Of a stretch of 50,871 nucleotides of DNA, positions 1 to 50,871 are shown one piece after another; the first letter of the stretch is position 1, and each line of letters begins with the position of its first letter. The notes under the pieces are model-generated. The model was not told the DNA's origin and did no database searches. It saw only the letters and a list, made by a program, of their open reading frames with translations. Location of the stretch: contig CAKZOC010000213.1 of assembly GCA_937136025.1 (NCBI GenBank), positions 1 to 50,871 on the forward strand, read 5' to 3'. A program made the position numbers and the translations under genes. The DNA is from an uncultured Bacteroidota bacterium (GTDB lineage: Bacteria > Bacteroidota > Bacteroidia > Flavobacteriales > Flavobacteriaceae).

Positions 1-1621
1 GAAGTGCCTTCATTTCCTTTTCACTGGCCTTTTTACCGTCGATAAAAATTAAAGGATTTGTCCCGTCTGAAGTAATGAAAAGCGTGTTATCATAATCATT
101 AGAGGTTTCGGAATCTAAAATGATGGTCCTGGCCGCGGTATTGGAATCACCTTTGGTATGCAATTCGATGATTTCGTCTTCGTCTTCCCCGTTTAATTTT
201 TTTGCAATAAACACCTGTCTGCTGCCATCAGACGTTTCACTGTCCTCAAGGATTTTAACAGTGATGTTCTTTTCTTCGCCCAGTTTGTGAAGCTCAGAGG
301 CGCTAACGGTCTTGCCATCCACAACGATGACCTCCTCTCCATTTACTTTGCGAATTTCGATGGTTTTGGCATCAGTACCTTCAGAATCGTAAACCCATAC
401 GTTGTGACTGCCGGATCCGCTGCTAAAGTGTAACTCGGAGTCTTCTTCAATTTCGTGCAGGGCCGATATCTCCCCGATAGAAATGGCTCCTTCTGTGGTA
501 ATACGCACCATCATGGGCTTAATGGGGTCTTCCGAATCCGAATTGTAAGATCCGCTGAAGGTATTCCCATTGCTGGCAGTACCTATGAGGTTGATGGAAA
601 TGTCAATAATCTCTCCGACCTCATTGCGAACGGTGGTGTAAGAGAAGTCGATATCCTCTTTAGCGAGATCTTCCTTCATCTTCAACAGTTGGGCGTCTTC
701 GGTATCTTTGTCTATGAGCAACTCGATCTTCTGATCTGCAGTCGAAGGGTTCATCAGATGATTCGGACCTTCTACGACATAAACGGTCTCCCGGTTAAAG
801 GCCATCAGGAAGAGGGCCAGCATGGGCAGGATGAGTAAATACTTTAAAACATGAATGGATTTGGATTGATTGCGTTGTAACATGACTATTCGTTTTTTGA
901 TTAAAGATTGATTAAAATGACTGACGAGGGGTGGGGTAGTCTGATTCCCCGAAACTTTTAACAAGGCGTACTGGTATTCCCGAACGGAGGATAAATCGCT
1001 CACGGCCTGGGCATCTGCCAGATATTCCAGGTTTTGCTGAATGATTTTCTGATACCACCACACCATTGGGTTTATCCACAGCACAATAGCCGTTACCCGC
1101 GCCAGCAGGATATCCAGAGAATGCAACTGTTTTCCATGGGCTTTCTCGTGTTCCAGGATGAGTTGAAGTTCGTCCTGATCGTGCAGCTGGGGATTGTAGA
1201 AAATGTACCTGAAAAAAGAGAAAGGGCCCTTGATGTAGGTAGAAGGGATCAGGACGTATCCCTCATGAGTGCGCTTTTCTTCCTTCTGAATCATCATGAA
1301 TAACCCGAAGAGTTGGCGAAATACCATGCCTGTACAAAAAAGAATACCCGGAAGGTAGGCCCAGGGCAGTACACTTCTCCAGTCAAAGGGGGCGGCATCG
1401 GATACGGCCATCCCATTGAGGGCAGGGGCTGCATTCAGGGTGCGAGCCTGGATTAGAACTTCTTCCTGAAGGGTTACGAAGGGCAGGAGCAGGGCGGCCA
1501 GCAAACCGCCGAGGAGGAAAAAGCGGTTCAGCGTAAAGAAGGTTTCATTTTTAAGGAATATCTGATAGACCAACAGAAACAGAGCTAATATGGCTGAGGC
1601 CTTGAGAATATACACGTCCAT
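1..1621 (-). CDS. BlaR1/MecR1-type M56 family metallopeptidase (partial, runs off window start)
   Basis: Membrane-bound zinc protease of the BlaR1 antirepressor type, which on sensing a signal cleaves or inactivates its partner BlaI repressor. Translated from ATG at 1621 it shows hydrophobic segments near residues 8-25, 34-52 and 86-110, the M56 zinc motif H-E-K-A-H near residue 155, two more membrane segments near 170-190 and 265-280, then a long, acidic, presumably periplasmic tail that is cut by the window edge. The tail holds two copies of an I/V-D-G-K-x-x-S-x-x-E-x-x-x-L motif (about 301-335 and 15-55) like the plug-type repeats of other Bacteroidota BlaR1 proteins. I see no penicillin-binding sensor domain of the Staphylococcus kind in the visible part. 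It lies 8 bp after blaI in the same operon. The 3' end is not visible, so total length is unknown. Confidence 0.85.
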   Translation of the reverse strand, partial: MDVYILKASAILALFLLVYQIFLKNETFFTLNRFFLLGGLLAALLLPFVTLQEEVLIQARTLNAAPALNGMAVSDAAPFDWRSVLPWAYLPGILFCTGMVFRQLFGLFMMIQKEEKRTHEGYVLIPSTYIKGPFSFFRYIFYNPQLHDQDELQLILEHEKAHGKQLHSLDILLARVTAIVLWINPMVWWYQKIIQQNLEYLADAQAVSDLSSVREYQYALLKVSGNQTTPPLVSHFNQSLIKKRIVMLQRNQSKSIHVLKYLLILPMLALFLMAFNRETVYVVEGPNHLMNPSTADQKIELLIDKDTEDAQLLKMKEDLAKEDIDFSYTTVRNEVGEIIDISINLIGTASNGNTFSGSYNSDSEDPIKPMMVRITTEGAISIGEISALHEIEEDSELHFSSGSGSHNVWVYDSEGTDAKTIEIRKVNGEEVIVVDGKTVSASELHKLGEEKNITVKILEDSETSDGSRQVFIAKKLNGEDEDEIIELHTKGDSNTAARTIILDSETSNDYDNTLFITSDGTNPLIFIDGKKASEKEMKAL

Positions 1622-1629
1622 AGATGCGG

Positions 1630-1992
1630 TTATTTCTTTTTTTCAATAAGGTCTATAATCTCCCGGAGTTCGTCTGCCGAGATTTTCTCTTCGCTCGCGA
1701 AATAAGAAACCAGGCTTTTATAGGAGTGGTCAAAATAGTCTGCCACAGTTTCTCCGATAAATTCCTTCCGATATGCCTCCCGGGTCACCAAAGGGTAGTA
1801 CCTGTGTGTATTCCCGAAGGCTTCATGGCCCACAAAGCCCTTTTCTTCGAGGTTGCGCACCATGGTGGAAAGGGTATTGTAATGGGGTTTCCGCTTCCCG
1901 GGAAAAGCCTCGAGGAGTTCCTTAACAAAGGCCTTTCGGAGCTTCCACAGCAGTTTCATAAGCTCCTCTTCTTTATTGGTGAGTTTTTGCAT
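1630..1992 (-). CDS. blaI: BlaI/MecI/CopY family transcriptional repressor
   Basis: Small winged-helix repressor of 120 residues, the normal length for the family. The N-terminal two thirds is the winged-helix domain: an N-terminal Lys-Glu-Glu-Glu-Leu helix, then the H-Y-N-T-L-S-T-M recognition helix region and the R-N-L-E-E-K-G-F-V wing approach. The C-terminal third (from about residue 75) is the helical dimerisation part that BlaR1-type proteases cut. It sits between a serine hydrolase gene (5 bp gap upstream) and the M56 protease gene (8 bp gap downstream), so repressor and antirepressor are co-transcribed. The three palindromes at 3483-3538 at the head of the operon are its likely operators (inference). 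Family assignment is strong; the inducing signal is unknown. Confidence 0.93.
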   Translation of the reverse strand: MQKLTNKEEELMKLLWKLRKAFVKELLEAFPGKRKPHYNTLSTMVRNLEEKGFVGHEAFGNTHRYYPLVTREAYRKEFIGETVADYFDHSYKSLVSYFASEEKISADELREIIDLIEKKK

Positions 1993-1997
1993 TTGTT

Positions 1998-3443
1998 CTA
2001 ATTATTAATAGTGTTCAGGGCTTTTTGGGCCGATTCCATTCCGGGATCCAGTTCCAGGGCGTGTCGATATGCTTCCTGTGCGCCTGTAAGATCCCCCTGT
2101 ATCTTTAAAGCCTCCCCATAACTGTCCCAGCAATTGGCAACCTTGGGGAAGAGCTCCGTATTTAGTTTAAACATTTCCAGGGCTTTGTCAGTGTCCTGAG
2201 CCTCATAGAGATACGCGTACCCAAGAACGTTGAGGATGAGGTCCCTCGGGTCGGTAGGGTGAAAATTGACTGTTAACGCCGCGAAATTATCGCGGACATA
2301 CGCAATATCGTGTTTTTCGTAGTGAATCCGAACATTTTGAACGGCGGGTAGCTGAGGTTCCTCAGGAGTTTCCCCCCTATACAATGTCAGGATATCCGAT
2401 CCGATGCGTTCCGCAACAGGCTCATCCATATTGGCCAGGACTACAATGGAAAAATCATCACTGATAACCTGGAGCAGGACAGAGTTGAACCCCTCAAACC
2501 CGCCGGCCGCCCCGGTAGCTTTTCCTTTGGGAATTTCCCGGAGGAACTCAAAGAAAGGATCATCTGCCCGGGCATCCTTGGAAAGAAGTAAATCGTCGTA
2601 GTAATACGACCTGTAGAATTTCAGGATATCAGTAGCCGTGGAAAGGAACCCCCCATCCGGGTTGGGTATATCCTGCGTAGGGGCAGAGACTTCCAGTTGC
2701 CCCAAGGGACTGTAATAGTATCCTTTTGCCAAGCGGGATCCCAACCCCGTGAAATCATTTAGGTAGGTGTCCTTTAACCCGAGTGGCCCAACGATCCGCT
2801 CCTGTACGTTGTCGAAGTAGGATTTGCCACTAGCCTTTTCGATTACAGCCCCGAGGATCACATATCCCAGGTTTGAATATGCCTCTTCGGTTCCGGGAGT
2901 GAACATCAGCACTTCAGGCTTGGCCCGCTCCACAATAGCATTGAGTCGCCGCTCGGATTCCGGTAGTTCAAAATATCCCTCATTATGGTAGTCCCCGAAG
3001 CCCGACCTATGTTCCAAAAGGAGCGTCAGGGTGATGTCTGCAGCCCTGGGGTCTGTAAATCCGCTTACGTGTCTGGAGAGGGGGTCAGAGAGGTTCAATT
3101 TGCCCTCACTGGCCAGCTGCCGCACAATAATAGAAGTAAAGGTTTTGTTCATTGAACCTATATCAAACAATGTAGAGGTCTCTACTGGCCGGTTGTTTTC
3201 CCAATCGGCCATACCAAATGCTTTGTGATATACAGGACTGCCCTGTGCAGCCACCAGGACGACGCCTGAGAAAATCTCCAAATCCAAGTATCCCTTCAAA
3301 ACCCGGTCTACCTGATCTCCAAAGTTGTCGGGAAGGGCATGAGAGGGGGTAGCCTGGGCCGAGTTTTTATCAGATGGCTTGCAATTGATTATAAGAAATG
3401 CAACTATCGTTAAAAAGAGGCCTTTTTTGATTTTAGGGTACAT
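1998..3443 (-). CDS. Serine hydrolase (class C beta-lactamase / PBP4* family) lipoprotein with C-terminal TPR
   Basis: Predicted exported lipoprotein of 481 residues. A short hydrophobic signal ends in Cys21, giving a lipoprotein anchor. The beta-lactamase-like fold carries the S-x-x-K catalytic motif (Ser97-Met-Asn-Lys100) and the Y-S-N motif at about Tyr189, so the serine nucleophile and general base are intact. The last ~100 residues form about two tetratricopeptide repeats. The family covers beta-lactamases, D-amino-acid peptidases and esterases, so the substrate cannot be told from sequence. An in-frame TTG/ATG-like start at 3482 would give 13 more residues, but the -7 box at 3476-3483 lies there, so the ATG at 3443 is preferred. 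It is the first gene of the BlaI/BlaR1 operon. Confidence 0.85.
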   Translation of the reverse strand: MYPKIKKGLFLTIVAFLIINCKPSDKNSAQATPSHALPDNFGDQVDRVLKGYLDLEIFSGVVLVAAQGSPVYHKAFGMADWENNRPVETSTLFDIGSMNKTFTSIIVRQLASEGKLNLSDPLSRHVSGFTDPRAADITLTLLLEHRSGFGDYHNEGYFELPESERRLNAIVERAKPEVLMFTPGTEEAYSNLGYVILGAVIEKASGKSYFDNVQERIVGPLGLKDTYLNDFTGLGSRLAKGYYYSPLGQLEVSAPTQDIPNPDGGFLSTATDILKFYRSYYYDDLLLSKDARADDPFFEFLREIPKGKATGAAGGFEGFNSVLLQVISDDFSIVVLANMDEPVAERIGSDILTLYRGETPEEPQLPAVQNVRIHYEKHDIAYVRDNFAALTVNFHPTDPRDLILNVLGYAYLYEAQDTDKALEMFKLNTELFPKVANCWDSYGEALKIQGDLTGAQEAYRHALELDPGMESAQKALNTINN

Positions 3444-3475
3444 ATGAAATACGTAGTTTGGGTAGATGGACTGGG

Positions 3476-3483
3476 CAAACATA
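3476..3483 (-). promoter_or_regulatory. Promoter -7 box of the serine hydrolase-blaI-blaR1 operon
   Basis: On the minus strand this reads TATGTTTG, a full match to the Bacteroidota -7 consensus TAnnTTTG. Transcription would start near 3469, leaving a leader of about 25 nt before the ATG at 3443. The box touches the first of the three palindromes, so a bound repressor would cover the -33 region. No clear TTG is seen at the expected -33 distance. Confidence 0.65.
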
Positions 3484-3538
3484 ACTAAAATATTAGTTAT
3501 TAAACTAAAAAAATAGTTAAAAAACTATAAAAATAGTT
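3483..3538. promoter_or_regulatory. Three tandem 16-bp palindromic operators, 20-bp period (putative BlaI sites)
   Basis: Three inverted repeats of the form AACTA-N6-TAGTT: AACTAAAATATTAGTT (3483-3498), AACTAAAAAAATAGTT (3503-3518) and AACTATAAAAATAGTT (3523-3538). Starts are exactly 20 bp apart, about two helical turns, so bound dimers would stack on one face of the helix. The array adjoins the -7 box of the operon that encodes a BlaI repressor. BlaI/MecI proteins are known to bind short dyads in their own promoters; assigning this array to BlaI is inference. The divergent antiporter promoter at 3571 lies only 33 bp away and could also be affected. Confidence 0.75.
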
Positions 3539-3570
3539 GATATTAAAATTCCTATTGTCCCTGCCTATAG

Positions 3571-3578
3571 TATATTTG
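3571..3578 (+). promoter_or_regulatory. Promoter -7 box of the Na+/Ca2+ antiporter gene
   Basis: TATATTTG matches TAnnTTTG. Transcription would start near 3585, only about 12 nt before the ATG at 3597, which excludes the upstream in-frame start at 3537 and supports the shorter protein. No -33 box at standard spacing. Confidence 0.5.
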
Positions 3579-3596
3579 CCGGATGAATTTGGAAGA

Positions 3597-4532
3597 ATGG
3601 ATGCCCTTTTTGTAGTTCTTGGACTCGTATTGCTTATTGCGGGAGGGGACTTTCTTCTGAAGGGATCTGTGGATCTCTCCCTGCGCTTATCCATCCCCAA
3701 GATCGTGGTGGGGATGACCGTGGTGTCCTTCGTGACCTCTGCTCCCGAATTTATTGTGAGTCTGCAGTCAGCTTTGCGGGGATTTCCCGATCTCGCCCTG
3801 GGTAATGTGGTTGGGTCTAATCTGGCAAATCTGGGGCTCGTTCTGGGAATAACACTCCTTATAGGCACCCTGGACATTCGCAGGAGCTTTTATTTTATCG
3901 ATTGGCCGGCAATGATGCTCGCTTCGCTGCTCTTTTACGTTTTTGTCGTTCCGGATAGAATGCTTGGACGGACCGAAGGTATTATCATGGTGGTGGTATT
4001 GTTTATTTTCCTGATCTACCTGCTGCGTTTTCAAGAACCGGCCATCGCGGAGGTTCCCCCGGCGTTTGTGAATATACTTCCGCTGTATAAAACTATATTT
4101 TTTCTGGGCGTCGGTGGGGTTGCCCTGTGGGGAGGATCTGAACTCTTGATTTCCGGAGCGGTGGGTCTGGCTACACGTCTGGAGATCAGCGAACGAATCA
4201 TCGGGATTTCCCTGGTCTCCATTGGGACGAGTATCCCCGAGCTGGCAGCCTCGGTTATCGCCATGATTCGCAAGGAAAAGGCTATTTCTGTAGGGAATCT
4301 GATCGGTTCGAATATTTTTAACCTTCTTGCCGTTCTGGGCATCACGGCGATCATTAATCCGATCCATGTGATTGACGATCACCTGATTCACTCAGATCTC
4401 CTCTGGATGCTGGGGATCTCTTTTTTGGTGCTGCCCCTGGTGTTTTTTCCCAAAGGCCGGCGCCTGGGCTGGCGGGACGGTCTGATCCTGCTCGCGGTAT
4501 ACGCCATTTTTTTATACACTACTTTCTTATAA
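3597..4532 (+). CDS. Calcium/sodium antiporter (CaCA superfamily, YrbG-like)
   Basis: Inner-membrane cation exchanger of 311 residues with about ten hydrophobic segments. The two alpha-repeats that line the ion path are visible: G-N-V-V-G-S-N-L-A-N-L-G near residue 67 and G-N-L-I-G-S-N-I-F-N-L near residue 230, each preceded by the S-x-P-E region (S-A-P-E-F and S-I-P-E-L) with the acidic residue needed for cation binding. This internal duplication is the hallmark of bacterial YrbG/CaCA antiporters, which exchange Na+ (or H+) for Ca2+. It is transcribed away from the Bla operon and faces GSII, from which it is separated by a shared hairpin terminator. The ion specificity is inferred from the family only. 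Confidence 0.9.
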   Translation: MDALFVVLGLVLLIAGGDFLLKGSVDLSLRLSIPKIVVGMTVVSFVTSAPEFIVSLQSALRGFPDLALGNVVGSNLANLGLVLGITLLIGTLDIRRSFYFIDWPAMMLASLLFYVFVVPDRMLGRTEGIIMVVVLFIFLIYLLRFQEPAIAEVPPAFVNILPLYKTIFFLGVGGVALWGGSELLISGAVGLATRLEISERIIGISLVSIGTSIPELAASVIAMIRKEKAISVGNLIGSNIFNLLAVLGITAIINPIHVIDDHLIHSDLLWMLGISFLVLPLVFFPKGRRLGWRDGLILLAVYAIFLYTTFL

Positions 4533-4535
4533 AAA

Positions 4536-4571
4536 AAACCGCCGGAAAGCTTTACTCCTTCCCGACGGTTT
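4536..4571. terminator. Bidirectional hairpin terminator between antiporter and GSII genes
   Basis: AAACCGCCGGAAAG pairs with CTTCCCGACGGTTT (12 of 14 positions) across a short loop; an A-run precedes and T-rich stems flank it, so it can serve both converging genes. Confidence 0.75.
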
Positions 4572-4595
4572 CAGTACTAATTTGCTAAAGGTTTC

Positions 4596-5621
4596 TCAGG
4601 CCTCCACTTCGATATTGGCGCTTTGGACCGTTTTGATAATCCGTGCTGCTACCTTGTATGGATCAGCATTAGATGCCGGACGTCTGTCTTCCAACCATCC
4701 TTTCCAACCTTTTTCTACGGTCAGGATCGGAATACGGATGGAAGCTCCCCGGTCAGAAATTCCAAAGCTGAACTCGTGAATGGACTGAGTTTCGTGAAGC
4801 CCGGTAAGGCGTTCGTCGTTAAACTCTCCATAGACCTCGATGTGCTCTCTGGTGACAGGTCGGAAAGCTTCACACACTTTTTCGTAAATCTCCCGGGAAC
4901 CACAGGTTCTCAAGAGATTATTCGAGAAATTGGCGTGCATCCCGCTACCATTCCAGTCCCCTTTGACCGGTTTTGGGTGGTATTCTATATAATACCCGTA
5001 ATCTTCTGTCAGGCGATCCAGCAAATAACGGGCTACCCATACCTGGTCTCCGGCGTTCTTCGCCCCTTTGGCAAAAATCTGAAACTCCCATTGTCCGCAG
5101 GCTACTTCCTGGTTGATGCCTTCAAAATTAAGTCCGGCCTGGAGGCAGTAATCGGCATGGCGTTCTACCAGCTCCCGTCCATGGGTATTGCGTCCGCCTA
5201 CAGAACAGTAATAAAGACCCTGTGGTCCTGGATATCCTCCGATGGGAAAGCCCAGGGGCAATTGGGTATGGGAATCCATAATAAAGTACTCCTGCTCAAA
5301 ACCGAACCTAAAGTCATCGTCGGCATCTCCGTCGATTGTGGCTCTTGAGTTTGTGATATGCTTTGTTCCATCTGCATTTAAAACTTCGGTCATAACGAGG
5401 TATCCGTCTTCGCGGGCAGGATCCGGATAAATAGCTACCGGCTTCAGTAAAAGATCCGAAGATCCGCCTTCGGCTTGCTTGGTAGAGCTCCCGTCAAAAG
5501 ACCAAACCGGACAGTCCTCCAGTTTTCCGCTGAAGTCGGTTTCAATTTTGGTCTTACTTCTCAGGTTTGCAGTGGGGTGATATCCGTCTAACCAGATATA
5601 CTCTAACTTCGATTTATTCAT
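4596..5621 (-). CDS. glnII: Glutamine synthetase, type II (eukaryotic-like GlnII)
   Basis: Cytoplasmic ATP-dependent enzyme that joins ammonium to glutamate. At 341 residues it has the short GSII length rather than the ~470 of GSI or ~730 of GSIII. Diagnostic GSII motifs are present: W-S-F-D-G-S-S-T near residue 40, F-G-F-E-Q-E-Y-F near 106 (metal-binding glutamates), N-Q-E-V-A-C-G-Q-W-E-F near 170 and G-D-W-N-G-S-G-M-H near 222 (ATP/glutamate site). It is transcribed divergently from GSIII at 5829, the two sharing a 207-bp spacer with a pair of palindromes that recur upstream of glnB-amtB. Predicted -7 box at 5657-5664. Assignment is secure; which of the two enzymes is the main one is not visible. 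Confidence 0.95.
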   Translation of the reverse strand: MNKSKLEYIWLDGYHPTANLRSKTKIETDFSGKLEDCPVWSFDGSSTKQAEGGSSDLLLKPVAIYPDPAREDGYLVMTEVLNADGTKHITNSRATIDGDADDDFRFGFEQEYFIMDSHTQLPLGFPIGGYPGPQGLYYCSVGGRNTHGRELVERHADYCLQAGLNFEGINQEVACGQWEFQIFAKGAKNAGDQVWVARYLLDRLTEDYGYYIEYHPKPVKGDWNGSGMHANFSNNLLRTCGSREIYEKVCEAFRPVTREHIEVYGEFNDERLTGLHETQSIHEFSFGISDRGASIRIPILTVEKGWKGWLEDRRPASNADPYKVAARIIKTVQSANIEVEA

Positions 5622-5656
5622 GCGTACAGGATTTAATTGAGTTTTTTTGTGACCGT

Positions 5657-5664
5657 CAAAAATA
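5657..5664 (-). promoter_or_regulatory. Promoter -7 box of GSII gene
   Basis: Reads TATTTTTG on the minus strand, a full TAnnTTTG match; start near 5650, about 28 nt before the ATG at 5621. Sites A and B are centred about 43 and 93 bp upstream of that start. Confidence 0.6.
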
Positions 5665-5684
5665 GAATAATTATGTATTCGTTA

Positions 5685-5702
5685 TACCTAAAAGAGGGGG
5701 TA
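5685..5702. promoter_or_regulatory. Palindrome A, putative nitrogen-regulon operator
   Basis: TACC...GGGGGTA, an imperfect dyad of 18 bp with centre 5693.5. Its right half (AGGGGGTAAT) matches the right halves of site B here and of sites C and D upstream of glnB. It lies 50 bp from site B, and sits proximal for GSII and distal for GSIII. Confidence 0.5.
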
Positions 5703-5732
5703 ATTATCAAAAAAATCGATGTAATTATCAAC

Positions 5733-5754
5733 ACCCCCTTTAATTTGAGGGGGT
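5733..5754. promoter_or_regulatory. Palindrome B, putative nitrogen-regulon operator
   Basis: Perfect 7-bp arms ACCCCCT and AGGGGGT around an 8-bp AT spacer, followed by ATGG. Together with the TAATTAT stretch at 5722-5728 it closely resembles site D at 21303-21332 upstream of glnB (TAATTAT, AACCC, AAATT, AGGGGTATGG in the same order). Centre is about 51 bp upstream of the predicted GSIII start. Confidence 0.6.
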
Positions 5755-5780
5755 ATGGCCTCAAACTCGTCTAAATATGA

Positions 5781-5788
5781 TATTTTTG
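5781..5788 (+). promoter_or_regulatory. Promoter -7 box of GSIII gene
   Basis: TATTTTTG, a full TAnnTTTG match; predicted start near 5795, 34 nt before the ATG at 5829. No -33 TTG at 17-23 bp, which would fit dependence on an activator bound at sites A and B (inference). Confidence 0.55.
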
Positions 5789-5828
5789 TCGGTCAGTACG
5801 CCTCCACTATATACCTATTATATAACCT

Positions 5829-8015
5829 ATGAATCAGCAAAGATATAAGGCCATGGCCTCAGACCCGGCCCAACCCGCAGAAATGACCCTGGAAACCGCA
5901 TTGCGCTCCGAACGTTTCGGGCAGTCCGTGTTTAACGAGGACCGCATGCGCAGGTACCTGACAGGGCTCGCTTTCAATAGTGTCAAGGAAGCGAGTTACT
6001 CCGGCACTAAAATAGACCGAAAGATCGCCGATCAGGTGGCTGAAGGAATGAAGGCCTGGGCCATGACGATGGGGGCTACCCATTACACCCATTGGTTCCA
6101 GCCACTAACCGGATCTACGGCGGAAAAACACGATGCCTTCTTCGATCTGCTTCCCGATGGCAGGGCGATTGAGAAATTCGGTGGAAGTCAGCTGGTGCAA
6201 CAGGAGCCCGATGCTTCCAGTTTCCCTAGCGGAGGTATTCGCAACACCTTCGAAGCCCGCGGCTATACGGCCTGGGACCCCACTTCACCGGCTTTTATTT
6301 ATGGCAAAACCCTCTGTATTCCCACGGTTTTTGTATCCTATACCGGAGAAGCGCTGGACAATAAGGCGCCTTTGCTCAGAGCCCTGAATGCAGTGGATGT
6401 GGCCGCTACGGCTGTGGCCCGGTATTTCGATAAAAACGTCAATAAGGTCATCGCCACCCTGGGCTGGGAACAGGAGTACTTCCTGGTGGATAAGGCGCTG
6501 GCGCAAACGCGGCCGGACCTGATTCTCGCCGGGCGCACCCTTCTTGGGCAAGCGGCAGCCAAGGGCCAGCAGCTCGATGATCATTACTTTGGTGTCATCC
6601 CAAGGCGCGCCTTTCAATTTATGAAGGATCTGGAACAGGAGTGTATGCTCCTGGGCATTCCGGTAAAGACCCGTCACAATGAAGTGGCACCCAATCAGTT
6701 TGAACTTGCCCCGGTTTTTGAAGAGGCGAATCTGGCCGTAGACCACAACCAGCTGCTGATGGATGTCATGGACAAGGTAGGCGGACGGCACGACCTGATG
6801 GTGCTCTTTCACGAGAAACCGTTTTCCGGCATTAATGGTTCGGGCAAGCACAACAACTGGTCCCTGAGTACCGATACAGGGACGAATCTGCTCAGCCCCG
6901 GTTCCACGCCTATGAAGAACCTGCAATTCCTCACCTTTTTTATCACGACCCTTATGGCCGTCAACAGGTATGAAGAATTGCTGAGATCCTCCATCGCCTC
7001 TGCGAGTAATGACCATCGCCTCGGCGCCAATGAGGCGCCCCCGGCCATATTTTCAATTTTTATAGGGACACAGCTTACGGGCGTTCTCGACGAACTGGAA
7101 GGGGTTTCCAAGGGGCGTTTATCCCCTGAAGAAAAGACGGAGCTCAAGCTCAATGTTGTCGGTAAAATCCCTGAAATCCTCATGGACAATACAGACCGGA
7201 ACCGGACCTCTCCTTTTGCCTTTACGGGCAATAAATTTGAGATGCGGGGGGTGGGGTCTAAAACCAATTGCGCCAAACCCATGACGGTTCTCAATACCAT
7301 TATGGCGCGGCAGCTCGAGGAATTTAAAACGGAAGTGGATACCCTGATTGAAAAGAAAAAACTTCGCAAGGATGAAGCTATTTTCAATGTCCTCAGGGAG
7401 TATATCAAAGCCAGCAAGCGCATTCGCTTTGATGGGGATGGATATAGTGCGGCGTGGAAAAAAGAAGCGGCCAAGCGAAAACTGAGTAACAACACCAACA
7501 CGCCCCAGGCCCTTGAAATCCTGACGGCACCTGATACCCTCGAGCTTTTTAGTTCCATGGGGGTGCTGACCGAAACCGAGATCCGTGCCCGTCAGGAAGT
7601 GGAACTGGAAACCTATAGCCTCAATGTACAGATAGAAGGGCGGGTCATCGGAGAGCTCGTGTATAGTTATGTGATCCCGGCCGTGGTGGAGTATCAGAAT
7701 CAGTTGTTGCAGAATGTCTCCGGATTAAAGGAGGTTTTCGGAGTGGCGCATAAGAAAATGGGGGCTGCCCAACTGGGTATTTTACAAACGCTGTCTACGC
7801 ATTTGCAAGCGCTACAGACCCAAACGGATGCCATGATTGAAGCCCGAAAGCAGGCCAACGCCATTGCCGGGGCTTCTCAAAAAGCCCGGGCGTATTGTGA
7901 GACCGTATTGCCATATTTTGAAGAGATTCGGTATCACAGCGACCGCCTGGAGCGACTGGTGGGCGACACCTACTGGCCCCTGGCCAAGTACCGGGAACTT
8001 TTGTCTTTGAAGTAA
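5829..8015 (+). CDS. glnN: Glutamine synthetase, type III (GlnN)
   Basis: Large glutamine synthetase of 728 residues, typical for GSIII, the form found in Bacteroidota and cyanobacteria and known to form dodecamers. Visible features: an N-terminal GSIII region (F-G-x-x-V-F-N-E-D-R-M), the metal-ligand stretch L-G-W-E-Q-E-Y-F near residue 213, R-H-N-E-V-A-P-N-Q-F-E near 283, the catalytic N-G-S-G-K-H-N-N-W-S near 335, and R-T-S-P-F-A-F-T-G-N-K-F-E near 458, then a long helical C-terminal extension characteristic of GSIII. It shares its upstream region with the divergent GSII gene, so both may respond to the same nitrogen regulator. Strong assignment. Confidence 0.97.
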   Translation: MNQQRYKAMASDPAQPAEMTLETALRSERFGQSVFNEDRMRRYLTGLAFNSVKEASYSGTKIDRKIADQVAEGMKAWAMTMGATHYTHWFQPLTGSTAEKHDAFFDLLPDGRAIEKFGGSQLVQQEPDASSFPSGGIRNTFEARGYTAWDPTSPAFIYGKTLCIPTVFVSYTGEALDNKAPLLRALNAVDVAATAVARYFDKNVNKVIATLGWEQEYFLVDKALAQTRPDLILAGRTLLGQAAAKGQQLDDHYFGVIPRRAFQFMKDLEQECMLLGIPVKTRHNEVAPNQFELAPVFEEANLAVDHNQLLMDVMDKVGGRHDLMVLFHEKPFSGINGSGKHNNWSLSTDTGTNLLSPGSTPMKNLQFLTFFITTLMAVNRYEELLRSSIASASNDHRLGANEAPPAIFSIFIGTQLTGVLDELEGVSKGRLSPEEKTELKLNVVGKIPEILMDNTDRNRTSPFAFTGNKFEMRGVGSKTNCAKPMTVLNTIMARQLEEFKTEVDTLIEKKKLRKDEAIFNVLREYIKASKRIRFDGDGYSAAWKKEAAKRKLSNNTNTPQALEILTAPDTLELFSSMGVLTETEIRARQEVELETYSLNVQIEGRVIGELVYSYVIPAVVEYQNQLLQNVSGLKEVFGVAHKKMGAAQLGILQTLSTHLQALQTQTDAMIEARKQANAIAGASQKARAYCETVLPYFEEIRYHSDRLERLVGDTYWPLAKYRELLSLK

Positions 8016-8038
8016 TCCCCCGGATTCTCTTACTTTTG
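8006..8038 (+). promoter_or_regulatory. purM promoter, complete Bacteroidota consensus
   Basis: TTTG (8006-8009), 21-bp spacer, TACTTTTG (8031-8038). This is one of two near-ideal promoters in the window and has the same spacer and the same -7 box as the grpE promoter. Start near 8045, 15 nt before the ATG at 8060. The -33 box lies inside the end of the GSIII gene. Confidence 0.75.
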
Positions 8039-8059
8039 TCCTACCTGCAAATAATAAAC

Positions 8060-9238
8060 ATGGAGTCTAAAACACCCGGTCGCTACGAGCAAAGAGGGGT
8101 TTCCCCGACCAAAGAGGAGGTTCACAAAGCCATTAAAAATATCGATAAGGGGCTGTTTCCCAAGGCCTTTTGTAAGGTCGTCCCGGATTACCTCACAGGA
8201 GATCCGGAGTATTGCCTGGTCATGCACGCCGATGGGGCGGGTACGAAATCTTCCCTGGCCTATATGTATTGGAAGGAGACGGGGGATCTTTCCGTCTGGA
8301 AGGGGATCGCTCAGGACGCCCTGGTCATGAATCTCGATGATTTACTTTGTGTAGGTATTACAGACGGGATTTTGCTCAGCTCGACCATAGGGAGAAATGC
8401 AAATAAAATTCCGGGGGAGGTGATCTCCGCCCTGATTCAGGGTACGGAAGAACTCATAGCAGACCTCGCTCAATGGGGTGTTGAAATCCACAGCACCGGC
8501 GGAGAAACCGCTGACGTGGGGGATCTGGTGCGCACGATCATAGTGGATTCCACGGTGACCGCGCGAATCCGGAGAGATCAGGTTATCGACAATGCCCGTA
8601 TCCGCGAAGGAGATGTGATTGTCGGTTTGGCCTCCTACGGGCAGGCCACCTATGAAGCCGCATACAATGGTGGGATGGGGAGCAATGGCCTGACTTCGGC
8701 CCGTCACGATGTTTTTCACAAAGGGCTGGCTGCGGCATACCCGGAGAGTTTCGATCCGGAAGTCCCGGAGAACCTCGTGTATTCCGGCTCGACAGGGCTG
8801 AGAGATGCTGTTCCCGGTACGCCATTGGATGCCGGCCAACTTGTACTTTCACCTACACGGACCTATGCCCCGGTGATTCGTAAAATCCTCGAATCCCACG
8901 CGCCCGCGGAAATCCACGGGATGATACACTGCAGTGGCGGGGCCCAGACCAAAATCCTTCATTTTATAGATGAGCTGCATGTGATCAAAGATCAGATGTT
9001 GCCCGTACCTCCTTTATTTGAACTGATCCAGCGCGAATCCGGCACCTCCTGGAGGGAAATGTACCAGGTCTTTAATTGCGGCCACCGGATGGAACTCTAT
9101 GTGCCGGAATCCCTTGCGGACTCCCTTATCGAAATTTCTGAGTCTTTTGGGATTGCCGCACAGCGGATAGGCCGGGTTGAAAAAAGCCCTGAAAAAAAAC
9201 TAACCATAACCAGTCCCTACGGAACCTTTGCCTATTGA
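8060..9238 (+). CDS. purM: Phosphoribosylformylglycinamidine cyclo-ligase (AIR synthase, PurM family)
   Basis: ATP-dependent ring closure of FGAM to AIR, the fifth step of purine synthesis. At 392 residues it is the long Bacteroidota form of PurM. The N-terminal half has the family's H-A-D-G-A-G-T-K-S signature near residue 60, a D-D-L-L-C-V-G segment, and the S-T-G-G-E-T-A-D stretch near 150; the C-terminal half holds a G-G-A-Q-T-K stretch near 297 and an N-C-G-H-R region near 338. Translation could in principle start at a TTG at 8036, but that codon lies inside the -7 box, so ATG 8060 is taken. No other pur gene is adjacent. The family is clear; activity is inferred. Confidence 0.92.
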   Translation: MESKTPGRYEQRGVSPTKEEVHKAIKNIDKGLFPKAFCKVVPDYLTGDPEYCLVMHADGAGTKSSLAYMYWKETGDLSVWKGIAQDALVMNLDDLLCVGITDGILLSSTIGRNANKIPGEVISALIQGTEELIADLAQWGVEIHSTGGETADVGDLVRTIIVDSTVTARIRRDQVIDNARIREGDVIVGLASYGQATYEAAYNGGMGSNGLTSARHDVFHKGLAAAYPESFDPEVPENLVYSGSTGLRDAVPGTPLDAGQLVLSPTRTYAPVIRKILESHAPAEIHGMIHCSGGAQTKILHFIDELHVIKDQMLPVPPLFELIQRESGTSWREMYQVFNCGHRMELYVPESLADSLIEISESFGIAAQRIGRVEKSPEKKLTITSPYGTFAY

Positions 9239-9277
9239 GGTATACGATTCCCCTTTGAATCCCGTTTTCTTCCTATA

Positions 9278-9296
9278 GGTTCAATACGATTCAACC
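9278..9296 (+). repeat. 19-bp imperfect palindrome abutting the Rieske gene start
   Basis: GGTTCAATACGATTCAACC ends one base before the ATG at 9297. Arms GGTT/AACC and AAT/ATT pair around ACG with one C-C mismatch. It could be an operator or a hairpin over the ribosome entry site; nothing links it to a known regulator. Confidence 0.3.
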
Positions 9297-9728
9297 ATGG
9301 AACGAAAAGCATTTTTGCGTTCACTCGGGGCCGGGGCGGCTTTTGCACTGGTCTTTCCCTGCGTTCAGGGGTGTTCCGGTGACAGCGAAGGCGAACCGGG
9401 GCAGGAAGTCCCGACCGGTGTGGATTTTACCGTAGACCTGAGCGGTCCGGATGGGGTGTCCCTGGCCAATAATGGAGATTTTATCATTCGTAACGAGGTG
9501 GTTGTGGCCCGAAATTTACAGGGCCAGTTTGTCGCTGCCAGCAGAATTTGCAGCCATGAACAAAACGCCGGGGTTTCCTTTGTGGAGATTCAGGGCGGTA
9601 TTTTCGAATGTGAAGTCCACGGCTCCCGTTTCGATCAGAATGGCGCGCCTTTGAACACCATCACCCAGAATCCCCTCAAGATATTCAATACAGACCTTCA
9701 GGGCGATCTGCTTCGCGTTTTTGAGTAA
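9297..9728 (+). CDS. Rieske [2Fe-2S] domain lipoprotein
   Basis: Small exported iron-sulfur protein of 143 residues. An N-terminal R-K-x-F-L-R-S-L-G start and hydrophobic stretch lead to Cys26, which looks like a lipobox; the twin-basic start may use the Tat path, as cofactor-loaded Rieske proteins do, but it is not a canonical double-Arg motif. The cluster ligands are all present: Cys85-x-His87 and Cys105-x-x-His108, with the following G-S-R-F-D typical of Rieske folds. It stands alone, without cytochrome b or a dioxygenase subunit beside it, so its redox partner cannot be inferred. Follows purM after 58 bp and precedes prfA by 280 bp. Confidence 0.85.
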   Translation: MERKAFLRSLGAGAAFALVFPCVQGCSGDSEGEPGQEVPTGVDFTVDLSGPDGVSLANNGDFIIRNEVVVARNLQGQFVAASRICSHEQNAGVSFVEIQGGIFECEVHGSRFDQNGAPLNTITQNPLKIFNTDLQGDLLRVFE

Positions 9729-10008
9729 ATCAGCTACCTCATTTGCTTTCCCGATACTTCTGATGCTATACCTCGGTATTCCACCTCATGTTCCGGGTCA
9801 TGATCTTTTTTCTGGGGTATGGGCACGCGTACCCCTCCTTTCTATTGGGGCCTGATTGTTTTCTGCCTGTTGGGATCCAGGGTTTAATACTTTCGCGCTG
9901 ACGGCCTGTGTACAGGGCAAAAAAGGGGTTTTATAAGCCGAAACCACCGATCGTATCGCTGGATTTGGTCCTAAAAAATTGTACCTTCGCTGGGAATTCA
10001 GGAGCCAT

Positions 10009-11085
10009 ATGCTGGAAAAACTCGAAATTGTAAAACAACGCTTTGATGAGGTCTCCGACCTGATTATCCAGCCGGATATTATTTCCGACCAGAAGAAGTA
10101 CGTCCAACTCAATAAGGAGTACAAGGATCTCAGGGAAATCATGGATAAGCGGGAGCAATATCTCGAATTGCAGGACCGGATAACAGAGGCAGAGGAAATT
10201 CTCGCCGACGGCAGTGATCCTGAGATGACCGAAATGGCCAAACTGCAGCTCGATGAAGCCCGTGGTGCCTTACCCGCTTTGGAGGAGGATGTCAAAATGC
10301 TGCTGGTGCCAAAAGACCCCGAAGACGCCAAAGATGTGGTCATGGAGATCCGCGCGGGAACCGGGGGGGATGAGGCCAGTATTTTTGCGGGAGATCTCTA
10401 CCGTATGTATACCAAGTATTGCGAGTCGAAAGGATGGAAAACCCACGTCCTGGACTTCAGTGAGGGAACCAGCGGGGGATATAAGGAAATCCAGTTTGAA
10501 GTGGCCGGGGAGGATGTCTACGGTACCCTGAAGTTTGAAGCAGGGGTACACCGGGTACAGCGGGTACCGCAAACCGAAACACAGGGACGGGTGCATACCA
10601 GCGCGGCAACCGTGATGGTACTTCCGGAGGCTGAGGATTTTGAAGTTCATATCGACCCCAAGGATGTGCGAATCGATTTCTTCTGTTCCTCAGGGCCTGG
10701 CGGACAATCGGTCAATACGACGTATTCTGCCGTGCGGCTGACGCACGTGCCCACCGGTATTGTGGCCCAGTGCCAGGACGAGAAATCCCAACATAAAAAT
10801 AAGGATAAGGCCTTTAAAGTATTGCGTTCCCGACTCTACGACATGGAGCTGGCCAAGAAGCAGGAAGAAGATGCGGCCAAGCGAAATTCACAGGTGAGTT
10901 CCGGAGATCGTTCGGCCAAAATCCGGACCTACAACTATCCTCAGGGCCGTGTGACAGATCATAGAATCGGCCTTACCCTCTATGATCTTCAGAACATTGT
11001 GAACGGGGATATCCAAAAACTCATAGACGAGCTGATGCTGGTCCACAATACCGAAAAATTAAAAGAGGCCTCTGAAACTTTCTGA
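10009..11085 (+). CDS. prfA: Peptide chain release factor 1
   Basis: RF1 ends translation at UAA and UAG. The 358-residue protein is full length. The codon-reading P-x-T motif appears as P-Q-T in R-V-P-Q-T-E near residue 185, and the peptidyl-transferase G-G-Q motif in [10 protein letters not shown] near 232; both are as in RF1 and not RF2 (which has S-P-F). An upstream in-frame start at 9979 exists, but ATG 10009 is preceded by AGGAG and matches the usual M-L-x-K-L start. The 280 bp upstream (9729-10008) hold no gene I can support. Followed after 6 bp by pyrF. Confidence 0.96.
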
Positions 11086-11091
11086 TCTGGC

Positions 11092-11916
11092 ATGACTCAA
11101 GCCCAACTCACCGCAGAAATCCGAAGAAAGAATTCCTTTCTGTGTATCGGACTGGATACGGACCTGGAAAAAATTCCAAAGTTCCTTCGTTCCTCAAAAG
11201 ATCCGCTATTTGCCTTTAACAAGGCCATCATCGATGCCACGCACGACCTCTGTGTAGCGTATAAGCCGAATACGGCCTTTTACGAGGCCTATGGCAGTGC
11301 AGGATGGCTGGCATTGGAGCGGACAATCGCGTATCTGAATGAAGCCTACCCGGATCATTTTACGATTGCCGATGCGAAAAGAGGGGATATTGGAAATACC
11401 TCCGGACGGTACGCCCGCGCTTTTTTTGAAACAATGTCATTTGATTCTGTAACGGTGGCTCCTTATATGGGCCGGGATTCTGTAGAACCTTTTCTGGCTT
11501 TTGACAATAAATTCGTCATTCTGCTCGCCCTGACCTCCAATGCCGGGGCTTTCGATTTTCAGACCCTTCCGGCTCCGGAAGAAGCGTTATACCTCCGGGT
11601 ATTGAGAAAGACCAAAGAGTACGCCCATGCAGATCGCCTGATGTACGTGGTTGGGGCCACCAAGGCCTCATTTCTCAAAGAAGTCCGTGAAATTGTACCC
11701 GATCAGTTTCTTCTGATTCCGGGAGTAGGCGCACAAGGGGGAAGTTTGGAAGAGGTGTGCACGTATGGACTTAATTCGCAGGTAGGATTGCTGGTCAATT
11801 CCTCCCGCGGCATTATTTATGCCTCAGAAGAGGCTGATTTTGCAGATGCTGCGCGGGAAAAGGCACAAGTACTTCAGCAGCAAATGGGCCGCGTGCTTCG
11901 CGATTCAATAATCTAA
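11092..11916 (+). CDS. pyrF: Orotidine 5'-phosphate decarboxylase (PyrF, subfamily 2)
   Basis: Final step of UMP synthesis: decarboxylation of OMP. The 274-residue length and sequence fit the longer subfamily 2. Visible are C-I-G-L-D-T-D near residue 18, the catalytic D-A-K-R-G-D (Asp94, Lys96, Asp99) and the phosphate-binding P-G-V-G-A-Q-G near 205 with the N-S-S-R-G-I loop near 245. It lies 6 bp after prfA and so is probably co-transcribed with it. Its last 4 bases overlap the stop end of the convergent small gene at 11913-12107. Confidence 0.96.
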
Positions 11917-12107
11917 AGCGATTGTTGAAGCATTTTCTGAATATTTTGCGCTTTCCGCTCAAAGAAATCCTTTAAAGCCGAATTATTCTGGGCCGCCTCA
12001 ACCGCCTTTTGATTAAAGTGCTGGAGCTGGTGCCTGAGTAAGTGCAATTCCTGAGTACCGGACCCTATAGGATTGATCGATCCTACTTTACAATACTGTT
12101 TTTCCAT
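11913..12107 (-). CDS. Small helical protein, 64 residues, unknown function
   Basis: Not recognised. It encodes 64 residues that are hydrophilic and likely mostly helical (rich in Gln, Lys, Ala and Leu in the second half), with no signal peptide or membrane segment and two Cys/His-bearing spots (Cys6, H-L-L-R-H). Support for it being real: a TAAATTTG -7 box 19 bp upstream gives a short leader, the reading frame ends 4 bases inside the convergent pyrF end, and no larger gene competes for the space. Against: the length is near the noise level. I found no basis for a function. Confidence 0.55.
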
Positions 12108-12125
12108 GGTGCAATAGGTTTCTTA

Positions 12126-12133
12126 CAAATTTA
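12126..12133 (-). promoter_or_regulatory. Promoter -7 box of the small gene at 11913-12107
   Basis: TAAATTTG on the minus strand, matching TAnnTTTG; start near 12119, 12 nt before the ATG. Confidence 0.45.
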
Positions 12134-12795
12134 CGTCGAAATCCGGGCTTTAGATTTCCAACACCCCGGGTATTTACCTAAAAATCAGGTTTTTTGTCTA
12201 AAAATTAACCTTTTCGTTAAATGAGAGGGGGGTAATCTGCTGTTGGAATTCGAATTCTTTAAATTACGTGCATACCTTGTTTGTGGGGCAGGTCACCGGT
12301 GCGCATGCATCCGTGAAGGGAGTTAGGCAGCGGTTGGGTTGAAGCAGGGAAGGTCCTGGATGTGGCGCTGAGTTGTGGATAAAAAGCTAAAAACCCCACC
12401 AGGGACAGCAGGGTTTTAACTAACTAACTCAAAATACTAACTCAAATGATCGGTGGTAGAAGTTGTAAATTGCGGTAGGGGCAAATCAATATTGTCTTGC
12501 CGCGACGTACTACTGTACCCGTCTGTAAGTAATAACGTTAGAAATCAGCCCTTTAGTATGCCAATTTTTAAAAATAACCTATCGTGTAAGAAGGTTCGTA
12601 CAATGGAGGATTTTGGCGGTGTTTTAAGAGCTTTCTGCAGCAGTATGGCGTCTAAAAAGTAAAGGGTTTTCCTGGGCTTTATTGAAAGATTGAGAACCGA
12701 ATCGCCTTTTTCACAGTAAGGAATATATAATCCGGAATAGAGATGAAGAATTTTTACATTTTCGGTAAATTGCGAATCATTAATGCGCCACATAC
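12134..12795. other. Long gene-poor stretch upstream of icmF, with GC-rich island
   Basis: About 660 bp without a gene I can support. 12275-12380 is clearly more GC-rich than its AT-rich flanks and can fold locally: stem CAC/GTG plus GGTGC/GCATC with a GCAT loop at 12294-12315, and CAGG/CCTG at 12345-12358. It is followed by a hairpin at 12390-12417 and two direct copies of ACTAACTCAAA (12423-12433 and 12436-12446). 12450-12795 is AT-rich with only short reading frames. The island might be a structured RNA; I could not match it to 6S, SRP, tmRNA, RNase P or a cobalamin riboswitch. Confidence 0.4.
12390..12417. terminator. Hairpin AAAACCC/GGGTTTT, possible terminator
   Basis: Seven-bp stem with a 14-nt loop. 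On the minus strand the stem is followed by TAGCTTTTTA, so termination looks better in that direction; on the plus strand the T-run is inside the stem only. Confidence 0.4.
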
Positions 12796-15700
12796 ATGAA
12801 AGCCCAAACCCCGTATAAACCTAAGCACAAAATCCGCATTGTAACAGCGGCTTCTCTCTTTGATGGCCATGATGCGGCGATCAATATCATGAGGCGCATT
12901 ATTCAGACCACCGGGGTTGAGGTCATTCATTTAGGTCACGACAGATCTGTGGCCGAGGTGGTGGATTGCGCCATTCAGGAGGATGCCAATGCCATTGCGA
13001 TGACTTCCTATCAGGGCGGGCACAATGAGTACTTCAGGTATATGTACGACCTGCTCCAGGAAAAAAACAGCGGACATATTCAGATTTTTGGAGGGGGAGG
13101 TGGGGTCATCCTGCCCAAAGAAATTGAAGCGTTGATGTCCTATGGGATAACCCGTTTGTACGCTCCGGATGACGGCCGGGAACTCGGGCTGCAGGGTATG
13201 ATTAATGATTTGGTAAGTACGGCGGATTACGCCGTATCCGAATTGCCCCTGCCGGAAGGCGCACCCCTGGAGGACCTCGTGCGAAAAAAGGACGTTCCCA
13301 CCCTTGCGCGCCTGATCAGCCTGGCTGAGAATAAGCCGGAGGAGTACGAAAAACTACAAAAGCACTTTCCCGTACCGGAACACACAGCACCGGTATTGGG
13401 TATCACAGGGACCGGCGGAGCCGGGAAGAGTAGTTTGGTGGATGAACTGGTGCGCCGGTTTTTAAATAACCACCCCGGGAAAACACTTGGGATTATTTCG
13501 GTGGACCCGTCAAAACGAAAAACAGGGGGTGCCCTCCTTGGAGATCGCATCCGGATGAATGCCATCCATCACCCGGACATCTATATGCGATCCCTGGCCA
13601 CCCGTCAGTCGAATCTGGCCCTTTCCAAACACGTTAAGGAAGCCGTCTCTGTGCTTAAGGCCGCTGGTTTTGATATGGTCATCCTGGAGACTTCCGGAAT
13701 TGGCCAGTCGGACACTGAAATCCTGGAACATTCAGATCTTTCCCTCTATGTAATGACCCCTGAGTTTGGAGCGGCCACCCAACTGGAGAAAATCGATATG
13801 CTCGATTTTGCAGACCTGGTGGCCATCAATAAGTTTGACAAGCGGGGGGCTCTCGATGCCCTTCGCGATGTGAAAAAACAGTTCCAGCGCAACCACGGCC
13901 TTTGGGAGACCGATCCGAAGACTCTTCCGGTGTACGGGACAATCGCCTCACAGTTTAACGATCCGGGTATGAATCGCCTGTTTAAGGCGGTTATGCAGCA
14001 ATTGTATGAAAAGGGCCTCGAATGGGCGGCTCCTGCAGCCGATCAAAAGTCTGGGGATGAACCGGAAAAAGTCTTTATCATTCCCCCGGCCCGCACCCGA
14101 TATTTATCTGAAATTTCGGAAACCAACCGCGCCTATGACCAAAATGTGGTCGTTCAGGCCCGTGTAGCCGAGCGGCTGTATGGCCTGTATCTTTCCATGT
14201 GTACCGTGGGGGGAGTTACTCCGGATCAGTTAACAGGCCTGATCTCCGGCGGACTGGATCGGGACGTATTCCTCGGGAAGGATTTGAATGCGGCTGATCG
14301 CTCCCTGATGGAAGCGTTGCTGGACCGCTTTGAAACAGAACACAAGAATCTCAATCCGCACTACTGGGACCTTTTGCGCGCCTGGCCTGGCCTTAAAGAA
14401 CGCTATAAAGAGCCTGTTTATTCCTTTACGGTTCGGGGGAAGGTGGTAGAAATAGACACCCATTCCGAATCCCTGTCGCACTTGCAGATTCCCAGGGTGG
14501 TTTTACCGCGATACAGGAGCTGGGGCGAAATACTGGCGTGGTCATTGCAGGAAAACGTCCCCGGGGCATTTCCTTATACTGCCGGACTTTATCCCTTTAA
14601 GCGGAAAGGGGAGGACCCAACGCGTATGTTTGCAGGCGAAGGGGGACCGGAACGGACCAACCGCAGGTTTCACTACGTGAGTTTGGAAATGCCCGCGAAA
14701 CGGCTTTCCACCGCCTTTGATTCGGTGACACTCTATGGTCAGGATCCCGGACACCGGCCTGATATTTACGGGAAAATAGGAAACGCCGGCGTTTCGATAT
14801 GTTGTCTTGATGACGCTAAAAAACTCTATTCCGGTTTTGATCTCTCGGATCCGAAAACCTCGGTAAGTATGACCATAAACGGCCCTGCCCCCATGTTGCT
14901 GGGTTTTTTCCTCAATGCCGCTATCGATCAGAATTGCGAAAAGTATATCAAAGCACAGGGTCTTGAAAAGGAGGTAGAGTCGAAAATCAAAGCGCTGTAC
15001 AAGGATAAAGGAATGACCCGCCCTGTCTATAACGGAGAATTACCTGAGGGTAATGACGGTCTGGGACTCATGCTTCTGGGGGTGACCGGAGATCAGGTCC
15101 TCCCCCCTGAGGTCTATGAGGGAATCCGGGCCGATACCCTGAAGGCCGTACGCGGAACGGTTCAGGCCGATATCCTCAAGGAGGATCAGGCGCAAAATAC
15201 CTGTATTTTTTCCACGGAGTTTGCGCTTCGCCTGATGGGAGATGTACAGGAATATTTTATAGAAAACCAGGTGCGGAATTTCTACTCTGTCTCCATATCC
15301 GGTTACCATATTGCGGAGGCCGGGGCCAACCCAATCACACAATTGGCCTTTACGCTGTCCAATGGGTTTACCTATGTCGAATACTACCTCAGCCGGGGTA
15401 TGGACATAAATAAATTTGGTCCGAATCTCTCGTTTTTCTTTTCCAACGGTATCGACCCGGAGTACGCGGTAATCGGTCGGGTGGCCCGCCGTATCTGGGC
15501 CAAGGCCATGAAGGAGAAGTACGGCGCAGATCCGCGGGCTCAGATGTTAAAATACCATATTCAGACCTCTGGAAGGAGCCTGCATGCCCAGGAAATCGAT
15601 TTTAATGATATTCGTACGACGCTGCAGGCGCTGTATGCGATTTACGACAATTGTAATTCCCTGCATACGAATGCCTACGATGAGGCCATCACCACCCCGA

Positions 15701-16251
15701 CAGAGGAATCCGTGAGACGGGCCATGGCCATTCAGCTGATCATCAATAAGGAACTCGGGCTGGCCAAAAATGAGAATCCCCTTCAGGGCTCCTTTATTAT
15801 AGAGGAACTGACCGAGCTGGTGGAAGAGGCCGTGCTTCTCGAATTTGACCGCCTGACCGAGAGGGGCGGGGTCCTGGGCGCCATGGAGACCATGTACCAG
15901 CGCTCGCGGATTCAGGACGAGAGCCTGCACTATGAAATGCTTAAGCACACCGGGGAGTACCCGATTATCGGGGTGAATACTTTTCTGAATTCAAAAGGAT
16001 CTCCCACGGTTTTGCCGGCTGAGGTCATCCGGGCCACCGAGGCAGAAAAACAAGCGCAGATCGAGACCCTGGAGCGGGTGCATAGCCAACATAAGCCGGA
16101 AGCTGCCAAACGTCTGGAGGCTTTAAAGCAGAGTGCCATACACAATACGAATATGTTTGAAGCCCTGATGGAAGTGTGCAAGGTCTGCTCCCTGGGGCAA
16201 ATCACCCAGTCCCTCTTTGAGGTAGGTGGTCAGTATCGGAGGAATATGTAA
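12796..16251 (+). CDS. icmF: Fused isobutyryl-CoA mutase (IcmF): B12 domain, MeaI-type G-protein chaperone and mutase in one chain
   Basis: Adenosylcobalamin-dependent carbon-skeleton mutase of 1151 residues. Order: B12-binding domain at about 10-145 with D-G-H-D (His25 is the cobalt ligand position); GTPase chaperone at about 195-420 with the P-loop G205-T-G-G-A-G-K-S, an E-T-S-G-I-G-Q switch and an N-K-F-D guanine motif; linker; mutase large-subunit domain from about 560, including the segment ending [18 protein letters not shown] typical of IcmF rather than methylmalonyl-CoA mutase. The chaperone domain loads and repairs the cofactor. Related fused enzymes isomerise isobutyryl/n-butyryl-CoA, and some act on pivalyl- or isovaleryl-CoA. 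Start ATG has no competing upstream start. Preceded by a long gene-poor region. Confidence 0.93.
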
Positions 16252-16267
16252 AAAGGAGGCCTCTGGC

Positions 16268-16282
16268 CTGGGTTTAGCCCAG
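16268..16282. terminator. Small hairpin between icmF and the convergent gene, weak terminator
   Basis: CTGGG-TTTAG-CCCAG followed by ACTTTT on the plus strand; it overlaps the stop of the convergent gene. Short stem, so only a modest candidate. Confidence 0.35.
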
Positions 16283-16663
16283 ACTTTTGCGCCAGGTTTT
16301 GAAAGATTTCCTGAAACTGCGCAGTTCGGATTGCAATAAATCCAGGTATTCACGTTCCCGGACACCGTCCATTTCGAGACCCCTGCAATAACTGTTCAGG
16401 TTTCGAATCATAATGCTGATAAACTGAAGGCTGCCCCTGCGAATGTGAAGGGAGGGGGTGCTGGCGGCCAGAGCGATCTGTTTGCGAATAAGACCGGTAT
16501 CTGTGAGCAAGGCAACAGTCACCTGATCCCTCAAACTATCTGAAGAATACAGGGTCAATAAGTCTTTCCGACTCGCCACGCAAAATGCAATGGCCCGACT
16601 CATGGTCTGTAGCTCAATAGCCTTTCGATATACCGGAAGTTGACTGATTCCTTTTGAGGACAT
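16274..16663 (-). CDS. Hypothetical protein, all-helical, 129 residues
   Basis: I do not recognise a named family. The protein is basic and appears all alpha-helical, with four predicted amphipathic helices (a four-helix-bundle pattern with a start P-V-Y-R-K-A-x-E-L reminiscent of the four-helix proteins found near rRNA intervening sequences), which is only an impression. No signal peptide, no membrane segment. It converges with icmF (22-bp gap between stops) and is divergent from the Lrp regulator. Codon use matches its neighbours, which supports a real gene. Confidence 0.65.
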   Translation of the reverse strand: MSSKGISQLPVYRKAIELQTMSRAIAFCVASRKDLLTLYSSDSLRDQVTVALLTDTGLIRKQIALAASTPSLHIRRGSLQFISIMIRNLNSYCRGLEMDGVREREYLDLLQSELRSFRKSFKTWRKSLG

Positions 16664-16777
16664 GGTATCGTAGCAATTTTTATGTAAATTACTTGGAATA
16701 ACGCATGGTTTACTTTAATTTAAATGTATAATTAACAGATACTTCTTTAATAACATAAGAATTAATCAACTATTACT

Positions 16778-17236
16778 TTGGATTTTAAATTAGATGGCTT
16801 AAACTGGAAAATACTGGGGGTGCTGCAGCAAAATTCCCGGGCTTCGCTCTCCGGAATTAGCCGGGAGATCGGGCTGACACCACCGGCGGTAGCCGAGCGG
16901 GTCAAACGCATGGAAGATTACGGGATTATCGATGGCTATTGGACGGCTGTCTCACATACCAAACTCGGGTATCAACTCAAAGCCATCATCACCCTGAGGG
17001 CTTTTATGGGTAAACTCAAACCCTTTCTGGAGCACGTGAAAGGCCTGGAGGAAGTGATCAATTGCTACCGCATTACCGGGAATGAAAACATAATTATGGA
17101 AGTGATTTTCCGGGACCAGTTTCACCTGGAGCAATTTATTGATCAGCTTATTCAGTACGGCGAAACGCGGACCCATATTATCCTCTCGGAGGTCATATCC
17201 AACGCTCCGGTTCGCAAACTAAAGTCGTCTCCATAG
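16778..17236 (+). CDS. Lrp/AsnC family transcriptional regulator
   Basis: DNA-binding feast/famine regulator of 152 residues, the standard length. The N-terminal helix-turn-helix (about residues 5-55) reads L-D-x-L-N-W-K-I-L through a S-R-E-I-G-L-T-P-P-A-V recognition segment and R-V-K-R-M-E; the C-terminal RAM ligand-binding domain follows, with the G-N-E-N-I-I-M-E strand near 107. Translation begins at TTG 16778: no ATG lies in frame before residue 46, and the TTG gives the expected M-x-x-K-L-D start. Members sense amino acids; target and ligand here are unknown. It is divergent from the hypothetical gene at 16274-16663. Confidence 0.92.
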   Translation: MDFKLDGLNWKILGVLQQNSRASLSGISREIGLTPPAVAERVKRMEDYGIIDGYWTAVSHTKLGYQLKAIITLRAFMGKLKPFLEHVKGLEEVINCYRITGNENIIMEVIFRDQFHLEQFIDQLIQYGETRTHIILSEVISNAPVRKLKSSP

Positions 17237-17356
17237 TTTTCTCCCTCCGGTGTCATACCCCGCATCTAACGCATTATAATTCTTATCTTAGAAGTCGGCA
17301 TTACAGGCACAAAAAAGGGTTTTGCATGGGATTGAAAAATTGGCCGGATTTTTGAT

Positions 17357-18781
17357 ATGAGTGGATCTATGAGAAGAATTTTTATTTTCTTTTTGCTGGT
17401 GGGAAGTACGATGGCCCCCGCAAAGGCACAGGAATTAGCCCTCAAAAGGGGCATTGTCATGGATTCGCTTCCCGTCAATGATAGCATTACCCGTCAGATT
17501 ATGCTCTACCTGCCCCAGGATTTTGACACCGGGAAACAGTGGCCGGTGCTCTTTCTGTGTGACGTCGAGGGGGAACGTAATAAGAAGATGCGGTATCTAA
17601 AAGCAGCTGCAGACAAAAACGGCTACATTATTGCTGCTACCCGTGCCTTAAAGGATTCTCTCTCATTGACCGATAAAATACTCATAATCAGTAAGTCGCT
17701 TGACGAGCTGAAAGCCTTGCTTCCATTGGATTTGGATCGCGTCTACACCCTGGGATACGATACAGGAGGGCAACTCGCAACTATTGTTCCTTCCATGCTG
17801 CGCGGTGTCGAGGGTGTCCTGTCTGTAGCTTCCGGCCTTCCGAATCTCGATCTGATTAATCCGAAAGAACCCTTTGATTTTGTCGGGATCATGGGGCGGG
17901 GCGATTTTCAATATCTCTATCTACTCGAAAGCGAAGCCGCGCTGGATCAGCGCAAGGTTCCCAACTATACCCTTTATCACCCGGAAGGGCATCAATGGCC
18001 GGATCTGAAGTATCTCGATCTCGGAATGCAAGTATTGACCCTGATGGGTATGAAGCGGGCAGCGATTCCCAGGGATGATCGTTTTATTCAGTCTGCCTAT
18101 ACCGATTATCAGAATGCAATTCTGGAACTGGAACAAACGGGGCAATGGGGTCTTGCCTATGATTATTCGGAACAGGGTGAATCTATTTTTAAGGCATTGA
18201 CGGAGGTAGATTGGTTTCGAGACAAGAAAAAGAGTATCCGAAAATCAAAGGAATATAAGGATCAGAAACGCGAGTGGGATGCCGTAAGGCTGAATGAATT
18301 AGTGCTGGCCGGAGATTATTTGTTTTATCTGGAGGAGGATGTCCTGAGCTTCAATCTGGACAATCTCGGATGGTGGAACTATCAAATGGGTAAGATTACT
18401 AAATATAAGAACAGCACCAAGCGCGAAGAACAACTTTTGGGAGAGCGGCTTGACGGCTACCTCAACGCGCTGGTAGAGGAATACCTGGAGCTATCCGGTA
18501 AGGAGCCCAATCCTGATTACGACGGTCTCATCCTATTGAATATGCTTAAAACCATCACAGCACCCGAGGATTACGAGCATTATCTTCAGGTCATCTCGTT
18601 TACGGCCAAATACGGAGATTTTGGCACGTCGAATTACTACCTCGAGGCCCTGTTAAAAAAGGGGTATTCGGATGCGGATAAGCTCTACACCCTGCCCCAC
18701 ACCGGCCTGTTGAAAATCAGTCCGGAGTACAATGCCATTATCGCTCAATATCTGGGGGAGGCCCGGTACGCCGTGGAGTAA
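17357..18781 (+). CDS. Secreted alpha/beta-hydrolase-like protein, nucleophile Ser replaced by Asp
   Basis: 474 residues with a signal peptide (cut near A-K-A-Q, residue 25). Residues 30-225 look like an esterase-type alpha/beta-hydrolase: I-M-L-Y-L-P near 48, oxyanion-side region, nucleophile elbow at 133-138, acid candidate Asp183 and the G-H-x-W-P histidine (His212). The elbow reads G-Y-D-T-G-G, so Asp135 stands where Ser is usual. An Asp nucleophile is known in haloalkane dehalogenases, but it could also mean a non-catalytic role. Residues ~240-474 are a helical region of unknown nature. Start may instead be ATG 17369. Stands alone between Lrp and a DUF1684 gene. Confidence 0.75.
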   Translation: MSGSMRRIFIFFLLVGSTMAPAKAQELALKRGIVMDSLPVNDSITRQIMLYLPQDFDTGKQWPVLFLCDVEGERNKKMRYLKAAADKNGYIIAATRALKDSLSLTDKILIISKSLDELKALLPLDLDRVYTLGYDTGGQLATIVPSMLRGVEGVLSVASGLPNLDLINPKEPFDFVGIMGRGDFQYLYLLESEAALDQRKVPNYTLYHPEGHQWPDLKYLDLGMQVLTLMGMKRAAIPRDDRFIQSAYTDYQNAILELEQTGQWGLAYDYSEQGESIFKALTEVDWFRDKKKSIRKSKEYKDQKREWDAVRLNELVLAGDYLFYLEEDVLSFNLDNLGWWNYQMGKITKYKNSTKREEQLLGERLDGYLNALVEEYLELSGKEPNPDYDGLILLNMLKTITAPEDYEHYLQVISFTAKYGDFGTSNYYLEALLKKGYSDADKLYTLPHTGLLKISPEYNAIIAQYLGEARYAVE

Positions 18782-18883
18782 TCAGGGCACTCAGATGTAT
18801 TGCAAGAGGAAGTACCCGGAAAGTATAGGCCATATCTCTTCGATTTTCTAATTTTACGGCCATTGGAATGAGAAGTCCACAAG

Positions 18884-19561
18884 ATGAGCAACACCAATAA
18901 TACAGGTACCAAGGGTTTTCGGACGGGATTAGTTTTTTTAGGCTGTCTTTTGATATTTTCGGCCTGCCGGCAGGCCAAGAAGTATCACGATACCACCTCC
19001 GTCCCTGTTGTTGAGCGTCAAGGGGCCCTGGCGGATATTATTTCGTTTCAGCAGGGTCTGAATGCCTCTTTTAAGGATCCGGAGATTTCTCCTTTGCCCG
19101 ACCGCTTCAGAATGCGCTTTGAGGGCCTGGAATTCTTTGAACCGGATACAAGCTACAGGGTATGGGCCCGCCTGGAGCGCACTCCGGATGCCCTGCCTTT
19201 TCAAATGCAGACCAGTACAGATGAGCAAGCCGCGGAACGCGTGTATGGGATTTTGTCCTTTACCCTTAAAGGAAACCCCTATCGTTTGGAAGTCTATCAA
19301 AGCCCCGACCTGGTCCTGGAAGCAGGTTACGAAGATTATCTTTTTTTACCTTTTTCGGACCGCACCAATGGGCAGGGTACCTATGAGGGTGGACGGTATA
19401 TCGACCTGCGAATTCCCAAACGGGATTCCATTTTACTCGATTTTAATAAGGCGTATAATCCGTATTGTGCGTACAATCCAAAATACTCGTGCCCGCTGGT
19501 GCCCGAAATCAATCGTCTGGATGTGGAAATCCCTGTAGGCGTTAAGGCTTTCAAGAAATGA
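18884..19561 (+). CDS. DUF1684 domain-containing lipoprotein
   Basis: 225 residues with an N-terminal hydrophobic segment ending F-S-A-Cys28, a lipoprotein signal. The rest matches the DUF1684 pattern I know: Y-L-F-L-P-F-x-D-x-T-N-G, then T-Y-x-G-G-R-Y-I-D-L and the highly conserved Y-N-P-Y-C-A-Y-N-x-x-Y-S-C-P-L near the C-terminus with its pair of cysteines. The family is widespread in Bacteroidota and Actinobacteria and has no established role. Converges with amtB (36-bp gap). Confidence 0.88.
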   Translation: MSNTNNTGTKGFRTGLVFLGCLLIFSACRQAKKYHDTTSVPVVERQGALADIISFQQGLNASFKDPEISPLPDRFRMRFEGLEFFEPDTSYRVWARLERTPDALPFQMQTSTDEQAAERVYGILSFTLKGNPYRLEVYQSPDLVLEAGYEDYLFLPFSDRTNGQGTYEGGRYIDLRIPKRDSILLDFNKAYNPYCAYNPKYSCPLVPEINRLDVEIPVGVKAFKK

Positions 19562-19597
19562 TAACAGGATTTGCTTCCTAAGAGTAAGCGTTTGTGC

Positions 19598-20845
19598 CTA
19601 ATGCTGGTTCATCCGGAAATCAGCATAAGAATCCATCCCGTGTTCATGTAAATCCAGACCTTCCAGCTCTTCCTGACGGTCGACGCGAATCCCAACCGTT
19701 TTCTTCAGGCCGTATATGATAAGAAAGGCAGAAGCGACACAAAAGATTCCGGCCGACGCCACCCCCGTGAGTTGATACAGGAATTGTTGACCCCCGGCCT
19801 TCGCACCAAAAATGCCTACGGCCAGGGTGCCCCAGATTCCGCAGATCAGATGGACGGTGACTGCACCTACGGGATCGTCCAGTTTGAGTCGGTCGATAAG
19901 TGAGATGCCCCCTACCACAATGACGCCGGAGATGAAACCGATGAGCACGGCTTCATTGGGAGACATCAGGTCGGCTCCGGCTGTAATCCCCACCAGGCCA
20001 CCGAGTATCCCATTGAGGAACATGGTCAGGTCATACGTTTTATAGGCCAATGTGGAGGCCAGAAACGCACCCACGCCTCCGGCTGCGGCTGCCAGACTCG
20101 TCGTGGTCAGCACCAGGGAAGTACGGGCCGGATCTGCCGAGAGGACAGAGCCCCCGTTAAAGCCAAACCAACCGAGCCAAAGGATGAGTACCCCTGCTGT
20201 GGCCATGGGAATATTGTGGCCGGGAATGGCATTTGATTTTCCATGCTCCCCGAACTTTCCGATACGCGGGCCCAAGAGCCAGATAGCTATAAGGGCGCCC
20301 CAGCCCCCGACGGAATGCACCAGGGTCGATCCTGCGAAATCATAGAAACCCGTACCGTCGTCCCCCCCAAGACTGTATAAAAACCCTTCACCCCACTGCC
20401 AGGAACCGACAATCGGATAGATCAATCCTACATACATAATAATGAATACCATAAATGGACCAATCCGTATACGCTCGGCCACAGCACCCGATACTATAGT
20501 GCCCGCCGTAGCGGCAAACATCCCCTGAAACAGAAAGTCGGTCCAGTAAGTGTATCTGCCCTCTGCATAAGCGATCGTCACGCCTCCGGGGTCTGAATCC
20601 AGTCCGAAGCCGCTAAACCCGAGCCAACCGTTAAATGCTCCGGGATACATCAGGTTGAATCCCCAGCCAAAGTACATAAGCAGGCCTACGGTAATAATAA
20701 AAATGTTCTTAAACAGAATGTTGATGGTGTTTTTCTGACGGGTCAGTCCGATTTCGAGAAAGGCAAAACCGGAATGCATAAAAAATACGAGGGCCGTACA
20801 GACCATCATCCATACATTGTTCGCCGTGAACGTGGCAGTATCCAT
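19598..20845 (-). CDS. amtB: Ammonium transporter (AmtB)
   Basis: Inner-membrane ammonium channel of 415 residues with eleven hydrophobic segments. The twin pore histidines are visible in F-A-G-S-T-L-V-H-S-V-G-G near residue 176 and V-T-V-H-L-I-C-G-I-W near 332; the N-terminal W-M-M-V-C-T-A-L-V-F-F-M segment is typical. No clear cleaved signal peptide. It follows glnB by 24 bp on the same strand, the usual glnB/K-amtB pair, in which PII plugs the channel when nitrogen is ample. C-terminus ends in a His/Asp-rich tail typical of the cytoplasmic end. Part of the putative nitrogen regulon with both glutamine synthetases. Confidence 0.97.
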   Translation of the reverse strand: MDTATFTANNVWMMVCTALVFFMHSGFAFLEIGLTRQKNTINILFKNIFIITVGLLMYFGWGFNLMYPGAFNGWLGFSGFGLDSDPGGVTIAYAEGRYTYWTDFLFQGMFAATAGTIVSGAVAERIRIGPFMVFIIMYVGLIYPIVGSWQWGEGFLYSLGGDDGTGFYDFAGSTLVHSVGGWGALIAIWLLGPRIGKFGEHGKSNAIPGHNIPMATAGVLILWLGWFGFNGGSVLSADPARTSLVLTTTSLAAAAGGVGAFLASTLAYKTYDLTMFLNGILGGLVGITAGADLMSPNEAVLIGFISGVIVVGGISLIDRLKLDDPVGAVTVHLICGIWGTLAVGIFGAKAGGQQFLYQLTGVASAGIFCVASAFLIIYGLKKTVGIRVDRQEELEGLDLHEHGMDSYADFRMNQH

Positions 20846-20869
20846 AAGGTGTTTTTTTAAAGAGGTTGG

Positions 20870-21208
20870 TTAGTTGATTCCCGCATGTCCGTTTTCCCGG
20901 GTTCGGATCCGGTAGACATCCAGTACTTCGGAGATTACGATTTTTCCATCGCCTACATTACCGGTGTAGGCGGAGTCCAGAAGGGTCTGTACCGTCCGGT
21001 CCAGGAACTCATCCGAGACGACGATCACCAGAAAACGTCTTTGAATATCGGAGGTGCTGTAGGCAATCCCGCGATATATGTGACCTTGCTTTTCATTTCC
21101 AACCCCTGTGACATCCCAGTAACTGAAAAAATTGACTTCGATCTCATGCAGGGCCTTTTTGACCTCGTCAAATTTTGATTTTCGGATGATGGCTTCCACT
21201 TTTTTCAT
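20870..21208 (-). CDS. glnB: P-II nitrogen regulatory protein (GlnB/GlnK)
   Basis: Trimeric signal protein of 112 residues that senses 2-oxoglutarate and ATP/ADP. The T-loop is present with G-x-x-x-x-x-x-H-I-Y-R-G-x-A-Y, so the tyrosine equal to E. coli Tyr51 is kept (Tyr50 here); T-G-N-V-G-D-G-K near 82 is the B-loop, followed by the C-loop region R-x-R-T. The loop following Y50 (S-T-S-D-I-Q-R-R) differs from the proteobacterial one. Located directly upstream of amtB, so GlnK-type function on the channel is likely. Promoter box and two palindromes (C, D) lie upstream. Confidence 0.95.
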   Translation of the reverse strand: MKKVEAIIRKSKFDEVKKALHEIEVNFFSYWDVTGVGNEKQGHIYRGIAYSTSDIQRRFLVIVVSDEFLDRTVQTLLDSAYTGNVGDGKIVISEVLDVYRIRTRENGHAGIN

Positions 21209-21233
21209 ACCGTTCGCTGTTGTTTAATCGTTT

Positions 21234-21241
21234 CAAATATA
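21234..21241 (-). promoter_or_regulatory. Promoter -7 box of glnB-amtB
   Basis: TATATTTG on the minus strand, full TAnnTTTG match; start near 21227, 19 nt before the glnB ATG at 21208. Sites C and D are centred about 39 and 91 bp upstream of that start. Confidence 0.65.
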
Positions 21242-21253
21242 AATTAAAATAGA

Positions 21254-21279
21254 AATACCCTCTAAAAAATAGGGGTATT
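21254..21279. promoter_or_regulatory. Palindrome C upstream of glnB, putative nitrogen-regulon operator
   Basis: Perfect 7-bp arms AATACCC and GGGTATT around a 12-bp AT-rich spacer, centre 21266.5. Right half contains AGGGGTAT as in sites B and D. Confidence 0.6.
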
Positions 21280-21309
21280 AGAATAAAAAAGTCATTATAT
21301 ATAATTATA

Positions 21310-21328
21310 ACCCTATTAAATTAGGGGT
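21310..21328. promoter_or_regulatory. Palindrome D upstream of glnB, putative nitrogen-regulon operator
   Basis: CCCTA...TAGGG around TTAAAT with extra G, centre about 21318.5, 52 bp from site C. Flanks (TAATTAT before, ATGG after) match those of site B in the GSII/GSIII spacer. Confidence 0.55.
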
Positions 21329-21458
21329 ATGGTTTTAAATAAATGTATTTTTTGCTCAATAAGAAGTGTGAAGTGCTGGTGCAGGAAGGCGTTCAAATCC
21401 CCGTGCAGGAGGTTGGGGTACATGCACTTCCTTTATTTTCTAGGGAAAACTTAAAATG

Positions 21459-21830
21459 TTACAGGTTTTTGGACAGCCAAAATCCCAGGGCCACACATAA
21501 AAGTCCTATGACCAGACTCCCTGCCGTGTATCGAAACAGCATGGCGTAGTTCTCTTCCCGCAGGAGGGAAAAAAGTTCAACCCCAAAAGTAGAAAAAGTA
21601 GTAAAACCACCACAGAAACCCACTCCCAGTAATAGGGAGGCTTCATGGGAAATGGAATTCTCTTTGAGTGAAAGTCCTGCCAAAAAACCGAGCAACAGGC
21701 ATCCGGCGATATTCACTATAAAGGTACCGAGGTAAAACTGTGTTTCGCTGGAGTTGAGATATCCACCGATCACATAGCGCAGGGCGCTACCGAGCCCACC
21801 TCCCAGAAAAATAAGGAGCAGGTGCTTCAT
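21459..21830 (-). CDS. crcB: Fluoride efflux channel CrcB (Fluc)
   Basis: Small membrane protein of 123 residues with four hydrophobic helices, the size of a Fluc subunit that works as an antiparallel dimer to export fluoride. Typical motifs: G-G-x-L-G-S-A-L-R-Y near residue 10, G-T-F-I-V-N-I-A-G-C near 35 (pore Asn) and G-F-C-G-G-F-T-T-F-S-T-F near 73, with the phenylalanine and threonine/serine residues of the fluoride path. A single gene, so presumably a homodimer. I looked for a fluoride riboswitch upstream and saw none. The 250 bp between it and glnB (21209-21458) hold the nitrogen palindromes and no gene. Confidence 0.95.
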   Translation of the reverse strand: MKHLLLIFLGGGLGSALRYVIGGYLNSSETQFYLGTFIVNIAGCLLLGFLAGLSLKENSISHEASLLLGVGFCGGFTTFSTFGVELFSLLREENYAMLFRYTAGSLVIGLLCVALGFWLSKNL

Positions 21831-21889
21831 AAGTCTGATGTGGTATACGCGAACATGAGATGTGTAGGGCTGCTTAAAGTCCGATGGTG

Positions 21890-21916
21890 AAAAAGGGGGG
21901 TTAAACCGCCTTTTTT
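21890..21916. terminator. Hairpin terminator at the end of the 59-residue gene
   Basis: On the minus strand AAAAAGGCGG-TTTAA-CCCCCCTTTTT, one G-G mismatch and one wobble, ending in a T-run; the stem contains the stop codon of the small gene at 21901-22080. Confidence 0.6.
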
Positions 21917-22080
21917 AACTCGGGTTCTGCAGCTGTAAATTTGTACACCCTCCGACTGGTTTCAACGGCTTTCTCAGGACCGTCAACGGGCCTGGAGGCC
22001 GAGCGGAGTGAGTTACTGAAGACCAATAAAAGGACGTTTAACACCACAAGTGATGCGAATATCCAGATAAAAATCGCCAT
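21901..22080 (-). CDS. Small single-pass membrane protein, 59 residues
   Basis: Short gene from ATG 22080 to TAA 21901. Residues 2-21 form one strongly hydrophobic helix (M-A-I-F-I-W-I-F-A-S, then L-V-V-L-N-V-L-L-L-V), followed by a basic S-L-R-S-A-S-R stretch and a charged tail ending E-L-K-K-A-V; topology probably N-out/C-in by the positive residues after the helix. Evidence for a real gene: a TACATTTG -7 box 26 bp upstream, a terminator at its stop, and sense codon use like its neighbours. Function unknown. Located between crcB and another small membrane protein, all on the minus strand. Confidence 0.65.
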   Translation of the reverse strand: MAIFIWIFASLVVLNVLLLVFSNSLRSASRPVDGPEKAVETSRRVYKFTAAEPELKKAV

Positions 22081-22105
22081 TGGAAAAGGTTGTTTTAGGC
22101 TAACG

Positions 22106-22113
22106 CAAATGTA
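22106..22113 (-). promoter_or_regulatory. Promoter -7 box of the 59-residue membrane protein gene
   Basis: TACATTTG on the minus strand; start near 22099, 19 nt before the ATG at 22080. Confidence 0.5.
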
Positions 22114-22195
22114 CGTGAATTCTTATGTTTTTGGAAATTCTTTTCGTAAAACGTTGTAAATGAACCGAAAACTGTGATGGATGGAACAAAATATG

Positions 22196-22384
22196 TTATG
22201 ACCTCAAACTGTATTTCAAAAAGACGAGCAGGGCTACAAACCCTATAAAAAACAACAGCACCCAAAATACCCCGGAATACTGTTTTTTAGACCAGCTGCG
22301 ATCTTTGCGATACATTCGGATGACGACAAAGACGAAAACAACGATAAACAGAATGGCGAAAATGGCTTGTCCGGTGCTGAACAT
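22196..22384 (-). CDS. Small two-helix membrane protein, 62 residues
   Basis: Two hydrophobic segments (about residues 5-23 and 39-57) separated by a short basic loop, R-M-Y-R-K-D-R-S-W-S-K-K, giving an N-out, C-out hairpin with the loop inside. No family name recognised, though similar short hairpin proteins are common in Flavobacteriia. A TAGCTTTG -7 box lies 17 bp upstream and the gene is divergent from the NTP pyrophosphohydrolase. Likely real because hydrophobic pattern, promoter and orientation agree. Confidence 0.65.
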   Translation of the reverse strand: MFSTGQAIFAILFIVVFVFVVIRMYRKDRSWSKKQYSGVFWVLLFFIGFVALLVFLKYSLRS

Positions 22385-22400
22385 ATTTTCTATTTTAGCA

Positions 22401-22408
22401 CAAAGCTA
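22401..22408 (-). promoter_or_regulatory. Promoter -7 box of the 62-residue membrane protein gene
   Basis: TAGCTTTG on the minus strand, TAnnTTTG match; start near 22394, about 10 nt before the ATG at 22384. Confidence 0.5.
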
Positions 22409-22426
22409 ACCCAAACCTCTTCAAAT

Positions 22427-22816
22427 ATGAAAGAAAACATAAAGGCTGTTGCAGAATTTCACCGGGCGTTCGGGCTGGGTATTTCCACCAAACCTACTGC
22501 TGATTTAGGATCGCGCATAAATACCTTGCGCTTCAGGTTGATGGAAGAAGAAAATCAGGAGTATTTTGAGGCCGCTCAGCGGGGAGATATGGTGGAAGTT
22601 GCAGATGCTTTGGGGGATATGCTCTACATCCTCTGTGGTACCATTCTCGAACATGGCATGCAGGAGAAAATCGAGGAGGTTTTCAACGAGATTCAGCGCA
22701 GTAATATGAGTAAACTCGGAGCAGACGGTCGACCCGTGTACCGGGAAGACGGGAAGGTGCTCAAAGGGCCGGACTACTTCCAGCCCAATATTGCAACCAT
22801 CCTGGAGCTGGAATAA
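22427..22816 (+). CDS. MazG-like nucleoside triphosphate pyrophosphohydrolase family protein
   Basis: 129 residues, all-alpha NTP-PPase fold. The metal-binding pattern is visible: E-E-E-N-Q-E-Y-F-E (E-E-x-x-E) around residue 40 and D-A-L-G-D-M-L-Y near 60 (E/D-x-x-D). Such proteins hydrolyse NTPs or modified nucleotides to NMP and pyrophosphate, either for housekeeping or in histidine synthesis; this one has no his neighbours. An in-frame start at 22367 would overlap the divergent promoter, so ATG 22427 (M-K-E-N-I-K) is chosen. Terminated by the hairpin at 22821. Confidence 0.82.
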   Translation: MKENIKAVAEFHRAFGLGISTKPTADLGSRINTLRFRLMEEENQEYFEAAQRGDMVEVADALGDMLYILCGTILEHGMQEKIEEVFNEIQRSNMSKLGADGRPVYREDGKVLKGPDYFQPNIATILELE

Positions 22817-22820
22817 AAAA

Positions 22821-22836
22821 GCCCGCACTTGCGGGC
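22821..22836. terminator. Bidirectional hairpin terminator between NTP-PPase gene and ilvE
   Basis: GCCCGCACTTGCGGGC, a perfect 6-bp GC stem with an ACTT loop, preceded by an A-run on the plus strand (T-run for ilvE on the minus strand). Confidence 0.8.
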
Positions 22837-22845
22837 CTGGGTTAC

Positions 22846-23913
22846 TTACTTTACCGGATACCGCCAGCCAAAGGGGTCTTCGGCCCGGTTATACTGAATG
22901 TCGGTAATTTGCTTTTTAAAATGGGCTGCATAGCTGTTCTCCAGTTGAGGCAATTCGTAGCGCTTGCCCTGATAGCCAAAACTGCTGATCGGAGAGATCA
23001 CTGCAGCCGTGCCTGAGCCGAACATTTCTTTAAGATTTCCATTTTGTTCAGCTTCGATCAACTCCTTAACACTTATTTTCCGGACTTCTGTTGGAATATT
23101 GCCGGCTTCTGCCAGCTTCAATATGCTTTTGCGGGTCACCCCATCCAGAATTCGGTCTGAGGTGGGGGAGGTGAGCAAGGTGTCGCCAATGCGCACAAAA
23201 ATATTCATCGCTCCTGCTTCCTCTATAAATTCATGGGCGTTGTCATCCGTCCAGATGACTTGTTGAAATCCATCGGCCTGAGCCAGCTTGGTAGGGTAAA
23301 ACTGACCTGCATAATTGCCGCCTGCTTTGGCATAGCCAACACCTCCGTTGGCCGCCCGGGAATATTTCTCTTCAATGCGAACGCCCAGTTTACCCGAAAA
23401 ATAGGATCCTGAAGGGGAACAGGCGATGATAAAAATAAATTCATCGGCCGGAGAAGCGTGAAAGCCCTGCCCTGAAGCGAAAATAAAGGGGCGCACATAG
23501 AGGGAACTTCCCTCACTCCTTGGAATCCACTGATGATCTACCTGAATTAGGGTTTTGAGGCCTTCCATGAAAATAGCTTCCGGTACCTCAGGCATCGCGA
23601 GCCGCTTCGCGGAGATATTCAACCTTTTTTGGTTTTCCTCCGGACGAAAAAGCCATATGCCTCCTTCAGTGTCTTTATAGGCTTTCATTCCTTCGAAGAT
23701 CGCCTGACCGTAGTGGAAGACTTTTGCCGACGGGTCCAGGGACAACGATTGGTAAGGAACTACTTTTGGATCTTGCCATTTCCCGTCTTTAAACGTACAG
23801 ATAAACATATGATCTGTATGGACCTTGCCAAAGGGGAGGTTGGAAAAATCCACATCGGCCAATCTGGAATGGGATGTTTTTTCGACCGGGATTTGTAGAG
23901 TAGATAAATTCAT
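22846..23913 (-). CDS. ilvE: Branched-chain amino acid aminotransferase
   Basis: PLP-dependent fold-type IV transaminase that makes or degrades Leu, Ile and Val. 355 residues, the length of the long BCAT branch. Motifs: G-Q-A-I-F-E-G-M-K-A-Y near residue 68, Y-V-R-P-F near 143, the lysine region G-Y-A-K-A-G-G-N-Y-A near 200, and the phosphate-binding F-G-S-G-T-A-A-V near 300. Monocistronic, convergent with the NTP-PPase gene. No link to icmF (20 kb scale apart would not count), but both belong to branched-chain carbon flow. Confidence 0.95.
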   Translation of the reverse strand: MNLSTLQIPVEKTSHSRLADVDFSNLPFGKVHTDHMFICTFKDGKWQDPKVVPYQSLSLDPSAKVFHYGQAIFEGMKAYKDTEGGIWLFRPEENQKRLNISAKRLAMPEVPEAIFMEGLKTLIQVDHQWIPRSEGSSLYVRPFIFASGQGFHASPADEFIFIIACSPSGSYFSGKLGVRIEEKYSRAANGGVGYAKAGGNYAGQFYPTKLAQADGFQQVIWTDDNAHEFIEEAGAMNIFVRIGDTLLTSPTSDRILDGVTRKSILKLAEAGNIPTEVRKISVKELIEAEQNGNLKEMFGSGTAAVISPISSFGYQGKRYELPQLENSYAAHFKKQITDIQYNRAEDPFGWRYPVK

Positions 23914-24019
23914 ACACCTGCTATTTACCGAATAAAATTACATAAATTTAATCAGTAACTCCCTTTATTTATTCCATTAAAATCCAGAGTTTTGTATTCT
24001 CTTTGAGAAACTGAAAACT

Positions 24020-24523
24020 ATGAAATATTTTAACATTTTTCTTGTGATTCTTGCGCTCCTTTCGGGTTGTAAGGAGGCTAAAACTGAAGCGCCTGTACCT
24101 GCAGAAGTGGCAGAAGAACCTTCTTTTGTGCTTGCCGGAGCCCCGGTGTCTGAGGGTGAGGTCTACAGGCAGTCCGAACTGGACCAGGTGTTTGCAGACC
24201 TGCAACCCGGAGATTCCCTGAATACCCGTTTTGAGGCAGAAGTAGCTGAGGTCTGCCAGAGCAAAGGCTGCTGGATGCGGGTAAACCTGCCGAATGACGA
24301 AACCGTCATGGTGCGGTTTAAGGATTACGGTTTTTTTGTGCCCAAGGACATCAGCGGTAAAAAAGTCATTGTTGAGGGAAAAGCCTTTATCTCAGAGGTT
24401 CCTGAAGAGGAACGCAGACATATGGCAGAAGACGCCGGTGCGGCAGATTCTGTAATTGCCCAGATCCGGGGGTCTGAATTTCAAAACGGATTCGAGGCCA
24501 CAGGCGTTCGGATCTTTAAATAG
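24020..24523 (+). CDS. DUF4920 domain-containing lipoprotein
   Basis: 167 residues, lipoprotein signal ending L-L-S-G-Cys17. The DUF4920 core is recognisable: C-Q-S-K-G-C-W-M near residue 92, V-R-F-K-D-Y-G-F-F-V-P-K-D near 110 and an E-G-x-A near 130. The paired cysteines suggest metal or redox binding, but this is not established for the family. It is 1 bp upstream of mnmD, so the two are probably co-transcribed. Common in Flavobacteriia. Confidence 0.88.
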   Translation: MKYFNIFLVILALLSGCKEAKTEAPVPAEVAEEPSFVLAGAPVSEGEVYRQSELDQVFADLQPGDSLNTRFEAEVAEVCQSKGCWMRVNLPNDETVMVRFKDYGFFVPKDISGKKVIVEGKAFISEVPEEERRHMAEDAGAADSVIAQIRGSEFQNGFEATGVRIFK

Positions 24524-24524
24524 G

Positions 24525-25211
24525 ATGGAGCGAAAGATCGTTCGCACGGCGGATGGTTCAAAGACCATTCAACTCCCCGAGTGGAACGAGCAATACCATT
24601 CACTGCACGGGGCGGTTCAGGAAGCCTATCACGTGTTTATCGAATCCGGACTCCGACAGTTTTCAGACCGCGAACTTTCCATCCTGGAGGTAGGTTTTGG
24701 AACGGGCCTCAATGCCCTGATTACGCTGGCGGAAGCCCCTTCCCTGCATTTGAAGCTTCACTATACAGCCCTTGAAACGGCCCCGGTAACCGAGGCTGAG
24801 TGGCGGGAACTGGACTATGGCTCCACAGTGGATATTTCCGGGGCAGCGCTTTGGTACGAACAGCTCCATGGGTGCCCCTGGGAGCAGCCCTTTACCCTTC
24901 GGGATGGGTTTATATTGACCAAACGCAAGACAGATCTCCGGCAGTTTGTCGCTTCAAGCCCGGCATATGACCTTATTTACTTTGATGCGTTTGGCGCCCG
25001 GGTGCAACCCGATCTCTGGACCGAGGACATCTTCAGCAGGATGTTCTCAGCCCTGCGACCCGGGGGTATTTTAGTGACCTATTCCGCCAAAGGCAGCGTC
25101 AGGCGCGCCATGGAGGCGGTAGGTTTTCGCACGGAGCGGCTGCCTGGCCCTCCGGGGAAGCGCGAAATGCTCCGGGCTTCAAAACCGAAAAAGGCCAGTG
25201 CTTCGGCTTAA
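24525..25211 (+). CDS. mnmD: tRNA 5-methylaminomethyl-2-thiouridine methyltransferase MnmD
   Basis: SAM-dependent methyltransferase acting on the wobble uridine (U34), the DUF752 domain that in E. coli is fused to an oxidase as MnmC; here it stands alone, as in most Bacteroidota. 228 residues. SAM-binding motif V-G-F-G-T-G-L-N-A near residue 56, an F-D-A-F-G-A-R-x-Q-P-D-L-W segment near 155 that is characteristic of DUF752, and the H-S-L-H-G-A start near residue 25. An in-frame start at 24456 would run into the DUF4920 gene; ATG 24525 is 1 bp past its stop. Confidence 0.93.
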   Translation: MERKIVRTADGSKTIQLPEWNEQYHSLHGAVQEAYHVFIESGLRQFSDRELSILEVGFGTGLNALITLAEAPSLHLKLHYTALETAPVTEAEWRELDYGSTVDISGAALWYEQLHGCPWEQPFTLRDGFILTKRKTDLRQFVASSPAYDLIYFDAFGARVQPDLWTEDIFSRMFSALRPGGILVTYSAKGSVRRAMEAVGFRTERLPGPPGKREMLRASKPKKASASA

Positions 25212-25258
25212 AGTGTTAAATCCCTTACAAATCAACGGGTCCTGGGGTTACAAAGCGG

Positions 25259-25266
25259 TATTTTTG
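25259..25266 (+). promoter_or_regulatory. Promoter -7 box of the TIGR01777 epimerase gene
   Basis: TATTTTTG, full TAnnTTTG match; start near 25273, so the leader before the TTG start is about 8 nt. Confidence 0.55.
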
Positions 25267-25280
25267 CAAAAACAAATGCT

Positions 25281-26192
25281 TTGAAAGTACTGATAACAGG
25301 AGCCACTGGACTCGTGGGGAAGGAACTTGTCGCCCAGCTAAGAGCAAAGGGCTATGGGGTTCACTATCTGACAACGTCGAAAAACAAGATTCAGCATTCC
25401 GAAGATTATCGGGGATTTTTCTGGGACCCTTCCAACAATGAGATGGATACGGCTTGTTTTGAGGGTGTTCAGGGGATTGTAAACCTGGCCGGTGCCACCA
25501 TCGCCAGGCGATGGACCTCTTCGTATAAAAAGGAGATTCAACAGAGTCGCACAAGTAGCCTGGCGACATTAAAAAGAGGGTTGAATGCTGTGGGTGACCA
25601 TCAGGTAGCGTACCTGCTCTCGGCTTCTGCCACCGGGATCTACCCGGACTCTTTGACAGAATTCTATACAGAGCAAACACAAACCACACCCACAGGCTTT
25701 CTGGCGGAAACGGTGGAATTGTGGGAAGCAGCGGCCCGGGAATTTACCTCCATGGGCATTCCAACGGGTATTTTGCGAATCGGACTGGTCCTCTCTGCGA
25801 ATGGGGGAGCCCTGCCGGAGATCGCGAAGCCTGTTCGACTGGGGGTTGGGGCTCCTCTGGGCAGCGGACGGCAATGGCAGTCCTGGATTCACATAGAGGA
25901 TTTGGCCCGAATGATGGTCTTTGCGCTGGAAGAGCGCCTTGAAGGGGTATATAATGCGGTGGGCCCCAACCCGGTGACCAACCAGAAACTCACCCAGGAA
26001 ATCGCGCGTATCTTACAAAAGCCTTTATGGCTGCCGAAAATCCCTTCCTGGGCACTCTCCGCTATTTTGGGAGAAATGTCTCAACTCCTTACTACGGGCC
26101 AACGCGTCAGTTCGGAAAAAATAGCCATGGAAGGATTTGCGTTTACCTATACGAACGTCCATCAGGCACTTGAGGAGATTCTGACTTCCTGA
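25281..26192 (+). CDS. TIGR01777 family NAD(P)-dependent epimerase/SDR protein
   Basis: 303 residues, Rossmann fold. The nucleotide-binding motif V-L-I-T-G-A-T-G-L-V-G starts at residue 3; N-L-A-G-A near 72 and a A-T-G-I-Y near 118 in place of the usual Y-x-x-x-K region are typical of the TIGR01777 subfamily, as is W-I-H-I-E-D near 207 followed by N-x-V-x-P-x-x-V-T-N. The C-terminal DUF1731-like part is present. Start is TTG at 25281, the only start that keeps the motif in place; an upstream ATG is out of frame. Substrate unknown. Confidence 0.9.
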   Translation: MKVLITGATGLVGKELVAQLRAKGYGVHYLTTSKNKIQHSEDYRGFFWDPSNNEMDTACFEGVQGIVNLAGATIARRWTSSYKKEIQQSRTSSLATLKRGLNAVGDHQVAYLLSASATGIYPDSLTEFYTEQTQTTPTGFLAETVELWEAAAREFTSMGIPTGILRIGLVLSANGGALPEIAKPVRLGVGAPLGSGRQWQSWIHIEDLARMMVFALEERLEGVYNAVGPNPVTNQKLTQEIARILQKPLWLPKIPSWALSAILGEMSQLLTTGQRVSSEKIAMEGFAFTYTNVHQALEEILTS

Positions 26193-26246
26193 AAAGACCA
26201 GTGGATAGGACGGGAGATCCTTCCCGTTTCCGATTTTTTGTGACAT

Positions 26247-26279
26247 TTTGACATTTTTTTAGAAATGGCAGTACTTTTG
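26247..26279 (+). promoter_or_regulatory. grpE-dnaJ promoter, complete Bacteroidota consensus
   Basis: TTTG (26247-26250), 21-bp spacer, TACTTTTG (26272-26279): same boxes and spacing as the purM promoter. Two copies of GACATTTT (26242 onward) lie around the -33 box. Start near 26286. No CIRCE element is seen. Confidence 0.75.
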
Positions 26280-26314
26280 CCATCGTGTAACACAGGTATA
26301 TAAATCAATCTCGT

Positions 26315-26890
26315 ATGAGTATCAATAAAGAACAGGAACAACGGGAAGAAGTCTTTCACGAGGAAGAATCGCTTCAGGAAGAAGCGGGACAAACCGGGGG
26401 AGAAGCGGATTCAACACAAGAAGAAATGACCGAAGAGCGCAGTGAGGAAGCCGTATTGAAGGAGGAACTCGGAAAGGAGAAAGATAAGTTTCTAAGGCTG
26501 TTTGCTGAATTTGAAAACTATAAGAAGCGCACCACGCGGGAGCGCATGGAGCTGTACAAGACGGCGGGCCAGGAAGTGATTTCTGCCTTGCTGCCTGTGC
26601 TGGACGATTTTGACAGGGCGGTCCGGGAAATTGACAGATCAGAAGATTCAGAACTCTTTAAGGGCGTAACACTTATTCAGAATAAGTTCAGGGACACCCT
26701 TATGGGCAAGGGGCTTGAGGAGATCGAAGTACAGACAGGTGACACCTTTGATGCAGAGATTCACGAAGCTGTGACACAGATTCCTGCGCCGGATAAGAAA
26801 TTACAGGGCAAGGTGGTGGATGTTATCGAAAAAGGATACAAACTTGGGGATCGGATCATCCGTCATCCTAAGGTTGTCGTAGGAAAATAG
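26315..26890 (+). CDS. grpE: Nucleotide exchange factor GrpE
   Basis: Co-chaperone that releases ADP from DnaK. 191 residues: an acidic N-terminus (about 1-50, rich in Glu), a long coiled-coil helix (about 50-110, with A-E-F-E-N-Y-K-K-R-T) and the beta-wing domain with H-E-A-V and the C-terminal G-Y-x-L-G-D-R-I-I-R-H-P-K-V-V-V. Start ATG 26315. Followed 4 bp later by dnaJ in the usual operon; dnaK is not in the window. Confidence 0.97.
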   Translation: MSINKEQEQREEVFHEEESLQEEAGQTGGEADSTQEEMTEERSEEAVLKEELGKEKDKFLRLFAEFENYKKRTTRERMELYKTAGQEVISALLPVLDDFDRAVREIDRSEDSELFKGVTLIQNKFRDTLMGKGLEEIEVQTGDTFDAEIHEAVTQIPAPDKKLQGKVVDVIEKGYKLGDRIIRHPKVVVGK

Positions 26891-26894
26891 GTTT

Positions 26895-28013
26895 ATGAAG
26901 CAGGATTTTTACGAAGTACTGGGTGTTGCCAAAGGCGCATCGGCAGGTGAAATCAAGAAAGCGTACCGGAAAAAGGCCATAGAGTTTCACCCGGATCGGA
27001 ATCCTGGTGATTCGGCCGCAGAAGAGAATTTTAAAATTGCGGCAGAAGCCTATGAGGTATTGAGCGACCCGGAGAAACGGGAGCGGTATGACCGTTTTGG
27101 CCATGCAGCTTTTGAAGGTAATGGAGGCTTTGGTTCCGGAAGCATGAACATGGAGGACATCTTCAGTCAGTTCGGGGATATCTTCGGGGGTGCCTTTGGA
27201 GGTGCGTTTGGAGGTGGTTTCGGCGGATTCGGAGGCGGACAGGCCCGGGTCAAGGGAAGCAACCTCAGGATCCGTGTCAATCTGAGTTTAGAGGAAGTCG
27301 CCCATGGGGTCGAAAAAAAGGTAAAGGTGAAACGAAAGGTGCAGGCGCCCGGAGTCACCTATAAAACATGTACAGCTTGTGGTGGAAGTGGTCAGGTAAC
27401 CCGGGTGACCAATACCATTCTGGGGCGTATGCAGACGGCCACAGCCTGTTCCACCTGTGGAGGTGCGGGCCAGGTTCTGGATAAGAAACCGGCCGAGGCA
27501 GATGCCCATGGCCTCAAGGTTCAGGAAGAGACCGTATCTATAAAAATCCCTGCCGGGGTTGAATCGGGCATGCAGCTCAAGGTTTCCGGTAAAGGGAATG
27601 ATGCTCCCGGTAATGGAATTCCAGGGGACCTGCTCGTGGCTATAGAAACCAAGGAACACCCAACGTTAAAGCGGGAAGGGGATAACCTGCACTACGATTT
27701 ATATATCAGTATTCCCGATGCCGTATTGGGTACTTCCAAAGAAATCGATACGGTAAGCGGGAAAGTTCGGATTAAGCTGGAGCCCGGTTTGCAGTCCGGA
27801 AAAATTCTAAGATTGAGAAACAAGGGTATACAAAGTATCAACGGCTACGGAACTGGAGACTTGCTGGTTCACGTCAATGTCTGGACCCCTAAAGAACTCA
27901 GTAAAGAGCAACGGGAGTTTTTTGAGCGTATGCAGACCGACGAAAAATTTGATCCGAAGCCCGAGAAATCCGACAAATCTTTTTTTGAAAAAGTTAAGGA
28001 TATGTTCTCCTGA
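26895..28013 (+). CDS. dnaJ: Chaperone DnaJ (Hsp40) with a half zinc finger
   Basis: Full-length class I-like Hsp40 of 372 residues. J domain at 1-70 with the H-P-D motif, then a Gly/Phe-rich region, a cysteine-rich region, and the two C-terminal beta-domains ending D-K-S-F-F-E-K-V-K-D-M-F. The cysteine-rich region holds only two C-x-x-C-x-G-x-G motifs (C-T-A-C-G-G-S-G near 156 and C-S-T-C-G-G-A-G near 192) where E. coli DnaJ has four, so it can bind one zinc. I recall the same arrangement in other Flavobacteriia. 4 bp after grpE. Followed by a candidate small RNA. Confidence 0.95.
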   Translation: MKQDFYEVLGVAKGASAGEIKKAYRKKAIEFHPDRNPGDSAAEENFKIAAEAYEVLSDPEKRERYDRFGHAAFEGNGGFGSGSMNMEDIFSQFGDIFGGAFGGAFGGGFGGFGGGQARVKGSNLRIRVNLSLEEVAHGVEKKVKVKRKVQAPGVTYKTCTACGGSGQVTRVTNTILGRMQTATACSTCGGAGQVLDKKPAEADAHGLKVQEETVSIKIPAGVESGMQLKVSGKGNDAPGNGIPGDLLVAIETKEHPTLKREGDNLHYDLYISIPDAVLGTSKEIDTVSGKVRIKLEPGLQSGKILRLRNKGIQSINGYGTGDLLVHVNVWTPKELSKEQREFFERMQTDEKFDPKPEKSDKSFFEKVKDMFS

Positions 28014-28044
28014 GGATAATTTCGTCCTATTAAAATAAAAAATG

Positions 28045-28052
28045 TATATTTG
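28045..28052 (+). promoter_or_regulatory. Promoter -7 box of candidate small RNA downstream of dnaJ
   Basis: TATATTTG, full match; TTCG at 28021-28024 lies 20 bp upstream as a degenerate -33 box. Start predicted near 28059, right at the 5' hairpin. Confidence 0.5.
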
Positions 28053-28057
28053 ACTTG

Positions 28058-28141
28058 ATATTGGGACTCCAATATTAATTTTCTTTTTCATAGCAATTTT
28101 TTTCCCATCCTTGAATTCGTTTGAGGGTGGGTTTTTCTTTT
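28058..28141 (+). ncRNA. Candidate small RNA (about 80 nt) between dnaJ and natA
   Basis: Begins with a perfect hairpin ATATTGG-GACT-CCAATAT (28058-28075), then a T-rich unpaired stretch, then a strong intrinsic terminator CCCATCCT/AGGGTGGG (28104-28131) followed by TTTTTCTTTT. With the -7 box at 28045-28052 the region has promoter, body and terminator and no reading frame of note. Alternatively the two hairpins just terminate the dnaJ transcript. No known RNA family was recognised. Confidence 0.45.
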
Positions 28142-28250
28142 CAGGCCACAGTGTTTTTTTGCCAGCGTTAAAATACCGTAGGATGCTCCCGAGGATCCTG
28201 TCATAGTTGTCCTTGAATACCTATCTTTAAACCGACTAATGCAACGACAT

Positions 28251-29186
28251 ATGGAACCCATTCTTTCCATCAGGGAAGTCAGTAAATCATATGGAAATTT
28301 CAAGGCCCTCGATAAGGTTTCTCTGGAGGTTCCCGCCCATTCCATATACGGATTACTGGGCCCGAATGGGGCGGGGAAGACGACCCTTATCCGGATTATA
28401 AATCAGATTACTTTTCCGGACCAGGGGGAGATATTGCTGGGGGGAGTACCGCTCAAACCGGAGCATGTGGCACATATCGGATACTTGCCGGAAGAGCGCG
28501 GACTTTACAAGAACATGAAGGTCGGAGAACAGGCATTGTATTTGGCTCAACTCAAAGGGCTCTCCCGGGCCGATGCCCGAAAGGAGCTGAACTACTGGTT
28601 TGAAAAGCTGGACATAGGGGATTGGTGGAACCGCAAAGTGCAGGAGCTCTCCAAAGGGATGGCTCAGAAAATTCAGTTTATAACCACAGTACTTCACCGG
28701 CCCCGGCTGCTCATCTTCGATGAGCCCTTTAGTGGTTTCGACCCCATCAATGCGGCCCTTATCAAGGATCAGATTCTGGAGTTGCGGCGGGAAGGTGCCT
28801 CGATTATCTTTTCGACGCATCGCATGGAATCCGTGGAAGAGCTTTGCGAATATATTGCCCTGATCCACCGCTCCCATAAGATTCTTGAGGGCAGACTCGC
28901 CAATATTAAGAAGGCTTACCGCAAGAATCAATACCGGGTGCGCTGGACGCCGCGGGACGGAGATGAGGGTCTCAATGGGATGCAGGTAATGGCCCCTGTC
29001 GTGCGTTCTGCCTTTGATCCGGATGAGAAAATATGGGATTTCGTCGTGCGCCTGGAAGATGAAAAACAGAGTGAATTTATGGAGTACCTCACAGGGCGCG
29101 GAGTCCTGACGGCCTTCCAGGAAGTCATCCCTTCGGTCAATGACATCTTTATTCAAACGGTACAAAATCAGGAAACAGATGCGTAA
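28251..29186 (+). CDS. ABC transporter ATP-binding protein (NatA-like)
   Basis: ATPase subunit of an ABC-2 type exporter, 311 residues. Walker A G-P-N-G-A-G-K-T-T near residue 36, Q-loop, signature L-S-K-G-M-A-Q-K near 135, Walker B L-L-I-F-D-E-P-F-S-G near 155 and the H-loop S-T-H-R near 190; a C-terminal tail of about 90 residues follows, as in NatA/drug-ABC ATPases. An upstream start at 28239 adds only four residues; ATG 28251 gives the usual M-x-P-I-L-x-I start. Its stop overlaps the permease start by 8 bases (29179-29186), so the two are coupled. Substrate unknown (Na+, drug or lipid-type export in the family). Confidence 0.9.
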   Translation: MEPILSIREVSKSYGNFKALDKVSLEVPAHSIYGLLGPNGAGKTTLIRIINQITFPDQGEILLGGVPLKPEHVAHIGYLPEERGLYKNMKVGEQALYLAQLKGLSRADARKELNYWFEKLDIGDWWNRKVQELSKGMAQKIQFITTVLHRPRLLIFDEPFSGFDPINAALIKDQILELRREGASIIFSTHRMESVEELCEYIALIHRSHKILEGRLANIKKAYRKNQYRVRWTPRDGDEGLNGMQVMAPVVRSAFDPDEKIWDFVVRLEDEKQSEFMEYLTGRGVLTAFQEVIPSVNDIFIQTVQNQETDA

Positions 29187-30519
29187 ACTCGGATTGATTA
29201 TTCGTCGGGAGTACCTCGCCAAAGTCCGCAATAAATCGTTTGTGATCATGACGTTTCTCAGTCCCATTTTACTGGTGGGTATGGTTGTCCTGATCGCCTA
29301 TCTCACCAAGATTAATGATAATGAAAAGCGGATTGTCTCCGTGCTCAATGAGAGCTCGTTTTTTCAAGGGGATTTTCTGCCCCAGCCGGGGGTGTCTTTC
29401 GTGAGACTGCAGGATCTGTCCCTGGAGGAGGCTAAAGACAGCACGTTGTCCATGGGATACTACGGTTTGCTCTATCTCGAGGATGGCGAGCGACTGGATT
29501 GGGTAGCCGAGCGCGCGTATCTCTACACCCGGGAGGCCCCGAGTACCTCAGTGCTGGAGCGGATAGAACGGATACTGGAAAGCGGGTTGCGGTTATACCG
29601 CCTGGAGGAATTGGGGATGAGCCCACAAACCTACGCCGATCTCGGAGCGGGGTATGAGATCAATACAGCCACTTTTGCCGGGGAACGCAGCGTGAAGGGA
29701 ATCAATGAGTTTAAAGCGCTTGTAGGCGGGGGATTCGGATATCTTATCATGATGTTCATTATCATATACGGCGGCTTTGTCATGCGTTCCGTAATCGAGG
29801 AAAAGACGAGTCGTATAATCGAAATCATTATTTCTTCGGTAAAACCTTTTCAATTAATGCTGGGTAAAATTATCGGCACCTCCCTGGCGGGGATCACCCA
29901 ATTTTTAATCTGGATTATTTCGGCTTCCCTCCTGATGGTCCTCGTGTTGATTTTTTTAGACCTGGATCCTGCCATTCTGCTCGAGCGACCCGGGACAGCC
30001 CCCGGCCTGGAAGGGTTCAACCCGGCAGACCAGCTGCAAACCGATGCCACTACCGCCCTGATCGTAGAGGAATTTCTCAACATTCCTATGGGATTAATGA
30101 TTGGTTTTTTCCTGGTTTATTTTGTGTTGGGATATCTTATCTACAGTTCCATCTATGCCGCTATTGGGGCCGCTGTGGATAATGAGACCGATACCCAACA
30201 GTTTATTTTTCCGATTATACTCCCCCTGATGCTGGCCATATATGTGGGCTTCTTTTCTGTTTTTTCAAACCCGCATGGGCCTATTGCCGTGGGATTTTCT
30301 ATTTTTCCACTGACCTCACCTATCGTCATGATGATGCGCTTGCCGGGTGGAGTTGGAGAAGGGGGCGTACCTGTATGGCAACTCGTGCTTTCAATTGTTT
30401 TACTCATACTCACTTTTTTGGCGATCGTTTATCTGGCCTCCAGGATTTACAGGGTAGGCATCCTGATGTACGGTAAAAAGCCCACGTATCGGGAATTACT
30501 CAAATGGTTAAAGTATTAA
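29179..30519 (+). CDS. ABC-2 family transporter permease (NatB-like)
   Basis: Membrane partner of the preceding ATPase, 446 residues. One N-terminal membrane segment (about 22-44), a large extracytoplasmic domain of about 150 residues, then five hydrophobic segments from about residue 185 onward (including G-F-G-Y-L-I-M-M-F-I-I-I-Y-G-G-F and the E-E-K-T-S-R-I-I-E-I-I-I-S-S cytoplasmic motif that is typical of NatB/ABC-2 permeases). Start ATG 29179 lies inside the stop region of the ATPase gene (ATGCGTAA), which indicates translational coupling; a longer in-frame start at 29140 would overlap further and is not needed. Confidence 0.9.
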   Translation: MRKLGLIIRREYLAKVRNKSFVIMTFLSPILLVGMVVLIAYLTKINDNEKRIVSVLNESSFFQGDFLPQPGVSFVRLQDLSLEEAKDSTLSMGYYGLLYLEDGERLDWVAERAYLYTREAPSTSVLERIERILESGLRLYRLEELGMSPQTYADLGAGYEINTATFAGERSVKGINEFKALVGGGFGYLIMMFIIIYGGFVMRSVIEEKTSRIIEIIISSVKPFQLMLGKIIGTSLAGITQFLIWIISASLLMVLVLIFLDLDPAILLERPGTAPGLEGFNPADQLQTDATTALIVEEFLNIPMGLMIGFFLVYFVLGYLIYSSIYAAIGAAVDNETDTQQFIFPIILPLMLAIYVGFFSVFSNPHGPIAVGFSIFPLTSPIVMMMRLPGGVGEGGVPVWQLVLSIVLLILTFLAIVYLASRIYRVGILMYGKKPTYRELLKWLKY

Positions 30520-30523
30520 GTTC

Positions 30524-31444
30524 ATGGTTCAGGATACTACAAACGATGTAAAGGATTTTATCGAAAACGATCTCTGGCAGAGCATTGAAGGTTTTCTGAA
30601 TGCGGGCATTCATCTGGGCGATTCCAACAACGGTATCCACCTGACTTTTGGCCTTTTGATCCTCGTCACCGTCGCCCTGATAGCGACGAAGTTTTTGATG
30701 AACTGGACACGGATGTTCTTTACCCGGAAGATGGATACAGAGGATCAACTGAAGTTTGTAACCATATTCAAGTACGTAAAGTACCTGATCTACGTCGTGG
30801 TCATCTTGCTCACGATGAGTTCCGCTGGTATTGACATCACCCTCCTCATTACGGCTTCGGCGGCACTCTTTGTCGGTATCGGACTTGCGCTGCAGGAGTT
30901 GTTTCAGGATATCATCGGAGGGATTCTGATGGTGGTCGAGAAGTCCCTTCGCGTGGGGGACATCGTTGAAGTGGATGACCGGATTGGGAAAATACTCGAA
31001 ATCAGGCTGCGATCCACACTGGCGCTGACCCGGGATGAAAAAATCATGGTGATACCCAACCACAAGTTTATGCGGGAAACCGTGTTTAATTATACGCAGA
31101 ACCACCGGATAACACGAGAGGCTGTACGCGTGGGTGTAGCCTATGGCAGTGATGTGGAGCTTGTTACCCGTTTGCTTATCGAGGCTGTGAAGCAGGAGGA
31201 AGCCGTCCTGAAGCACCGGGAATCCTTTGTGATGTTTGATGATTTCGGGGATTCTGCGCTTCTTTTTTCCGTTCATTTTTTTGTCGATGATGCGTTTCGG
31301 GAACTGCGACTGAAAAGCCGAATCCGCTATCGTATCGATGCACTCTTCCGCGAACACGGGGTGCGGATTCCATTCCCTCAGCGGGATGTGCATTTTTTTC
31401 AACAACCCCTTCCGGACGGGGCGGGGACCCATTCCGATTCCTAG
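30524..31444 (+). CDS. Mechanosensitive ion channel (MscS family)
   Basis: 306 residues. Three membrane segments: about 42-60, 85-105 and the pore helix TM3 near 108-135 (rich in Ala/Gly/Leu: T-L-L-I-T-A-S-A-A-L-F-V-G-I-G-L-A-L), followed by the F-Q-D-I-I-G-G-I segment and the cytoplasmic beta domain (V-G-D-I-V-E-V-D, V-I-P-N-H-K-F) of MscS. It gates under membrane tension and releases solutes at hypo-osmotic shock. Begins 4 bp after natB, same strand. Ends with a short disordered tail. Confidence 0.93.
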   Translation: MVQDTTNDVKDFIENDLWQSIEGFLNAGIHLGDSNNGIHLTFGLLILVTVALIATKFLMNWTRMFFTRKMDTEDQLKFVTIFKYVKYLIYVVVILLTMSSAGIDITLLITASAALFVGIGLALQELFQDIIGGILMVVEKSLRVGDIVEVDDRIGKILEIRLRSTLALTRDEKIMVIPNHKFMRETVFNYTQNHRITREAVRVGVAYGSDVELVTRLLIEAVKQEEAVLKHRESFVMFDDFGDSALLFSVHFFVDDAFRELRLKSRIRYRIDALFREHGVRIPFPQRDVHFFQQPLPDGAGTHSDS

Positions 31445-31457
31445 GAGAAAAACCGAA

Positions 31458-31958
31458 ATGAATTCCATGCGATTCCATCCACCCAGAATTATAGAATCAG
31501 AGGAGCGCCTGTTGCTGGGATTGCGAACGCGAATGAGCATACAGGAGAACACTACCCAGGCCTTATGGCGCAGGTTTATGCCCGTTTCAAAGAATATTGG
31601 AGATAGGCTCGGGGGCGAATGGTACTCCGTGGAGGTTTATCCGGATTTTTATTTCAACACCTATGATCCCGGGAAAACCTTTGAAAAATGGGCGGCTGTA
31701 GCCGTGGAAAAACACGCTTCTCCCAGGCCTGAGGGCCTGGAGGAACTCCTTATTGAAAAGGGGCTGTATGCCGTATTTAGCTATCAGGGCCCGGCAAGCC
31801 AGGTACATCAGTTATACCAGTATATTTTTGTGGATTGGATCCCCGGGTCCGGGTTTACCCTCGACCCAAGACCCCATTTTGCCGTTATGGGAGCGGGCTA
31901 TAAAGGAGAAGATCCGGATTCACAAGAGGAACTGTGGATACCCGTCCGGAAAAATTAA
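31458..31958 (+). CDS. GyrI-like / AraC effector-binding domain protein
   Basis: 166 residues, stand-alone effector-binding domain without a DNA-binding part. The start P-R-I-I-E-S-x-E-x-x-L-x-G-L, W-x-x-F-M-P near 45, the E-G-L-x-x-x-x-I-x-x-G-x-Y-A-V-F near 100, the Y-x-Y-I-F-x-x-W-I-P near 125 and the C-terminal W-I-P-V-R fit the GyrI/SOUL-like small-molecule binding family. An earlier in-frame start (31338) would overlap mscS by 107 bp; ATG 31458 is 14 bp past the mscS stop. Precedes modA by 6 bp, so a small-molecule sensing role near molybdate uptake is possible but unproven. Confidence 0.8.
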   Translation: MNSMRFHPPRIIESEERLLLGLRTRMSIQENTTQALWRRFMPVSKNIGDRLGGEWYSVEVYPDFYFNTYDPGKTFEKWAAVAVEKHASPRPEGLEELLIEKGLYAVFSYQGPASQVHQLYQYIFVDWIPGSGFTLDPRPHFAVMGAGYKGEDPDSQEELWIPVRKN

Positions 31959-31964
31959 GGCAGG

Positions 31965-32744
31965 ATGCGATCAGTTAAAGAGATACTTAGTCTTGGAGTC
32001 ATGTGTTTGGGTTGTGCCTTGTGGCTGAGTTCCTGTGGCAATGTGGATACGGAGCGCATCCTGACCATAGCCGGGGCTGCCAATATGCAATTTGCGCTCG
32101 AGGAGATTTCAGAGGCTTTTACGGCCCAAACCGGAATTCCAAGTCGCATGGTGACAGGTTCTTCCGGGAAACTGACGGCCCAGATTACGGAGGGTGCCCC
32201 CTATGACATTCTGATTTCGGCGGATGTGAAATACCCCGATAAGCTCTACCGGGAAGGCTATACGCTCGGCCCTCCACGAGTATATGCCTTTGGGAAGTTG
32301 GTTTTGTGGACGACAGGGGAGGGTGTTGATCCCGTTCTCAGTGCTTTGTCCCGGGATGAAATCCGCTATATTGCAATAGCCAACCCCAAAACAGCTCCTT
32401 ATGGTCGGGCCGCTTTGGAAGTATTGCAGTATAACAATCTCGATAGTCTGCTGCAGGAAAAACTGGTTTTTGGGGAGAGTATCGGGCAGGTGAACCAGTT
32501 CATCCGTTCGGGTTCTGCAGAAATCGGGTTCACCGCTATGTCTGTGGTTTCGGCTCCACAGTTTGAAAATATGGGACGGTGGGCAGCCCTGGATGCGATT
32601 CAATACACGCCTATTGAGCAGGGGGTTGTGGTCATCCGACAGGAAGACAGTGAAGGGAATAATGCGCTTTTATTCCGGGATTTTTTATTTTCAGACACTG
32701 CCCGGGGTATCCTGAATAAATACGGATATACAACAGATGAATAG
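31965..32744 (+). CDS. modA: Molybdate ABC transporter substrate-binding lipoprotein
   Basis: Periplasmic binding protein of 259 residues anchored as a lipoprotein (hydrophobic stretch ending S-S-Cys25). Typical ModA features: A-G-A-A-N-M-Q-F-A near residue 30 and the oxyanion-binding T-G-S-S-G-K-L near 63, with D-I-L-I-S-A-D near 82 and I-A-N-P-K-T-A-P-Y-G near 140. Tungstate binders look alike, so the exact oxyanion is inferred from the family and from modB and modC downstream. Its last 8 bases overlap the start of the small TOBE gene. Confidence 0.9.
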   Translation: MRSVKEILSLGVMCLGCALWLSSCGNVDTERILTIAGAANMQFALEEISEAFTAQTGIPSRMVTGSSGKLTAQITEGAPYDILISADVKYPDKLYREGYTLGPPRVYAFGKLVLWTTGEGVDPVLSALSRDEIRYIAIANPKTAPYGRAALEVLQYNNLDSLLQEKLVFGESIGQVNQFIRSGSAEIGFTAMSVVSAPQFENMGRWAALDAIQYTPIEQGVVVIRQEDSEGNNALLFRDFLFSDTARGILNKYGYTTDE

Positions 32745-33141
32745 GCTTGAAGGACATATTGGAGCGATCCGAACCAGTCAGCAGATCTCTCTGGTGACCA
32801 CAGTTCTCGATGCGGGCCACGAGATTCAGGCCGTGGTTATCGAAACACCTGAGACGGCGCCTTACCTTAAAAACGGAGATAGAGCTGCTGTCCTTTTTAA
32901 AGAGACGGAGGTGCTGCTTTACCTTCCGGGGACTACTCAAATCAGCGAGCCTAATCAAATACCTGCAGAGGTGGACAAACTGGAGGCTGGCACCCTGTTC
33001 ACCTGGGTTGGCCTGCGAACACCGATCGGAGATCTCGGGGCTATTATTCCTGCCGACTCGGTAGCTCTTCTCGGTCTTGTCCCTGGAAAAAAGGTTGTAG
33101 CCTGTGTGAAAACCACTGAAGTAATGCTCTCGGGAGAATGA
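32737..33141 (+). CDS. Stand-alone TOBE/Mop-like protein inside the molybdate operon
   Basis: 134 residues, all-beta, apparently two TOBE/Mop-like repeats: N-terminal M-N-R-L-E-G-H-I-G-A-I and central L-F-K-E-T-E-V-L-L-Y, then C-terminal G-L-V-P-G-K-K-V-V-A-C-V-K-T-T-E-V-M-L. The last segment has the G-D/G-K-x-V-x-A-x-I/V-K-A/T-x-E-V-x-L pattern of molybdopterin/molybdate-binding Mop domains. It overlaps modA by 8 bases and modB by 4 (ATGA), so it is translationally coupled into the operon. Likely an intracellular molybdate store or sensor, or a regulator in place of ModE, which is absent from the window; this role is inferred. Confidence 0.75.
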   Translation: MNRLEGHIGAIRTSQQISLVTTVLDAGHEIQAVVIETPETAPYLKNGDRAAVLFKETEVLLYLPGTTQISEPNQIPAEVDKLEAGTLFTWVGLRTPIGDLGAIIPADSVALLGLVPGKKVVACVKTTEVMLSGE

Positions 33142-33809
33142 GTTGGGATCCGCTCTTACTGACACTTAAACTCGCCCTGGTAACTACGGTTATCCTGTTT
33201 TTGCTGGCCATCCCTCTGGCGTATTGGCTCGCCTATTCACGGGCCCGTCTCAAACCCATTGTGGAAACACTGGTCAGTATGCCTTTGGTGCTTCCGCCCA
33301 CGGTTCTCGGATTTTATTTTTTAGTCGCCTTTAGTCCCCGCAATGCTTTTGGGGGTTTTCTGGAATCGCAGTTGGGATTGGAACTGATCTTCTCCTTTCC
33401 GGGGCTGGTCCTGGCCTCCGTCCTCTATAGCTTACCCTTTATGGTTCATCCGATACAGGCGGGTCTGTCGTCTCTGTCTCCTTCACTCAGAGAGGCCTCT
33501 TACCTGATGGGGAATTCCAGGTTCAGAACGCTGAGGCGTATTTTACTCCCCAATATCCGGCCGGCCCTGCTGACCGGGATCGTCCTTTCCTTTGCACATA
33601 CCGTAGGTGAATTTGGGGTAGTGCTGATGATCGGAGGCAATATTCCGGGCCGAACCCGAGTGGCTTCCATCGCCATCTACGATGAGGTAGAGGCCCTGAA
33701 CTACGGAGCTGCAAACGTCTATTCCGCTATTTTGTTTATCGCTACCTTCCTGATTCTGTTATTGGTCTATCTGGTCAATGGAGGGTATTTAAAACGTTTT
33801 TGGAGATGA
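33138..33809 (+). CDS. modB: Molybdate ABC transporter permease
   Basis: 223 residues with five to six hydrophobic segments. The binding-protein-dependent transport (EAA) motif is present: E-A-S-Y-L-M-G-N-S-R-F-R-T-L-R-R-I-L-L-P near residue 120, and M-P-L-V-L-P-P-T-V-L-G-F near 47 is typical of ModB. It starts inside the stop of the TOBE gene (ATGA) and ends overlapping modC by ATGA. Assignment rests on motif and on the operon. Confidence 0.94.
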   Translation: MSWDPLLLTLKLALVTTVILFLLAIPLAYWLAYSRARLKPIVETLVSMPLVLPPTVLGFYFLVAFSPRNAFGGFLESQLGLELIFSFPGLVLASVLYSLPFMVHPIQAGLSSLSPSLREASYLMGNSRFRTLRRILLPNIRPALLTGIVLSFAHTVGEFGVVLMIGGNIPGRTRVASIAIYDEVEALNYGAANVYSAILFIATFLILLLVYLVNGGYLKRFWR

Positions 33810-34681
33810 TTTCCTGTACCGCTCAAAAAGATCTGAATGCTTCGGGGGGTGGAATCCAACTCCGGCTGAATTTTGAAATTCCGAAGGGCACACTGGTTAC
33901 CCTATATGGTCAATCCGGGGCGGGAAAGACCTCCACACTTCGAATGCTCGCAGGGCTGATGACCCCGGATGCGGGTATTATTCGCGTTGGCGATAAGATC
34001 TGGTTTGACGCCGCTCAAAAAATAAACGTAAAGCCGCAACAACGCAGGATCGGTTTTGTATTTCAGGATTATGCCCTCTTTCCCAATATGACGGTTCAGC
34101 AAAATCTCGAATACGGCAGTGGAAGGCGCGCAGATCGACAGCTGGTGCACACCCTCATCGAAATGGTAGGCCTCAGGGGGCTGGAAAAACGCTTGCCGTC
34201 CACTCTTTCAGGCGGACAGCAGCAACGCGTTGCTCTTGCGCGGGCCCTGGTTCAAAAACCCGAGATACTTCTGCTGGATGAACCCCTTTCCGCCCTGGAC
34301 AGCGCAATACGCGCCAAGCTCCAGGAAGATATTCTTCGCGTACACCGGGAATTTGGCCTGACCACAATTCTGATCAGTCATGATCTGGGAGAAATTTATC
34401 GACTTTCAGACCGGGTGATGCATATGGAAGCGGGCAGGGTTGTCAAGGAAACCGCCGCGGATGCCTTATTTTCAGACCGGCAGATTAGCGGGAAGTTTAA
34501 ATTTACCGGGGAAGTTGTGCGTATTGAAGCGGCCGATATCCTCTTTATCGTTCATGTGCGGATTCAAAATCAGGTGGTTAAGGTAATCTCCAGGGCTTCA
34601 GAAATTGAAGGGCTGGCTCTTGGAGATACCGTTCTTGTGGCCTCCAAGGCCTTTAATCCGGTACTCTATAAACTGGGGTAG
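33806..34681 (+). CDS. modC: Molybdate ABC transporter ATP-binding protein
   Basis: ATPase subunit, 291 residues. Walker A G-Q-S-G-A-G-K-T-S near residue 34, Q-loop F-Q-D-Y-A-L-F-P near 85, signature L-S-G-G-Q-Q-Q-R near 128, Walker B L-L-L-D-E-P near 148, H-loop S-H-D near 183, then a C-terminal TOBE domain (about 225-291) like other ModC proteins. Start ATG 33806 overlaps the modB stop (ATGA); a TTG at 33800 would add two residues. Last gene of the eight-gene co-directional run that starts at natA. Confidence 0.93.
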   Translation: MISCTAQKDLNASGGGIQLRLNFEIPKGTLVTLYGQSGAGKTSTLRMLAGLMTPDAGIIRVGDKIWFDAAQKINVKPQQRRIGFVFQDYALFPNMTVQQNLEYGSGRRADRQLVHTLIEMVGLRGLEKRLPSTLSGGQQQRVALARALVQKPEILLLDEPLSALDSAIRAKLQEDILRVHREFGLTTILISHDLGEIYRLSDRVMHMEAGRVVKETAADALFSDRQISGKFKFTGEVVRIEAADILFIVHVRIQNQVVKVISRASEIEGLALGDTVLVASKAFNPVLYKLG

Positions 34682-34819
34682 TCGGTTTCTTTCAGTTTCT
34701 TTCGCTTTTAACAGGCGGAACGCACTAATTTTGAAACTGGAACAGTTATTGCCCATAGGTTACCCGGGATTTGTCCGCTGTCTTAAGGAACAAATACCTA
34801 TAAAATTTGAAAGATTCAT

Positions 34820-35983
34820 ATGTCAAAAATCTTAGTAATTGAAGACGAAGCCGCCATCCGCCGGGTGCTGGTCAAAATATTAAACGAGGAAAACGAGGCG
34901 TATCAGATTGAGGAAGCTCCGGATGGGGCAGCCGGACTGCAAAAAATCCGGCAGGCCGATTACGACCTGGTGCTCTGCGATATTAAGATGCCCAAAATGG
35001 ATGGGGTAGAGGTATTGCAGGAAGCCCGGAAAGAGAAGCCCGAGATTCCCTTTATCATGATTTCAGGGCACGGAGATCTGGATACGGCTGTTCAGACCAT
35101 GCGTCTTGGGGCTTTTGACTACATATCAAAGCCACCGGATCTGAACCGGCTGCTCACAACGGTCCGCAACGCCCTGGATCGGAAAGAACTCGTGGTAGCC
35201 AACAAACGCCTTAAAAAGAAGGTCAGCAAGAGCTTTGAAATGATCGGGGAGAGCTCGGGAATCCAGAGTATTAAAGAGATCATTGAGAAGGTGGCCCCTA
35301 CAGATGCCCGGGTCCTGATTACGGGTTCTAACGGAACCGGTAAAGAATTGGTGGCCCACTGGATTCACGAGAAGAGCACACGTTCCAGTGCTCCATTTAT
35401 TGAAGTAAACTGTGCAGCCATCCCCTCAGAACTCATAGAGAGTGAACTGTTCGGCCACGTCAAAGGCGCCTTTACCTCTGCGGTAAAGGACCGGGCCGGA
35501 AAATTTGAAGCGGCCAACAAAGGGACGCTCTTTCTCGATGAAATTGGGGATATGAGTCTGTCGGCCCAGGCGAAGGTTTTGCGCGCCTTGCAGGAGAGCA
35601 AAATATCCAGGGTGGGGTCAGACAAAGATATCAAAGTAGATGTACGTGTGGTGGCCGCAACCAATAAGGACTTGCAAAAGGAAATTGAAGAAGGGCGCTT
35701 CCGGGAAGATTTATATCACAGGCTGGCCGTGATTCTCATTCGGGTTCCCGATCTGAATGAAAGGCGGGAAGATATCCCCTTGCTGATCCGTCATTTCTCC
35801 AAAAAAATTGGTGAAGAACAGGGTACGGTTGTCAAATCCTTTAGTAAGGATGCCGTTCGCCTGCTTCAGGAATACGACTGGACGGGAAACATCCGCGAAT
35901 TGCGAAACGTAGTGGAACGTTTAATTATTCTGGGGGAGCAGGAGGTCAGTGCGGCCGACGTCACGCTTTTTGCCAATAAGTAA
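34820..35983 (+). CDS. NtrC-type response regulator with AAA+ domain, no DNA-binding domain
   Basis: 387 residues: receiver domain (1-120) with the phospho-acceptor Asp54 in L-V-L-C-D-I-K-M-P and Lys104; then a sigma-54-activator-type AAA+ domain (about 140-365) with Walker A G169-S-N-G-T-G-K175 and Walker B G-T-L-F-L-D-E near 235. The loop that contacts sigma-54 reads G-A-F-T-S-A at 216-221 instead of G-A-F-T-G-A. After the AAA+ C-terminal helices (N-I-R-E-L-R-N-V-V-E-R) only about 20 residues remain, so there is no Fis-type helix-turn-helix. I recall similar shortened proteins in other Flavobacteriia. No histidine kinase gene is adjacent. Convergent with the next gene (2 bp). Confidence 0.9.
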   Translation: MSKILVIEDEAAIRRVLVKILNEENEAYQIEEAPDGAAGLQKIRQADYDLVLCDIKMPKMDGVEVLQEARKEKPEIPFIMISGHGDLDTAVQTMRLGAFDYISKPPDLNRLLTTVRNALDRKELVVANKRLKKKVSKSFEMIGESSGIQSIKEIIEKVAPTDARVLITGSNGTGKELVAHWIHEKSTRSSAPFIEVNCAAIPSELIESELFGHVKGAFTSAVKDRAGKFEAANKGTLFLDEIGDMSLSAQAKVLRALQESKISRVGSDKDIKVDVRVVAATNKDLQKEIEEGRFREDLYHRLAVILIRVPDLNERREDIPLLIRHFSKKIGEEQGTVVKSFSKDAVRLLQEYDWTGNIRELRNVVERLIILGEQEVSAADVTLFANK

Positions 35984-35985
35984 AT

Positions 35986-36678
35986 TTATTTGCTGCAGTT
36001 GCGGAGCTGATCCAGGGCTTTTTGAGTGATTTCCTTGGTTCTCAGGTTGTAAAAGCGTTTGGCAGGCGTCTGATCATTCCGATCCAATTGCTTTTCGCAG
36101 TGCGCATATACCCGGCGCACAAAGACCAGAGCTTCCTCACAGGGAACTCCTTCAACGACTTCGTTTAACGAATTCTGATAGGTTACCAGGGATTCTTCGA
36201 TTTTCGCTTCAATGGCTTTATCGGCCTTTAGTAACCGTGTGGCCTGGGTGTGTTCGGTATCTTCGGTATCTACTCCAACCAAACGCTGCCAAAAGGGGCG
36301 TGTATGCGTTTTTTCATGGGCTTCAAGGGCATCGCGTCCTGCCAGAATATAGTCCATGGCTCTGGAAAGGGGAATCCGGGTCCCTTCCAGTGTGGATACC
36401 TGTGTCGCCAATTTTAGATTTTCGAGACTTTCCAGCAGGTTTTTGCGCGCATAATCACATCCGCAATCCTCGAGCTGCGTGCGCGAGCGCTCTATGGCAT
36501 TAACCGCTTTGAAGGCGTGGTACCGAATAACTTGAATGTCGGCCTCCTCCAGAGCTGTAGTAGTCTCCTCACTGACAAATCCGATCAGGGACTCTGTGTT
36601 GATGCAAGCTTTTTCCGGTGTGGCTGATATGAGCATAAACCAGCCTCCTGTACAAAGAATGTAGCGCAGTAGTTTCAT
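35986..36678 (-). CDS. Secreted helical hypothetical protein, 230 residues
   Basis: Not recognised. A short N-terminal hydrophobic segment (L-L-R-Y-I-L-C-T-G-G-W-F-M-L-I-S-A) suggests a signal peptide, followed by a charged, all-helical protein with several cysteines (C-I-N near 25, D-C-G-C-D near 73, C-E-E near 180, C-E-K near 193, C at the end) that could form disulfides after export. No repeat or known motif. Converges with the NtrC-like gene 2 bp away; whether the two are functionally linked is unknown. Divergent upstream region has two small hairpins. Confidence 0.7.
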   Translation of the reverse strand: MKLLRYILCTGGWFMLISATPEKACINTESLIGFVSEETTTALEEADIQVIRYHAFKAVNAIERSRTQLEDCGCDYARKNLLESLENLKLATQVSTLEGTRIPLSRAMDYILAGRDALEAHEKTHTRPFWQRLVGVDTEDTEHTQATRLLKADKAIEAKIEESLVTYQNSLNEVVEGVPCEEALVFVRRVYAHCEKQLDRNDQTPAKRFYNLRTKEITQKALDQLRNCSK

Positions 36679-36694
36679 AACATAAGTTTTACTT

Positions 36695-36750
36695 CGGCCA
36701 CAGGGCCGGAGTAGATTTGGGTGAGATAAAAGTACCGCACCCCTGGGTGC
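36695..36750. repeat. Two adjacent hairpins upstream of the hypothetical gene and of ppk2
   Basis: CGGCC-ACAG-GGCCG (36695-36708) and GCACCC-CT-GGGTGC (36737-36750), both perfect stems in a 200-bp spacer between divergent genes (36679-36880). A TACTTTTA box on the minus strand lies between them. They could be operators or an RNA element; no regulator is identified. Confidence 0.35.
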
Positions 36751-36880
36751 CTTTCGAATTTTTTCGACTTAAGACTCTTCCTTAACGCCCTATGACATCA
36801 AGCGGTTTTAACCGTTCGATAAAGCGTTTGATTTCTGGGGGGAATTGCAGAGAACCCCCAATTTGTTTTATCTTTCAACC

Positions 36881-37762
36881 ATGAAAAACATTGAAGCTTC
36901 AGATTATCAGGCAGATGCAGATTGCGATCTCACGGGCCGTTCAACCTATGAGGATTTTGGACTGAGCGATAAGAAATTGGAAAAGCGCTTGCTAAAGGTC
37001 AGACGCAAACTGGGGGATTTTCAGGATAAGATGTACGCCCACGGAAAGTACGCCGTACTGGTTTGCCTGCAGGGTATGGATACGGCGGGTAAGGACTCCC
37101 TGATCCGGGAGGTCTTTAAGGACTTCAATGCCCGGGGGGTCGTGGTGCATAGTTTTAAGGTACCCACAGATTTAGAACGCAAGCACGATCACCTCTGGCG
37201 TCATTATATCGCACTTCCCTCCCGTGGAAAGTTTGGTGTTTTTAACAGGACGCATTACGAGAATGTCCTCATTACCCGGGTACACCCGGAATTTATCCTT
37301 GGGGAGAACCTCCCCGATGTCCAAAAAGTGGAAGATGTAGATGAGGTTTTCTGGGAGAAACGGTTTCGTCAAATTAACGACTTTGAGAGAACCCTTGCCG
37401 AAACCGGAACCCTGGTATACAAATTCTTCCTGCATATTTCCAAAGAGGAGCAACGGCAGCGGCTTCTCAGACGCCTGAGACTTCCCAGAAAGAACTGGAA
37501 ATTTTCACCCGGGGACCTGGATGAACGGGTATATTGGGCAGACTACCAAAGATACTACCAGGATGCGATTCGCCGCACTACGAAGGAGCATGCGCCCTGG
37601 TTCGTCATTCCGTCAGATTGTAAGGAAGGGGCGCGGCTGATTGTAGCGAGTATTTTGTTGGAACAACTGGAGCAATTTGACGATATAAGGGAGCCTGAGC
37701 TGGATCCGGAGATCAAAAAGCATATTGAAGAGTATCGCAACGAATTGAAAAAGCAGCACTGA
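36881..37762 (+). CDS. ppk2: Polyphosphate:nucleotide phosphotransferase, PPK2 family
   Basis: Transfers phosphate between inorganic polyphosphate and nucleotides. 293 residues, one PPK2 domain. Walker A-like loop L-Q-G-M-D-T-A-G-K-D-S near residue 63, followed by H-S-F-K-V-P-T near 90 (polyphosphate/nucleotide contacts), and the lid-like F-N-R-T-H-Y-E-N-V-L-I-T-R-V segment near 122. Short one-domain PPK2 enzymes of class I or III mostly run toward NTP synthesis from polyP; class cannot be fixed here. In-frame start 36845 is possible, but ATG 36881 follows a near-consensus TATCTTTC -7 box at 36865-36872. Confidence 0.92.
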   Translation: MKNIEASDYQADADCDLTGRSTYEDFGLSDKKLEKRLLKVRRKLGDFQDKMYAHGKYAVLVCLQGMDTAGKDSLIREVFKDFNARGVVVHSFKVPTDLERKHDHLWRHYIALPSRGKFGVFNRTHYENVLITRVHPEFILGENLPDVQKVEDVDEVFWEKRFRQINDFERTLAETGTLVYKFFLHISKEEQRQRLLRRLRLPRKNWKFSPGDLDERVYWADYQRYYQDAIRRTTKEHAPWFVIPSDCKEGARLIVASILLEQLEQFDDIREPELDPEIKKHIEEYRNELKKQH

Positions 37763-37766
37763 TCAG

Positions 37767-39218
37767 ATGAGAAATATTAAAATGGTTATACCCACCCCGG
37801 GGAGAAGTTGGATTACCGGATTCCTCTGTGCCGTATTGATGATAGGGGGTGGGGTGCGTGGAACCGCCCAGGAGGAAGATGCCCGGATGTTTCGGGAGTT
37901 GTACACTTCGGCTTTGACTGAAGGTAAGTCCTATGACTGGTTGAATTACCTTTCGAACCAGATTGGGGGGAGGCTATCGGGTTCTGTGCAGGCAGAACAG
38001 GCCGTTACGTATACCAAAAAGGAGATGGAAGCCCTGGGCCTGGATCGGGTGTGGTTGCAACCCGTAATGGTGCCTAAGTGGGTGAGGGGAACCCCTGAAT
38101 TCGCCTATATCGAAAGTGAGCCGGGAGTGACCAATAACGTCCCTGTATGCGCTTTAGGCGGTTCAGTAGCTACTCCGGCAGGGGGTTTAAAGGCTTCTGT
38201 GATTGAAGTGCAGGGGGTTGAAGACCTTCCCAAACTGGGCCGAAGTGAGATCGAAGGAAAAATCGTCTTTTATAATCGTCCGATGGACCCGACTCTGATC
38301 AATACTTTTGAAGCGTATTCCGGTTGCGTGGATCAGCGGTATTCGGGGGCAGCGGAAGCTGCAAAATACGGGGCAGTCGGAGTAGTCGTACGCTCGATGA
38401 ATCTGAGTCTGGACGACCATCCCCACACGGGATCCATGAGTTATGGAGAACTCACCCTATCGGAGCGGATTCCCGCGGCAGCCATCAGTACCAAAGGGGC
38501 AGATCTCTTGAGTACTACCTTAAAGCTCAACCCGCAGATTCAATTTTTCCTCCGACAGAACTGCCGGCAGTTGCCTGATGCTCAGTCGTATAATGTGATT
38601 GGGGAGATCCGCGGGAGTGCGTTTCCGGAGGAGGTCATTGTCATCGGCGGCCATTTGGATTCATGGGATTTAGGCGACGGTTCACATGATGACGGAGCGG
38701 GTTGCGTGCAGAGTATGGAGGTGCTTCACCTCCTGAAAAAGGTGGGTTATCGACCTCAGCGAACGATTCGAGTGGTGTTGTTTATGAACGAGGAGAATGG
38801 ACTTCGGGGCGGGCTGAAATACGCGGAAGTGGCCAAAGAGAAAAAGGAAAAGCACCTATTTGCTCTGGAAAGCGATGCCGGTGGCTTTACCCCCAGGGGA
38901 TTTTCATTTGATTGCAGTCTGGAGGATTATAAGCGGATTCAGAGCTGGAAAAAGCTTTTTGAACCCTATTTGATCCATGAGTTTACCCGGGGTGGGAGCG
39001 GAGCCGATATCGGACCCTTGAAGGATCAGGGGTTGGTACTCTCGGGATTGCGCCCGGATTCGCAACGCTATTTTGAGCATCACCATGCGGAGACAGACAC
39101 CTTTGATGCGGTAAATAAACGCGAACTCGAGCTCGGTGCTGCAGCCATGACCAGTTTGGTCTATTTGGTGGATCGCTACGGATTTACCTCTCCCACAGGG
39201 TTGCAGGGACAGCAGTAA
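37767..39218 (+). CDS. M28 family zinc aminopeptidase, exported
   Basis: 483 residues with an N-terminal signal sequence (about 1-32, ending T-A-Q). The M28 catalytic domain has the two-zinc ligands: H-L-D-S-W-D-L-G near residue 292, D-D-G-A-G near 307, E-E-N-G near 340 (catalytic Glu and ligand), D-A-G-G near 370 and the final H-H-H-A-E-T-D-T near 445. A PA-type insert precedes it (about 130-260). Probably digests peptides outside the cytoplasm. Starts 4 bp after ppk2, so possibly co-transcribed; no functional link evident. Confidence 0.9.
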
Positions 39219-39257
39219 TTCGGTCTGTCCGTGGCTTTCTGATCTTTTGGTTTTCCC

Positions 39258-39265
39258 TACCTTTG
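39258..39265 (+). promoter_or_regulatory. Promoter -7 box of the peptidylprolyl isomerase gene
   Basis: TACCTTTG, full TAnnTTTG match; start near 39272, 12 nt before ATG 39284. This excludes the TTG start at 39263 inside the box. Confidence 0.55.
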
Positions 39266-39283
39266 CCGCCAAAACTAAGGAAT

Positions 39284-40216
39284 ATGGAAAACGGAATCTA
39301 CGCAAAGTTCAGCACGAGCAAAGGAGGAATCCTTTTAAAACTGACCCACGACAAAACCCCCGGTACGGTAGGGAATTTTGTCGCACTGGCTGAAGGAAAA
39401 CTTTCCAATCAGGCGAAAAAGGAGGGCGATCGGTATTACGATGGTCTGACCTTTCACAGGGTGATCCCCGACTTTATGATTCAGGGCGGATGTCCACAAG
39501 GAACAGGTACCGGAGACCCCGGTTATAAATTCGATGATGAGTTTCACCCTGAGCTTAAGCACGATGCCCCTGGGGTGCTGTCCATGGCCAATGCCGGACC
39601 AGGCACCAATGGCAGTCAGTTCTTTATCACACATATTCCCACTCCCTGGTTGGATCAAAAGCACACCGTTTTTGGTCATGTAGTAGAGGGACAGGAAGTT
39701 GTCAACGCCATCGCACAGGGCGATAAGATTGAGTCCGTCGAGATACTTCGCGTCGGGGACGCGGCTGAGTCCTGGGATGCCGCGAAAGCCTTTGAGGCTT
39801 TTCGGACCGGTAAAGCCGAACGCGAGGCAGCGGAGCGGAAAGCTCTTGAGGCAACCCTGGCCTCCCTTTCAGAGGGTTTTGAAAAAACACCTTCCGGATT
39901 GAGGTATAAAATTATGGAGAAGGGTGCCGGACAAAAACCAGCCAAGGGACAACGCGTAGCCGTGCACTATAAAGGCGCTCTTTTAGATGGGACCGTTTTC
40001 GACAGTTCCTTTGAACGGAACGAACCCATTGAGTTTGCCCTGGGGACGGGTCAGGTGATTCCCGGATGGGATGAAGGCATTAGCTTACTCGGTGTGGGCG
40101 ATAAGGCACGCTTTATCATTCCTTCCGATCTGGCGTATGGTTCGAGAGGTGCCGGCGGGGTGATACCCCCAAATGCTGTTCTGGTCTTCGACGTAAGTCT
40201 GGAAGGGGTTTCTTAA
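39284..40216 (+). CDS. Cyclophilin-FKBP fusion peptidylprolyl isomerase
   Basis: 310 residues with two complete proline-isomerase folds. Residues about 5-160 are a cyclophilin ([13 protein letters not shown] near 60, G-S-Q-F-F-I-T near 112, the F-G-x-V near 133). A helical linker (about 165-205) leads to an FKBP domain (about 220-310) with V-H-Y-K-G-x-L-x-D-G-x-x-F-D-S-S and [19 protein letters not shown]. No signal peptide, so cytoplasmic. I recall this fusion as common in Flavobacteriia. Two domains of different families give the protein two active sites. Confidence 0.92.
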
Positions 40217-40228
40217 GGTACTGCTGTC

Positions 40229-40774
40229 ATGAGCGATGAATGCCTCGATGTCCTGCGATATCCTATTGGGCGGTTCACACCCCCGGATCCCATAACTCAG
40301 AAAGACCTGAAGGAATGGATTGGAGCCCTGGAGGTCTTTCCGTCCCGGCTATCGCACCTGGTTTCCGATCTTAGCGAAGCGCAGTTGGACACCCCTTACC
40401 GGGAGGGAGGCTGGACCCTGCGACAGGTGATTCATCACCTTTCGGACAGCCATCATAATTCTTATATGCGCTTTAAATGGGCGTTGACAGAAGACTCACC
40501 AGAGATAAAAGTCTATGATGAAAAGGCCTGGGCTGCTCTTGAAGATAGCGTCTCAGGCCCGATCATCCTCTCCCTGGAACATCTGAAGGCCGTACATCAA
40601 AAGCTGGTTTTTTTATTAAAGGGTGTGAATGCCCAGGCCCTTAAAAAGGGATTTATTCATCCGGAAAGTGGCTTTACAACCCTGGAGGAGAACGTCGGCA
40701 GATATGTCTGGCATGGCAATCATCATTACGCCCATATTGAGCGATTGCTTCAGGCCAGAGGATGGCCCGTATGA
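40229..40774 (+). CDS. DinB-family metal-binding protein (YfiT/BstA-like putative hydrolase or transferase)
   Basis: 181 residues, DinB four-helix fold. The three metal-ligand histidines are visible: V-I-H-H-L-S-D-S-H-H near residue 66 and the H-G-N-H-H-Y-A-H-I-E near 160, matching the YfiT/bacillithiol S-transferase type. The N-terminal start Y-P-I-G-x-F is typical of the family. Thiol partner in Bacteroidota unknown. Follows the isomerase by 12 bp and converges with the redoxin gene (2 bp). Confidence 0.88.
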   Translation: MSDECLDVLRYPIGRFTPPDPITQKDLKEWIGALEVFPSRLSHLVSDLSEAQLDTPYREGGWTLRQVIHHLSDSHHNSYMRFKWALTEDSPEIKVYDEKAWAALEDSVSGPIILSLEHLKAVHQKLVFLLKGVNAQALKKGFIHPESGFTTLEENVGRYVWHGNHHYAHIERLLQARGWPV

Positions 40775-40776
40775 GT

Positions 40777-41340
40777 TCAGGAAACGGGTTTCCACTTGAT
40801 ATTGCACCCGATGCTGGGTTTTTGATCTTGCGATAGTGGCCGTCCTTCAAGCAAGTCGTCCACCGCTTTTCTCAGATCTTCTCCGCTTACCGGAATGCTG
40901 TTCCCCGGTCTGGAGGAATCCAGCTGCCCCCTGTAAACCAAAAGGTCTTCAGAATCGAAAAGATAGAAATCGGGGGTGCAGGCCGCCTGGTAGTCGAGGG
41001 CCGTTTGCTGGGTGGCGTCATAGAGGTACGGAAATGGATACCCTACCGTCCGGGCGGTTTCCCGCATCTTATCCGGGTGATCCTCGGGATAGTTTTCCAC
41101 ATCATTGCTGGAAATTGCGATCAGTCCGATACCCTTGGGTATATAGGTATGACCAAGGCGGACCAATTCGGGGTTGACGTGTTTCACAAAAGGACAATGG
41201 TTACAGATAAACATCACGATTGTACCCCGGTTTCCTTTCAGATCGGCGAAAGATCGGGCCTTGCCGCTTACACTATCGGGTAATAAAAATTCAGGGGCTC
41301 GCGTACCCAGGGCGAGCATTGTACTTGGGGTTTGGGCCAT
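40777..41340 (-). CDS. Thioredoxin-fold redoxin (AhpC/TSA-like), C-x-x-C
   Basis: 187 residues. Thioredoxin fold with G-T-R-A-P-x-F-x-L-P-D near residue 12 and the active-site C46-N-H-C49-P, followed by F-V-K-H-V. The C-x-x-C arrangement and the A-x-x-x-D-P-Y-L/P-Y-L-Y-D segment near 105, with T-P-D-F-Y-L-F near 120 (the cis-Pro region), place it in the large thioredoxin-family group of unknown redox partner. No clear signal peptide. Converges with the DinB gene. Confidence 0.88.
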   Translation of the reverse strand: MAQTPSTMLALGTRAPEFLLPDSVSGKARSFADLKGNRGTIVMFICNHCPFVKHVNPELVRLGHTYIPKGIGLIAISSNDVENYPEDHPDKMRETARTVGYPFPYLYDATQQTALDYQAACTPDFYLFDSEDLLVYRGQLDSSRPGNSIPVSGEDLRKAVDDLLEGRPLSQDQKPSIGCNIKWKPVS

Positions 41341-41542
41341 ACCTGTACTGTTTATAGAATCCTAAAGGTATTAAATACTTGTAAATTTCTTACGGACTTC
41401 CTATCTTCTCAACTTCTCAAGTATCCCTTGAAGTCGCGGAAGGACGCTCAGGAACATGGGGTAGCACCTTTGGAAGTTATTCCATTGCCTTTTCGGGAGA
41501 TATCGCACAAAATATTTGGTTTGATCGCTGATCGAAGTTAGT

Positions 41543-42460
41543 ATGGAGACACAGATAGATCAGTTACGGATCAATTTTGACAATGAAGCGCTTTGGACGA
41601 TGAACCTGGCCCTGGCCCTGGTGATGTTCGGAATTGCCCTGGAGATTAAACCCTCAGATTTCCGACAGGTCCTCCGGAATCCCAGATCGGTCCTTACCGG
41701 GGTATGCTGCCAGTTTCTGCTATTACCCGCCCTGACCTTTCTGCTGGTTTGGTGGTGGGAACCCCAACCGAGTTTCGCTTTGGGTATGATACTGGTAGCC
41801 GCATGTCCGGGAGGAAATGTCTCGAATTTTATGTCACATCTCTGTGGCGGAAATACGGCTCTGTCCGTGAGCCTCACGGCTATAGCCACACTTCTTGCGG
41901 TCCTGATGACTCCTTTAAACCTGCAGTTCTGGGGCAGTCTTTACGGGCCCTCGGCCGCCTTGCTCAACGATGTGCAGATTAACCTGTGGGAAATGGTGCG
42001 ACTGGTCGCCCTCTTATTAGGTCTTCCGCTAATCGCGGGAATGTTACTCGGACATCTGAGGCCGAAACTCGCCAAACGTATGGCGAAACTTTTCAAGATT
42101 GTTTCCCTCCTTTTCTTTGTCTTTTTAATCTTTGTTGCCCTCTATAATAACCGTGATATTTTCTTGGATTACGTGGGATTGGTCTTTACCCTGGTATTGT
42201 TTCACAATATTTCCGCATTCCTTTTGGGGTATACGTCCGGACGGGTAATGCGACTGCCCTTCAGAGACGTAAAGAGTATTACTATAGAGACGGGTATCCA
42301 AAATTCGGGCCTCGGCTTACTTCTGATCTTTACCTTTTTTGAAGGTCTGGGCGGGATGGCCCTCCTGGCAGCCTTCTGGGGTATCTGGCATCTGGTATCC
42401 GGTCTGGTGCTTTCTGCCCTTTGGGGGGGGATTCCGGTGCGGAAGGAATCTGTTTTATGA
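41543..42460 (+). CDS. Bile acid:sodium symporter family transporter (BASS)
   Basis: 305 residues with about nine to ten hydrophobic helices. The two sodium-site motifs typical of the family appear: the unwound helix region G-M-I-L-V-A-A-C-P-G-G-N-V-S-N-F near residue 82 and the second T-G-I-Q-N-S-G-L-G near 251. Bacterial members import bile acids, pantoate or other organic anions with Na+; the substrate here is not visible. It overlaps the next gene by 4 bases (ATGA), so an acyltransferase is coupled to it. 202 bp upstream (41341-41542) hold nothing recognised. Confidence 0.88.
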   Translation: METQIDQLRINFDNEALWTMNLALALVMFGIALEIKPSDFRQVLRNPRSVLTGVCCQFLLLPALTFLLVWWWEPQPSFALGMILVAACPGGNVSNFMSHLCGGNTALSVSLTAIATLLAVLMTPLNLQFWGSLYGPSAALLNDVQINLWEMVRLVALLLGLPLIAGMLLGHLRPKLAKRMAKLFKIVSLLFFVFLIFVALYNNRDIFLDYVGLVFTLVLFHNISAFLLGYTSGRVMRLPFRDVKSITIETGIQNSGLGLLLIFTFFEGLGGMALLAAFWGIWHLVSGLVLSALWGGIPVRKESVL

Positions 42461-43494
42461 GAACCATTCTATATCTCGCCTTCAAAAGGTTTATCCGAAC
42501 CGGATTTCATTGTTACTACAAAGAGATCCGTATGACCCATATGGAGCGCGTACCCCTGGATCGGCCTGTGATGCTCCTGCCGAATCACCAGAATGCCCTT
42601 ATGGATCCGTTGCTCTATGCGGCATTCGCCAGGGGCAAGCCCTATTTTTTGACCCGATCTGATGTTTTTGAAAATAAGATGTTGAAATGGATATTTCAGG
42701 GGATGCGGATGATGCCCGTTTATCGCCTTCGGGACGGAAGGGAAACCCTTTCCAAAAACCAGGCGGTCTTTGAGCGCTGTGCCCTGCTTTTTTCTCAGGG
42801 GGAACAACTCCTTTTGTTTCCGGAAGCCAATCACAATCTGAAAAGACAGGTCCGACCCTTGAGTAAAGGGTTTACCCGTATCCTTTCTCAGAGTTATGAA
42901 AACAACCCGGATCAGGAGATCACTATAGTCCCTGTGGGTATGAATTACCAAAACGCTGCACATTTTCCGGATCGGGTGGCCCTTTACTTTGGAGCACCCT
43001 TTCCCACACGCAGGTATTGGTCAGAGGACACTCAGGAACTCGATTTTGGCCCTTTAAGGGATCAGACCTATCAGGCCATCACTGAGGTGACCACACATAT
43101 TCCCACGAATGCAGATTATGAATTATGGGAGCAACGGCTGGAAGAAAACCATACAGATTTTCTGGATCCTGTCCCTGTAAACGCCTTGATTGCGAAAGGC
43201 GAGTTGCCAAATCCGGGACCCTTTCCATCAACGCTGGGGTTGGGAAAGCTATGGGATGTACTTTTTCGGGTAATCAATGCACCGGCCTGGCTGCCCTGGC
43301 GTTATTCAGTGAGCAAGAAGGTGCCTGAACCAGAATTCGCCAGTACCTTCCGCTTCTTATATTGCCTGCTGGCTTTTCCCGTATTCTATCTTTTGCTGAC
43401 GGGCCTCCTGCTATTCTTCCTTCCCCCGGGTGCTGCCTTAAGTATTGTCGTACTACTTTTTTTGCATAATCTGGCTTACGTCAAATTTCGGTAG
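42457..43494 (+). CDS. Glycerolipid acyltransferase (PlsC/LPLAT family), membrane-bound
   Basis: 345 residues. Catalytic region: P-N-H-Q-N-A-L-M-D near residues 42-50, a Bacteroidota variant of the acyltransferase H-x4-D box with one more residue (H-x5-D), then the G-x-R-x-x-P-V-Y block near 85, F-P-E-A-N-H near 127 (the F-P-E-G block) and V-P-V-G near 162. Two hydrophobic helices near the C-terminus (about 298-340) anchor it. Probably transfers acyl chains to lysophosphatidate or a related lipid. Coupled by ATGA to the BASS transporter gene upstream. Confidence 0.87.
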   Translation: MRTILYLAFKRFIRTGFHCYYKEIRMTHMERVPLDRPVMLLPNHQNALMDPLLYAAFARGKPYFLTRSDVFENKMLKWIFQGMRMMPVYRLRDGRETLSKNQAVFERCALLFSQGEQLLLFPEANHNLKRQVRPLSKGFTRILSQSYENNPDQEITIVPVGMNYQNAAHFPDRVALYFGAPFPTRRYWSEDTQELDFGPLRDQTYQAITEVTTHIPTNADYELWEQRLEENHTDFLDPVPVNALIAKGELPNPGPFPSTLGLGKLWDVLFRVINAPAWLPWRYSVSKKVPEPEFASTFRFLYCLLAFPVFYLLLTGLLLFFLPPGAALSIVVLLFLHNLAYVKFR

Positions 43495-43510
43495 GCTTCC
43501 CCTGAGCAGC

Positions 43511-46039
43511 CTACATGATATGCCCAAAGAAAATGGCGTTCATAAGGAGTTTGTTCGTCCCGTACCAAAAGGCCCTGAAATTGGTATTGTCCGTAAAAAG
43601 GATGACCCTTCCCCGATTGTGTCTCCCGATTTTCAACGGAACACTTCCCGATATTTTTTTCGCATTCTCTTCTGAAATATATCCGCTCAAAAGAGGGTTG
43701 GCGGTATATTGGATGGGGTTCTCATAACTATTGCCGGAGGGTTCCAGGTAGATGTTCGTGTTTCTAAAGAGCGGCAGTCTGTCATTCGTGTATCCAAAAT
43801 TGATGGGATGGGAGCGATCGATCTGCGCCTCAAAAATGGCACCTCCGGTGACCTGTGCACCCTCAAAAGCACTGCGCTGTTCAAAGGAAATATCTTTGGC
43901 CTTCAGCGTATCGCGCCGGAACTCCAGGTCCAAAAATTCATATTTATCGAACCACTGCGCTGTATTGCGATATCCGATGAGGGTTCCTCCGGCTGAAACC
44001 CATTCCTTTAATTTTTCGGCCTGTCGTTCTGATATTCCACCGCCCCGGAAGCCCGGAATGATGATATCGGTATACGTGCTGAGATCTGCCCGGCTGAGAT
44101 AATCTGTATCGATCTTGGTAATCTTCATGTCGTATCGTGTATCGAAGAGGTGCCAGATTTCACCGGCGTCGTAGGATCGAATGCCGTCTCCGACCAACAA
44201 AGCTACCTTGGGTGTGTGAATCGGATCGAATTCCCGGCTGCCCAAATCGATACCCACAGTTTTCCCTGTTTGTACGCCGTGAACCTGAACGCCGGTTCCG
44301 GCAGTGAGATCCCTGAGAAGGGTGTAGATTTTATCAGGGGTCAGGGATTGCCCCTGAACAGGGATCATCACCGTACCGTAATCGTATTTGTTCTGATCCA
44401 TCCCAAAGCGCTCTTTAGCTACCTTGGCCCGAAGTCCTTTTTGCAAAAGGCCATTGAGAACTTTGGGTGTATAGTATTCATGCCATTCTAAAAGATAGGC
44501 GTACGCGCTTTGCTGATCCACCCCGCCCTGAAGAGGGTTCAGGGTGCTGACCGCTTCACCGATCTGCGGTAACCGGGTCGTTTCGGTATAGTCCAAATTA
44601 AAGGCCAGGGGAAATGTCCAGGCGGAAATGTCATAGAAAAGACTATCGGTAAACGTCGTCCGTTTTTCGAACATGGCCTGGATCAGTTTTGGATTCTTCT
44701 GATCCATGGGGACGACATAGCTCTTGCCTTTATGAAATTTTTTCCCGTCGATCTCCGTATCTGCACCCAGCTCGTGAAAACGTATTTTATGCCTTTGAAG
44801 GATTTCGGCCAGGTGCCAGGCCCGGGCGCCGTCTTTGGCGTCCCCGAAAATTAAACCCCGGCCACCCGTTCTCGTTTTATTTGTGCGCATTTCTGCAAAA
44901 AAATCACGTTGATATTCCAGGAGTTTGGCCCGCATATTCCAAGCCGCATCTATGGTAGAAAGTGCAGTGACGAACTGATTTCGAATCGTAAAGGGAAAAG
45001 TCAGAATTCCATTTTCGCTTTCCTGGATATGCCCTCTGGAACTCCCTTGTTCGAAAAGGATTCCTATACCGCCATTGACATCCGGAAAAGTGGAACCCTT
45101 ACCGTAGTAGTAATCGTCATAGTCTTCTTCCGAATAGTAGAGGGATCCGATTCCATCGAGGGCTTTGACGTGATACGTGCCAATTTCTGCAGTCAGCTCC
45201 TGGTTTTTACCGGGCGTTAAGGGATGTACCCGGGAGGGTTCACCGGGTTGGAAGAAAAAGGTCGCATCGGTCCCCATTTCATGATGGTCGGTGAGGATGT
45301 TCGGATACCAGTCGTGAAATGTCTTAATCCGCGCCCTGCTCTCTGGCAGTTGCACCGGAAGCCAGTCCCGATTCATATCGAACCAGTAGTGGTTGGTGCG
45401 TCCCCCCGGCCAAACTTCGTGGTATTCCCGGTCATTCTCGTCCGGGTTCAGATGCATGTTCCGATTGGAATTTGCCCAATAGGCAAAACGCTGCAGGCCG
45501 TCCGGGTTAAAGGACGGGTCCATGAGGATAATCATATCCTTCAGCATTTTTTCAATTTCAGGTCCCTGAGCGGCTGCCAGGTAGTAGGCATAGGCCAGTC
45601 CCGCATTTGCACCACTGGGTTCATTTCCATGAATGGAGAAACCCTGGTAGACCACCACAGGCATCTCGGCGGGATTCAGGTTCGAGGCTCCGGATTCGGT
45701 GAGTTGCAAATGTTCCGTGCGCAGGGTCTCAAGACGCTCCAGGTTTTCCGGGGCGGTTATGGTCAGAAGCAATACGGGCCGATCTTCGAAAGTTCTGCCG
45801 CGATCTTCAATCTGAATACGGTCTGAGGCGGCCGCCAGGGTCTGCATATACTGCACGAGTTTGTCGTGGGTGACATGCCAGGCTCCGACCTCATGCCCGA
45901 TAATCGCCGAAGGCTTCGGTATGGCCGGATCATATGAAATACCTGCGGGCAGGTAATAGGATAGATCGAGGTCCTCTTGTCCTGACAAGGAGGTTTGAAT
46001 TATAAAAAGGAAGCAAAAAGTCAGATAAAACAGTCTCAT
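43511..46039 (-). CDS. M14 family zinc carboxypeptidase, exported, 842 residues
   Basis: Signal peptide at 1-20. The M14 domain (about 45-370) has the zinc ligands His137-G-N-Glu140 in Q-G-F-S-I-H-G-N-E-P-S-G and the N-R-D/H-H region (F-D-M-N-R-D-W near 222, T-D-H-H-E-M-G near 250). The remaining ~470 residues include a predicted beta-rich C-terminal part and a GATase-like segment near 640-720 (V-A-L-L-V-G-D-G-I, then I-I-P-G-F-R-G-G). Likely digests peptides extracellularly. Converges with the acyltransferase gene (16 bp gap). 148 bp separate it from the next gene on the same strand. Confidence 0.9.
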   Translation of the reverse strand: MRLFYLTFCFLFIIQTSLSGQEDLDLSYYLPAGISYDPAIPKPSAIIGHEVGAWHVTHDKLVQYMQTLAAASDRIQIEDRGRTFEDRPVLLLTITAPENLERLETLRTEHLQLTESGASNLNPAEMPVVVYQGFSIHGNEPSGANAGLAYAYYLAAAQGPEIEKMLKDMIILMDPSFNPDGLQRFAYWANSNRNMHLNPDENDREYHEVWPGGRTNHYWFDMNRDWLPVQLPESRARIKTFHDWYPNILTDHHEMGTDATFFFQPGEPSRVHPLTPGKNQELTAEIGTYHVKALDGIGSLYYSEEDYDDYYYGKGSTFPDVNGGIGILFEQGSSRGHIQESENGILTFPFTIRNQFVTALSTIDAAWNMRAKLLEYQRDFFAEMRTNKTRTGGRGLIFGDAKDGARAWHLAEILQRHKIRFHELGADTEIDGKKFHKGKSYVVPMDQKNPKLIQAMFEKRTTFTDSLFYDISAWTFPLAFNLDYTETTRLPQIGEAVSTLNPLQGGVDQQSAYAYLLEWHEYYTPKVLNGLLQKGLRAKVAKERFGMDQNKYDYGTVMIPVQGQSLTPDKIYTLLRDLTAGTGVQVHGVQTGKTVGIDLGSREFDPIHTPKVALLVGDGIRSYDAGEIWHLFDTRYDMKITKIDTDYLSRADLSTYTDIIIPGFRGGGISERQAEKLKEWVSAGGTLIGYRNTAQWFDKYEFLDLEFRRDTLKAKDISFEQRSAFEGAQVTGGAIFEAQIDRSHPINFGYTNDRLPLFRNTNIYLEPSGNSYENPIQYTANPLLSGYISEENAKKISGSVPLKIGRHNRGRVILFTDNTNFRAFWYGTNKLLMNAIFFGHIM

Positions 46040-46148
46040 AGATTACTTATTATCAAGAATTAAGGAAGACGAATCGGTTTCCATATTGTTTTAAGGAACG
46101 GGTATAAATACCTTTTTTTCGGTCATTTTGCGCCGGGGCATAAAAAAA

Positions 46149-46166
46149 GGCCTTTGAAAAAAGGCC
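46149..46166 (-). terminator. Terminator of the PUR-protein gene
   Basis: On the minus strand GGCCTTT...AAAGGCC followed by seven T; 7-bp stem with a 4-nt loop, 22 bp past the stop of the PUR gene. Confidence 0.75.
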
Positions 46167-46187
46167 ATTGAAGCTTGAGCTGACGCC

Positions 46188-46562
46188 CTAAATGTCGTCG
46201 AAGTCCACATCTGTGAAGGAACTCCCGGAGGACTCCAGAGATCCATTCTCAGAGAAATCCGTTTTTTTGAAGTCTTTCTGATGCCGTTCTGAAATCACCT
46301 CCTGCCCTTTTTCTTCAATGATGAAATCCATCATTTCATTCATGTACTCTCTAAAGGGCTCAAAATCTTCTTTGTAAAGGTAAATCTTGTGTTTTTTGTA
46401 ATGGAAAGAGCCGTCTTCATGGGTAAATTTTTTGCTCTCGGTTACGGTAAGATAGTAGTCCCCTGCTTTTGTACTTCTAACATCAAAAAAATAAGTCCTT
46501 CGACCTGCTCTTAAAACTTTGGAATGTATCTCTTCCTGCTCATTGAAATCTTTGTCACTCAT
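46188..46562 (-). CDS. PUR-alpha-like nucleic acid-binding protein (DUF3276)
   Basis: 124 residues. The PUR-repeat core is recognisable: H-S-K-V-L-R-A-G-R-R-T-Y-F-F-D-V-R near residue 15 and D-Y-Y-L-T-V-T-E-S-K-K near 37, then H-K-I-Y-L-Y-K-E-D-F near 60, and an acidic disordered tail (D-V-D-F-D-D). Bacteroidota PUR proteins bind single-stranded nucleic acid. ATG 46562 is used; a TTG at 46571 gives three more residues. Downstream of the ABC exporter gene by 64 bp on the same strand. Confidence 0.88.
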   Translation of the reverse strand: MSDKDFNEQEEIHSKVLRAGRRTYFFDVRSTKAGDYYLTVTESKKFTHEDGSFHYKKHKIYLYKEDFEPFREYMNEMMDFIIEEKGQEVISERHQKDFKKTDFSENGSLESSGSSFTDVDFDDI

Positions 46563-46626
46563 AGCATCCAAAAGGTTGTGTTAGCAAATCAAAAATGTGA
46601 AAAAAATGCTAAAGCAGCAACTTTTT

Positions 46627-48381
46627 CTATGTTTCTTTCTCGGACAGCTGACTGATGTAAAGCTCCTTGTAGTAGCCTTCCTGCGCCATAAGCTTCTCGT
46701 GATTTCCCGCTTGAATAACGGATCCGTTATCCAACACGATTACTTTATCCGCATTGATAGCCGAGGAAACACGGTGACTGACAATTAGCGTAGTTTTACC
46801 CTGAGAGGCTTTTTTGAGATTGGAGAGAATGGCCTCTTCTGTTTCTGTATCAACCGCGCTCAGGCAGTCGTCAAAAAGGTAAATGGTGGGGTCCTTGATC
46901 AGGGCGCGGGCTATGGAGACCCTTTGTTTTTGCCCCCCGCTCAGGGTAATGCCCCTTTCCCCCAAAACGGTTTCATATCCTTTTGCAAAGCCCTCAATAT
47001 TGGTGTCCACCACGGCCATTTTTGCGGCATCCCGAATTTCGTCCATGGAGGCATTGTGCTTGCCAAAGCGAATATTATTTTCAATGGTATCGGAAAACAA
47101 AAATGCATCCTGGGGGACTGCCCCTATGGCTTCCCTTAGTGAGATGAGATTGAGTGTTTCAATGGGCCTGTCATCGATTCGGATTTCCCCTGAACTCACA
47201 TCGTAGAGGCGGGCAATCAGCTCCAGTATCGTACTCTTCCCGGAACCTGTTTTACCCAGAATCGTCAGTGTCTGCCCGGGATTGATTTCAAAAGATACAT
47301 TTTTCAGGGCCTCGATTCCTGTGTCTGGATAGGTAAAACCGACCTTGTCAAAGGTGATTTTCCCTTGAATGGGCGTAGGGCTTTCGGATTGATTTAAGAT
47401 CCCGGGTTTTTGATTTAAAAACTCGTTGATCCGTTTTTGAGAGACCTCTGCACGCTGAACCACAGAGGTCAGCCATCCCACAATGGCCACAGGCCAGGTG
47501 AGCATATTGACGTAGAGGATAAATTCGGCTATGGTACCTATCGATTCTATTTCACCATTCAGGTACTGCAGTCCGCCGATATATATGACAAACACATTGC
47601 TCACGCCAATGAGCAGAATCATCAGGGGAAAGAACCATGCATTGACCTTGGCCAAATCCATGCTCTTGGTCTTACCCTCAAGAGCGAGACCCTCCGCTTG
47701 TTGGTTAATCTGGGGCTCCATGACATAGGCTTTGATCACGGAAATTCCTGAAAAAGTCTCCTGGGCAAAGGTGGATAAGTCTGAGAGGAAGACCTGAACC
47801 CGGGTACTGCGTTTATGGATAATCCGGCTGATCCAGTAGATCAGCACAGAGAGGACCGGCAGCGGAAGCAGGGCGTAAAGTGCAATGGTCGGGGCTTTGA
47901 TAAACATCAGGGGAATCAAACAAACAAAAAGGGTAAGGGTCTGCATTCCATACATAATGGCAGGCCCGGCGTACATGCGGACCTGAGTGACATCCTCACT
48001 GATTCGGTTCATCAGGTCTCCGGTTCGGTTGGTTTTGTAAAAATTCAGGCTGAGGCGCTGATAGTGGTCAAAGACCTCGTTTTTAAGGTCGTATTCGATA
48101 TAACGGGAAACATTGATAATGGTCTGGCGCATCAGAAAAGTAAAAAATCCAGACAGCAGCGCCGCTCCGACAATAATTCCGATATACTCCAGTAGTTGTT
48201 GGCGGGCAAGTGTCTCAGTTATTTCGGCTGCCAGATATTTTTCCACTACGGCAATAATCTTGCCGACATAGGAGGGCATCACCAGTTGGAACACCCGTGC
48301 AATTATGGTGATAATAATGCCGAAGACTAATTTAAACCAGTATTTCCGGAAATATTTATTGAGGTGCTTGAGTTCTTTCAT
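46627..48381 (-). CDS. ABC exporter, fused permease-ATPase (MsbA/MdlB-like)
   Basis: 584 residues, half-transporter with an N-terminal membrane domain (about 1-310, six helices) and a C-terminal ATPase. Walker A G-K-T-G-S-G-K-S-T near residue 368, signature L-S-G-G-Q-K-Q-R near 470, Walker B Y-L-F-D-D near 490, which carries Asp in place of the catalytic Glu (D-D-C instead of D-E-P/A), and H-loop S-H-R near 525. Exports lipid or drugs as a homodimer or heterodimer; the Asp substitution is typical of some heterodimer halves. Longer in-frame start at 48444 lies upstream of the -7 box (48425-48432) and is rejected; ATG 48381 is used. Confidence 0.9.
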   Translation of the reverse strand: MKELKHLNKYFRKYWFKLVFGIIITIIARVFQLVMPSYVGKIIAVVEKYLAAEITETLARQQLLEYIGIIVGAALLSGFFTFLMRQTIINVSRYIEYDLKNEVFDHYQRLSLNFYKTNRTGDLMNRISEDVTQVRMYAGPAIMYGMQTLTLFVCLIPLMFIKAPTIALYALLPLPVLSVLIYWISRIIHKRSTRVQVFLSDLSTFAQETFSGISVIKAYVMEPQINQQAEGLALEGKTKSMDLAKVNAWFFPLMILLIGVSNVFVIYIGGLQYLNGEIESIGTIAEFILYVNMLTWPVAIVGWLTSVVQRAEVSQKRINEFLNQKPGILNQSESPTPIQGKITFDKVGFTYPDTGIEALKNVSFEINPGQTLTILGKTGSGKSTILELIARLYDVSSGEIRIDDRPIETLNLISLREAIGAVPQDAFLFSDTIENNIRFGKHNASMDEIRDAAKMAVVDTNIEGFAKGYETVLGERGITLSGGQKQRVSIARALIKDPTIYLFDDCLSAVDTETEEAILSNLKKASQGKTTLIVSHRVSSAINADKVIVLDNGSVIQAGNHEKLMAQEGYYKELYISQLSEKET

Positions 48382-48424
48382 TCCTGGATGGGCTGACCCG
48401 AACGCCGTATCATTCAGGTGAGGA

Positions 48425-48432
48425 CAAATATA
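48425..48432 (-). promoter_or_regulatory. Promoter -7 box of the ABC exporter gene
   Basis: TATATTTG on the minus strand; start near 48418, about 37 nt before ATG 48381. Divergent from the nusB promoter. Confidence 0.6.
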
Positions 48433-48503
48433 GTCCTTTGGCACGGATCGGGATGTTATAAGAATGATAAGATGATTTTTAGCCGCCTTTTAAAATAGAT
48501 TAG

Positions 48504-48511
48504 TATTTTTG
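48504..48511 (+). promoter_or_regulatory. Promoter -7 box of nusB
   Basis: TATTTTTG; start near 48518, 23 nt before ATG 48541. Confidence 0.6.
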
Positions 48512-48540
48512 ACCTCGTTTACCACAACAAAGTTCTTTGC

Positions 48541-49485
48541 ATGTTAACACGAAGGCATCTCAGGGTTAAGGTAATGCAGTGCATCTATTCCCTATCCCTT
48601 ACCAGCGGAGGTTCGCTGGAAAAGCAACAGGAGTTTCTCAACAGAAGCATCGGGCAGACCTATACCCTGTATCTACTGATACTGGCATTGTTTCGGGAAC
48701 TCTATCAGGCTGCCCTCAATCGCTCGGAGAAGGCTACGAGCAATTACCTTAAAATGGGCCCCGGGGATAAAGGAAATCCACTGCGCCTCAGCCAAAACAA
48801 GATTCTTAAGCAAATTTCGGAGAATCCCGAACTTTCCGAAGCGTTGAAAAAGCGCAAACTCAAGCAGTGGTACCTCAACGAAGAGTATATAAAGATTGTG
48901 CTTTCAGAAGTGCTGCAAAGCGATCTCTATAATGCGTATGCGCAAACCCCTGAATCCTATGAGGCGGACCGGGAATTTCTCGTTCAGGCCTTTAAGGAGA
49001 TTATTGCCCCTAATGAAAAGGTGTACGAATTTCTGGAAGATGAGGAAATTACCTGGGTGGACGATTTGCCACTTGTAAACACCCATTTGCTCAAACAATT
49101 GCGGAAGGTAAAACCCCAATCCCCCCATAATTATTTCCTCCCCCCTTTGCTTAAAAACCAGGAGGACATAACTTTTGCTACCGAACTATTGAATAAAACC
49201 CTTTTGAACGGCGCTGAGTTGGCAGCGGAAATTGAAGGGCAAACCCCCAATTGGGATAAAGACCGCATCGCCGAAATAGATGCCATATTACTAAAGATGG
49301 CGATCGCTGAATTACTGTATTTTCCCTCCGTCCCGGAGCGGGTTTCGATCAATGAATATCTGGAGATAGCCAAGGAGTATTCCACACCCAAAAGCAGTAT
49401 TTTTATCAATGGGGTTTTGGATAAACTCACAAAGGACTATCAGACTGCCGGTCGGTTGAAAAAAACCGGGCGGGGTCTATTGTAA
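48541..49485 (+). CDS. nusB: Transcription antitermination protein NusB (long form)
   Basis: 314 residues, about twice the E. coli length. The start L-T-R-R-H-L-R-V-K-V-M-Q and the C-terminal half (about 215-314), with D-R-I-A-E-I-D-A-I-L-L-K-M-A-I-A-E-L-L and the V-S-I-N-E-Y-L-E-I-A-K-E-Y-S-T segment and G-V-L-D-K-L near the end, fit NusB; the middle is a helical insert common to Bacteroidota NusB. NusB with NusE helps antitermination at rRNA operons. Followed by DUF1573 and yajC, a gene order common in Flavobacteriia. Confidence 0.92.
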   Translation: MLTRRHLRVKVMQCIYSLSLTSGGSLEKQQEFLNRSIGQTYTLYLLILALFRELYQAALNRSEKATSNYLKMGPGDKGNPLRLSQNKILKQISENPELSEALKKRKLKQWYLNEEYIKIVLSEVLQSDLYNAYAQTPESYEADREFLVQAFKEIIAPNEKVYEFLEDEEITWVDDLPLVNTHLLKQLRKVKPQSPHNYFLPPLLKNQEDITFATELLNKTLLNGAELAAEIEGQTPNWDKDRIAEIDAILLKMAIAELLYFPSVPERVSINEYLEIAKEYSTPKSSIFINGVLDKLTKDYQTAGRLKKTGRGLL

Positions 49486-49497
49486 AAAAATAATCGT

Positions 49498-49505
49498 TAA
49501 TTTTG
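49498..49505 (+). promoter_or_regulatory. Promoter -7 box of DUF1573-yajC
   Basis: TAATTTTG; start near 49512, 18 nt before ATG 49530. A TTG 15 bp upstream is at slightly short spacing for a -33 box. Confidence 0.5.
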
Positions 49506-49529
49506 CACTGATCTAAAAAAAATCTAATC

Positions 49530-50015
49530 ATGAAAAAAGTAAGTATCATTCTTGGAGTTCTGGCAATTACGGCTTTTGTTTCCTGTAAGGAGAAGGCCTC
49601 AGAACGCATCGACGAAGGTAATGTAGCGGTAGCTGCTCAAAGGGACGAAGCTGCAAAATCACTTCCCGCTATTGCTTTCGCAGAACAAGAGTTTGATTTT
49701 GGAACTATTGAGCAGGGAACGCCACAGGAGCACACCTTTGTTTTCACCAATACCGGTGAAGCTCCATTGATCATCACCAACGCCACCAGTAGCTGTGGGT
49801 GTACGATTCCGGACTACCCGAAAAACGTGCCAATTCAGCCCGGCGAGCAAGGGGAGATGGTTGTAAAATTCAATGGCTCCGGAATGAATCAGGTCATCAA
49901 AACAGTAACCTTGAGTACCAATACCGCCAAGGGTCAGGAGATGATTCGGATTAAAGCATTTGTTCAGCCTAAGGCGGGAACTTCAACAGCTATGGGTCCT
50001 GTTTCCGGAAACTAA
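49530..50015 (+). CDS. DUF1573 domain-containing lipoprotein
   Basis: 161 residues. Lipoprotein signal (hydrophobic stretch ending V-S-Cys20), then an immunoglobulin-like beta domain: F-D-F-G-T-I-E-Q-G near residue 57, F-T-N-T-G-E-A-P-L-I-I near 72, S-S-C-G-C-T-I-P near 88 and P-G-x-x-G near 108. The family is very common in Bacteroidota and is thought to bind surface partners, but no activity is established. Same transcript as yajC (30-bp gap). Confidence 0.9.
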   Translation: MKKVSIILGVLAITAFVSCKEKASERIDEGNVAVAAQRDEAAKSLPAIAFAEQEFDFGTIEQGTPQEHTFVFTNTGEAPLIITNATSSCGCTIPDYPKNVPIQPGEQGEMVVKFNGSGMNQVIKTVTLSTNTAKGQEMIRIKAFVQPKAGTSTAMGPVSGN

Positions 50016-50045
50016 GGAATTATCAGGATTTAAGATTATAGAACT

Positions 50046-50333
50046 ATGGGTGATTTAGGACAATTTCTTCCGCTGATTTTGATTTTTGCGGTGGCGTATT
50101 TCTTTATGATACGACCCCAGATGAAAAGGCAGAAAGATGAAAAGAAGTTTGCGGAAGCCTTAAAGAAGGGAGACAAAATCATCACGAAAAGCGGTTTGTA
50201 CGGTAAAGTGGTTGAGCTCAATGACAAGGATTTTTCCTGTGTGATCGAGACCATGGCCGGGCGCTTGAAATTTGATCGTTCTGCCATTTCCATGGAGCTG
50301 AGTAACAAACTCAACACCCCTGCCAAAGCGTAG
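50046..50333 (+). CDS. yajC: Preprotein translocase subunit YajC
   Basis: 95 residues: one N-terminal membrane helix (about 5-24, F-L-P-L-I-L-I-F-A-V-A-Y-F-F), the conserved R-P-Q-M-K-R-Q-K-D-E at its end, and the small cytoplasmic beta domain (G-D-K-I-I-T-K-S-G-L-Y-G, then E-T-M-A-G-R-L-K-F-D-R-S-A-I). It accessory to SecDF in protein export. Terminated by the strong hairpin at 50359-50380. In related genomes I would expect the next gene (such as coaE) to follow; none does here. Confidence 0.95.
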   Translation: MGDLGQFLPLILIFAVAYFFMIRPQMKRQKDEKKFAEALKKGDKIITKSGLYGKVVELNDKDFSCVIETMAGRLKFDRSAISMELSNKLNTPAKA

Positions 50334-50358
50334 CGGGTTTCTTCGAGGGAAGAAAAAA

Positions 50359-50380
50359 ACACCGGCTTTTTAGCCGGTGT
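50359..50380 (+). terminator. Strong intrinsic terminator after yajC
   Basis: ACACCGGCT-TTTT-AGCCGGTGT, a perfect 9-bp stem extended by AAA/TTT and followed by nine or more T. Confidence 0.92.
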
Positions 50381-50427
50381 TTTTTTTTGTTCCTCCCGGA
50401 ACACATAAAATATTTTTTTGGAGATTT

Positions 50428-50871
50428 GAGCCCCTCAGGGCTCGCATGGAAAGAGGAGAGACCAGGCAGTTGAGTGCAAGACCTATAAAAGTGTATCTTG
50501 TTACTAATTCACTGATACTGTGATTGTAAAAAGGAGGTTTCTGATCAACTCTGATGAATTTGTATTTGGAGACCCAGTAGAAAAGTAGCAAGGAAACGAA
50601 GCTGAGAGGGTAGACAAGAGGCATGCAACTGAAGTAGAGCATACAGAAGAGGAATATTGTGAGTGTTTCAGCATACATGAATTAGATGTTGAAGACCTAT
50701 CCTTTGAGTTTTTATTTCATTTTCTTTTGAGTTGGCTCATTGGCAGCACTACTTTCATTGCATTTCTTAGATATCAGATTGGTGAAGTGATAGAGAAGAA
50801 TGACAATATTAAAAGAAAAAATTCCAACCAAAATGACTTTATGCGAAGCATGAGCAACCCAGTGCTTATCA
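50428..50871 (-). other. Eukaryotic-like (ciliate) reading frame fragment, membrane protein, window end
   Basis: On the minus strand one frame stays open from the window end (about 50870) to near 50445, broken only by TAA (50712-50714), TAG (50697-50699) and TAA (50682-50684); no TGA. With TAA/TAG read as Gln (ciliate nuclear code) it gives a coherent protein: a hydrophobic helix (V-I-L-V-G-I-F-S-F-N-I-V-I-L-L-Y), a lysine-rich loop, F-N-I-Q-F-M-Y-A-E-T-L-T, then C-M-P-L-V-Y-P-L-S-F-V-S-L-L-L-F-Y-W-V and K-P-P-F-Y-N. From memory the core (F-x-x-x-F/Y-R/M-Y-A-x-x-L-T ... G/C-M-P-L-x-Y-P ... Y-W-x-x-K-Y ... P-P-x-Y) resembles ciliate multi-pass membrane proteins of the CSC1/OSCA-like group. The stretch is more AT-rich than the rest. 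Under the bacterial code only a 102-residue frame (50370-50678) remains. The junction is not exact; a GAGCCC/GGGCTC hairpin at 50428-50443 lies near it. Confidence 0.55.

Follow-up and report, generated by a model that had tools for sequence, protein, structure and literature searches.

The yajC locus at the contig end

The window analysed here is an entire contig of 50,871 nucleotides (C213), one of the 280 contigs of a genome of 3,375,498 bases that marker estimates rate as 99.97% complete and 0.35% contaminated. The many small contigs, together with neighbouring contig numbers of like length, suggest that the genome comes from a metagenome assembly. Sequence similarity places the genome in the Robiginitalea group. 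The NusB-like protein encoded on C213 finds its best match in R. aurantiaca M39 (84% identity), and four of its five best named matches are from Robiginitalea; the majority of the 80 matches listed are from other Flavobacteriaceae genera. The gene names used here (NusB, DUF1573, YajC, cyclase and Gfo/Idh) follow the original prediction or general usage and are putative.

The first 3.5 kb of the contig hold three long, bacterial-looking frames. At its 3′ end, a yajC-like gene and its terminator are followed by a short stretch of bacterial DNA and then by a tail of different character:

50046–50333, plus strand: yajC-like gene, the final intact bacterial gene on the contig (open reading frame)
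50360–50388, plus strand: terminator-like hairpin and T run 3′ of yajC (reading of the sequence)
50382–50471, plus strand: intergenic bacterial DNA with a homologous, non-identical counterpart at the end of contig C29 (alignment)
50472–50477, no strand: where foreign DNA most likely joins the bacterial sequence (homology on the bacterial side stops at 50471 and the PF02714 match starts beyond)
50478–50870, minus strand: putative fragment of a eukaryotic RSN1_7TM-type channel gene with TAA and TAG read as sense, open at the contig end (match to PF02714)

Homologues of yajC were found in 58 of the 60 relatives searched, a set that includes the genome itself. The closest YajC (96%) lies at a locus of another genome, L005, where DNA matching the terminator-like hairpin and T run is also present and where a cyclase-like gene in convergent orientation comes next after yajC and the terminator. 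A different gene follows yajC in five of the nine relatives displayed (L009, L010, L013, L016 and L017), and this place is thus variable between species.

A membrane-channel match in the AT-rich tail

The original prediction described the end of the contig as AT-rich, with a minus-strand frame containing only TAA, TAG and TAA as stops, and this description was borne out. G+C content is 0.361 in 50475–50870 vs 0.446 in 49200–50333, and the minus-strand frame at 50430–50870 spans 147 residues in which the only standard stops are TAA, TAG and TAA (codons 53, 58 and 63), grouped within 11 codons, with TGA absent. Three motifs that had been quoted from the frame (CMPLVYP, YWVSKY and KPPFY) were all located in its read-through translation. 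When table 11 is used instead, the longest frame of the tail has 102 residues and extends into the bacterial intergenic DNA.

Taken alone, the stop pattern of the tail is not significant. A TGA-free frame was found in 1340 of 5000 first-order Markov sequences, and 431 of the 5000 had such a frame with at most three TAA or TAG codons; because these equal the tail, the pattern by itself is no evidence and lies within chance. A plus-strand frame of the real tail likewise has no TGA and only two TAA or TAG codons. The absence of TGA had originally been offered as evidence for the genetic code, specifically for the oligohymenophorean or hypotrich type; over 132 codons it carries no weight (431 of 5000 Markov sequences), leaving that code type unsupported.

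Homology takes the tail beyond chance. It was translated with table 6, the ciliate code named in the original prediction. Among 24736 Pfam families, the 147-residue read-through matched PF02714 (RSN1_7TM) at 31.7 bits and E = 1.3e-7, above the curated cut-off of 28.7 bits, and no other family was listed at E up to 10. This family comprises channels of the CSC1/OSCA/TMEM63 type, and the CSC1/OSCA-like membrane protein of the original prediction is supported once TAA and TAG are read as sense. The alignment places residues 24–131 on profile positions 157–263 of 274. It passes through the three stops almost without gaps (108 residues vs 107 profile positions), and the matched stretch has no frameshift. 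Neither the 52 residues ahead of the first stop nor the 63 residues through the last stop (stop included) gave any score when scanned alone, and the 78-residue standard-code half after the last stop reached 21.2 bits alone, below the cut-off. Reading through the stops raises the score by about 10 bits, and since the halves score poorly apart, they support each other only as one frame across the stops.

The tail is the sole PF02714 match in a profile search of the whole genome. In a draw of 395 genomes from the phylum, the genome itself was the only one with a match at E <= 0.001, and in a draw of 397 genomes from the family, four had one; the two draws overlap, each includes the genome itself, and in both this genome alone lies above the cut-off. 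The three other family genomes (E 2.5e-4 to 5.9e-4, two with internal stops) show that an AT-rich hydrophobic frame might score against a membrane profile by chance, and even leucine placed at the stops of the tail still scores 27.7 bits. We nevertheless consider chance hardly credible as an explanation of the match, given an E of 1.3e-7 against 24736 families, the position of all three other family genomes below the cut-off and the single occurrence in the phylum draw.

A PDB sequence search with the fragment returned nothing at E up to 10; a single-sequence AlphaFold2 model of the fragment was too poor for use (mean pLDDT 59, pTM 0.34), and Foldseek with this model gave two matches, each with E near 9. 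The 78-residue half found no relative in GTDB contigs or IMG/VR, scans that may omit the genome itself, and no relatives of the tail were found in the plasmid or phage records searched. In its genome of origin, the fragment would belong to a cation channel of the CSC1/OSCA/TMEM63 type; it is not expected to have a function in the bacterium.

The junction and the origin of the tail

The expected continuation of the bacterial locus was found elsewhere in the assembly. Searched against the genome as DNA, the L005 stretch placed the cyclase-like gene at 10599–11800 of contig C29 (74% identical), a contig of 12,051 bases in which 251 bases are left between this gene and the end. That end aligns with C213 50382–50471 at 81% over 90 columns (88% over the best 64 bases), and its reverse complement begins in a T run resembling that of the yajC terminator. 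After C29, the next-best match in the genome to the same stretch has an E of 0.27. From these alignments, C29 looks like the true neighbour of C213 or the same place in a sister strain, the latter being possible because the stretch that the two contigs share is not identical.

Bacterial homology therefore reaches 50471, while the start of the PF02714 homology depends on the scan: 50478 with the 147 residues and in the genome scan, 50475 with the 78-residue half and 50535 with the trimmed 108 residues. These limits make 50472–50477 the most likely place for the junction, within a firm bracket of 50471–50535. The foreign DNA had been predicted to start at 50428, which is about 45 bases too early, as 50400–50471 is homologous to the C29 end and hence bacterial.

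Homology is thus found on either side, the two homologies meet at roughly this place (less sharply defined on the foreign side), and the gene expected next is at the end of a different contig. Two unrelated homologies that abut about 400 bases short of where a contig stops, when the natural continuation is on another contig, indicate a chimeric assembly. A chimeric contig, the simplest cause named in the original prediction, accounts best for homology to C29 up to 50471 followed by PF02714. We put the probability at about 87% that the 3′ end of C213 is chimeric and that the tail is a gene fragment from a eukaryote, most likely a ciliate, in which TAA and TAG are sense codons. Robiginitalea-group DNA would then extend through yajC and the terminator, plus about 85 bases of intergenic sequence, to about 50471, and the approximately 400 bases from there to the contig end would be a eukaryotic gene fragment, presumably from a ciliate, coding for a portion of the membrane region of a channel of the RSN1_7TM type. 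The join would have arisen from a chimeric read or a false overlap in a mixed sample. Several observations run counter to this reading. The 81–88% identity between C29 and C213 is unlike that of overlapping contigs of one strain, and C29 may belong to another strain. The gene after yajC differs in five of the nine relatives displayed, AT-rich contig ends can be genuine islands, and neither a second ciliate piece in the frames scanned nor a telomere repeat came to light.

The join is contained in one contig, and C213 and C29 could represent two strains, with and without an insert; two other contig pairs of the genome have overlaps of about 97% identity that differ by substitutions only, the pattern of mixed strains. 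These points would suit a horizontal transfer, in which a ciliate gene fragment, non-functional and with its ciliate code kept, would lie behind yajC in the chromosome of a Robiginitalea strain and C29 would come from a strain lacking it. We judge this very unlikely, since there is no second bacterial junction and the fragment continues off the contig end, and since no other genome in the phylum or family draws exceeds the PF02714 cut-off. Moreover, an order-wide DNA search of 395 genomes gave a full-length match of the tail to its own genome only, the rest being short. At E up to 0.01, 86 of the 395 genomes matched, one of them the genome itself; the 85 others (those listed cover 19–43 bases at <=44.6 bits) are treated as chance, although their E values pass the limit.

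Over the 147 residues, reading the stops as Gln (table 6), Glu (table 30) or Tyr (table 29) gives 31.7, 32.6 and 28.5 bits, respectively, the last just below the cut-off of 28.7. Over the trimmed 108 residues, the scores are 33.1 bits for Glu, 32.4 for Lys/Glu, 32.3 for Gln, 32.2 for Lys, 31.7 for Ser, 29.6 for Trp, 28.7 for Tyr and 27.7 for Leu. The four best of these eight assignments lie within 0.9 bits of one another, and the scores therefore make no choice of stop meaning; Gln, which the original prediction had favoured, earns no preference over Glu or Lys (32.3 vs 33.1 and 32.2 bits). Passages of PMC10553269 describe most reported code changes in ciliates as joint reassignments of UAA and UAG, with both read as Gln in many ciliates, Glu in some peritrichs and Tyr in Mesodinium, whereas Oligohymenophorea sp. 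PL0344 reads them as Lys and Glu. A passage of PMC3558436 gives 34% G+C for Oxytricha gene predictions.

A ciliate is our best guess for the donor, judged only from code and composition. The PF02714 scores favour no single residue at the stops, the three stops fall within 11 codons, and their pattern alone is within chance, all of which would suit a chimera with a non-ciliate donor. That donor would be either a different eukaryote in which stops are reassigned or one with the standard code, the in-frame stops then belonging to an intron or to a decayed gene copy. Such a donor is unlikely: the alignment of 108 residues to 107 profile positions crosses the stops with hardly a gap, where an intron would break it, no frameshift occurs across the matched stretch, and ciliates commonly reassign UAA and UAG together according to the passages of PMC10553269 cited above. 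The original prediction also suggested looking for telomere repeats; those of the C4A2 or C4A4 kind gave 0 matches to three repeats in the genome, and a fragment need not carry them.

Other contig ends and comparison with known systems

The search for further foreign pieces covered 100 of the 280 contigs (C1–C20, up to 3 kb; C21–C99 and C158, up to 20 kb). Sixteen of these (1.1–2.9 kb) read as N and were omitted, so that 84 contigs and C213 were analysed. G+C was below 0.38 in 11.8% of 144 contig ends (400 bases each, C213 included) vs 1.2% of 1287 interior windows, which we count only as supporting evidence for a chimera, as real AT-rich islands could explain some of these ends. Eighteen low-coding segments at contig ends were translated, and 20 frames from nine of them were scanned against Pfam, the segments on C78, C81, C87, C37, C60 (two), C35, C95 and C40 being left out. 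No second ciliate piece was recognised among these 20 frames. The matches above cut-off were to RecO_C, CoaE, Rce1-like and Sbt_1 families, which are taken as bacterial, and five more matches fell below the cut-offs. Rfam found three tRNAs in 11 fetched loci and nothing in the window.

Several contig ends merit a description of their own. The start of C47 (15–404, plus strand; G+C 0.31–0.32) carries a RecO_C fragment at 48.1 bits, and a longer recO match lies on C165; this start is possibly another foreign contig end. C158 has a C-terminal CoaE fragment at 9996–10124 (minus strand; 28.5 bits with a cut-off of 27), 196 bases from the contig end, besides a full CoaE on C248, and this end also looks foreign. 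The AT-rich ends C34 1–947 (G+C 0.32) and C64 9415–10548 (0.35) have no long frame, and six read-through frames of each gave no Pfam match above cut-off. The 3′ end of C34 overlaps the 5′ end of C98 over 214 bases and the 3′ end of C38 overlaps the 5′ end of C97 over 150 bases, each overlap being about 97% identical and differing by substitutions alone. A third contig pair overlaps at 78% over 123 bases; such overlaps fit a strain mixture. A repeat of about 150 bases occurs in several copies at C77 11113–15525 and C87 238–3444, 80–87% alike between the two contigs, and is read as a coding motif repeated in tandem membrane-protein genes, which we assume to be DUF6090-like. These repeats raised the idea of integron arrays behind the AT-rich ends, which was dropped: no contig had at least four sites for a simple attC pattern, and the repeats are read as coding. 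A sequencing adapter at the C77 end was likewise rejected, as the matching 11 bases are present in four copies genome-wide and the 13-base core is absent from the sampled contigs.

The tail of C213 is very probably an artefact, joined on by faulty assembly, and no real feature of the bacterium; it should be regarded as contamination instead of a gene of the bacterium. It is irrelevant to the biology of the bacterium, and its value is one of caution: a genome rated 99.97% complete and 0.35% contaminated can still have a contig that ends in eukaryotic DNA, and translation with the standard code makes short "bacterial" membrane ORFs out of such a piece. The tail also hints at a ciliate within the sampled material. 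Were it a true transfer, it would be a eukaryote-to-bacterium event caught with the foreign code intact.

Compared with ciliate nuclear genes (NCBI tables 6, 29 and 30 and the PL0344 code), the tail is alike in carrying in-frame TAA and TAG inside a conserved region, and its G+C of 0.361 comes close to the Oxytricha value of 34% in the passage of PMC3558436; it differs in having no telomere repeat, gene end or second gene. Like members of the RSN1_7TM family (PF02714), it matches profile positions 157–263 of 274 above the curated cut-off, but it holds about 40% of the domain, on the C-terminal side of the seven-transmembrane profile, requires TAA and TAG as sense and is located on a bacterial contig. 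A passage of PMC8862208 names metagenomic assembly as one origin of chimeric sequences, and C213 resembles chimeric metagenome contigs in having a foreign stretch at its end despite a marker contamination of just 0.35%. Unlike those contigs, its foreign part appears to be eukaryotic and to use a non-standard code, so that bacterial gene calling splits the tail into short frames.
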